Assembly (NCBI GenBank): GCA_019749875.1
Contig: JAIEPK010000237.1
Coordinates: 1 to 37,228, forward strand
DNA length: 37,228 nucleotides
Origin: Candidatus Binatia bacterium
Lineage (GTDB): Bacteria > Desulfobacterota > Binatia > UBA12015
Direction: 5' to 3'
Part shown: piece by piece, positions 1 to 37,228 of the stretch
How positions within the stretch are numbered: the first letter of the stretch is position 1
Layout of the letters: every line of letters starts with the position of its first letter
The notes under the pieces: generated by a model
Databases searched by the model: none
What the model saw: the letters and a program-made list of their open reading frames with translations, nothing else
What the model was told of the DNA's origin: nothing
Made by a program: the position numbers and the translations under genes

Positions 1-488
1 ACCGCACCGCGGCGGCGGTGATCTCGCTGCCGGTCGCGCTCGGCGACGTGCGCCGCCGGCTGCGCGCGGTGTCGCGCGTGCTGGCCGAGGCGCGCCGCGA
101 CGGGCAGCTGCACAACTTCGACTTCCTCCTCCAGGTCGCGGCGCTGGGCGGACGGCTCGGTCTCGGTGCGGGGCTCGCCGCGCGTCGCCGTCTCTACGGC
201 TGCAATCTGATCGTCGGCGACATCCCGGCGCCGCGGGCGCCCGTGCACCTGCTCGATGCGCGCCTGGTCGCGGCGTATCCGCTGGTGCCGCTGCTCGACG
301 ATCAGGGGCTCGGGCTTGCGTTCTCGGCGTACGACGGCGGCTACCACGTCGGTCTGGTCGCCGACTGGGAGATCGTCCCGGACCTCGAGGTCTTCGCGAG
401 CGACCTGCGCGCGGAGCTGGACCTCGTCTGCGCCGCGGCATTCGCGACCCCGCGCCCGGTCGCGCGTGGTGCGCAGGGCGGCTCGTGA
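1..488 (+). CDS. Wax ester synthase/diacylglycerol acyltransferase, C-terminal part (5' truncated by window)
   Basis: The reading frame is open from base 3 to the TGA at 486-488, so the gene begins outside the window. The visible part resembles the C-terminal DUF1298 domain of bacterial WS/DGAT enzymes: a helical LRAVSRVLAEARRDG stretch, a CNLIVGDIPAP segment corresponding to the family's SNVPGP region, then the YPLVPLLDDQGLGLAFSAY core and a LVADWEIVPDLEVFASDL ending. WS/DGATs esterify fatty acyl-CoA to alcohols or diacylglycerol and make wax esters or triacylglycerol for storage. The catalytic HHxxxDG motif would lie upstream and cannot be checked. The stop overlaps the next gene's GTG start in a GTGA, suggesting translational coupling. 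The GTG at 18 is internal, not the start. Confidence 0.8.
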   Translation, partial: RTAAAVISLPVALGDVRRRLRAVSRVLAEARRDGQLHNFDFLLQVAALGGRLGLGAGLAARRRLYGCNLIVGDIPAPRAPVHLLDARLVAAYPLVPLLDDQGLGLAFSAYDGGYHVGLVADWEIVPDLEVFASDLRAELDLVCAAAFATPRPVARGAQGGS

Positions 489-1729
489 CCGCGCCGGCGC
501 TGTTCCTCGCCGCGAGCGCGGTCGGGCTCGGCTTCACCACGAGCGCGCTGCTGCGCGCGCGGAGCCTCGCGGCGCTGCAGGTGCCGTACTTCTTCGCCGC
601 GTGGATGACCGGCGAGCTCGCGCTGCACCACGTCGCGTGGCAGGCGCTCGCGACGCTGCTGTTCATCTGGTGCGGCGCTCTCGCAGCGTGGCCGGGCTGG
701 CTCGGGCTCTGCTTGACGCTCGCGTCGTGGGCCGGGCTCGTCGTGCTGCACGGCCGCTCCGCGCACAGCGCCGAGGTGTTCGCGCGCGCGCTGCGCGACG
801 GCCTCGCGCACGACCCCGATGCCGCGAGCCAGCTGCACGAGCTACCCTCGCAGGTTCCGCTCCGCCGCATCGCGCGGCCGTTCCGCATGCGCCACGCCGG
901 CGTGGCGCGCGTGCGCGACGTCGCCTACGGCCCGGCCGGGCACCGCAACCACCTCGACGTGTACCGCCCGCGCGAGCGCAGTGGGCTCTGCCCGACGCTG
1001 CTGCAGATTCACGGCGGCGGCTGGACGATCGGACGCAAGGACCAGCAGGCGCTGCCGCTGATGAATCGCCTCGCATCGGACGGCTGGGTCTGCGTGGCTG
1101 CGAACTACCGTCTGTCGCCGCGCGCGACGTTCCCCGACCACCTGATCGACGTCAAGCGCGCGCTGGCGTGGATCCGCACCGAGGGCGTGCGCCACGGCGT
1201 CGATCCCGACTTCGTCGTGGTGACCGGCGGCTCGGCGGGCGGTCATCTCGCGGCTCTGCTCGCGCTCACCGCGAACGACCCGCGCTACCAGCCGGGCTTC
1301 GAGGCGGTCGACACGTCGGTCGCCGCCTGCGTGCCGTTCTACGGCGTGTACGACTTCCTCGACCGGCACGGCGCGCGCGGCAGCGCATCGATGGTGCCGT
1401 TCCTCGAGCGCGTGGTCATGAAGTGCTCGCCGACGACCGAGCGCGCACGCTGGGACGAGGCGTCGCCGATCGCGCGGGTGCACGAGGGCGCGCCGCCGTT
1501 CTTCGTGATCCACGGCACGCACGACGCGCTCGCCTACGTCGAGGAGGCGCGGCACTTCGTGGCGGCGCTGCGCGCGGTGTCACGGAATCCTGTGCTGTAC
1601 GCGGAGCTGCCGGGGGCGCAGCACGCGTTCGACACCTTCCACTCGCGGCGCAGCGCGCACGCGGTCGACGCGGTGGCCTGCTTCCTCGGCTACCTGCGCG
1701 CGCTGTACGCGTCGAGCGCGGCGGCGTAA
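485..1729 (+). CDS. Membrane-anchored alpha/beta hydrolase (HSL-type esterase/lipase)
   Basis: A 414-residue protein. The first ~90 residues hold two to three hydrophobic helices (around 4-22, 50-65 and 70-88), so the enzyme is probably tethered to the inner membrane. The catalytic domain shows the HGGGW oxyanion motif at 176-180 and the nucleophile elbow GGSAGG at 248-253 (Ser250). Asp347 in HGTHD and His380 in GAQHAF complete a plausible triad. This is the hormone-sensitive-lipase/carboxylesterase pattern. The GTG start overlaps the preceding WS/DGAT stop by four bases, so the two are probably one operon. An ester hydrolase coupled to a wax ester/TAG synthase suggests storage-lipid turnover or acyl trimming, which is inference; the substrate is unknown. 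Confidence 0.85.
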   Translation: MTAPALFLAASAVGLGFTTSALLRARSLAALQVPYFFAAWMTGELALHHVAWQALATLLFIWCGALAAWPGWLGLCLTLASWAGLVVLHGRSAHSAEVFARALRDGLAHDPDAASQLHELPSQVPLRRIARPFRMRHAGVARVRDVAYGPAGHRNHLDVYRPRERSGLCPTLLQIHGGGWTIGRKDQQALPLMNRLASDGWVCVAANYRLSPRATFPDHLIDVKRALAWIRTEGVRHGVDPDFVVVTGGSAGGHLAALLALTANDPRYQPGFEAVDTSVAACVPFYGVYDFLDRHGARGSASMVPFLERVVMKCSPTTERARWDEASPIARVHEGAPPFFVIHGTHDALAYVEEARHFVAALRAVSRNPVLYAELPGAQHAFDTFHSRRSAHAVDAVACFLGYLRALYASSAAA

Positions 1730-1772
1730 TCCGCAGCTGCCGCAGGAAGAAGCGTTCCGTACGAAGGCGGGC

Positions 1773-2165
1773 TCAGGCCCGCGCTGCGGCGAGGTCCGTT
1801 CTCCGGAAGTCGTCGCCGACGAACAGGAGCGGCCGATCCGCCAGCCGGGCGACGGCGTACGTCAGGCAATCGCCGAAGTTGAGATTGGCGGCATGGCGCC
1901 CCTTCCCGAAGCGGGCGTACGCCGCGATCGCGACGGGCCAGTGGTCCTCGCCGAAGGGCAACGTCGTCATCGCGGACTCCTGGAGAAACCGGGCGATGAT
2001 GCCGTGCGCCCGCTGCCCGACCTTCGCGGTCAGGACGATCCCGGTCTCGGCGAGGGTGGGGGCCCCCACACCGCAGGACTCGGCGGTGGCGATCAGGTCG
2101 ACCAGATCCTCCCAGCCGGTCTCGCGGAGCAGGATCGCCACGATCGCCGAGCTGTCGACGATCAC
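1773..2165 (-). CDS. vapC: VapC-type PIN-domain ribonuclease toxin
   Basis: A 130-residue PIN domain, the usual VapC length. The acidic residues that bind Mg/Mn are in place: Asp4 in IVDSSAIVAIL, Glu40 in APTLAETGIVL, Asp99 in NFGDCLTYAVA and Asp118 in FVGDDF. The NFGDCLTYAVA block and the LLFVGDDFRRTDL ending are typical of the VapC group paired with Rv0623-type antitoxins. VapC toxins cleave tRNA or rRNA unless bound by their antitoxin. The GTG start at 2163-2165 overlaps the antitoxin stop in a GTGA, the normal coupled antitoxin-then-toxin order. The frame continues far upstream, but that extension has no coding character and runs through the antitoxin gene. Confidence 0.9.
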   Translation of the reverse strand: MIVDSSAIVAILLRETGWEDLVDLIATAESCGVGAPTLAETGIVLTAKVGQRAHGIIARFLQESAMTTLPFGEDHWPVAIAAYARFGKGRHAANLNFGDCLTYAVARLADRPLLFVGDDFRRTDLAAARA

Positions 2166-2434
2166 ACGCCCTCCGGGCCGTAGCCGAGGAGCGCCTCCCG
2201 CTCGCGTTTGCCGACACGACGTCCGAGCACCCTGGCCGGCACGCTGGGCCACACCTCCTCCGCCAGGAACCGTCGCAGTGCCTGCCCACGGTCGCGGCGA
2301 ACGACCCGCATGGCGAGCCGTTGCTTGCGCTCCTCGAGTGCGACCCGGATCGCCCGCGTCTTGCTCTCGCCGGTCATCGCGGCAACCTCGGCAGCCAGTC
2401 GCTCCGCTTCCGGATCCTTGATGCTCAGCGCCAT
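2162..2434 (-). CDS. vapB: VapB-type antitoxin (Rv0623-like transcription factor family)
   Basis: A 90-residue protein beginning MALSIKDPEAERLAAEVA and continuing TGESKTRAIRVALEERKQRL. This is the N-terminal ribbon-helix-helix-like DNA-binding signature of Rv0623-family VapB antitoxins. The basic, less conserved C-terminus (about 45-90) would wrap the toxin. A strong Shine-Dalgarno, GGAGGGA (2438-2444 on the complement), lies four bases before the ATG at 2432-2434. The end overlaps vapC by four bases. Such antitoxins normally repress their own operon by binding inverted repeats near the start codon; a candidate operator lies at 2451-2474. Confidence 0.88.
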   Translation of the reverse strand: MALSIKDPEAERLAAEVAAMTGESKTRAIRVALEERKQRLAMRVVRRDRGQALRRFLAEEVWPSVPARVLGRRVGKREREALLGYGPEGV

Positions 2435-2450
2435 GTGTCCCTCCGATTAC

Positions 2451-2474
2451 ACCATTCCAGCAAAATGGTACCAT
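2451..2474. promoter_or_regulatory. Candidate VapB(C) operator: overlapping ACCAT/ATGGT inverted repeats
   Basis: ACCATT at 2451-2456 and AATGGT at 2464-2469 are perfect inverted arms around a 7-base spacer. The second arm is also half of the palindrome ATGGTACCAT at 2465-2474, giving three ACCAT half-sites within 24 bases. They lie 17-40 bases upstream of the vapB ATG, where VapB-type autorepressors usually bind. The stretch is markedly more AT-rich than its surroundings. Function is inferred from position and symmetry. Confidence 0.5.
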
Positions 2475-2576
2475 GCTGTCCAAAGGCGCGGCAATTCCGG
2501 CCGCCCTCGAGCTCGGTGCGCCCGGATTCCGAGTGTTGTGGGCCGCGCTCCTGCCGTGATAGCGCGTCGCGCAGCG

Positions 2577-3773
2577 ATGTACCGCTACCTCGTCGACGGA
2601 GCGCAGCTCGCGGCGCGCTCGGCAGCCACCCCCGCCATGTTCGGGATGCGCTGGATCGCCGACTGGGACCGGCGCACCGCCGACTGGCTGATCCCGAGCT
2701 GGTCCGACCTGCTGCTGCAGGCGAAGGTCGCGCTCGACGAGCTCTTCTTCGCGAGCGAGCTCATGATCGGCGCCAACATCGGCGCGTTCCTCGACGGGCA
2801 CCGCGTTCGTGCCGAGGTCGAGAGCGCGATCGACCTGTTCGCGGAGCGGGGCTGGATCGACGAGCCCGAGGGCTACCACCGCACGCCGCCCGCGCTGGTG
2901 CCGCAGACCGTGACCAGCGAGACCGTGCGCGGCCTGCCGTTCGAGCACCTGACCTTCGACAGCGGCTACGAGCCGTGGGACGGCGAGCCCGGCGCCGAGC
3001 GCTGGATGTCGTACGAGGCGAACCACGTCGGGCACGTGCGGCTGTTCCGCCATCCCGGCCCGCCGCGTCCGTGGCTGGTCTGCATCCCGGCGTATCGCAT
3101 GGGGCACCTGCAGGTGGACGTCGCAGGCTTCCGCGCGCACTGGCTGCACCGCGACCTCGGGCTCAACGTCGCGATCCCGGTGCAGCCGTTCCACGGCCCG
3201 CGCACGATCCCCGGCACGCGCGGCGGCGACGGCTATCTGTGCGGCGACTTCGTCGACACGCTGCACGCGCAGGCGCAGATGCTCTGGGACCTGCGGCGCT
3301 TGACGGCATGGCTGCGCCAGGAGCAGGCGGCGCCGGCGGTCGGGATCTACGGCGTGTCGCTCGGCGCCTACACCGCGGCGACGCTCGCGTCGATCGAGGA
3401 CGGCTTCGACTGCGTCGTGATCGGCATCCCGGCGATCGACTTCGTCGAGCTGCTGCACGCGCACATCCCGCCGGCGCTGCTGCGCGGCACCGAGCTGCTC
3501 GGCTTCCCGTGGGAGCGCGTCGCGACCATGCTGCGCGTGGTGTCGCCGCTCGCGCTTCGGCTGAAGAGCGAGCGCACGCGCTGCTTCCTGTTCGGCGGGC
3601 TCGCCGACACGCTGACGCCGCCGCGCCAGACGCTCGCGCTGTGGGAGCACTGGGGGCGTCCGCGTCTGGTGCAGTACCGCGGCGGGCACGTGTCGTTCCT
3701 CGTCGAGCGCGAGGTGAGCGATCTCTTGCTCGAGGCGTTCGTGCGCACCGGGCTGGTCGGGCGGGCGGCGTAG
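2577..3773 (+). CDS. Alpha/beta hydrolase, ABHD18-like (PF09752-type)
   Basis: A 398-residue protein from the ATG at 2577, the first start that fits the conserved fold; no clear Shine-Dalgarno is visible. The nucleophile elbow GVSLG lies at 259-263 with Ser261. Asp344 in GGLADTLTPPRQ and His371 in YRGGHVSFL complete the expected triad. A long N-terminal region (1-150) precedes the hydrolase core, and the PWLVCIPAYRMGH strand-loop replaces the classical HGxG oxyanion motif. Together these resemble the ABHD18 group, whose substrates are poorly known. No signal peptide or membrane helix is evident. It is divergent from vapBC, and the following GFA gene begins about 100 bases downstream. The family name is moderately secure; function is not. 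Confidence 0.75.
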   Translation: MYRYLVDGAQLAARSAATPAMFGMRWIADWDRRTADWLIPSWSDLLLQAKVALDELFFASELMIGANIGAFLDGHRVRAEVESAIDLFAERGWIDEPEGYHRTPPALVPQTVTSETVRGLPFEHLTFDSGYEPWDGEPGAERWMSYEANHVGHVRLFRHPGPPRPWLVCIPAYRMGHLQVDVAGFRAHWLHRDLGLNVAIPVQPFHGPRTIPGTRGGDGYLCGDFVDTLHAQAQMLWDLRRLTAWLRQEQAAPAVGIYGVSLGAYTAATLASIEDGFDCVVIGIPAIDFVELLHAHIPPALLRGTELLGFPWERVATMLRVVSPLALRLKSERTRCFLFGGLADTLTPPRQTLALWEHWGRPRLVQYRGGHVSFLVEREVSDLLLEAFVRTGLVGRAA

Positions 3774-3871
3774 CGTCCAGGGATCGGCGCGGCGCCTGGT
3801 CCACGAGCGTCGCGAACGCGTGCTGTTCCTGGCTCGGGTGCCACGCTAGGAAGCGCCTCGGAGGTGTGATC

Positions 3872-4720
3872 ATGCGCGCGAGCTGTCTGTGCGGCGACGT
3901 CGTCTGGGAGGGAAGCGGACCCGGCGAGCTGGTGCATCACTGCCACTGCGGCATCTGCCGGAAGATCTCGGGGACCGCGTTCACGACGATGGGCGGTGTT
4001 CCCGCGTCGAGCTTCCGCTTCGTGCGCGGCGGTGACGGCATTCGCCGCTTCCGCTCGTCGCCCGGCAGCGAGCGCTGCTTCTGCGGCCGGTGCGGCTCGA
4101 CGGTGCCCGGCGAAGCGTTCGGCGACACCGTGTTCGTGCCGTTCGGCAACGTCGAAGGGGATCCGGGCGGACGACCGGTCGCGCACATCTTCGTTGCGTC
4201 GAAGGCGCCGTGGTACGAGCTGCCGGACGACGGGCTGCCGCGCTTCGACGCCTATCCGCCCGGCTACGCGGATCCCGAGCTGTTCCCGGCGGAGCCGCGC
4301 GGCGGGAGCGATGGCCGCGTCGGCGGCAGCTGCCTGTGCGGTGCGATCGCGTACGAGCTCGAGAAGCCGGTCGATGCCTGGCACAACTGCCACTGCTCGC
4401 GCTGCCGGCGCGGCCGCGGCGGCGCGCACGCGTCGAACCTCTTCCTCGACGCGCGACGCTTCCGCCTGCTGCGTGGGGGCGATGCGATCGACTCGTTCAA
4501 GGTCCCCGAGGCCGAGCGCTTCACGCAGAGCTTCTGCCGCACCTGCGGCGGTAAGGCGCCGCGCATCAACGTCCAGGCGGGCTATGCGGCGGTGCCGGCG
4601 GGAAGCCTCGACGACGATCCGGGCGCGCGCCCCGAGCGTCACATCTACGTGGCGTCGAAGGCGCCGTGGTTCGAGATCGCGGACCGGCTGCCGCAGTTCT
4701 CCGCCTTCATCGATTCCTGA
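3872..4720 (+). CDS. Tandem GFA (CENP-V/glutathione-dependent formaldehyde-activating) domain protein
   Basis: A 282-residue protein made of two GFA modules. The first has SCLCGDV (Cys5, Cys7), HCHCGICRK (Cys24, Cys26, Cys29) and CFCGRCGS near residue 70. The second repeats the layout near 150-235 as SCLCGAI, NCHCSRCRRG and FCRTCGGKAP. These Cys clusters bind one structural and one exchangeable zinc per module in Gfa-like proteins. The family was named for glutathione-formaldehyde adduct formation, but most members have unproven roles. The module ends HIFVASKAPW and HIYVASKAPW are nearly identical, supporting an internal duplication. The ATG at 3872 has a good GGAGGTG Shine-Dalgarno at 3860-3866. 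Confidence 0.88.
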   Translation: MRASCLCGDVVWEGSGPGELVHHCHCGICRKISGTAFTTMGGVPASSFRFVRGGDGIRRFRSSPGSERCFCGRCGSTVPGEAFGDTVFVPFGNVEGDPGGRPVAHIFVASKAPWYELPDDGLPRFDAYPPGYADPELFPAEPRGGSDGRVGGSCLCGAIAYELEKPVDAWHNCHCSRCRRGRGGAHASNLFLDARRFRLLRGGDAIDSFKVPEAERFTQSFCRTCGGKAPRINVQAGYAAVPAGSLDDDPGARPERHIYVASKAPWFEIADRLPQFSAFIDS

Positions 4721-4786
4721 CGCCGCGCGGCGCCGCGCGGGCCGGACTGCGTGGACAGCGTCGGACCCTTTGCATACACCGGCCCG

Positions 4787-6520
4787 ATGACGCCCGATGC
4801 ACCGTCCGAAACGCGCGCGCCCGCCGCGACCTGGGAGCAGGCGCTCGCAACCCTCACCGCACCCGGAGCGGCCTTCGAGCTGGTCGACGGCGAGATCCGT
4901 GGCGTACCCGTCAAGCTGTTCCGCAACGCGCCGCCGTCGCTGCGCGAGTTCCTCGCCGCCGCGCGCGCGAAGGGCGACGCCACCTGGCTCGTGTACGAGA
5001 ACGAGCGCTGGTCGTTCGCGGACGGGCTCGCGCGGATCGACGCGCTGGCGAACGCGCTGGTGCGGACGTTCGGGGTGAAGCCCGGCGACCGCGTCGCGAT
5101 CGCGATGCGGAACTACCCGGAGTGGATCTTCTCCTACTTCGCGGTCACCGCGATCGGCGCGGTCGCCGTCGGCGTCAATGCCTGGTGGACGACCGAGGAG
5201 CTGGACTACGGTCTGCGCGATTCAGGCTCGCGGGTGCTGCTCGCGGACCACGAGCGCATCGAGCGCGTGACGCCGCTGCTCGGCGCGCTCGACGTGCAGG
5301 TCGTCGCGGTGCGCTGCCATGCCTCGGTCGCGCTGCCGCCTGGGGTCGTGCGCTACGAGGACGTCGTGGAGCCGTTCGCCGGTGCCGCGCCGCCGGAGGT
5401 GAAGGTCGATCCCGACGCCGACGCGATGATCCTCTACACCTCGGGCACGACCGCGCACCCGAAGGGCGTCGTGTCCACGCACCGCGCGATCCTGCAGTCG
5501 CTGTTTGCGTTCGCCTGCCGCGCGATCGCCAACGTCGTCGCGCGTCCGCCGAAGGAGCCGCACCCGTATCCGACCTGCTACATCCTGATCGTGCCGCTGT
5601 TCCACGTCACCGGGCTCGTGCCGGTGATGCTGGGCGCGACCCTCGGCGGCAACAAGCTCGTCATGATGTACAAGTGGTCGCCCGAGCGCGCGCTCGAGCT
5701 GATCGAGCGCGAGCGCGTCACGACCTTCGTCGGCGTGCCGACGCAGTCGCACGATCTCCTCGAGTCGCCGAAGTTCGCGACCACCGACACCTCGAGCCTG
5801 CAGTCCGTCGGCGGCGGCGGTGCCGCCGCACCGACGGCGCTCGTCAAGCGCATCGAGTCGAGCTTCCAGCGCGGCCGGCCGAACATCGGCTACGGCATGA
5901 CCGAGACCAACGCCTTCGGGCCGGGCAACACCGGCGACGACTACGTGCGCAAGCCCGCGAGCACCGGTCGCGTCGTTCCGATCTGCGAGATCCGCGTCGT
6001 CGACCAGGTGAGCGGCAAGCCGGCGCCCACCGGGGAGGTCGGCGAGGTGTGCTTCCGCGGACCGCACCTCTTCCGCGGCTACTGGAACAAGCCCAAGGAG
6101 ACCGCCGACGTCCTCGCCGGAGACGGCTGGCTCCGTACCGGCGACCTCGGCTACCTGGACGACGAAGGATTCCTGTTCCTGGTCGACCGCGCCAAGGACA
6201 TCGTCCTGCGCGCGGGCGAGAACATCTCGTGCTCGGAGGTCGAGAACGTCGTCTACGCGTTCCCGGACACCTACGAGTGCGCGGCCTTCGGTCTGCCGCA
6301 CGAGCGGCTCGGCGAGGAGCTCGCGGTCGCGGTCTATCCGAAGCCCGGCCACACGCTCGATCCCGAGGCGCTGAAGCGGCACGTCGGCCAGCACCTCGCG
6401 GCGTTCAAGGTTCCGTCGCGGGTGTTCGTGTTCGACGAGCCGCTGCCGCGCAACGCGAGCGGCAAGCTGCTGCGGCGCGCGCTGCGCGACCAGCTCGCGG
6501 CATCGGCCACCGCGAGCTGA
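4787..6520 (+). CDS. Acyl-CoA synthetase (AMP-forming, ANL superfamily)
   Basis: A 577-residue enzyme from the ATG at 4787. A GTG at 4751 in the same frame would add 12 residues, and neither start has a convincing Shine-Dalgarno. The adenylation motifs are complete: YTSGTTAHPKG (P-loop), GYGMTETNAFG (A5), the GDLGYLDDEGFLFLVDRAKD hinge region with RAGENISCSEVENVVY after it, and NASGKLLRR with the C-terminal catalytic Lys. It should activate a carboxylic acid to its acyl-CoA via acyl-AMP. Chain length cannot be read from sequence; overall it looks like a medium/long-chain fatty-acid ligase. It heads a same-strand series with a Baeyer-Villiger monooxygenase and an acyl-CoA dehydrogenase, suggesting a shared catabolic role. 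Confidence 0.88.
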   Translation: MTPDAPSETRAPAATWEQALATLTAPGAAFELVDGEIRGVPVKLFRNAPPSLREFLAAARAKGDATWLVYENERWSFADGLARIDALANALVRTFGVKPGDRVAIAMRNYPEWIFSYFAVTAIGAVAVGVNAWWTTEELDYGLRDSGSRVLLADHERIERVTPLLGALDVQVVAVRCHASVALPPGVVRYEDVVEPFAGAAPPEVKVDPDADAMILYTSGTTAHPKGVVSTHRAILQSLFAFACRAIANVVARPPKEPHPYPTCYILIVPLFHVTGLVPVMLGATLGGNKLVMMYKWSPERALELIERERVTTFVGVPTQSHDLLESPKFATTDTSSLQSVGGGGAAAPTALVKRIESSFQRGRPNIGYGMTETNAFGPGNTGDDYVRKPASTGRVVPICEIRVVDQVSGKPAPTGEVGEVCFRGPHLFRGYWNKPKETADVLAGDGWLRTGDLGYLDDEGFLFLVDRAKDIVLRAGENISCSEVENVVYAFPDTYECAAFGLPHERLGEELAVAVYPKPGHTLDPEALKRHVGQHLAAFKVPSRVFVFDEPLPRNASGKLLRRALRDQLAASATAS

Positions 6521-6579
6521 GCCGAGCGGGCCCATGACACGCTGCGGGCCGAGCGAGCGGGACTCGTGACACGCTGCGG
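6521..6579. repeat. Two-unit imperfect direct repeat after the acyl-CoA synthetase gene
   Basis: Units at 6521-6547 and 6548-6579 both begin GCCGAGCG and end with the identical 13-mer TGACACGCTGCGG (6535-6547 and 6567-6579). The second unit has about five extra bases in the middle. The repeat lies directly after the acyl-CoA synthetase stop. No function is evident. Confidence 0.6.
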
Positions 6580-6647
6580 CGAGCAGGAATCGGAAGGCGC
6601 CGGCCGAAGCGTTTGCGTCCGTGGGAAGAACCGCGCCTTCCTCGCCG

Positions 6648-6673
6648 GCGTGGGCGCGTCGCTGCGCCCACGC
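6648..6673. other. Hairpin in the leader region of the Baeyer-Villiger monooxygenase gene
   Basis: GCGTGGGCGC (6648-6657) and GCGCCCACGC (6664-6673) form a perfect 10-bp stem around a six-base loop, with no U-tract after it. Wider arms flank it: GCGTTTGC at 6609-6616 and its complement GCAAACGC at 6701-6708. The 240-base interval 6521-6760 holds no recognisable gene. The structure could be a factor-dependent terminator for the synthetase or a leader element of the monooxygenase; the sequence does not decide. Confidence 0.45.
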
Positions 6674-6760
6674 GGCGTGCGTGCCGCTGGCATGCGTGCT
6701 GCAAACGCCTGAACCGTTTCCGGGCCGTGGCACGAGGCCGCGGCGTCGAGGAGGTCCAGC

Positions 6761-8620
<1,860 letters not shown>

Positions 8621-8674
8621 CCGTTCGCACGGACTTCGCTCGACTCCCGGGCTTCACGACGATAACGAGGCGCC

Positions 8675-9913
8675 ATGCTGCAGATGAACGTGAAGCCCGT
8701 CCCGACGCTCGATCCGCGGATCAACGAGATCCGCATGCTGACCGCGCAGATCGTCAACAAGGAGATCCTGCCCAACGAGCGTAAGCTGTGGGGCGCGCGC
8801 TCCGAGGGCGCCACCGAGGAGCAGCGCGCCGAAGCACGCGGCCTTCGCGAGGCCGTCAAGGACAAGGTGAAGAAGGCGGGCCTCTGGGCGCCGCACCTGC
8901 CGCCCGAGTACGGCGGCTCGGGGCTCAACTTCCTCGAGCACGCGTACATGAACGAGATCCTCGCTTACAGCATGGGCGCGGCGTCGCTCTTCGGCGTGGT
9001 GGCGCCCAACTCCGGCAACCAGAAGATCCTGCTGAAGTACGGCACCGAGGAGCAGAAGAAGAAGTGGCTCGTGCCCCTCACCGAGGGGAAGATGGAGTCC
9101 GGGTTCTCGATGACCGAGCCCGAGTCCGCGGGGTCGGACCCGCGTTCGATCAAGACCACGGCGCGCCGCGACGGCGACCAGTGGGTGATCAACGGCCGCA
9201 AGTGGTTCACCTCGAACGGCTTCCGCGCGGACTTCTTCATCCTCATGTGCCGCACGGAGGGCGCCGGCAAGGACAACGGCCGCATGACGCAGATCATCGT
9301 GCCGAAGGACACGCCCGGCCTGAAGATCGTGCGCGGCATCGAGGTGTGGGGCCGGCACAGCGACCACTGCGAGATCACCTATGACGACGTGCGCGTGCCG
9401 CTCGAGAACGCGCTCGGCCGCGCCGGATCCGGCCACGAGGCCGCGCAGGAGCGCCTCGGCGCCGGCCGCGTCTACCACTGCATGAACTCGGTCGGTCAGA
9501 TGTGGCGCGCGTTCGATCTCATGGTCGAGCGCGCGACGATGCGCGAGGTGCACGGCGGCAAGCTCGAGACCAAGCAGTTCATCCAGGGCTTCATCGCCGA
9601 CTCGTACATCGACATCCAAGCCGCGCGTCTCATGACGATCCACTGTGCGGAGAAGATGGACGGCGGCGGCGATCCGCGCACCGACATCTCCGCGCTCAAG
9701 ATCTTCGTGCCGGCCGCGTACGAGCGCGTCGTCGACCGCGCGATCCAGGTGTGGGGTGCGGCCGGCGTGTCGGGCGACCTTCCGCTCGCGGCGATGTATC
9801 AGGGGGCCCGCACGCTGCGTCTCGCCGACGGTCCCGACGAGGTGCACCGCATCCTGATCGCGAAGAACGTGCTGACCCGCTACCACGCGGGCGAGAGCTG
9901 GGACTTCGGTTGA
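8675..9913 (+). CDS. Acyl-CoA dehydrogenase (FadE-type)
   Basis: A 412-residue FAD-dependent acyl-CoA dehydrogenase. Visible blocks are LPPEYGGSGLNFLEHAYMNE in the N-terminal helical domain, FSMTEPESAGSDPRSIKT with WVINGRKWFTSNG in the middle beta domain, and VWGAAGVSGDLPLAAMYQ in the C-terminal domain. The segment RLADGPDEVHRILIAKNVL follows. In this subgroup (like ACAD10/11 and many bacterial FadE) an Asp stands where medium-chain enzymes have the catalytic Glu of YEGT; that equivalence is family knowledge. It should oxidise an acyl-CoA to the 2-enoyl-CoA. It starts 54 bases after the monooxygenase, with a GAGG element before the ATG, so they are probably co-transcribed. Confidence 0.92.
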   Translation: MLQMNVKPVPTLDPRINEIRMLTAQIVNKEILPNERKLWGARSEGATEEQRAEARGLREAVKDKVKKAGLWAPHLPPEYGGSGLNFLEHAYMNEILAYSMGAASLFGVVAPNSGNQKILLKYGTEEQKKKWLVPLTEGKMESGFSMTEPESAGSDPRSIKTTARRDGDQWVINGRKWFTSNGFRADFFILMCRTEGAGKDNGRMTQIIVPKDTPGLKIVRGIEVWGRHSDHCEITYDDVRVPLENALGRAGSGHEAAQERLGAGRVYHCMNSVGQMWRAFDLMVERATMREVHGGKLETKQFIQGFIADSYIDIQAARLMTIHCAEKMDGGGDPRTDISALKIFVPAAYERVVDRAIQVWGAAGVSGDLPLAAMYQGARTLRLADGPDEVHRILIAKNVLTRYHAGESWDFG

Positions 9914-9915
9914 AA

Positions 9916-9957
9916 CGAGGGGCCACGACGCCCCTCGCCCCACGCGGCGGAGCCGCG
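9916..9957. terminator. Two GC-rich hairpins between convergent genes
   Basis: CGAGGGGC (9916-9923) and GCCCCTCG (9930-9937) form a perfect 8-bp stem with a six-base loop right after the dehydrogenase stop. CGCGGC (9943-9948) and GCCGCG (9952-9957) form a second stem. The neighbouring genes converge here, so the structures could stop transcription from both sides. There is no U-tract, so a classical intrinsic terminator is not proven. Confidence 0.5.
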
Positions 9958-10022
9958 CGGGGCCCCACTCCCCGCGCTCGCTTCGCTCGGCCCTCCGGGT
10001 GCGGAGTCGTTCGCGACCTCTG

Positions 10023-10772
10023 CTAAGCGAAGCACCCGCCGTCGACCCGCACTTCCGCTCCCGTGACGTGGCGCGCGTCGTCGCTGGCCAGCATCGCGAC
10101 GATGCCGGCGACGTCCGCCGGGTCACCCGAGCCCTTGGGCGCCATGACGCGCTTGACCAGCTTCCAGTCGCCGCCCTCCGGCATGTTGAACTGCGAGAAG
10201 ATCGGCGTGGCGATGTCGCACGGCAGGACCGCGTTGGCACGTACGCCGTGCTTGACGTAGTCGATGGCGATCGACTTGGTGAGCGCGAGCACGCCGCCCT
10301 TCGACGCGGCGTACGCGCCGGCGTAGGGCTGGCCGTGGATCGCCGCCGTCGATGCGACGTTCACCACGTTGCCGCGGCTCGCCATCAGATGGGGCAGGGC
10401 GGCACGGCACATGAAGAACGTGCCGGTGAGGTTGATCGCCAGCACGCGGTTCCAGTCGGCGGTCGCGAGCTCGTGCAGGTGGTCGGCGCGAAGGATCGCG
10501 GCGACGTTGACCAGCGCGTCGACGCGCCCGAAGCGCGCCACGCAATCGGCGACGGTCGCCGTGACATCGGCCTCGTCGCTCACGTCGCAGCGTCTCGTGG
10601 CGACGGTGCAGCCGTCGCCGGCCAGCTTCTTCTCGAGCTCGGCCAGGGGCTCGGCCTGGACGTCGACGGCGTAGAGCAGGGCGCCCTCGGCCGCGAGGCG
10701 CTCCGCGACGCCGCGACCGATGCCCGATGCAGCCCCGGTGACGAGGGTGACACGATCCTGAAAGCGCTTCAT
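10023..10772 (-). CDS. Short-chain dehydrogenase/reductase (classical SDR)
   Basis: A 249-residue NAD(P)-dependent SDR from the ATG at 10770-10772 (MKRFQDRVTLVTG). The glycine-rich TGAASGIG cofactor motif is at 12-19. NVAA stands in the NNAG position, and the catalytic Tyr154 and Lys158 lie in YAASK after a VVNVASTAA strand carrying the catalytic Ser. The C-terminal VTGAEVRVDGG ending is standard for the family. An in-frame extension of 29 residues upstream has no SDR character and was left out. It converges on the acyl-CoA dehydrogenase gene, with hairpins between. It could act as a 3-hydroxyacyl or alcohol dehydrogenase beside the ketone/acyl-CoA genes, but its substrate cannot be read from sequence. 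Confidence 0.9.
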   Translation of the reverse strand: MKRFQDRVTLVTGAASGIGRGVAERLAAEGALLYAVDVQAEPLAELEKKLAGDGCTVATRRCDVSDEADVTATVADCVARFGRVDALVNVAAILRADHLHELATADWNRVLAINLTGTFFMCRAALPHLMASRGNVVNVASTAAIHGQPYAGAYAASKGGVLALTKSIAIDYVKHGVRANAVLPCDIATPIFSQFNMPEGGDWKLVKRVMAPKGSGDPADVAGIVAMLASDDARHVTGAEVRVDGGCFA

Positions 10773-10915
10773 GTCCGGCCACCGTAGGGGAGCGATGCGC
10801 CGCGGATCAACCGGCGGTCGTCCGTGGATCGAGCGCAGTGGCGCCGACTCGCGCGCCATGGATCACGGATCGCTGCCGCTGCGGCAGGCGATCGCCTTGT
10901 GCTAGGCAGTCGCGG

Positions 10916-11395
10916 ATGCCCCGCGAGTCCGGCGAGAAGCTCATCACCGTCAACCGCAAGGCGCGGCACGACTACTTCATCGACGAGACGGTCGAGGCGG
11001 GGATCATGCTGCTCGGCGCCGAGGTCAAGTCGCTGCGCGACGGCAAGGTCAACCTCAAGGACTCGTACGCGAAGATCACCAAGGGCGGTGAAGCGTATCT
11101 CGTCGGCGTGCACATCACGCCGTACGGCTACGCGGCGCGCGACGTTCCCGATCCCGACCGCCAGCGCAAGCTTCTCCTGCACCGCCGCGAGATCGATCGT
11201 CTCGCCGGCAAGACGCGCGAGCGTGGCTTCACGCTCATTCCGACCAAGCTCTACTTCAAGAACGGCGTCGCCAAGGTCGAGATCGGGCTCGCGCGGGGCA
11301 AGGAGCACCACGACAAGCGCCAGGACCTGAAGGCCGCGGAGAGCAAGCGCGAGATCGATCGGGTGATGAAGTCGCGCAACCGGACCCGCTCGTAG
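10916..11395 (+). CDS. smpB: SsrA-binding protein SmpB
   Basis: A 159-residue SmpB, the usual length. It begins with the NRKARHDYFIDETVEAGI block and continues LLGAEVKSLRDGKVNLKDSY, KRKLLLHRREI-like and GFTLIPTKLYFKNG segments. The basic tail (GKEHHDKRQDLKAAESKRE onward) folds in the ribosome decoding centre. SmpB binds tmRNA and is required for trans-translation, which frees stalled ribosomes and tags the unfinished protein. The tmRNA gene lies 1.15 kb downstream on the same strand with one unrelated gene between. A TGCTAGGCA sequence (10900-10908), like an extended -10, ends eight bases before the ATG, so the transcript may be nearly leaderless. Confidence 0.96.
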   Translation: MPRESGEKLITVNRKARHDYFIDETVEAGIMLLGAEVKSLRDGKVNLKDSYAKITKGGEAYLVGVHITPYGYAARDVPDPDRQRKLLLHRREIDRLAGKTRERGFTLIPTKLYFKNGVAKVEIGLARGKEHHDKRQDLKAAESKREIDRVMKSRNRTRS

Positions 11396-11533
11396 CTGAG
11401 CCCGACGGCCCGCGACGCACCCGGCGGCGCGGTCGGACGCTCGCTCGGTCGCCCCGGGCAGAAGTTAAGGCTCCCGCCGCCCAGGACCGATGGAGGCGCA
11501 GGGCGGACGTTTTCCTCCGTCCGGGAGGCGGGG

Positions 11534-12466
11534 ATGTCGAAGGAACGCGGATGGGCGGCCCTGGCGCTGGCGGCGATGGTCGCCGGCATCGCGCCGCCGG
11601 TGCATGCCGGCACCACGGCACGGACCTGCATCACGACCATCGATACGAACATCGGACAGGTCCGGGTGCTGCGCAAGATCGGCCCGAAGCAGCAATGTCC
11701 GGCCGGCGAAGAGCTCTACACCTGGGAGCGCACCGGCTTCGCCTGGCGCGATGCCTGGTCGCCGACCACGACGTACAAGCTCAACGACGCGGTGAGCCTC
11801 GGCGGCAGCAGCTACCTGAGCCTCGTCGACGGCAACCTGAACAACGACCCCGAGACGAGCCCTGCCGAATGGGCGATTCTCGCGCTCGAGGGCGCGGAAG
11901 GCCCGACCGGGCCGACCGGCGCGGACGGTGCGACCGGCGCCACGGGAGCGACCGGCGCGGACGGTGCGACCGGCGCCACGGGAGCGACCGGCGCCGACGG
12001 CGACGCAGGCGCGACCGGTGACACCGGCCCGACCGGTGCCACGGGTCCCACCGGAGCCACCGGGCCGACTGGGCACAGCGGGTTCATCGTCGTCGTCATC
12101 GTCGTCGCGTCCGACGATCCGATCATCGACGAGACCACGCGCTACCTGGCGATCGGGTCAGGCCGCCAGAGCGGCGACGCGGGTTGGGCCGGGACCCCGA
12201 TGCCCCTCGCCGGGACGATCGGCAATCTTCACGTCAGCACGTCGAAGGCGCCCGGCCAGGAAGTGGTTGCGACCGTCCACGTGAACGGTGAGGCGAGTCA
12301 GGTCACGTGCACAGTCTTTGGCGGTGACACGGCGTGCGAAGACGTCGACCATACTGCAAGCGTCGACGCGAATCAGAAGGTCACAATCATGATCCAGTCC
12401 GGCACACTGTCCGACCCCAACCCGTACGTCAGCGTGTCGTTCACGCTCACGGCCGAGGCGCCGTGA
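11534..12466 (+). CDS. Secreted collagen-like (Gly-X-Thr/Asp repeat) protein with possible carbohydrate-binding module
   Basis: A 310-residue exported protein. A signal peptide ([20 protein letters not shown], cut near HAG) is followed by a Cys-containing domain and a module around 75-118 (W at the start, [19 protein letters not shown], then PAEWAIL). That module resembles CBM5/12-like or ChiA-type surface modules. About 22 Gly-X-Y triplets ([16 protein letters not shown] and similar) span about 122-187. A beta-rich C-terminal domain of about 120 residues is predicted, as in Bacillus BclA-type proteins, where such heads trimerise. The Thr-rich triplets are typical of bacterial collagens, whose Thr residues can carry glycans. 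The start has a GGGAGG Shine-Dalgarno (11523-11528). Role unknown; a surface adhesin or filament is plausible. Confidence 0.82.
11921..11992. repeat. Perfect 36-bp tandem repeat inside the collagen-like gene
   Basis: Bases 11921-11956 and 11957-11992 are identical 36-mers, each coding for four Gly-X-Y triplets ([12 protein letters not shown] in register). Identity at the DNA level, not just in protein, points to recent slippage or unequal recombination. The triplet number is therefore likely to vary between strains. Confidence 0.9.
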
Positions 12467-12523
12467 AGCGGCTCGGCGCACATTCGTGGTCGCACGGGGC
12501 TGGCGGTGGAGGGAGACCCGCCT

Positions 12524-12529
12524 TATAGT
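12524..12529 (+). promoter_or_regulatory. Candidate -10 element of the tmRNA gene
   Basis: TATAGT stands out in GC-rich surroundings 18 bases before the mature tmRNA 5' end. That fits a transcript with a short leader removed by RNase P. No good -35 hexamer is seen at the standard spacing. Confidence 0.45.
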
Positions 12530-12546
12530 CGCGCTGTCGTTCGATT

Positions 12547-12898
12547 GGGGGCGACCTGGATTCGACGGAGGTTACAGAGTCGGAGGTGGCACGCCGAGGT
12601 TCCGGTTGGCCTCGTTAAACAGCCGGACTGCTTAACCGCAGACAACGATCAGTACCTCCTCGCGGCCTAAGTGCCATGAGGCGTCCGCCTGGCCTTCTCC
12701 CGCTGGGCTAACGCGGACGTCATTTTCGCGGGATCGGTTCGGCGCTGCAGCTTGGAGGCGTCGGACTCAAATCTCCCAGGCTGGTCTCGAAGGAGCCCGC
12801 TCACGGGCGCCGACGGGATGACGACAAAACGTGAGCTAAGCGTGTAGAGGCTTTCGATCGAGTGCTTTCGGACGGGGGTTCAATTCCCCCCGCCTCCA
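12547..12898 (+). ncRNA. ssrA: Transfer-messenger RNA (tmRNA)
   Basis: One-piece tmRNA of about 352 nt. The 5' end GGGGGCGACCTGGATTCGACG and the 3' T-arm/acceptor GGGGGTTCAATTCCCCC followed by CGCCTCCA are diagnostic. GGGGGCG (12547-12553) pairs with CGCCTCC to form the 7-bp acceptor stem with one G-U. The tag reading frame starts at GCA 12638-12640 and ends at TAA 12668-12670, encoding ADNDQYLLAA. With the charged alanine the degradation tag is AADNDQYLLAA, ending LAA as protease-recognised tags do. The terminal CCA is not fully encoded: the sequence after the discriminator A is TTC, so CCA must be added afterwards. It works with the SmpB encoded upstream. Confidence 0.97.
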
Positions 12899-12913
12899 TT
12901 CTCGGTACGAACT

Positions 12914-13007
12914 CGAACCGCCGTCGGGATCTCGCCCAGAAGGTCGAGCATCGCGACGGCGGTTCGGCTTTGGTCGTACGAGTGATCCTCCCCCGGCGTG
13001 TCCGGGG
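12914..13007. terminator. Large inverted repeat and second hairpin downstream of ssrA
   Basis: CGAACCGCCGTCG (12914-12926) and CGACGGCGGTTCG (12954-12966) are perfect 13-bp arms separated by 27 bases. Imperfect outer arms (CTCGGTACGA at 12901-12910 against TCGTACGAG) lengthen the symmetry. A second hairpin, CCCCGG (12991-12996) with CCGGGG (13002-13007), follows. They lie between tmRNA and a convergent minus-strand gene, which fits two-way termination. The long loop is unusual for a terminator. Confidence 0.5.
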
Positions 13008-13043
13008 TCGGCGTCACCGCCCCGAGCACTCGTCGGCCGTCCG

Positions 13044-13736
13044 TCAATCCGGAAGCCCGGTGGCGGAAGGACGAACGCTCGCCACCACATGCGCGATCTG
13101 GTTGCCGACTTCGACCTTGTCGATCGCGCACGCCCCACCGGTCACGCACCCCGCCTGGAAGTGCAGCTTCGTGTGCAGTGCGACCCGCAGCTGGACGCTC
13201 TTGATCGTCATCCCGCGATCGGTCGTGACCACCTCGACGATTCCCGTGACGTGCCGGCTCGGGCGCTGGTACGCGATCTCGGGACGGCGACGCGTCAGGT
13301 TGTCGAGGACCGACTCGTAGATCAGGACGTTCTTCCTCGGAATGACGAAGCGATAGATCTGCGCTCCGTTCGTCGACGGAACGAGCTTTCCCGCAAATCG
13401 CACTGCACCGGCGAGGCGCACCCCGATCTCGGAGAAGCTCGCGGCCGCACGGATGCCGCCGCACGAGCGCTCCACGGAGAACGGGGTCACGAACATGTCC
13501 AGGCGAGTCAGGTCGAAGAATACGGCGTCGCGCGTGATCCGGGGCGTGATCTCCATGCGCCCCTGCGCGACGCTCGTGTCGACGCTCACGGGATCCCCGC
13601 ACGGCACCTGCTGGTGGATGTGGACCGTCCCGCCCACGTCGTTCAGGATCCGAGCCGGGACCGCCTCCGCGAGCGCCGCGGACGGCATGCTCGTGCTCAG
13701 GATCCCTGCCACCAAGAGCTTCAGAATCGTCTTCAT
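13044..13736 (-). CDS. Exported protein of unknown function
   Basis: A 230-residue protein beginning MKTILKLLVAGILSTS with a clear signal peptide cut near ALAEA. An AGGAG Shine-Dalgarno lies just before the ATG at 13734-13736. The mature part is mostly beta-rich, with Cys in VPCGDP, ERSCGG and an AGCVTGGACAIDKVEVG segment near the C-terminus that may form disulfides. I do not recognise the family. It starts 17 bases downstream of the candidate lipoprotein gene's stop, so it is probably the last gene of the lgt-lipoprotein operon. A periplasmic or surface partner of that protein is possible but unproven. Confidence 0.7.
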   Translation of the reverse strand: MKTILKLLVAGILSTSMPSAALAEAVPARILNDVGGTVHIHQQVPCGDPVSVDTSVAQGRMEITPRITRDAVFFDLTRLDMFVTPFSVERSCGGIRAAASFSEIGVRLAGAVRFAGKLVPSTNGAQIYRFVIPRKNVLIYESVLDNLTRRRPEIAYQRPSRHVTGIVEVVTTDRGMTIKSVQLRVALHTKLHFQAGCVTGGACAIDKVEVGNQIAHVVASVRPSATGLPD

Positions 13737-13753
13737 CGTCGTGCTCCTGCGCG

Positions 13754-14896
13754 TCACTGGATGCGCACCAAAGTGACGTTCTTGAGGGTCGCGCCGGTGT
13801 CGCGGAGCGACGCGTCGACCCGAACCGGGTAGCTGGCAAACTTGGCCGCGGTGGCCAGGGTGGAGGTGCTGCAGATCGTGCCGGGCGTGCAGGCTCCGTT
13901 GAGCTTGACGTAGGTCACGGTCGCCGTGCCATCGAGGTTGTCCCGGAGCTGAACGCGGAAGCGATCGCCCGCGCTGTAGAGCCCGAGCGACGTGCCCACC
14001 GGAGCGCCGTCCTCGAAGACCACGATCTTGCCATTGGACCCGAGGCGGATGCCGAAGGAGACGTCGGCCGAGCTCGGATCCACGTCCGTGCCGACGTCCG
14101 GCGACAGTCCGACGATGTGGCCCAGGTCGTTCTCGTTTGCTTCGAACTCGACCCAGGCGTCGCCGTGCGTGATGGTCTGCTTCGACGCCGCACCGGCGTC
14201 GAAGTCGGCGTTGCTCGCCGAGATCCGCGACAGGTCGTTCCCCGATGCCGACGTGCCGACGAGATCGGTCCACACGACCGGCTCCTGCGCGCGGCGCGGA
14301 TCGACGAAGTCCGGACGCAACGTTCCGCCGTTGCTGCACGCGTCGGCGTAGCAGCCGTTGGGATCGAAGTTGGTCGCGACGTGCGCGTTCGCGGCGCAGA
14401 ACGCCTGCGCGCCGCCCGGGGGCTCGGCGCCGCCGCTCGAGAGGAGGGAGACGCACATCGCGACGCACGCCGCGTTCCCGTCGGCGTACTTGCCGGGAAT
14501 CTGCTTCGCGCAGTTCAGACAGACCGCGTAGCCGTCCGGCCATGGACCCTGAAACTCGGTCTTCTTCGGAAGGCCGCCGCAGCTCGCCTCGGCCGCCGCC
14601 GACAGGTCGAGCACGATCGACGCCTGCTCGCCCTGCACGAGCGCGACGGCCGCGCGCGCCTGCGACATTCCGAGCCCGGTCTCCGTCGAGTCCGCACAGT
14701 CGTCGCTGCCCGCGATGGGGACCTTCGGGATGTCGCACATGATCGCGCTCGACTCCGGGACCGGGCCGGCGTCGAAGGCGTCGGGGTTGGCAATGCCGCC
14801 CACCTGCAGGGCGCAGTTGGGAAGCGCGAGCAGCAGCAGCGGCAGCAGCCAGCCGGCGCGCGCCCGCGGACCGATCGATTTCACGAAGCTACGCAT
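13754..14896 (-). CDS. Putative lipoprotein with Cys-rich middle and LamG-like C-terminal domain
   Basis: A 380-residue protein. The N-terminus MRSFVKSIGPRARAGWLLPL runs into LLLALPNC, so Cys28 follows a hydrophobic signal with a positively charged start, like a lipoprotein signal. However Asn stands at -1, where the rule expects Gly, Ala or Ser. A Cys-rich region (about 95-195) contains CLNCAKQ, CVAMCVS and CYADAC. The C-terminal 150 residues (from about DAWVEFEAN) have alternating beta character with FGIRLGSNGKIVVFEDG, like concanavalin/LamG-type sugar- or protein-binding domains. An AGGAGG Shine-Dalgarno precedes the ATG. The start lies inside the end of lgt (8-base overlap), suggesting coupled expression with the enzyme that would lipidate it. 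Confidence 0.72.
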   Translation of the reverse strand: MRSFVKSIGPRARAGWLLPLLLLALPNCALQVGGIANPDAFDAGPVPESSAIMCDIPKVPIAGSDDCADSTETGLGMSQARAAVALVQGEQASIVLDLSAAAEASCGGLPKKTEFQGPWPDGYAVCLNCAKQIPGKYADGNAACVAMCVSLLSSGGAEPPGGAQAFCAANAHVATNFDPNGCYADACSNGGTLRPDFVDPRRAQEPVVWTDLVGTSASGNDLSRISASNADFDAGAASKQTITHGDAWVEFEANENDLGHIVGLSPDVGTDVDPSSADVSFGIRLGSNGKIVVFEDGAPVGTSLGLYSAGDRFRVQLRDNLDGTATVTYVKLNGACTPGTICSTSTLATAAKFASYPVRVDASLRDTGATLKNVTLVRIQ

Positions 14897-15734
14897 GGAC
14901 ACATCCTCCTCGAGCGCTTGCGGCGCGTTGGGCGAGCGCGGCGGGCTTGCGCCGCAGCACGCAGAGCAGAGCGGTCGCGGCCACGACGGTCGCGATCGCG
15001 ATGAACTGAGAGGTCGACCAGGGGCCGATCGTGCCGCGATCCGGATCGGCGCGGACGATCTCGATGAGGTAGCGCAGCGCGCCGTACCCCAGCGCGAACG
15101 CGACCAGCGCCTGCCCCGGCACCTGCTGTCGCCGGCGCACGACGACGACGACCGACAGGAGCAGGACGCCCGCGAGCGACTCGTACAGCTGCGCGGGATG
15201 GACCGGCAGCGCGCTCGTCGCGTCCGCGGGCAGCAGTCCGAGCAGTCTCTGCTGGACGAAGGCGGGCGAGCCCGCGGGAAACCGGACCGCCCACGGCCCG
15301 TTCCACTCGCGACCGAAATCGCAGCCGCCGAGAAAGCACCCGATCCGGGTGAGGGACAGGCCGAGGCACAAGGACGGCGCGACGGAATCGGCCCACGCCA
15401 GCAAGGAGATGCCGTGGATCCGGCAGAAGGTCGCCGCGGCGGCGAGGCCACCGAGGAATCCCCCGTACGCAACGACACCGCCCTCCCAGCAGGCGAAGGC
15501 GCCGAGACCGGAATCGAAGCGATCGAGGTTGGTCGCGACGTAGAGGAGACGCGCACCGGCGATCGCCCCCGCGAGAGTCCAGGTCGCGCACCGATCGGCC
15601 AGGCGCCACTCGATCCCGGCGCGCTCGCCGAGGCGGATCGCGAGCATCCGGCCCACGATCACGGACACCGTCAGCAGCAGGCCGTAGGCGTGGAGCGGCA
15701 CGCCGAAGGGGAGCTGGAGCAAGACGGGCTTCAC
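14889..15734 (-). CDS. lgt: Prolipoprotein diacylglyceryl transferase (Lgt family)
   Basis: A 281-residue inner-membrane protein with about seven hydrophobic helices. Lgt moves diacylglycerol from phosphatidylglycerol to the lipobox Cys of prolipoproteins. Family features include HAYGLLL near 15-21, the ACWEGGVVAYGGFLGG loop near 81-96, the signature LTRIGCFLGGCDFGREW at 128-144 with Arg130, and ALRYLIEIVRADP in the C-terminal part. It has Tyr in place of the His of E. coli Lgt's HGG loop, and RIGCF instead of RIGNF, as in other divergent Lgts with a GCFxxGC(C/D)(Y/F)G signature. It is followed at once, with an 8-base overlap, by a candidate lipoprotein gene, so it may be a second, dedicated Lgt rather than the housekeeping copy. 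Confidence 0.88.
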   Translation of the reverse strand: MKPVLLQLPFGVPLHAYGLLLTVSVIVGRMLAIRLGERAGIEWRLADRCATWTLAGAIAGARLLYVATNLDRFDSGLGAFACWEGGVVAYGGFLGGLAAAATFCRIHGISLLAWADSVAPSLCLGLSLTRIGCFLGGCDFGREWNGPWAVRFPAGSPAFVQQRLLGLLPADATSALPVHPAQLYESLAGVLLLSVVVVVRRRQQVPGQALVAFALGYGALRYLIEIVRADPDRGTIGPWSTSQFIAIATVVAATALLCVLRRKPAALAQRAASARGGCVHA

Positions 15735-16200
15735 GAGACCCCCCGGATCGCCGTGTGGCGGGGGCGGAGGACGGCGATGCGCACGGGGCTCGTGCCGCCG
15801 ATGGCCCGCCCGGCTCGTCCCGGGAGCGTCAGGCCATGGCGTCCCGCCTCGTCCGTCGCATGTGCGGTCGAATCATCCATCTGCCCCGAAGGCGCTCGAT
15901 CGGATCGAACAATGTGCGATGGAACGGGTGGTCGAAACGTAGGCAGGCCGACGAGCGCGCGATGGCGCCGCCGTCGGGCAGCACGGCGGTGACCTCGTCG
16001 AGCCGGCGCGTCGCCACGCGCGCGCGCTCGTCGCGGCGACCGAGGGGAGGACGCCGCAGCACCACCAAACCATCCCCGCGTGCGGGGTGAGCTGGAAACG
16101 GAGCCGACCATGCGGCACCCGTCGTTTCCCGGCCCCGCTTCGTCGCTCGCGTCGCCGGCCGCTTCCTTGACTGGTCCTTTCGGATGTTGCTGATCGACGC
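15735..16200. other. 466-base divergent intergenic region between lgt and the FkbM methyltransferase gene
   Basis: No convincing gene is seen. A 62-codon minus-strand frame (15829-16017, GTG start) has good codon use only in its first half, and I recognise no domain in it. A TTGACT hexamer at 16167-16172 could be a -35 for the plus-strand methyltransferase, but the -10 region (about 16190-16195, CTGATC) is weak. The region must hold promoters for both directions. Confidence 0.4.
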
Positions 16201-17133
16201 ATGGCCGACCTGCTGCGCGACGCGCGTACCACGCTCCTGCTGCGGGCGCTCGAGCTGCTCGGCAAACGACGACGGCGTGTCCTCGGCTGGCGCGCCCTCG
16301 CCGGTACCGGCGTGGCCGACATCACATTCGAGAGCCAAGGGCTCTCGTGGACCGCGTCGCCCGACGACGGGCCGGTCGGATTCGCTCTCTTCGTCGACGG
16401 CGCCTATCACGGCGCCGAGCTCGCGGCGCTGTGCTCGTGGATGGCGCACGGCGGTGTGGTGTCCGCGACGCGCGACGTCGTCGTCGACGTCGGTGCGCAC
16501 ATCGGCTCGACCTGCATCCCGCTCGCTCGCGCGACCGGCTGCCGGGTGCTCGCGATCGAGCCGGTCGCAGCGAGCTTTCGACGCTTGACGGCCAACGTCG
16601 CACAGAATGCTCTCGCCGAGCGCATCCGCCTTGCGCATGCCGCCGTCCGAAGACAGGGCGGGCGCGTCACGATGTCTCTCGTTCCCGGGGCCTCGGGGAG
16701 CAGCTTCGTGTCGGGCACCGAGCCCGGCCGGAGGGCACCGGACGCGTTGCAGGTCGAGGAGGTCGACGCGCGACCGCTCGGCGACCTGCTGGCCGCGGCG
16801 GGCTTCCGTCCCGAGGAGGTCGCCCTGGTGTGGGCGGACGTTCAAGGCTGCGAGGCGGAGGTCATCGCATCGGGCACGGCGCTCTGGGCGCGCGGGGTCC
16901 CGCTGTGGGCGGAGATCGAGCCGCGCTCGCTCCGGCAGCAGGGCGGCGTCGCGGAGTTCGTACGCCGCGCCGGCGAGCACTTCGACCGATTCATCGAGGC
17001 ACAGGACCTCGTCCGCCATGGCGCGGCCGCGCGCCCCGTGCCGATCGCTGCATTGACGGCGCTGATCGAGTCCATCGGCCCGGAGCTGAACCGCGATGCG
17101 CTGTTCCTGCCGCCGGGCCGCCAGCCGGGTTGA
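16201..17133 (+). CDS. FkbM-family SAM-dependent methyltransferase
   Basis: A 310-residue protein. The SAM-binding motif VVVDVGAHIGSTCIPLAR is followed by VLAIEPVAASFRRLTANV, the standard FkbM layout of glycine-rich loop and acidic residue ending strand 2. LVWADVQGCEAEVIASG matches the IKIDVEGxExxVL block, with Gln in place of Glu. FkbM enzymes O-methylate sugars or polyketides, often in surface glycan pathways. Here the gene stands alone but lies close to the saposin-like gene and the STT3/GT4 pair, so methylation of a glycan is a reasonable guess. No Shine-Dalgarno is evident before the ATG at 16201. Confidence 0.85.
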   Translation: MADLLRDARTTLLLRALELLGKRRRRVLGWRALAGTGVADITFESQGLSWTASPDDGPVGFALFVDGAYHGAELAALCSWMAHGGVVSATRDVVVDVGAHIGSTCIPLARATGCRVLAIEPVAASFRRLTANVAQNALAERIRLAHAAVRRQGGRVTMSLVPGASGSSFVSGTEPGRRAPDALQVEEVDARPLGDLLAAAGFRPEEVALVWADVQGCEAEVIASGTALWARGVPLWAEIEPRSLRQQGGVAEFVRRAGEHFDRFIEAQDLVRHGAAARPVPIAALTALIESIGPELNRDALFLPPGRQPG

Positions 17134-17236
17134 AGGCACCTGCCGAACCCGCGAGCGCTCGCGTCCGTCGCCGCCGATGCGAGATCGGGGCTTGCCCGGC
17201 GGTTCGTCGAGGGGGCATCATGCCGCCGCACTGCTT

Positions 17237-17242
17237 TACACT
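17237..17242 (+). promoter_or_regulatory. Candidate -10 element of the saposin-like gene
   Basis: TACACT in the run GCTTTACACTACG lies 30 bases before the ATG, in otherwise GC-rich sequence. No matching -35 hexamer is seen at normal spacing. Offered only as a likely promoter position. Confidence 0.3.
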
Positions 17243-17272
17243 ACGCGGGGACCACCGCGGACGAGGCGCACC

Positions 17273-17836
17273 ATGAAGAACCTCAAGGCCATCGGCATCC
17301 TCGGCGTTCTCGCCGTCACCGCGCTCACGCTCGTCGGCACGGCGCCGGCGTCGGGCAACGGATCCTTCCTCATCACGGGCATGGTGAGCCGGCTGAAGCG
17401 TTTCTGCGCTCCGGGCGAGCTGCGCCCGGCCTGTCGGTATCTGGCGAACCTGGTCGTGCCGGCATCGCCGTTCCTCGACGAGCTGGTCGTCGGAAAAGAG
17501 CTCCCGCCGGACCAGGTCGAGCAGTTTCGCCGCATCGCCGTGGCGCGCATGGGACCGTTGGTGGCGCCCGAGCGCACCTGCGACGGCTGCAGACAGAAGG
17601 TCCACGACTTCGAGGAGCTGCTCGCGGCCAACGACACGATCGCGGACGTCGTCGACATGATGGACGATGCTTGCGCGGCGCGCTTCCGCAAGGACGGCGC
17701 ACTTGCGACCCAGTGCGCGACCGAGGTGAGACGGGTCGTCGCGCCGCTCGTCGACCTGGTGTTGCAGGAGTTGCCACCCAGCGCGGCGTGCTCGATCGGC
17801 GCACGCCGTCCGATGAACCTCTGCGCCAATCCGTAG
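17273..17836 (+). CDS. Exported saposin B-type-like protein
   Basis: A 187-residue protein with a signal peptide (MKNLKAIGILGVLAVTALTL, cut near APASG). The C-terminal 85 residues carry six cysteines: 103, 106, 134, 148, 173 and 184. This is the saposin B order, C-x2-C, ~27 residues, C, ~13, C, ~24, C, ~10, C, with amphipathic helical segments between (QKVHDFEELLAAND, TIADVVDMMDDAC, EVRRVVAPLVDLVLQ). In saposins these pair 1-6, 2-5 and 3-4 in a compact helical fold that binds lipids. Two further cysteines (45, 54) lie in an N-terminal helical part. The final PPSAACSIG...MNLC echoes the C-terminal cysteine pair of saposins. A lipid-binding or membrane-active role is inferred. Saposin folds are mainly known from eukaryotes. 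Confidence 0.75.
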   Translation: MKNLKAIGILGVLAVTALTLVGTAPASGNGSFLITGMVSRLKRFCAPGELRPACRYLANLVVPASPFLDELVVGKELPPDQVEQFRRIAVARMGPLVAPERTCDGCRQKVHDFEELLAANDTIADVVDMMDDACAARFRKDGALATQCATEVRRVVAPLVDLVLQELPPSAACSIGARRPMNLCANP

Positions 17837-17872
17837 GCGCGCGCGAAGATCGCTACTGACGTCGCCGCGCGG

Positions 17873-20476
17873 TCATCGCTCGACGACGTCGGGCCAGCGG
17901 AGGCGCCACGTCGTCACGCGCTCGTCGCCGGCGACGCGCTCGTCGATCTTGATGAAGCGGCTCGCCCAGCGGCCGTCGAGGTAGAGCAGCTGGACCAGCG
18001 TCGAGCCGATCAAGGCCGGTGCGCCGACCAGCACGCGCCGGCGCTCGACGTCGACGAGAACGCCGAGTCCCGGGTGGGCGGGCGACTCCGGCGTCACGCG
18101 CTCGAGGCCGTCGCGACCTGCCACCAGCACCAGCCCGGGCGTTCCGGACAGACGTCGGCCGTCCTCTCCCGAGCGCGTCGTCAGCACGGCGTGCGCCGGT
18201 GTGTCCGCTGGATACTTGACATCGTCGAGGTACGTGCGACCGCCGCCGACCGAGGTGTCGATCGGGCACACGACCTCACCGGCACGCTCGTCGCAGGGGA
18301 TCCACGCGGCGACGAAGGGAACGCCCGAGGTCGCGTCGTCGCGCGCCGGCCGGCCGCTGGTCGCGCTCGACCGCGGGTCCCACGACGCCATCTCGACCAG
18401 CGCGCTGCGCTTGCGCAGCAGCGCCGACGACACGACGAGGTACGTCTCGGGCGGCGTGCAGTGCGTCGCCTGCAGCACCCGATCACGTACGTCGGGCGCG
18501 AGCCCACGCTCCTCCAGGTAGGCTCGTGCGCCGGCATGGTCGCGCACCACGACGTCGGCGACGATCGTGAACGCGTCCAGCGGATCGCGGCCCGAGCGCC
18601 GCAGGATCGCGTAGGCGCCCGCTTCGCCTTCCGGCAGCGGCAGCGCATCGGAGCCGCAGCTCAGCATGCGCAGGACGCCGGCGCTGTCGGCCTCGTTCGG
18701 GGCGAGCAGCGCGCGGCTGGTCCAGTACGGGAGGTGTGTCAGCAGCGAGCTGCCGTCGTTGGCGACGCGACGGTCGGCGACGTAGCTGATCCAGTGCCCG
18801 GTCTCCCACCAGCCGTGCACGATCGCATCGGGTGCGCTCGTGTCGCGCAGGTGCTCGAGCGCGTCCCACCAGGCATCGTCGATCAACGGCCGGTAGCGGC
18901 TCGCCAGGGTCAGGCCCGGGTCGAGCAGGCGGAGAGACGCGATCGCCAGCACGAGCGACAGGGCCGTCGTCGCGAGCGCACGATACCAGCGCGCTTCGGC
19001 GGCGATCGTCGCCCGGACCAAAGTGGTCGCGCGACCCACGAGCACGGCGCCGCCGAAGGCGATCGGTGGCACGGCGAACAGATAGAAGCGCAGTCCTTCT
19101 GACGCGGCGTAGATCGCTGCTCCGGACCAGACGACCAGGACGACTCCGTCATCACGCGCGCCGCGGTCGCGATCGTCGGCGCCGGTCATGCGGGTGAGCG
19201 TGGCCGCGACGAGCGGCACGCCGAGCACCATCGCCGCCGAGGCGAGGCGGCCGATGCCGGCCACGACGAGCCAGCCACCGCCGACGAGCGCCATCGCGAA
19301 CACCGACCGGTGCTGCGCCCGCCACGGACCCTGCGGCAGGAGCAGCAGCACGATGCCGAGCCATGCGCCGACCAGCACCCACGATCCACCGGCTTGCCGC
19401 GCGATCGCGGCGAGATCGAGCGGGGCGAGCTCGGCGACCATGGTGAGGCCACTGGGAAAGGCGAGCTCGGCGCCGGTCGCCGGCGACGACGCAGCGCGCG
19501 TGAAGAGCGTGGCCGCATGCTCGCGCGCGACACGGAGCAAGCCGCCGTCGGGCGTCAGGCTCGTCGCGACGCCGAGCGCGACCACGAACGTGACCAGCAC
19601 GAGCAGCGTGCGTCGCAGGTCGATCGCCGCCCGCCGGTCGCCGACGAGGCGGGATCGCACCACGTCGAGCAGCAGCACCGCGGCGAGCGCCGTCGTCACG
19701 ATCACCGGCACGAACGGCCAGCCGCGCCACGCCCATGCGTGCCCCCCGACGCAGCCGCCGGCAGCCATTGCCATGAGCGCCGCGTGCGCCGGGCGCCGCG
19801 CGTCGAGCGCCGCAAGGACGAGCCACAGGACGTAGAGCGGCAGCACGACGGTCCACACGTCGTTGTCGGCGCCGAGCGTGCGCGCGAGGACGCGTGCGTC
19901 GAGGGCCGTCAGCAGGACCGCGAAGGCTCCGGCGACGTCACCGCCGCCGAGGCGTCGACCCAGAAAGAACGCCGGTACGACGCCCGCGAGCGCGACCAGC
20001 AAGGTCGTTGCGCGCGCCGCGTCCGGCAACGGCAGGTCGCGACCCGTCCACCATCCGGCGACACGCGCCAGCGCGGCGATCGCCGTGACGTGCAGCGAGC
20101 GCGCATAGTACGTCGCAGCACCGAGCGGCGCTGCGGTGTGCTGGTCGCGACACGCGCCATCGACGACCGCGTCGCACGCATCGCCGGTACGGAGCAGCGT
20201 GCGTGCGTGGCGGAGCCAGAGGTAGCTGTCGAGGTCGCCGAGATAGACGTGCTCGCGCCCGTCGTCGCCGACGTGCGTCCATTCGGCGGCGTGCTCGCGG
20301 GCATCGGCGGCGAAGACGTCCGGCCGGGTCGGCAGGAGCCGTACCCACAGAACGAGCCCGAAGCAGGCCGCGAGCACCAGCGCCGTCGCGAGGCGGGCGC
20401 GAGCGCGGCGACGTCGGTCGTCGCGCGACGCCGCTGCAGCGCCCGTCACGGTGCCCGGTCCCCGTCGACGATGCAC
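17873..20476 (-). CDS. STT3-family oligosaccharyltransferase (PglB/AglB-like) membrane protein
   Basis: An 867-residue protein with about a dozen membrane helices up to residue ~515 and a periplasmic C-terminal domain, the STT3 design. STT3 enzymes move a lipid-linked glycan to Asn in N-x-S/T. Visible features are GDLDSYLWLRHARTL (81-95), like the first acidic loop motif; the DND of LGADNDVW at 204-206, like the second DxD; TMVAE at 345-349 (Glu349), like the S/TxxE motif of the EL5 loop; and WWETG at 556-560, in the position of the WWDxG acceptor motif. RFYLFAVPPIA lies in the late helices. The Glu in WWETG is unusual. The GTG start at 20476 is uncertain by several residues; an in-frame GTG follows at codon 10. 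The GT4 gene lies 114 bases upstream on the same strand. Confidence 0.85.
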   Translation of the reverse strand: MHRRRGPGTVTGAAAASRDDRRRRARARLATALVLAACFGLVLWVRLLPTRPDVFAADAREHAAEWTHVGDDGREHVYLGDLDSYLWLRHARTLLRTGDACDAVVDGACRDQHTAAPLGAATYYARSLHVTAIAALARVAGWWTGRDLPLPDAARATTLLVALAGVVPAFFLGRRLGGGDVAGAFAVLLTALDARVLARTLGADNDVWTVVLPLYVLWLVLAALDARRPAHAALMAMAAGGCVGGHAWAWRGWPFVPVIVTTALAAVLLLDVVRSRLVGDRRAAIDLRRTLLVLVTFVVALGVATSLTPDGGLLRVAREHAATLFTRAASSPATGAELAFPSGLTMVAELAPLDLAAIARQAGGSWVLVGAWLGIVLLLLPQGPWRAQHRSVFAMALVGGGWLVVAGIGRLASAAMVLGVPLVAATLTRMTGADDRDRGARDDGVVLVVWSGAAIYAASEGLRFYLFAVPPIAFGGAVLVGRATTLVRATIAAEARWYRALATTALSLVLAIASLRLLDPGLTLASRYRPLIDDAWWDALEHLRDTSAPDAIVHGWWETGHWISYVADRRVANDGSSLLTHLPYWTSRALLAPNEADSAGVLRMLSCGSDALPLPEGEAGAYAILRRSGRDPLDAFTIVADVVVRDHAGARAYLEERGLAPDVRDRVLQATHCTPPETYLVVSSALLRKRSALVEMASWDPRSSATSGRPARDDATSGVPFVAAWIPCDERAGEVVCPIDTSVGGGRTYLDDVKYPADTPAHAVLTTRSGEDGRRLSGTPGLVLVAGRDGLERVTPESPAHPGLGVLVDVERRRVLVGAPALIGSTLVQLLYLDGRWASRFIKIDERVAGDERVTTWRLRWPDVVER

Positions 20477-20590
20477 GGCGGGCCGGATGGCGCTCGATGC
20501 ACGGCCGGCGCCGCCGGCAGGGAGCCGCAGCGGCGAGCGGCCGCGTGCGCGGCACCGACGACGGGCTCGTCGCGTTCCACCGGCGGCGCG

Positions 20591-21724
20591 TCAGCGTCCG
20601 GCGACGAGCGTGCGCAGCTCGTCGACGAAGCGCGTGGTGGAGAACTCCTGCGCACGCACGGCGAGCGACGCGCGCAGCGCGTCCTGCGCCGCCGGGTCGC
20701 GATGCACGGCGAGCAGGCGCTGCGCCGCTTCTGCCGGGTCGCGAAACAGCAGGCGCGGGTCGTCGCCGACGATCTCCCGTGGGCCTGCCGAGGCGTGCAC
20801 GAACGGGATGCAGCCGGCGCGCAGCATCTCGGCGACCGCGATGCCGAAGGGCTCGTCGATCATCGCGTGCAGGCCGTAGCGCTGTGCCGCGACGAGATGC
20901 AGCAGCTCGTCGCGCGCGAGGTCGAGATGCAGGTGCACCCAGGCGGCGTGCTCGCGTACCAGCGCGCGGACCTCGTCGAGGTAGGCGCGATCGCCTTCGC
21001 TGCCGATCAGGTGCAGGTCCAGATCCGCGCCGCCGCGTCGGGCGAGATGAACGGCGTGCACCACGTCGGCGAGCCGTTTCTCCGGCGACAGCCGGCCGAT
21101 CGCGACCACGCCGTCGTTGCGCGCGTGCCACGGCACGGCGGGGAACTCGCCGGGCACGGGAGGGTAGAGCACGACCGGCTCGATTCCGTACAGCTCGCGC
21201 ACGCGAGCGGCGGTGTACGCCGAGTTCACCAGCGTGAGGTTGGCGCGCACGCCGGCGTCGGTGGTGCGGCCGAGCCGGCGCGTGAAGGCGCGGTACGCCG
21301 CGACCAGCGGCGCGCCGTGGTACCATTGGAGATCGACGTCGGGTCGCCCGGGATCGAGCTTCGGATAGTGGACGTACTGGATTCCGGGGCGTCCGAAGTC
21401 GGTCTCGTTGTCGGCGGTGAGCAGCAGGTCGTGACGGCCGGCGAGGCGCCGCGCGAGGCGCATGAGCAGCGCATGCTTCAGCAGTGCCGCGGGCAAGGGG
21501 CTCCAGGCGACGAGCCGGCGTACCGCCGCGGACGGCAAGACGAGCGTGAAGTCGCCGGGGACGAGCGACGTTCCGAAGTGGCGGTTGACGCTCGCCAGGT
21601 CGGGCGGCTCCCAGGCGAGCAGCGTCAAGCGGTGATCGCGGCGCAGCGCCTCGATCACCCACGCCGCGACCAGATGGCCGCCGCCCGGTGGGGCGAGCGA
21701 GGGCTGGACCACGAGGAGCCGCAC
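20591..21724 (-). CDS. Glycosyltransferase family 4 protein
   Basis: A 377-residue GT-B glycosyltransferase from the GTG at 21722-21724 (VRLLVVQPSLAPPGGGH), where the family's first strand begins. A GTG at 21784 would add 20 basic residues with no family likeness. The N-terminal PSLAPPGGGHLVAAWVIEAL loop and the VVAIGRLSPEKRLADVV and EPFGIAVAEMLRAGCIPF blocks are seen. The last contains the E-x7-E motif of retaining GT4 enzymes. The SLAPPGGGHLVAAW start resembles ALG11-like mannosyltransferases. Lying directly upstream of the STT3 gene on the same strand, it may extend the lipid-linked glycan that STT3 transfers. Donor and acceptor are not known. Confidence 0.88.
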   Translation of the reverse strand: MRLLVVQPSLAPPGGGHLVAAWVIEALRRDHRLTLLAWEPPDLASVNRHFGTSLVPGDFTLVLPSAAVRRLVAWSPLPAALLKHALLMRLARRLAGRHDLLLTADNETDFGRPGIQYVHYPKLDPGRPDVDLQWYHGAPLVAAYRAFTRRLGRTTDAGVRANLTLVNSAYTAARVRELYGIEPVVLYPPVPGEFPAVPWHARNDGVVAIGRLSPEKRLADVVHAVHLARRGGADLDLHLIGSEGDRAYLDEVRALVREHAAWVHLHLDLARDELLHLVAAQRYGLHAMIDEPFGIAVAEMLRAGCIPFVHASAGPREIVGDDPRLLFRDPAEAAQRLLAVHRDPAAQDALRASLAVRAQEFSTTRFVDELRTLVAGR

Positions 21725-22181
21725 CGGACGCTTGTTCCGTGCACGCCGTCCGGACGCAAGCACGCCGCGTCGCGCGCAGGCCACGGGTGACGAAGCGAGG
21801 GACGATCGTGCCAGGTTGGTGCGGCGACCGAGCGACGTCGCGGCCGCGTCGCCGCCACGACCGGCATGGCTGGCGGCAGCGTCCTCGCGTCGCCTGACCT
21901 GTGCGGAGCATGCCCGGTCGCCGACGTGGCGCGCGGCGGCATCGCTCGTCGCCCGAATTGCGCGCCGGCATCCTGCTTGCGACGGACTGCCAGACGTCGC
22001 CGATGCACGATTTGCCGTCAGAGCCCCGACCAGCCGCCTCGCGGCCGCGCTCGTTTCGCGCCGTGTTCCGTCTTCACCGCGACGCCGTCGCGACGACGCT
22101 CGACCGCCGCTGGGGCGTCATGGTGAGAGGCGATGTCGGGGAACGGCCGGACGTTTGCACCCCGCACGCGCCGAGCGAAGC
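21725..22181. other. 457-base divergent intergenic region between the GT4 and hydrolase genes
   Basis: No supported gene, repeat or RNA is seen. Short frames on both strands have Arg-rich translations typical of GC-rich non-coding frames. Promoters for both genes must lie here, but no clear -10/-35 pair is evident. Confidence 0.4.
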
Positions 22182-23402
22182 GTGGCACCGCGTCGCGTGA
22201 GCGCACACGTCGTTTTCCGGTGCGCGCCGTTGGCGCTGCTCGCGAGCGGTTGCGCGCTCCTCGCGACGCCGCGGCTGCCAGCACCCGGCACGGCGAGCGC
22301 GCGCTGGCTGGAGCGCGGCCACGACCGCATCGTCACGACCGACGTCGAGCTCGACGACCTGACCCGCGGTCGCACGCTCTCGTCGCGGTTGTGGTGGCCC
22401 GACGGCGCGACCGGTCCGTTGCCGCTCGTCGTGCAGTCGCACGGCTTCCTCAGCGATCGCGGCGGCGGAGCATCTTTGGCGCGTGCGCTCGCGCGTCGCG
22501 GCTACGTCGTCGTCGCCGCGACGTCTCCGGGGACGACGCTGCTCGCGCGCGGCGGCGCGCGCGTGGAGGACGTGACCGAGCAGCCCGGCGACGTGAGCTT
22601 CCTCATCGACCGGCTGCTCGACGAGCGCTCCGACGTACCGCCGCATCCGCCGATCGACGCGGCGCGGATCGCCGTCATGGGACACTCGCTGGGCGGCTTG
22701 ACGGCGACGCTCGCGGCGTTCGATCCGCGGCGACGCGATGCCCGCATCGGCGCAGCGATCTCGATCGCGGGTCCGCTCGCGATGTTCGAGCCGCGCTTCT
22801 TCGCGTCGGCGCCGGTGCCGCTGCTGATGATCGCCGGCAGCGGCGACGTCATCGTCGACTACCGACGGAACGCGCTGGCGACGTTCGGCACCGTTCCCGA
22901 CGAGACCGTGGTGCTGATCGCGGGCGCGTCGCACACCGGCTTCGACGATGCCGCGAGCGGCCTCGCACGGCTGCTCGACAACCCGGACACGCTCGCCTGC
23001 TGGGTGCTCGCGCGAACGGTCGATCTCGACGCCGCGCAAGCTCGTCTCGACGAGCTGGGCCGCGAGGACGACGGCGTCGCGCCGGGCTACCGCATCGCGC
23101 CGCCGTGTCGCGACCCGCCGCCGCCGGTCGCGATGGACAGCGCGCGCCAGCAGCTCCTCACGACGCTCGCCGTGACCGCGTTTCTCGACGGCCGGTTCGC
23201 CATCGATCCGCGCACGCGCGCGCAAGCGCTCGACTACCTGACGAACGGCCTGGTGCGCGAGAATCCGGAGGTGAGCGTCCTCGCCACGCCGCGCGCGGCG
23301 GCATCGGCTCCGTTGCCGGTCGCCGTCGACGACCGCAGCGCCATCGCGCAGCCGTCGCCGGCGGCCGTCGGCGCGACGACCGCGAAGGGCCTCCTTCGTT
23401 GA
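22182..23402 (+). CDS. Lipoprotein alpha/beta hydrolase (PAF-acetylhydrolase/dienelactone hydrolase-like)
   Basis: A 406-residue protein from the GTG at 22182, which gives a short basic start (VAPRR) before the hydrophobic signal; a GTG at 22197 is the alternative. The signal ends LLASGC, a good lipobox, so the enzyme is probably a lipoprotein. Catalytic features are VVQSHGF (oxyanion strand), GHSLGG with the nucleophile Ser, GSGD with the likely Asp, and ASHTGFDD with the His. This layout resembles chlorophyllase/PAF-acetylhydrolase-type hydrolases. Cysteines in ACWVLA and APPCRDP suggest a periplasmic disulfide. The C-terminal 60 residues are Ala/Pro-rich and probably unstructured. Substrate unknown. 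Confidence 0.8.
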   Translation: MAPRRVSAHVVFRCAPLALLASGCALLATPRLPAPGTASARWLERGHDRIVTTDVELDDLTRGRTLSSRLWWPDGATGPLPLVVQSHGFLSDRGGGASLARALARRGYVVVAATSPGTTLLARGGARVEDVTEQPGDVSFLIDRLLDERSDVPPHPPIDAARIAVMGHSLGGLTATLAAFDPRRRDARIGAAISIAGPLAMFEPRFFASAPVPLLMIAGSGDVIVDYRRNALATFGTVPDETVVLIAGASHTGFDDAASGLARLLDNPDTLACWVLARTVDLDAAQARLDELGREDDGVAPGYRIAPPCRDPPPPVAMDSARQQLLTTLAVTAFLDGRFAIDPRTRAQALDYLTNGLVRENPEVSVLATPRAAASAPLPVAVDDRSAIAQPSPAAVGATTAKGLLR

Positions 23403-23510
23403 ACGCGCGCGGTGCGTTCTGGGCGAGAAGTTCTCGTCGTGGATCGGCAGGCGCCCCGCGGTGCCCGCGGGCGGGACGTCGCGCCACCGCAGCCTGACGA
23501 AAGTCCCTTG

Positions 23511-24314
23511 TCAGAGCGCGACGGCCGTCATGTCTGCACCCGCCTCGTCCGCGGCGAACCACTCCGTGATCCACTGCGGCACCGCCCCGCGCCGCGGATC
23601 GTGGAAGGGCGACAGCGTTTCGAGCAGGCCGAGCGCGAGCGCGACCTTCCGGCGGCGCGGGATGCGCGGCAGCGCGGGATCGTCGACCGGAGGCTCCTCG
23701 CAGGCGATGCATGCCGGCTGGACGCGGGCGCCGAGCGCGCTCACGTGCGCGAACGTCCGGCGCGCGACCCGGAGGCGATACCCATAGTCGCCGACGACCG
23801 CCTGGTACACGTCGAACATCGCGTGCCGGTGCTCGAATTCCTCGACGAAGTGCCAGAGGATGAACGACGCGATGCGCGGGTCGCCGTCGGCGAACAGCAC
23901 GTGGCGGTTCTCGACGAGGTAGCGGGCGAGCGGCTTGAAGCCGAGCTCGATGGTGGTCGCGTAGGCGAGCGCGAACGCGGTCGACTCGCTCCGCTGCAGG
24001 TCGTCGTACGAGCGGTTCACCTCGTCGCGGACGGCCTCCAGCGCCGGGTGCTTCCGCAGCAGCAGCTCCTGATGGTCGATGTGAAACTTCGCGTGCTGGC
24101 CTTCCTGGATGCAGAAGCGGTTCGCTTCGTCGCGCGCCGCGGCATCGCGGATGCGCGGCATGGCGTCGCGGATCGCCTTGATGAAGTAGCGCTCGAAGGC
24201 CGGCGCGATGAGCGACATGCTGGTGACGAGCAGGCTCGCCTCGCGGCTCTTGGGGTTGAACCAGAAGGGGATGTCGTCGCCGAACTCGAAGTGGAGCTTC
24301 CTCACCTTGATCAC
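23511..24314 (-). CDS. PF10118-type putative metal-dependent hydrolase
   Basis: A 267-residue, mostly helical protein starting at the GTG 24312-24314, with a GGAGG Shine-Dalgarno six bases before it. His/Glu-rich helices QEGQHAKFHIDHQELLL (about 70-86) and FILWHFVEEFEHRHAMFDVY (about 151-170) would supply a di-metal site, as in the PF10118/COG3687 family and other ferritin-like di-iron proteins. The IPFWFNPKSREASLLVTSMS opening is also characteristic of that family. The biochemical role is unproven despite the database name. It converges with the lipoprotein hydrolase gene and is divergent from the TonB receptor gene. Confidence 0.85.
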   Translation of the reverse strand: MIKVRKLHFEFGDDIPFWFNPKSREASLLVTSMSLIAPAFERYFIKAIRDAMPRIRDAAARDEANRFCIQEGQHAKFHIDHQELLLRKHPALEAVRDEVNRSYDDLQRSESTAFALAYATTIELGFKPLARYLVENRHVLFADGDPRIASFILWHFVEEFEHRHAMFDVYQAVVGDYGYRLRVARRTFAHVSALGARVQPACIACEEPPVDDPALPRIPRRRKVALALGLLETLSPFHDPRRGAVPQWITEWFAADEAGADMTAVAL

Positions 24315-24636
24315 GCCTGCCTCCGGGGCTCGCGTCGCCGCTCGTCGTCCGTGCGTGTTGGAGCCGGATCGAACCGAGCCGCACGCCGTCGGAGCGACAT
24401 AGCGCGGGTCGCCGCTCCGGTACCAGCACGAGAGTCCGGGCGAACCGCCGACGTCGAGGAATCGCTACCGAGGCGGCACGCGCGGCGCGCCCCGCGCGTC
24501 GGTCGACGTCGGACGTCCGCGCGCGACGCCGGCGGCGCCGGCGCGACGACGGACAACGTTGCGACAGGCCGTGGTCCGACAAGCTGCGGCGCTCGGACTG
24601 CTGGCATCGCGCAGCACGTTCCGCTCAACTTCGCCG
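24315..24636. other. 322-base divergent region upstream of the TonB-dependent receptor gene
   Basis: This region separates the metal-dependent hydrolase gene from the receptor gene. I see no Fur-type AT-rich palindrome and no clear cobalamin riboswitch box. The 3' part (24559-24636) may instead be coding if the TTG start of the receptor is used. Confidence 0.35.
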
Positions 24637-26835
24637 GTGCCGTCCCGCGCGCTGTTGTGGTTGCTCAGCCTCGCCGTCGTGTTGCCCGCGGCTGCAGCAG
24701 GTGGAACGTCGGTGACGGAGGGCACGTGCGCCGCGGGCGTGCAGTCCCTCGCGATGAGCAACGCGGCGACATCCTGCCGCGAGCCGTCTTCACCGAACGC
24801 GCCATCCGCGAACGCCGCCGCGTCGAACGCGAGCGACACCAGCCCCATCCTGCTCGACACGACCGTCGTCACCGCCACGCGCGCCCCGACGTCGCTCCGT
24901 GACGTCCCCGCCGCGGTCTCGGTCATCGACCAGCGCGCGATCCAGGAAGCGCGCCCGACGGTCAGCCTGAGCGAGCCCTTGAACCGCGTCCCGGGCGCGT
25001 TCGTGCAGGACGCCGGCAATCAAGCACAGGGGCCGCGCATCCAGATCCGCGGCTTCGGCACGCGCGCCGCGTTCGGCATCCGCGAGATCCGCGTCATCCT
25101 CGACGGCCTGCCCGAGACGCTACCGGACGGCCAGACCGAGCTCGGCGACGTCGACTTGGAGTCGATCGCGCGCATCGAGGTCCTGCGCGGCCCCGCCTCG
25201 TCCCTGTACGGCAACGCGTCGGGCGGCGTGATCGCGCTGTTCACCGAGGATCCGCCGGACACGCCGACGGCCGCGTCGCGCACGCTCGCGGGATCGTACG
25301 GCCTCGTGAAGACGTCGCTGAAGGGCGGGGCGACCGCGGGCGACGTCGGGGTGTTCGCGCAGGGCTCGTACTTCAGCATCGCCGGCTTCCGCGATCACGC
25401 GGCCGCATACGACGGTACGCTGAACGCGAAGCTGCGCTGGGCGCCGGCGCAGACGACGCGCGTCACGCTGCTGGTCAACGCAGTCGACGCCCCGCTCGCG
25501 GACGATCCCGGCGGGCTCACCTGGCAGCAGGCGCACGCGAATCCGAAGCAGGCGCGCGACCTCAACGTTCTGCTCGACGCCGGCGAGGCGACACGGCAGG
25601 GGCGCGTCGGCATGGTCTTCGAGCATCGCGATGGCCCGCACGCGCTGTCGGCCTACGGCTACGCGCTGTACCGCGACTTCGACTCGCGCCAGCCGATCCT
25701 GCCGGCCAACGGTGACGGTGCGGTGGCGTTCCACCGCACGAGCCCCGGCGGCGGCGTGCGCTACGACTTGACCGCACCGCTCGCGGGCTTCGCGCAGACG
25801 CTGACCGTCGGCCTCGACGCGCAGGGGCAGGACGACGTGCGGCGCCGCTGGGCGAACGTGGACGGCACGCGCGGTACGCTCGGGGTGAGCGAGCGCGAGA
25901 CGGTGCAGGGGATCGGCGCCTACCTGCGCGAAGCGGTGTTCGTCACCGACGACGTCCAGCTGTCCGCCGGTGCGCGCTACGACGACGTCGCATTCGCGGT
26001 CGACGTCGCGTACCCGGCAGGCGCAGGCGACGGCGCTCGCACGTTCGGGCACTGGAGCCCGGCGGGCGGAGTTTTGTGGAGCGCGCTGCCGTGGCTCTCC
26101 GCCTACCTGAACGTCGGCACCACCTTTCAGGTGCCGACCACGACGGAGCTCGCGAATCCCGACGGCGCGGGGCTCGCGACCGGGATCGCGCCGCAAGTCG
26201 CGACGAGCTGGGAGATCGGCGCGCGCGCGGGACGGCCGGACGTGGTCGAGGGCGGCGTCGCGGCCTACCTGCTCGACGTCGAGGACGAGCTGGTGCCGTA
26301 CGAGACGGCGTCGGGTCGCACCGCGTTCCGCAATGCCGGCAGCTCGCGACGCATCGGAGTCGAGCTGGACGGGCATGCACGCTTGACGCCGTGGCTCGGC
26401 AGGCTGCTGGGCGGTGACCTCGACTGGACCGGCTCGTTCACCGCGATCGATGCGAAGTACCGTCGCTACGTCACGCCGGCCGGTGACTTCGACGGCAACG
26501 ACGAGCCGGGCATCCCGCCCTGGCAGGTCTACCAGCAGCTCGCGTGGCGTCGGCCGGAGGGCGCAGTCGTGGCACTCGAGGCGCTCTTCGTCGGCGGCTA
26601 CTTCGTCGACGACGCGAACGACGCGCGTGCGCGCGGCTACCCGCTGGTCAACCTGCGCGCCGGTTGGGCGCGCGACCTCGGGGCGCTGCACGTGGCGCCG
26701 TTCGTCGGCGTGCAGAATCTCATCGACTCCTCGTACGCGGCGGTGGTCCGGTTGAACGCGCTCGGCGGTCGCTTCTACGAGCCGGCGGCGGGCGTCAACG
26801 TCTACGGCGGCGTGACGATCACCGCGCGGCTGTGA
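24637..26835 (+). CDS. TonB-dependent outer-membrane receptor
   Basis: A 732-residue receptor from the GTG at 24637, which puts a normal signal peptide (VPSRALLWLLSLAVVLPA) at the N-terminus; a TTG at 24559 in frame would add 26 residues. The likely TonB box is LDTTVVTATRAP. The plug domain shows PRIQIRGFGTRAAFGIREIR, VILDGLPETLPDGQTELG and ARIEVLRGPASSLYGNASGG. The rest reads as a 22-strand barrel ending NVYGGVTITARL. This pattern is common to siderophore (FecA/FhuA-like) and some vitamin or sugar receptors; the ligand cannot be inferred and no metal-uptake genes adjoin it. No ExbB, ExbD or TonB gene is in the window. Confidence 0.9.
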   Translation: MPSRALLWLLSLAVVLPAAAAGGTSVTEGTCAAGVQSLAMSNAATSCREPSSPNAPSANAAASNASDTSPILLDTTVVTATRAPTSLRDVPAAVSVIDQRAIQEARPTVSLSEPLNRVPGAFVQDAGNQAQGPRIQIRGFGTRAAFGIREIRVILDGLPETLPDGQTELGDVDLESIARIEVLRGPASSLYGNASGGVIALFTEDPPDTPTAASRTLAGSYGLVKTSLKGGATAGDVGVFAQGSYFSIAGFRDHAAAYDGTLNAKLRWAPAQTTRVTLLVNAVDAPLADDPGGLTWQQAHANPKQARDLNVLLDAGEATRQGRVGMVFEHRDGPHALSAYGYALYRDFDSRQPILPANGDGAVAFHRTSPGGGVRYDLTAPLAGFAQTLTVGLDAQGQDDVRRRWANVDGTRGTLGVSERETVQGIGAYLREAVFVTDDVQLSAGARYDDVAFAVDVAYPAGAGDGARTFGHWSPAGGVLWSALPWLSAYLNVGTTFQVPTTTELANPDGAGLATGIAPQVATSWEIGARAGRPDVVEGGVAAYLLDVEDELVPYETASGRTAFRNAGSSRRIGVELDGHARLTPWLGRLLGGDLDWTGSFTAIDAKYRRYVTPAGDFDGNDEPGIPPWQVYQQLAWRRPEGAVVALEALFVGGYFVDDANDARARGYPLVNLRAGWARDLGALHVAPFVGVQNLIDSSYAAVVRLNALGGRFYEPAAGVNVYGGVTITARL

Positions 26836-26900
26836 CGCGAGCGGCGCCGGGCCGGCACGCGCTCGGCCAGCCGTTGCCGAATCTTTGTAGAGCGCCCGGT

Positions 26901-26929
26901 TTGACTTGGCCTCCGGTGCCGGGTACGCG
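26901..26929 (+). promoter_or_regulatory. Candidate promoter of the small exported protein gene
   Basis: TTGACT (26901-26906) is a near-consensus -35, and 17 bases later TACGCG (26924-26929) is a weak -10. Together they would start transcription about 28 bases before the ATG at 26964, leaving room for its AGGAGGTG ribosome site. The weak -10 makes this tentative. Confidence 0.35.
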
Positions 26930-26963
26930 AACGGCGCTCCGTCGAGCAACAGGAGGTGTGGTC

Positions 26964-27608
26964 ATGGATCGTGGTCGTCAGCTCGTCGTCACCGCCGCCG
27001 TCGTCGCGGCAGCCCTCGTCGCACAGCGCGCCGGCGCACAGGAGTTGCCCGGACCGACCAAGGCGAAGCAGTACATGGCCTCGTTCGTCCAGGCGTTCTC
27101 GACCTGCGGGAGCCCGAACGACACCACGACCGGCGCGATCTCCTTGCCCGCGTGCCATCCCGCCATTCCGGTCGACACCGGCTGCACGTTCGGCCCGGGC
27201 GGCCGCGGCACCGGCAGCGCGGTCGTGCTGCCTGCCGACGGCGTGAACCCGCAGGACATCCGCATCCGCGGCCGGCTCATCGGGCTCAGCCCGGGCTGCG
27301 AGGGCGAGACGCTGTGCGTGTCGGCGACTCTGGTCGTCTCGACGGTCGGCTGCACCAGCGACGACCCGGCCGGCTGCACGATGTCGACCCTCACCGACTT
27401 CCCGATCGGCACGATGGGCAACGGCTGCGGCGTGGTGCAGGACGGCAAGGTGAAGCTCCGCACCACGGTCAACACGGCGTTCAACGCCGAGGTGCTGAAC
27501 TCGAACACCGTGATCCAGGTGCGGGGCGTCGGCGTCCGGCGCACGACCTCGGTGAACTCGATGGCGCCGTCGGCAAGCTCGTTCGAGTCCGGCTTCCTCA
27601 CGCGCTGA
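26964..27608 (+). CDS. Exported Cys-rich protein of unknown function
   Basis: A 214-residue protein with a signal peptide (MDRGRQLVVTAAVVAAALVA, cut near AGAQE) and a strong AGGAGGTG Shine-Dalgarno (26951-26958). The mature protein has about nine cysteines, among them SPGCEGETLC, VGCTSDDPAGC and GNGCGVVQDG, that could form disulfides in an oxidising compartment. Alternating hydrophobic residues in the C-terminal half (VKLRTTVNTAFNAEVLNSN) suggest a beta-sandwich. I do not recognise the family. It follows the TonB receptor by 128 bases with its own likely promoter, so functional linkage is uncertain. Confidence 0.75.
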   Translation: MDRGRQLVVTAAVVAAALVAQRAGAQELPGPTKAKQYMASFVQAFSTCGSPNDTTTGAISLPACHPAIPVDTGCTFGPGGRGTGSAVVLPADGVNPQDIRIRGRLIGLSPGCEGETLCVSATLVVSTVGCTSDDPAGCTMSTLTDFPIGTMGNGCGVVQDGKVKLRTTVNTAFNAEVLNSNTVIQVRGVGVRRTTSVNSMAPSASSFESGFLTR

Positions 27609-27726
27609 CCGCCGAGCTCGCACCCGCGAGGATCGCGGGCGGCCCGGCGTGGAGCCGCGCCGCCGCGCATGCTTCAGTGCCGCCACCGACGGCCGGCTCG
27701 TTGCCGGCCCAGAGGGAGGAGCGTGC

Positions 27727-28695
27727 ATGCGAGCGGTGCAGGTGCAGCGGCTGGAAGGTCCCGAGTCGATCTCGGTCGTCGAGATCGACGAGCCGAAGGC
27801 GGGCCCGGGACAGGTCCTGATCGACGTCCACGCGGCGGGTGTCACGTGGCCCGATCTCCTGCTGACGCGCGGCCTCTACCAGATGAAGCCGCCGCTGCCG
27901 TTCGTGCCGGGATCGGAGGTCGCGGGCGTCGTTCGCTCGGCGCCCGAGGGCTCCGGCCTGAAGCCGGGCAGCCGCGTGGTCGCGTTTCCCGGCATCGGGG
28001 CGTTCCAGGAGGTCGTCGCGACCCATCCCGGCGCGGTCTTTCCCTTGCCCGAGCGGATCTCGTTCGAGGCCGGCGCCGCGCTGCCGATGAACTACTTGAC
28101 GGTGGTCTTCGCGCTGGTCCGGCGCGGGCGTCTCAAGGCCGGCGAGACCGTGCTGGTGCACGGTGCGGCGGGCGGCGTCGGGAGCGCCGGCGTCCAGGTC
28201 GCGAAGGCGTTCGGTGCGCGCGTCCTCGCGGTGGTCTCGACCGACGCGAAGCGGAAGATCGCCGAGCAGGCGGGTGCCGACGAGGTCGTGCTCGCCGACG
28301 GCTTCCTCGCCGCCGTCAAGTCGCTGACCAACGGCCGCGGCGTCGACGTCGTGCTCGATCCGGTCGGCGGCGACCGCTTCACGGACTCGCTGCGCAGCCT
28401 CGCCCCGGAGGGCCGCCTGCTGGTGGTCGGCTTCACCGGCGGCGAGATCCCGACCGTGAAGGTCAATCGCCTGCTGCTCAACAACGTGGACGTCGTCGGC
28501 GTCGGGCTCGGCGCCTTCGTCATGCACGAGCCGGCGCTGCTGCAGAACGAGTGGGCGCGCCTCGTGCCGCACCTCGAGGCCGGCCGCCTCGATCCGCCGC
28601 TCGGCGCGGTCTACCCGCTCGCGGACGCCGCGCGCGCGCTCACCGAGATGGAAGAACGACGGGCGATCGGCAAGCTGGTGCTGAAGGTTCGTTGA
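27727..28695 (+). CDS. NADPH:quinone oxidoreductase-like MDR protein (zinc-independent)
   Basis: A 322-residue medium-chain dehydrogenase/reductase. The catalytic-domain start (MRAVQVQRLEGPESISVVEI) and FVPGSEVAGVV are followed by the NADPH-binding VLVHGAAGGVGSAGVQVAK, with AxxGGVG, then GVDVVLDPVGGDRF. The zinc-binding Cys/His residues of alcohol dehydrogenases are absent, so it belongs to the quinone oxidoreductase/enoyl reductase branch. It could reduce quinones or enones. A GGGAGGAG Shine-Dalgarno precedes the ATG at 27727. It converges with the FGGY kinase gene, leaving only seven bases between stops. Confidence 0.92.
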   Translation: MRAVQVQRLEGPESISVVEIDEPKAGPGQVLIDVHAAGVTWPDLLLTRGLYQMKPPLPFVPGSEVAGVVRSAPEGSGLKPGSRVVAFPGIGAFQEVVATHPGAVFPLPERISFEAGAALPMNYLTVVFALVRRGRLKAGETVLVHGAAGGVGSAGVQVAKAFGARVLAVVSTDAKRKIAEQAGADEVVLADGFLAAVKSLTNGRGVDVVLDPVGGDRFTDSLRSLAPEGRLLVVGFTGGEIPTVKVNRLLLNNVDVVGVGLGAFVMHEPALLQNEWARLVPHLEAGRLDPPLGAVYPLADAARALTEMEERRAIGKLVLKVR

Positions 28696-28702
28696 CCGAT
28701 GC

Positions 28703-30307
28703 TCACTCGGGATAGCCGGTGATGTCGCGGATCTCGCGGAACAGCGGCAGGAGCTGGCGGTACATGCGCAGGTACACGCGCTCGTAGAGCTTGCGGTACA
28801 GGTCGACGTTGGCGGCGTCGGGCTCGAAGGTCCGCGCGACGCGCGTCATCGCCGCGACCGCCGACGGAAAATCGGGGAAGAGCTTCAGGCCGACCGCCGC
28901 GTCGATCGCGGCGCCGACCACGGCGGTCTCGTGCGTGTGCGGCCGCTCGGTCGGCAGCCCGAAAACGTCGGCGGTGATCTGCATCATGCCGTCGCTCTGC
29001 GATCCGCCGCCGGCTGCGCGCACGCGCGTGATCGGCACGCGGTTCCGGCGCTCGGTGGTCGCAGCACCTTCCTTCAACGCGAACACGATGCCCTCGACGA
29101 TCGCCCGGTAGAGGTGTGCACGCGTGTGGATCTCGCCGAAGCCGACGATCGAGCCCTTCGCGTACGACGCGACCCAGGGACCCGGCGTCCAGTAGGGCTG
29201 CAGGACCAGCCCCATCGCGCCGGGCGGAACCGCATGCAGCAGCTCCTCGAAGAGCTGCTCGGGCACGATGCCGCCGTCCTCGGCACGGAGCCGCTCCTGC
29301 AGACCGAACTGCTCCTTGAACCACGAGACCATCCACAGCCCGCGCAGCACGCCGATCTCGGTGTAGTAGTGGTGCGGCACCGCCGACGGGTAGGGCGGCA
29401 TGAGGCGCATCACCTCGACGTACTTGGCGTTGTGCGTGTTGATGGTCGCGAACGTGCCATAGCTCAGGAAGCCGACGTCGGGCGTCAAGCAGCCCGCGCC
29501 GACGATCTCGCACGCCTTGTCGTTGGACGCGGCGATCACCGGCAGCCCGGTACGGAGACCCGTCTCCTCGGCGGCCCGTGCGGTGAGCGCGCCGAGCAGC
29601 TCGCCCGGCAGCACGAGCTCGGGGCGCTTCTCCTTCTCGATCGGAAACAGCCAGCTCTTCGCGTCGAGCGGCCCGGACCAGCGCGAGCGCTTCACGTCGA
29701 TCGGCATGGTGGCGACGACGTTGCCGACGGAGTCGCGGAACTCGCCGGTGAGGCGATGCGTCAAGTAGCCGGACAGGCACAGGTACTTGTACGTCCGCTG
29801 CCAGAGCTCGGGCTCGTTCTGGCGCAGCCAGTTCGAGCGGCAGTACTGCGTCGCGTACTCGACGAAGGCGAAGATGCCGCTCGCCTTGAGCAGCGGCACC
29901 AGGGCGCGCGGGATCAGGCCGTCCGTGCTCGCCTTGCGCTGATCGGGCCACACGATCGCGGGCCGCAGCGGCGTGCCGTCACGATCGACGTTCACGTACG
30001 TGCCGCGCTGCGTACCGATCGCGAGCGCCGCGATGCGCTCGGGCTCGGTGGCCCCGCGCGCCCCGGCACGGGCGACGAGCTGGCGGAGCGAATCGCGCAG
30101 CACGCCCCAGTAGACCTCGGCGTGCTGCTCGGCCCAGCCCGGACGGGTCGAGAAGTACGGCTCGATCGGGATCTTGATCAGGTCGACCAGCGTGCCGTCG
30201 GTGTCGACCAGGGCGGCCCGGGTCGACTGCGTGCCGACGTCGACCGCGAGCAGCAGTGGGCCGCGTCCGGAGGCGGTGGTGGATGAAGCGTGGGGCGTCG
30301 GCGCCAT
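28703..30307 (-). CDS. FGGY-family carbohydrate kinase
   Basis: A 534-residue kinase from the ATG at 30305-30307 (MAPTPHASS). An upstream in-frame start would only add Arg/Pro-rich sequence. The N-terminal AVDVGTQSTRAALVDTDG phosphate loop, the AIGTQRGTYVNVDRDG and AIVWPDQRKA blocks, and the C-terminal AAGGGSQSDGMMQITADVFG ATP-binding segment are typical. FGGY kinases phosphorylate sugars such as xylulose, ribulose or glycerol; the DQR in place of the usual D(x)R and the long middle domain do not point to a single substrate. No sugar transporter or isomerase gene adjoins it, so it stands alone. Confidence 0.88.
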   Translation of the reverse strand: MAPTPHASSTTASGRGPLLLAVDVGTQSTRAALVDTDGTLVDLIKIPIEPYFSTRPGWAEQHAEVYWGVLRDSLRQLVARAGARGATEPERIAALAIGTQRGTYVNVDRDGTPLRPAIVWPDQRKASTDGLIPRALVPLLKASGIFAFVEYATQYCRSNWLRQNEPELWQRTYKYLCLSGYLTHRLTGEFRDSVGNVVATMPIDVKRSRWSGPLDAKSWLFPIEKEKRPELVLPGELLGALTARAAEETGLRTGLPVIAASNDKACEIVGAGCLTPDVGFLSYGTFATINTHNAKYVEVMRLMPPYPSAVPHHYYTEIGVLRGLWMVSWFKEQFGLQERLRAEDGGIVPEQLFEELLHAVPPGAMGLVLQPYWTPGPWVASYAKGSIVGFGEIHTRAHLYRAIVEGIVFALKEGAATTERRNRVPITRVRAAGGGSQSDGMMQITADVFGLPTERPHTHETAVVGAAIDAAVGLKLFPDFPSAVAAMTRVARTFEPDAANVDLYRKLYERVYLRMYRQLLPLFREIRDITGYPE

Positions 30308-30341
30308 GGGCCGACCGGCGTAGCACGAACGCGTCGTGCTG

Positions 30342-30417
30342 GGCACGCACGATCCGTCGGGCGCGTCGCGGGCGGCACGCACGATCCGTCGTCGCGGGCG
30401 GCACGCACGATCCTCCG
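30342..30417. repeat. Three-copy 18-bp direct repeat upstream of the FGGY kinase gene
   Basis: GGCACGCACGATCCGTCG occurs at 30342-30359 and 30374-30391, and as GGCACGCACGATCCTCCG at 30400-30417. Copy starts are 32 and 26 bases apart. The array lies just upstream of the minus-strand kinase start, which could make it a regulator binding array. No such regulator is encoded nearby. Confidence 0.7.
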
Positions 30418-30423
30418 GCGCGC

Positions 30424-30453
30424 GTCATGCGGCGCCGGGTGGCGCCGCATGAC
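30424..30453. terminator. Perfect 13-bp stem-loop downstream of the giant exported protein gene
   Basis: GTCATGCGGCGCC (30424-30436) and GGCGCCGCATGAC (30441-30453) pair fully around a GGGT loop. It lies 51 bases after the giant gene's stop in the direction of transcription. No U-tract follows on either strand, so it may be a factor-dependent terminator, an mRNA 3'-end stabiliser or a REP-like element. Confidence 0.55.
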
Positions 30454-30503
30454 CGCGGTCAGGCAGCATGCTCGGCGGGAACGCGATCCCGCACGTCGTG
30501 TCG

Positions 30504-33500
30504 TCAGGGCGTCGGTGCGCCGCCCTTCGCCTTGAACAGATCCGCCTGGTTCTTGACGAAGGCGCTCGTTCGGTACTCGGCGGCGAAGCACGCGCCCCCG
30601 TCGATCGAGAGCTGCACCAGCACCGGCCCGGCGAACGGCAGCGCCGGCGGATCGAGCGGCAGGCCTTTCGCCCGCGCCACGATCTTCGCCTTGCCCGCGG
30701 CACCGGTCAGCAGCGTGATGCCGTCGATCCCGGTCGGCGTGAGCAGCTTGTCGGCGTACTTGAAGCCCTTGGCGCCGAGCGACTTCCAGCACGGCTTGCC
30801 GGCACACGTCCCGCCGGCGGGTGCGATGACGCCAGCGGCGAACGCTGCCGACGCGCCGTCGTAGACGCAGATGCGGACGTTGCTGCCGCTCGTCGGGTCG
30901 CCGAGATCGGCGAGCGTGGTCGCGTCGCCGGCGAGCCACTTCCAGCCGAGCAGATCGCCCTTGTCGTTGGCCTTGTCCTTGACGTCGAGCGTCGACTTGC
31001 CGTCCTCGACCGGTGCCTTGCAGCCGGTGAGCGGTACGTGCGGGCAGCCGTGCGACGAGCGGTCGCAGGCGTCGCCGGCACCGTCGTGGTCGACGTCCTC
31101 CTGCAGCGGGTTCGGTACATCGGGGCAGTCGTCGGAGTCGTCGGGGATGCCGTCGGCGTCGCCGTCGGCGACGCCCTTCGCGACCACCACCGGCTGCTCG
31201 TCGCAGGTCGATCCGGTGGGGCAGTCGTCGGCGTCGGCGCATGCGCCGGGATGGCTCAGCGTGCAGAGCAGCGTCGCCGGGCTGCAGTAGCTGCCGGTCG
31301 GGCAAGTGTCGGCGGTCGGGCTGCACGTCACGCCCGGTGCGAGGCTGCAGCGACCGCCCGGAGCGGTGAACACCGTGCTCTGCTGCGGTACGTCGAGCGG
31401 ATCGCTCGGGGTCGCGGGATCGATGCTGCCGACCACCGTCGAGATCTCGGTGCAGACGTCGAAGCTCTGCAGCACGAGGTCGCCGATCACGCCGTTGCCG
31501 TCGAGGTCCTGTCCCTGGTCGGTCTCGAGCGTCAAGTATTTCACGGTACCGCCGTCGACGCGGTACGGGCGGCGCGGGTCGCAGATCTCGAGCCGGCACG
31601 GGATCACCGCCTGGCCCACGTCGATCAGCGTCTTGCTCTCGATCTCGTAGACCTGCAGCACGCCGTCGTCGGTGTCGCCGTCGCCGTTGAGCGGGCCGTC
31701 GCCCTGTGCCGCCTCGCTGGTGCGGAACGCGAGCAGCTGGCGCGTGCCGCACGACGTGCCGGCCGCGTCGCCGAGCACCAGCTCCTCGGCCGCGACCTTC
31801 AGATTGCGCACGGCGAACTCGCCGTGTCCGTAGAGGTGCACGACGCGGTCCTGCGCGTCGCGGTCGCCGTTCAGGTCGGAGTTCTTCTGCGCCGCCTCGG
31901 GTACGAGGAACGCCACGCGCGATCCCGACGTCACGAACGCGTCCGCAGCGCGTGCGACATTCGTCCACGCGGACTCGCCGAGGCCCCGCACCTCGAGCAC
32001 GGCGTCGCTCGCGTCGCCGTCGCCGTCGAGATCGGTGCCGCCCTGCGCCGCCTCGGACGCGAGCGCGGCGACGATCGTCGGCGACAGCGCGACGGCGGTC
32101 GCGGCGAGGCCGAGGTTCTGCGACGGTCCGCCGGCGAGCGCGAGCTGCACGACCTGGTCCTTGGTGTCGGCGTCGCCGTTGAGCGATCCACCCGGGCACG
32201 CGGCCGTGCCCGTGCTCGACTCGGGACGCAGGTACGCCGCGTTGCCGGCCGCGACCGACACGTCGCCCGCGGGGCACAGCGTCGCGACGGCACCCGTCGC
32301 CGCGTCGATCGACTCGAGCACGGTGTCGTCGAGCACGCCGTCCGCGAACAGCAGCGCGTCGACGCCGAGCGGATCGGCCGGGTTCGCACGTACGACGAAC
32401 GCGTCGCTCGCGCCGTTGGTGTCGTTGCCCGCACCGAGCCGGTTGGTCGCCGACGACGAGAACGCGATCACGCGTCCGTCGGCGGAGATGCTCGGGTAGC
32501 TGGTGAACACCGCGTCGGGCGGCGACCCGTCCGCCGTGATCGACACCAGCTGCGTCGTGCCGGTGACGCGGTCGTGGACGTACGTGTTGAAGCCCGGCGT
32601 CGCGCCCGGCGCGAGGTTGGTCATGCTGCTGACGAAGACCACGAAGCGTCCGTCGCCGGACAGCGAGCGGTTCGACGGCACGCTGATCGTCCCGCCGGTG
32701 CCCTCGCTGCCGTCGCTCGCGACCGACACGCGCTCGACCGCGCCGGTCAGACGGTCGCGCACGAAGACGTCGTCGACGCCGTTGGTGTCTGCGCCGGGCG
32801 GCAGGATCGGGCTGCCGTAGCCGAAGGCGACGTAGCGGCCGTCGTCGCTGATGCCGGCCTCGAGCAGGTCGCCGAAGACGAACGTGCCGCCGAAGCCCGG
32901 GTCGAGGAACGCGAGCGGCTCGGTGACGCCGGTCGTGCGGTCGTGCCAGTACGTGACGGTACCGAAGGTCCCGGGCCAGAAGTTGCTCGACTCGCTCTCG
33001 AAGAGGACGACGTTGCCGTCGCCCGACATGTTGAGCTTGTAGCCGACCTCCTGTCCGGACTTGCCGTTGCCCTGCACGCCGCCCGTGCCGACGCTGACGC
33101 GCTCGGTCGTGCCCGCGACGCGATCGCGCACGAAGACGTCGGAGGTGCCGTTCGTGTCCTGACCGGGGGCGAGCAGGTCGGACGCCGCACTGATGAACGC
33201 GACGTAGCGGCCGTCGGCGGAGATCGCGACGTCCTCGTCGGAGACCGGCGCCGACTGTCCGCCGCCGAACGCGACGTTGATGCGCTCCGTGACGTGCGTC
33301 ACGGTGTCGTGCACGAAGACGTCGGCACCGCCGTTGGTGTCGACACCCGGACCGAGGAGGTTGGTCGCGACGCTCGCGAACGCGACGTAGCGGCCGTCGC
33401 CCGAGATCGCGGGCACCGGCGTGAAGCTGCCGTCGTCCGCCTCGCCGACGCCGCCGGTGGGAACGTTCACGCGGATCGTCTGTCCGCTCTCCAGGTCGTG

Positions 33501-35480
33501 GCGGAAGACGTCGTACACGCCGTTGCCGTCGCCGCCCGGTCCGAGCAGGTTGGTGGAATTGCTGGTGAACGCGAGGTAGCGGCCGTCGGCGGACAGCACG
33601 GTGACGGGCTCCGCACCGGACGCGGACTCGACGTTGCCGTCGCCGAGCGTGCCGCGCGCGATGCCGAGCGGCGCGTTGGCGCGCTCCGACGTGCGCACGA
33701 ACACGCGGCCGCCCGAGACCGCGAGCGGCTCGCCGTCGATGCGCGACGCGCCGTCGACCGCGCGCGGGCGCGCCAGCGCCGTCTCGCCGGTGCCGCGGCG
33801 GAACACGCGAACGAGGCCGTCGACGACGTCGGCGTCACCGTTCTCGTCGCAGAGGTTCTGCCCGGCCTCGCCTTCGAGGAACGCGACCACGTCGCCCTCG
33901 ACGGCGAGCGCCGGGAAGCGGAACGGCGGCCGGCTCACGCGCTGCACCGAGCGCCCCTCGGCGGCGCTCGCGAGGCCGCAGCCCGCGGTTCCGCCGAGCG
34001 GCTGCACGACGCCCGTCGCGCGATCGCGCAGCGTGACCACGGTGTCGGTGGTGTCGCCGTCGCCGTTGCGGTCGACGAGGTCGATCGACTCGCGGAAGGC
34101 GAACGTCCGCGTGCTCGCGCTCGCGACCAGCCCGTCGAGCGGCACCGGGCTCTGCGCCTCCATGGCGTACGCGACGCAGGCGTTTCCGACGCCGGTGCAC
34201 AGCGCCGGATTGCTGGTGCAGTCCTGGTGCGGTGCGAGCTGGCAGAAGAGCGGCAGCGAGCGCGTGACCACCAGCGGGCCGCCGCTCGCGACCAGCGGCG
34301 TCATGTCGAACAGCTCGCCGCACGGCCCGCTCGGACACTGGCCGTCGTTGCTGCACGGCACCGACGGGGCGTCCACGCACGAGGTCGCGCACGTGCCGTC
34401 CTTGCAGTCGAGGTCGCGCGCGCAACGCAGGCCGTCGCGCTCGCCGCCGCTGCACGTACCGTGGTGCCGCGCGATGCGGATCGTGGTGTAGGGCGCGTCG
34501 ACCGAGCCGAACACCGTCACCACGTCGGGATCCACCACCGTCGGATCGAGCTGCGGCTCGAGGATCGGCGGCAGCTCGCCGCCCTCGGGCGAGTACGAGT
34601 CGAGGAACACCTGATCCGGGATCACCAGCGGCAGCGGCGACTCGAGGCGCGTGCGGATGAGGCGCGGCACCGGCAGGCCCTGGTCGCGTGTCAGGACGCC
34701 CTGCCAGGCCATCGGCAGCAGCAGGTTGCCGTCGAGGTCGACCGCGGCGCGGACTTCCGTCGCCGTCGCGGTGCACGGCGGCGCGTCGGCGAAGCAGTCG
34801 CTCGCGAAGTCGTTCGGCAGCGGCAGCGCGGTGAAGTGCGAGAAGACGGCATGGCGCGCGGTCGTGCCGCAGGCGCCGTCGTTCGCGTACAGCTCGTCGA
34901 CGCACGCGAGGAGCCCGCTCTGCGCGCTGCACGCCTGCGTCGCGAGCTGGCAGGGCAACGGTGCCGCCTTCGGCGTGACCGCGATCGCCGTCGGGCCCGA
35001 CAGCGTGCGCCCGTCGCCCCCGGGTGCGAACTCGGCGTCGGTCGCGGGGAACGGGAAGCGCAGCCGGCGGTCGCCGAGGTCGACGTCGCTGAACGTCGCG
35101 AGCTGCGGCGTCGCGTGGCACACCGCCGAGGCGACGCCGGAGGTCGCGGCACAGCTCGCGGTGTCGACGCCGAGGCAGTCCGTCGCCAGCACGACCACGC
35201 GGCTCGTGCCGCCTGGTGCCTTGAACACGACGGTGACGACCTGGTCGTCGCCGGTCGCGAGGAATCCCGGCGAGGAGACGTCGCACGGACGGAGCCGCAT
35301 CTCGAGCAGCTCGCCCGGTGCGGCGAACGGACGGTTGGTCGCGCCGAGGATCGAGTCGTAGCTGCGCGCCGTGCCGGGGATCAGGTTGCACGCGGCGTCG
35401 GCGCGCGGTGCGGCCGAGAACGGCAGCATGCAGCCGAGGACGACGGAGAGCAGGGCGGCGCGGCGGATCGCAGGCGGCAT
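30504..35480 (-). CDS. Giant exported protein with PD40-like propeller, Ca-binding loops and TSP3-like repeat
   Basis: A 1658-residue exported protein; signal peptide MPPAIRRAALLSVVLGCMLP, cut near ADA|AC. A GAGG element precedes the ATG. The N-terminal ~340 residues are followed by a Cys-rich stretch (about 340-400, CSNDGQCPSGPCG) and a RNGDGDTTD calcium-type loop near 480. From about 625 to 1030 there are seven repeats of the type ISADGRYVAFASVATNLL with DVFVRDR ends, the PD40/TolB pattern; seven would close one propeller. Between about 1120 and 1340 come D-x-N-G-D-x-D loops (LNGDADTKD, DLDGDGDASD, PLNGDGDTDD) that probably bind calcium. A second Cys-rich part and a TSP3-like DGDADGIPDDSDDCPDVPNP lie near 1440-1475, before a C-terminal domain (about 1490-1658). 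Probably a cell-surface protein of unknown role. Confidence 0.88.
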   Translation of the reverse strand: MPPAIRRAALLSVVLGCMLPFSAAPRADAACNLIPGTARSYDSILGATNRPFAAPGELLEMRLRPCDVSSPGFLATGDDQVVTVVFKAPGGTSRVVVLATDCLGVDTASCAATSGVASAVCHATPQLATFSDVDLGDRRLRFPFPATDAEFAPGGDGRTLSGPTAIAVTPKAAPLPCQLATQACSAQSGLLACVDELYANDGACGTTARHAVFSHFTALPLPNDFASDCFADAPPCTATATEVRAAVDLDGNLLLPMAWQGVLTRDQGLPVPRLIRTRLESPLPLVIPDQVFLDSYSPEGGELPPILEPQLDPTVVDPDVVTVFGSVDAPYTTIRIARHHGTCSGGERDGLRCARDLDCKDGTCATSCVDAPSVPCSNDGQCPSGPCGELFDMTPLVASGGPLVVTRSLPLFCQLAPHQDCTSNPALCTGVGNACVAYAMEAQSPVPLDGLVASASTRTFAFRESIDLVDRNGDGDTTDTVVTLRDRATGVVQPLGGTAGCGLASAAEGRSVQRVSRPPFRFPALAVEGDVVAFLEGEAGQNLCDENGDADVVDGLVRVFRRGTGETALARPRAVDGASRIDGEPLAVSGGRVFVRTSERANAPLGIARGTLGDGNVESASGAEPVTVLSADGRYLAFTSNSTNLLGPGGDGNGVYDVFRHDLESGQTIRVNVPTGGVGEADDGSFTPVPAISGDGRYVAFASVATNLLGPGVDTNGGADVFVHDTVTHVTERINVAFGGGQSAPVSDEDVAISADGRYVAFISAASDLLAPGQDTNGTSDVFVRDRVAGTTERVSVGTGGVQGNGKSGQEVGYKLNMSGDGNVVLFESESSNFWPGTFGTVTYWHDRTTGVTEPLAFLDPGFGGTFVFGDLLEAGISDDGRYVAFGYGSPILPPGADTNGVDDVFVRDRLTGAVERVSVASDGSEGTGGTISVPSNRSLSGDGRFVVFVSSMTNLAPGATPGFNTYVHDRVTGTTQLVSITADGSPPDAVFTSYPSISADGRVIAFSSSATNRLGAGNDTNGASDAFVVRANPADPLGVDALLFADGVLDDTVLESIDAATGAVATLCPAGDVSVAAGNAAYLRPESSTGTAACPGGSLNGDADTKDQVVQLALAGGPSQNLGLAATAVALSPTIVAALASEAAQGGTDLDGDGDASDAVLEVRGLGESAWTNVARAADAFVTSGSRVAFLVPEAAQKNSDLNGDRDAQDRVVHLYGHGEFAVRNLKVAAEELVLGDAAGTSCGTRQLLAFRTSEAAQGDGPLNGDGDTDDGVLQVYEIESKTLIDVGQAVIPCRLEICDPRRPYRVDGGTVKYLTLETDQGQDLDGNGVIGDLVLQSFDVCTEISTVVGSIDPATPSDPLDVPQQSTVFTAPGGRCSLAPGVTCSPTADTCPTGSYCSPATLLCTLSHPGACADADDCPTGSTCDEQPVVVAKGVADGDADGIPDDSDDCPDVPNPLQEDVDHDGAGDACDRSSHGCPHVPLTGCKAPVEDGKSTLDVKDKANDKGDLLGWKWLAGDATTLADLGDPTSGSNVRICVYDGASAAFAAGVIAPAGGTCAGKPCWKSLGAKGFKYADKLLTPTGIDGITLLTGAAGKAKIVARAKGLPLDPPALPFAGPVLVQLSIDGGACFAAEYRTSAFVKNQADLFKAKGGAPTP

Positions 35481-35777
35481 GGCGAGACCTCACGGGACAC
35501 GGACGGTGCGCTACGGCGGCAGACCCTAGCGCCCGCGGCGCCGCGGAGCGAGTTTTTTTCTTGTCGAGTACGCCGAAAGACGGGTGTGCGGCGGACCGCG
35601 GCGGGGTGTGATGCGGATTGCTGATGGACTTGACGCGTGTCGCGAATGTCGCCCGCCGGGCGCCGCTCGGTCGGTCGTCGCGACGCCGCGCGTTCTCGCC
35701 TTGCTCCCGCTCGGGAAGCGCTGGCACAAAGGCCGTCGCTGCCCGCCGCGCGCGCGGCGCGGCGAGGACGTCCGCTG
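35481..35777. other. 297-base divergent intergenic region with palindrome and T7 tract
   Basis: It separates the minus-strand giant gene and plus-strand lnt. CCGCGGCGCCGCGG (35533-35546) is a perfect 14-base palindrome, and seven T's follow at 35553-35559. On the plus strand this resembles an intrinsic terminator; on the minus strand the A-tract would lie upstream of the giant gene. A TTGACG at 35630-35635 could be a -35 but lacks a matching -10. Confidence 0.45.
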
Positions 35778-37228
35778 GTGAAGGATCGAGTCGAACCGAG
35801 CCCGAGCACGCGCATCGTGCTGATGCTCGCGACGGTCGTGCTGTACGGCCTGTCGTACCCGCCGTACGGCTCGCCGCTGGTCGCGTGGCTCGCGCTGGTG
35901 CCGCTGTTCCTCGCGCTGCGCGGCCTGTCGGCGGGGCACGCGCTGCTCCTCGCCTGGGTGTCGGGGCTCGCGATGGCCTACGCGATCACCGACTTCCTGC
36001 CGGCGGCGGTGGCCTACTACTACGGGCAGGGGCTGTTCTTCGGCGTGCTGCTCTTCGTCGCCTCGGTGAGCGTCATGTGCTGCCTGTCGCACATGCTGTT
36101 CGCGCTTTGGTACCGCTGGCCGGGTGCGACGCGAAGCGTGACGGCGACCGGCGACGGCAGGGCGATCGCCGACGTCCCCGCGTGGCGCGCGGCGGGTGCG
36201 CCGTCGCCGCTCCTGGTCGGCGCGGCGTGGGTGGTCGCGGAGTTCATCCGCGGCGACCTCGAGGGCAACCCGTGGGGCACGATCGGCTACACCCAGGTGC
36301 GCTGGCTGCCGATGGTGCAGATCGCCGAGTGGACGGGCGTCTACGGCATCACCTTCGTGGTGGTCGCGATGAACGCGGCGCTCGCCGACGTGGTCGTGCA
36401 GCGCGCGCGGCCGCGCGCGCTCGGCCGCGTCGCGCTGGTGGCGATGCTCGCGCTGGCGGTGGTCACCTATGGGCGCGCTCGTCTCGCCGCCGTGGAGGCG
36501 GAGCCGCCGGGCGACGTGCCGATCGCGGTGGTGCAGGGCAACGTCGACCTCGGCGCGCGCTGGCGGCAGGAGCTGTACGGACAGAACCTCGAGGACTACC
36601 TGCGCCAGACCCGGGACGCGGCTCGCCACGAGCCGGCGCAGGTGGTCTTCTGGCCGGAGAACGCGGTCACGTTCTTCCTCGAGGACGAGGCGCTCTACCG
36701 CTACGCGATCGGGCACGTGCTCGCGCCGCTCGGTGCGCAGCTCGTCACCGGCGGTCCGCACGCCGAGCCGGGACCGCCGCAGCGCTTCTACAACTCGGCC
36801 TTCCTGCTCGGCCGCGACGGCGAGGTGATCGGGCGCTACGACAAGCGCGTCCTGATGCCGTTCGCCGAGTACTACCCCGGCTGGCTGGCGGTGCTGTCGC
36901 AGCGGCAGTTCGGCGGCGTGCGTGAGTTCAGCGAGGGACGTCCGTCACCGCCGCTGCCGACCGACGCCGGACCGGCGTCGGTGGTGACCTGCAACGAGGC
37001 GTTGTTTCCGCGCACGGTCCGCGAGCGCGTCGCCGACGGCGGCGGCTACCTGGTCAACCTCGCCAACGACGGCTGGCTCGGCGTGCACCGGTACTCGGAT
37101 CGCGTGCTCGACATGGTCGCCGTGCGCGCGATCGAGCACCGGCGCTTCGCGGTGCGCGCGTCGAGCTCGGGCGGCTCCGCGATCGTGGCGCCGTCGGGCC
37201 GCGTGCTCGCGCGATCGGCGCCGTTCGC
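35778..37228 (+). CDS. lnt: Apolipoprotein N-acyltransferase (Lnt), 3' truncated by window
   Basis: The frame is open from the GTG at 35778 to the window end (483 complete codons). Lnt adds a third acyl chain to the N-terminal Cys of lipoproteins. The N-terminal half has several hydrophobic helices (YGLSYPPYGSPLVAWLAL onward), and AEFIRG...NPWGTIGY matches the family's R-x-N-P-W region. The nitrilase-like periplasmic half carries the triad: Glu294 in WPENAV, Lys356 in RYDKRVLMPFAEYYPG, and Cys405 in VTCNEALFP. VNLANDGWLGVHRYSD follows, matching the NDAWFG block. Possible later starts are the GTG at 35817 or ATG at 35823; a GAGGA element before 35778 favours the longer one. The Cys motif is CNE where E. 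coli has CYE. Confidence 0.92.
   Translation, partial: MKDRVEPSPSTRIVLMLATVVLYGLSYPPYGSPLVAWLALVPLFLALRGLSAGHALLLAWVSGLAMAYAITDFLPAAVAYYYGQGLFFGVLLFVASVSVMCCLSHMLFALWYRWPGATRSVTATGDGRAIADVPAWRAAGAPSPLLVGAAWVVAEFIRGDLEGNPWGTIGYTQVRWLPMVQIAEWTGVYGITFVVVAMNAALADVVVQRARPRALGRVALVAMLALAVVTYGRARLAAVEAEPPGDVPIAVVQGNVDLGARWRQELYGQNLEDYLRQTRDAARHEPAQVVFWPENAVTFFLEDEALYRYAIGHVLAPLGAQLVTGGPHAEPGPPQRFYNSAFLLGRDGEVIGRYDKRVLMPFAEYYPGWLAVLSQRQFGGVREFSEGRPSPPLPTDAGPASVVTCNEALFPRTVRERVADGGGYLVNLANDGWLGVHRYSDRVLDMVAVRAIEHRRFAVRASSSGGSAIVAPSGRVLARSAPF

Follow-up and report, generated by a model that had tools for sequence, protein, structure and literature searches.

The gene and its surroundings

The window (the whole 37,228-nucleotide stretch analysed, contig JAIEPK010000237.1, with 71.4% GC) carries on its forward strand a gene for a saposin-like protein, placed between an FkbM-family methyltransferase gene and an STT3-family oligosaccharyltransferase gene (Table 1). 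The open reading frame is real. A longer frame in the same phase is open from 17096, and the ATG at 17273 is taken as the start because it yields a signal peptide and agrees with the start of the orthologue described below. A scan for promoters and terminators found none.

The first-pass annotation had read the product as a secreted protein with six cysteines in saposin order and two extra N-terminal cysteines. All three points are borne out: the positions of the six cysteines are exact, the extra pair is Cys45 and Cys54, and the signal peptide is plain by eye, with MKNLK followed by the hydrophobic stretch IGILGVLAVTALTLVG and TAPASG, as in a Sec-type signal. The N-terminal part of the mature protein has no Pfam match and contains helices at residues 29-44, 52-61 and 79-88 in the full-length AlphaFold model. 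We considered it as an internal duplicate of the saposin half and rejected this, since the likeness was equalled by 16 of 1000 shuffles for the window protein and by 749 of 1000 for the orthologue.

Further genes of the window are included in Table 1. Two lipoprotein maturation genes, Lgt and the apolipoprotein N-acyltransferase-like gene, lie within this same 37 kb contig.

Table 1. Positions of the saposin-like gene, its parts and other genes in the window, with the basis of each assignment
Feature	Position	Strand	Basis
Saposin-like secreted protein, 187 aa	17273..17836	+	ORF; ATG start, TAG stop
Putative signal peptide, about residues 1-27	17273..17353	+	cleavage site by eye; same plan in orthologue
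Helical N-terminal region (residues 28-96) containing Cys45 and Cys54	17354..17560	+	model helices; both cysteines kept in orthologue
Saposin-like domain, residues 97-187, with Cys103/106/134/148/173/184	17561..17833	+	profile against PDB; Cys-fixed shuffles; model helices
Second sequon N29-G-S, near mature N-terminus; absent from orthologue	17357..17365	+	sequence
Sequon N120-D-T	17630..17638	+	sequence and profile alignment
FkbM-family methyltransferase, 139 bp upstream, same strand	16201..17133	+	PF05050 1.6e-13; TIGR01444 7.6e-24
STT3-family oligosaccharyltransferase, tail-to-tail with saposin-like gene	17873..20476	-	PF02516 8.6e-13
GT4-type glycosyltransferase, upstream of STT3	20591..21784	-	PF00534 2.3e-12
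Secreted-looking protein with collagen-like repeat	11534..12466	+	PF01391 1.3e-7
Lgt	14889..15734	-	
1658-aa ORF	30504..35480	-	sole Pfam match at E<=0.001: PD40, WD40-like beta-propeller repeat
Apolipoprotein N-acyltransferase-like gene	35727..36900	+	PF20154

Relationship to saposins

A search of the PDB sequences with phmmer gave six matches at E<=10, all of them saposins (best E 0.016). With a profile made from the window protein and its orthologue, 13 chains were matched at E<=10 (best E 2.8e-4): 12 saposins and one aspartic protease from a plant, prophytepsin, which carries a saposin-like insert. All six cysteines of the profile align with those of saposin A. In a shuffle test the cysteines were held in place and all other residues were permuted, with 2000 shuffles per saposin. 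The window protein scored 74 against saposin A (shuffle mean 24.3, Z 11.3) and 79 against saposin C (shuffle mean 25.0, Z 11.3), and neither score was reached by any shuffle; the orthologue scored 54 and 47, each reached by one shuffle in 2000. The likeness of the window protein to saposins, as judged from these alignments, is thus well beyond the cysteines, and the saposin B-type identity first proposed is supported at the level of sequence. Taken by itself the cysteine order is not rare in this GC-rich window; a loose six-cysteine pattern also matches two segments outside the gene.

Scanning against Pfam, the check suggested with that proposal, gave a divided result. SapB_1 (PF05184) was matched by the window protein with E 0.0032 and 17.9 bits, under the gathering threshold of 25.2, and by the orthologue with 14.6 bits, while SapB_2 (PF03489) was unmatched at E<=1 in both. 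When whole genomes are searched, 8 of 395 genomes of the phylum contain a SapB_1 match at E<=0.02, so such a match alone is near noise. The score below the curated cut-off makes the window protein a divergent homologue and not a curated Pfam member; that its C-terminal half is a divergent saposin homologue is well supported by the alignments and shuffles.

Structure prediction was carried out with AlphaFold using the two-sequence alignment, and confidence was middling for the full length (pLDDT 60.4, pTM 0.47) and for the domain only (pLDDT 69.7, pTM 0.54). The domain model is helical in the expected order, with helices at domain residues 8-14, 17-23, 27-41, 46-70 and 73-79. VIA-align ranks human saposin A first when given the full model (Z 5.8, 3.9 Å over 66 aligned residues) and caenopore-5 first when given the domain model (Z 5.3, 3.9 Å over 67), and for both models unrelated designed helical proteins stand within 1 Z of the best row. 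For the domain model, saposin-like entries account for 8 of the 23 VIA-align rows and 5 of the 18 from Foldseek, including two rows of acyloxyacyl hydrolase, presumably saposin-like as well. Foldseek returned nothing at E<=0.001 for either model; its best row for the domain model is Ac-SLP-1 (E 3.3), and for the full-length model no saposin was found among the best 50 of 109 matches. The saposin matches among structures thus came only from the second look with VIA-align and from the domain-only model. Taken together, the predicted fold leans saposin. The amphipathic helices expected between the cysteines found little support: compared with shuffles, the hydrophobic moment is rare in just two of eight tested segments of the window protein (52-61, at 0.003 of shuffles, and 142-166, at 0.036) and in none of four segments of the orthologue.

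The missed Pfam cut-off, the low model confidence and the chance occurrence of the cysteine order in the window DNA would all suit a six-cysteine helical protein that came to resemble saposins by convergence, with unrelated ancestry and function. Set against them are PDB sequence matches that are all saposin-type, a window-protein score above every Cys-fixed shuffle and the share of saposin-like entries among the structural rows, and we consider convergence quite unlikely.

Saposin-like proteins (SAPLIPs) include pore formers. The top rank of caenopore-5 and the signal peptide, read by eye as a mark of secretion, would agree with a membrane-lytic protein directed at other microbes or eukaryotic predators, similar to NK-lysin or amoebapore. 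The charge points the other way: NK-lysin is cationic, whereas the saposin-like domain has a net charge of -4 and a pI of 4.8 (-4 and 4.7 in the orthologue). An acidic charge fits lipid-transfer saposins better than their cationic lytic relatives, and the value found here speaks for lipid handling over cationic lysis. The gene also lies in a glycan-assembly setting, and neither a secretion system nor an immunity gene was found among the scanned neighbours. A lytic role appears unlikely.

Compared with saposins A-D and the SAPLIP superfamily, the window protein has the same CxxC...C...C...C...C order, the same spacing in the first half and an acidic domain, and the model, of middling confidence, suggests the same helix order. 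It differs in being bacterial, in having one domain instead of a four-domain precursor, in the longer loops between the third and fourth and between the fifth and sixth cysteines, in its extra N-terminal helical part with two cysteines and in falling under Pfam's curated cut-off. No six-cysteine bacterial saposin was found in the literature searched, of which coverage was partial. Some bacterial SapB domains may already be annotated in databases. Bacterial saposin-like bacteriocins are described, in a review (PMC6072434), as helical proteins with a saposin-like arrangement that lack cysteines or disulfides and are saposin-like by fold; in contrast, the window protein has the six saposin cysteines and sequence homology to saposins.

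The orthologue and the STT3 neighbourhood

A single true orthologue was found, in a genome (G020) of the same class and a different family. The two proteins are 34% identical (E 6e-16), and the likeness runs over the full length, including the signal peptide and the N-terminal cysteines. By profile search a saposin-like gene is present in 2 of 148 genomes of the class and in one of seven genomes of the G020 family, and a same-genus genome (G001) is without it. A sample of 395 genomes of the phylum gave the window gene, its orthologue and a third match, which was rejected as a member with six stops inside. Two other candidates were likewise dropped: the match in G006 (E 0.0045 in the single-sequence search) was lost in the profile search, and that in G043 (E 0.043) lies on the strand opposite a gene that we take to be coaE-like. 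Searches of viral contigs, genome contigs, plasmids (tblastn) and PHROGs found no saposin-like members. As just two members are known, the word conserved refers here to one comparison.

The gene order FkbM(+), saposin(+), STT3(-) is common to the window and to the G020 contig, which is 1.86 Mb long. The saposin-like and STT3 reading frames converge and share no transcript, and their ends are 36 bp apart in the window and 39 bp in G020. The two STT3 proteins are 51% identical over 821 columns; the FkbM proteins are just 30% alike, and the further flanking genes differ between the loci. In G020 the locus is one of glycan assembly, with a PF00953 transferase, GT28, GT4, an ABC transporter, a methyltransferase, an epimerase and a weak GT2. 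These findings also bear on the origin of the DNA. Saposins are known mainly from eukaryotes, and a bin contaminated by eukaryotic DNA might be suspected; this is extremely improbable in view of the 71% GC, a GC3 of 0.89 that is like that of the neighbours, the single uninterrupted frame with bacterial genes on both sides, and an orthologue with the same neighbours on a long contig of an independent genome.

An STT3 of this type occurs in 15 of 148 genomes of the class. The saposin-like gene is lacking in 13 of these 15, so the saposin is not generally needed for STT3 function, and no saposin was found in the DNA stretches examined around other STT3 genes. An IQ-TREE phylogeny built from 23 STT3 rows joins the two saposin-linked proteins as sisters (100/100) although their hosts belong to different families. 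This pairing is consistent with the saposin and STT3 genes having been transferred, or selectively retained, as a unit.

Several features of the STT3 proteins themselves may be recorded. Relatives are present in Woesearchaeota (L029, L032 and L034) with 25-33% identity and E down to 1e-142. In the same 23-row tree, with a midpoint root for drawing only, these three archaeal rows group with the bacterial G064 and G108, and the grouping suggests exchange of STT3 genes between domains. Like the STT3/AglB/PglB enzymes, the window neighbour belongs to PF02516; in the profile, the WWD-GHW stretch aligns with archaeal AglB. The WWD motif of oligosaccharyltransferases contacts the Ser/Thr of the sequon. 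In the window copy, a putative oligosaccharyltransferase, residues 556-558 are WWE (WWETGHW), whereas WWD is present in the three remaining sequences of the alignment. The G020 STT3 (L005 8538-10796, minus strand) has 752 residues against 867 in the window and lacks segments, possibly membrane helices, in the region that spans roughly residues 367 to 437 of the window STT3.

The sequon and a proposed role

N120 lies 14 residues past Cys106. The orthologue has its sequon, N121GS in NGSVHM, likewise 14 residues past the second cysteine, and the sequons of saposin A (NAT) and saposin C (NKT) share both this offset and the alignment column. By shuffling, the chance of a sequon at this offset is 0.0019 and 0.0036 for the two bacterial proteins, which are not independent trials because the proteins are homologous. 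What is new is that, according to the alignment, a bacterial sequon stands at the same place as in vertebrate saposins A and C. For human saposin B, loss of the N-glycosylation site is a disease variant according to one report (PMC10315378), and that site may be the counterpart of the bacterial sequon. An N-X-S/T in an exported protein, as expected of an STT3 N-glycosylation substrate, is found here, with export judged from the signal peptide by eye. The conserved STT3 synteny and the conserved sequon both lend support to the earlier idea that the protein is secreted or glycosylated and binds lipid.

The site may also be constrained as a helix junction, or kept as a helix cap. The Asn would then end helix 1 and the Ser/Thr would start helix 2, a possibility that we hold tentatively. 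We give similarly limited credence to the wider account built on it, in which the protein binds lipid without being an STT3 substrate and lies near STT3 as a passenger of a glycan island. T-x-x-D/E after Asn is a helix-capping box; it occurs in the window protein, in saposin A and in saposin C, and the convergent orientation of the saposin-like gene and STT3 and the low likeness of the FkbM neighbours fit a passenger as well. However, the NGSVHM of the orthologue has no capping acid and still keeps N-X-S, and the STT3 adjacency is preserved in two families despite different further flanks.

Our leading reading, for which we see about an even chance, is that of a secreted, disulfide-locked lipid-binding saposin that is probably a substrate of the neighbouring STT3; lipid binding and glycosylation are both inferred. 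The protein would be exported by Sec and then oxidized, and three expected disulfides (103-184, 106-173 and 134-148) would lock the C-terminal helical, lipid- or membrane-binding domain, preceded by the N-terminal helical part with its own Cys45 and Cys54. The adjacent STT3 would glycosylate N120 in the loop that joins helix 1 to helix 2, and opening of the helical bundle would allow lipid to be bound. Closed and open forms are described for saposin C in one report (PMC3226326). The product would most likely be a lipid-binding glycoprotein of the periplasm or surface, working in the same cell-envelope glycan locus as a substrate, a lipid chaperone or a bystander. By analogy with animal saposins, which present glycolipids to enzymes, it could be imagined as N-glycosylated by the adjacent STT3 at the vertebrate-saposin loop and as a periplasmic chaperone for the glycolipids or lipid-linked glycans of the locus, although we regard this extended proposal as rather unlikely.

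If the leading reading is true, true saposins would be extended to bacteria, with the saposin cysteines, the sequence, the sequon and an adjacent oligosaccharyltransferase, and the protein would provide a simple system for the mutual effects of a glycan and a lipid-binding domain. It would also bear on the origin of saposins, which may have spread by transfer or may be older than eukaryotes.

Follow-up and report, generated by a model that had tools for sequence, protein, structure and literature searches.

Oligosaccharyltransferases (OSTs) of the STT3/PglB/AglB family attach sugar chains to asparagine residues in proteins, and their WWD motif, to our knowledge reported as strictly conserved among these enzymes, contributes to the N-x-S/T acceptor rule. 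The locus analysed here lies on a 37,228-nucleotide stretch of DNA from Candidatus Binatia bacterium (contig JAIEPK010000237.1, hereafter the window) and raises the question of whether a protein in which this motif reads WWETG is such an enzyme and, if so, what the glutamate means. A sequence-only reading had proposed an STT3 with a possibly shifted acceptor choice, placed next to an ALG11-like GT4 glycosyltransferase in a small, undescribed N-glycosylation locus.

The gene in question (17873-20476, minus strand) is an open frame with no internal stops and encodes 867 aa, with a membrane part at about aa 1-530 and a periplasmic domain at about aa 531-867. The protein matches PF02516 (STT3; E 8.6e-13, 49 bits against a cut-off of 24.5) and, weakly and under the cut-off, the STT3/PglB/AglB core model PF21436 (E 0.0055; aa 552-604, spanning WWETG). 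An AF2 model built with 18 Binatia sequences as input (mean pLDDT 85.4, pTM 0.87) combines a GT-C membrane domain with a C-terminal OST periplasmic domain, which is the fold of an OST. The best 20 PDB matches found by Foldseek were OSTs or a PglB domain, while 19 of the best 20 found by VIA-align were OSTs (Z 22-27, 510-640 residues) and the remaining one was DPY19. The OSTs matched by VIA-align came from yeast, human, archaea and bacteria and aligned over both domains, covering aa 20-867, and a profile search of the PDB with the STT3 family returned only OSTs (17 of 17 hits). A GT39/PMT-like or other GT-C enzyme, the alternative already raised with the sequence-only reading, would share the membrane fold, which is indeed matched by PMT, ArnT, AftD and similar GT-C structures; however, OSTs span both domains at higher Z, protein O-mannosyltransferase (PMT) structures align by VIA-align to aa 1-534 alone, that is to the membrane half, and no PMT/GT39 sequence match was obtained with Pfam or in the profile comparison with the PDB. 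We regard this alternative as extremely improbable. By domain, fold and phylogeny, the window protein is an STT3-family homologue.

The catalytic Asp, Glu and Arg residues are retained, and the acidic loop motifs and TMVAE on which the original identification drew proved to be sound. All of the following (minus strand) are invariant in every relative that covers them: D83 in the first DxD-type motif (20228-20230), D204 and D206 of the second acidic motif, DND (19859-19867), E349 in TMVAE, a TIXE-like loop (19430-19432), R463 ahead of the periplasmic domain (19088-19090), and D574, 16 residues past E558 (18755-18757). At the position of E349, a Glu is present in 95 of the 95 aligned rows with a residue there. 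D574 is likely, from its spacing, to be the counterpart of PglB D475 (PMC3527161). The sequence A635xxI638xxxV642 would be compatible with an Ile-type DK/MI motif by spacing alone; another candidate for this motif, G600xxR603xxxC607, was rejected because the profile alignment sets R603 on an Arg of the preceding helix in human STT3A.

WWETG occupies aa 556-560 (18797-18811, minus strand) and is encoded by TGG TGG GAG ACC GGG, read from 18811 to 18797, with the glutamate at residue 558 (18803-18805). When a profile of the periplasmic core was compared with solved chains, WWETG aligned with the WWDYG motifs of the human proteins STT3A and STT3B, and PglB and archaeal AglB chains were likewise among the hits. 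A second WWD at aa 536-538 (WWDAL), 20 residues upstream, was considered as the true acceptor motif and rejected, as it is WWETG rather than WWDAL that the profile alignment matches to WWDYG; most Binatia relatives possess W-W-D/E at the upstream site plus a canonical WWD downstream. The possibility that a genuine WWD might lie elsewhere in the protein is thereby answered, the one at aa 536 being a different site, and the reading of WWETG as the acceptor motif stands. As Glu replaces Asp in WWDxG, we call the window STT3 a variant and claim no canonical acceptor rule for it. The motif is known from one contig of a fragmented assembly, and the change from D to E takes a single base, so that a sequencing or assembly error has to be considered. 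The adjacent change from Y/F to T takes two more, however, so an error turning WWDFG into WWETG would involve three base differences across two adjacent codons, and both the reading frame and the flanks are intact; we consider an error very unlikely.

We surveyed 148 genomes of the class Binatia and found an STT3 homologue in 15 of them. A scan of the genome contigs with a single protein as query gave 0 matches; an alignment-based scan of a named genome collection gave 77 loci and brought in DPANN archaea, mostly Woesearchaeota. Once redundancy was removed, 78 long sequences remained, chiefly from Binatia bacteria and DPANN archaea and including that of the window. WWD is retained in 74 of these (WWDFG 54, WWDYG 16, and one each of WWDHG, WWDNG, WWDRG and WWDFA), and WWE occurs in the window STT3 alone. 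The other three exceptions are WWPAG in a paralogue from genome G105, PWDFG at locus L078, and AWDYA in a divergent Omnitrophota protein (L129). An extra, partly masked paralogue in genome G051 has WWSYG. The residue after the motif Asp is variable among Binatia (Y, F, H, N, R, A). The survey of relatives suggested at the outset thus confines WWE to the window protein; WWDFG is present in the STT3 of genome G020 (L035), which at 56% identity is the relative closest to it.

Among the Binatia paralogues at L042 (G105, WWPAG), L050 (G051, WWSYG) and L048 (G105, WWDRG), the Asp has been lost more than once. Around L042 lie GT4s, Wzy_C, a flippase of the Wzx-like kind and a polysaccharide deacetylase (DUF3473). 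The genome of the window itself encodes a second PF02516 protein of 788 aa (L003:8489-10852, plus strand, contig C439), which has an AglB_L1 domain, is TIGR04154-like (265 bits, below the cut-off) and shows PWPLGHK at the expected WWDYG position, the WWD motif being absent throughout.

The degree of constraint on the window STT3 was assessed by a leave-one-out test of 38 near-invariant columns, each at least 97% identical in all other sequences. The window STT3 keeps 37 of these, and its sole departure is D558E. Because only one column of 38 departs, and this is the motif Asp, the protein is specifically altered rather than decaying. This pattern, which we consider the strongest single result of the study, shows a protein held under constraint everywhere except at D558E. 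Identity to the nearest relative is 58.4% in the periplasmic domain, 53.7% in the membrane part and 71.6% around the motif, and decay is also disfavoured because the periplasmic domain is as conserved as the membrane part.

In a quick tree, whose root sits on a very long branch and whose underlying scan patterns favour close relatives, the Binatia STT3s group with L078 in a single clade (aLRT 100) among the AglBs of DPANN archaea, and the window STT3 is sister to the STT3 of genome G020 (L035; aLRT 100). The two nearest contigs labelled Woesearchaeota have a high G+C content (0.57 and 0.68). No Binatia glycan genes were found around the archaeal STT3 loci, and for this reason the gene set seems to have been assembled in bacteria.

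That gene set recurs around STT3 in several Binatia families. Alongside GT4s, which fall into three clusters, it includes a MurG-like GT28 and a phosphosugar transferase of the WecA/MraY type, as well as an ABC transporter that in NCBIfam matches PglK best, though below the model cut-off. The GT4 glycosyltransferase in the window (20591-21784, minus strand; 397 aa; PF00534, E 2.3e-12; E-x7-E motif EPFGIAVAE) belongs to one of the three clusters. Its start is likely the GTG at 21724, the end of the gene as first annotated, because homologues align from aa ~22 onwards. The gene is found near STT3 or its gene set at six loci (L035, L036, L038, L040, L047 and L078), with a fragment at L037. STT3 (15 of 148 genomes) and this GT4 (19 of 148) occur together in 11 genomes against 1.9 expected (Fisher p 6e-9, a figure uncorrected for relatedness and inflated by kin genomes). 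Judged from this gene company, the GT4 is a true pathway partner of STT3. The functional link postulated earlier is thus real, but the likeness to ALG11 did not hold, as the GT4 gave no ALG11-specific match, only generic Pfam GT4 models and weak NCBIfam matches far under the cut-off.

Other members of the set are found on a second contig of the same genome (C95, 3625 bases), which carries the start of a GT28, a GT4 (40-54% identity), a flippase (39-53%) and the start of a WecA-like gene, in the order seen in relatives and with the GT28 and WecA-like genes present as fragments at the contig ends. A Pgl-like gene set is therefore present when the window GT4 and C95 are taken together, split over two contigs and with two genes incomplete. 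C95 and the window are linked through the genome bin alone; an attempt to join them yielded no usable overlap, and C95 represents either a locus of its own or a part lying far away, because unrelated genes flank the STT3-GT4 pair on both sides. Elsewhere the genome has an ordinary MurG, an ordinary MraY and a more distant WecA-like gene. What had been described as a small locus is better seen as two genes out of a conserved group numbering six or more, the remainder being on C95. The description as undescribed is in line with the literature searched, in which we found no paper on glycosylation in Binatota. The only genome of the same genus, G001, lacks STT3 as well as anything close to the GT4 of the window or to the genes on C95, and its DNA has almost no counterpart of the window at ~13.0-23.5 kb, while the flanks match at 81-94%; the pathway is for this reason considered accessory within the genus.

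Several further genes in the vicinity deserve mention. FkbM-type methyltransferases are encoded near STT3 both in the window (16201-17133, plus strand) and at L035 (7953-8831, plus strand); the two are 30% identical over 161 aa, and glycan methylation could be their role. A PF10118 metal-dependent hydrolase (23511-24314, minus strand) lies close to STT3, as it does at L045, L046, L047 and L051 (family f11), which may merely reflect its abundance in Binatia. The window also has a tmRNA gene (12547-12901, plus strand; Rfam RF00023, 193.9 bits), an alpha/beta hydrolase (21732-23402, plus strand; Pfam PETase PF12740, E 5e-11) whose actual start is probably further in, and a TonB-dependent receptor (24559-26835, plus strand) nearest to PqqU, well below the cut-off (361 bits vs 1200).

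We favour, with moderate confidence, the interpretation that the window STT3 is an active OST that would end a lipid-linked-oligosaccharide, N-glycosylation-like pathway of Binatia, with a reshaped pocket for the +2 residue of the acceptor. It builds on the observed homology, fold, catalytic residues, gene company and partner genes in the genome. In the pathway as we infer it, the WecA-like enzyme would start a sugar-PP-polyprenol, probably with GlcNAc, and the MurG-like GT28 would add the second sugar in the manner of Alg13/14 and Agl24. GT4 enzymes, including that at 20591-21784, would then extend the glycan, the PglK-like ABC protein would flip the lipid-linked product, and STT3 would move the glycan en bloc onto Asn residues of proteins that are exported. 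In the window lineage Glu has taken the place of the Asp in the pocket for the +2 Ser/Thr, and Thr that of the neighbouring Tyr/Phe.

What the glutamate does depends on the role of the residue that it replaces. In C. lari PglB, the +2 Thr is hydrogen-bonded by W463, W464 and D465, and in simulations D465 bonds the +2 amide as well as the hydroxyl (PMC8479172). The contact between this Asp and the Ser/Thr assumed in the sequence-only reading thus agrees with published PglB work (PMC8479172, PMC3527161). The literature searched contained no measurement of a D-to-E change at the acceptor Asp and no text on D518E in yeast Stt3p. From sequence, Glu at 558 might preserve, shift or weaken the recognition of Ser/Thr.

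It is quite possible, if somewhat short of probable, that the change is functionally neutral, such that Glu still takes the hydrogen bonds of the +2 Ser/Thr and ordinary N-x-S/T sites are glycosylated. The carboxylate survives in Glu, the rest of the STT3 family signature is kept, and the position after the Asp is variable in Binatia anyway; however, WWD is held in 74 of 78 sequences across two domains of life, no other relative has Glu, and the aromatic residue beside the Asp is replaced by Thr. A loss of efficient protein transfer, with the enzyme becoming a pseudo-OST or hydrolysing the lipid-linked glycan or moving it to polysaccharide or lipid, would be in keeping with C. jejuni PglB, in which the inactive variants include D459V, D459N (in a double mutant), Y460N and Y460C (PMC3527161). 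It would also fit the paralogous Binatia clade that lacks the Asp as well (WWPAG in L042, WWSYG in L050), where the adjoining Wzy_C ligase, Wzx-type flippase and polysaccharide deacetylase of L042 hint at polysaccharide roles. Yet the substitution here is Glu, no other family signature is eroded, and G020 keeps WWDFG in its sister gene, which lies inside a glycan cluster, so we consider such a loss unlikely. We are more doubtful still about a non-standard sequon, where a +2 pocket carrying Glu and Thr would lead the OST to prefer residues besides or instead of Ser/Thr at +2; if true, this would mean, together with the WWP and WWS paralogues of Binatia, that the N-x-S/T acceptor rule has been re-tuned in nature. 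Most likely, in our view, the window STT3 is still active and its +2 pocket reshaped.

A natural WWE enzyme that is otherwise intact, with pathway genes in the same genome, offers a ready-made test of how the N-x-S/T rule is enforced and how far it can be changed, and would be of use for glycoengineering. In the Binatia set an OST of archaeal type is combined with enzymes resembling MurG and WecA, an arrangement apparently undescribed in the literature searched.

The nearest relatives found beyond Binatia are the AglB-type OSTs of Woesearchaeota and Nanoarchaeota (DPANN), with 24-41% identity to Binatia members. They resemble the Binatia proteins in GxLRMLxC, in periplasmic Cys residues and in the catalytic residues, but differ in having WWDFG or WWDYG and surroundings without the Binatia glycan genes. 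Campylobacter PglB is likewise a single-protein bacterial OST of the same fold (VIA Z 24, 633 residues), and a PglK-like ABC flippase is a partner in both systems, whereas PglB has WWDYG, its identity to the window STT3 in the structural alignment is 15-16%, and the WecA-like and MurG-like enzymes set the Binatia genes apart from the pgl locus. The eukaryotic Alg7-Alg13/14-Alg1/2/11-STT3 pathway and that of Sulfolobus with Agl24 are built on the same plan, with a GlcNAc-phosphate transferase, then an enzyme resembling MurG or Alg13/14, and further GT4s and STT3 (PMC8993221); the Binatia set differs by its bacterial MurG-like enzyme, its ABC flippase and a GT4 that is not specifically ALG11-like. 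The closest counterpart is the G020 locus (L035), whose STT3 is accompanied by GT28, WecA-like, GT4 and flippase genes nearby, and which differs from the window by its WWDFG motif and by having the gene set in one place rather than split.
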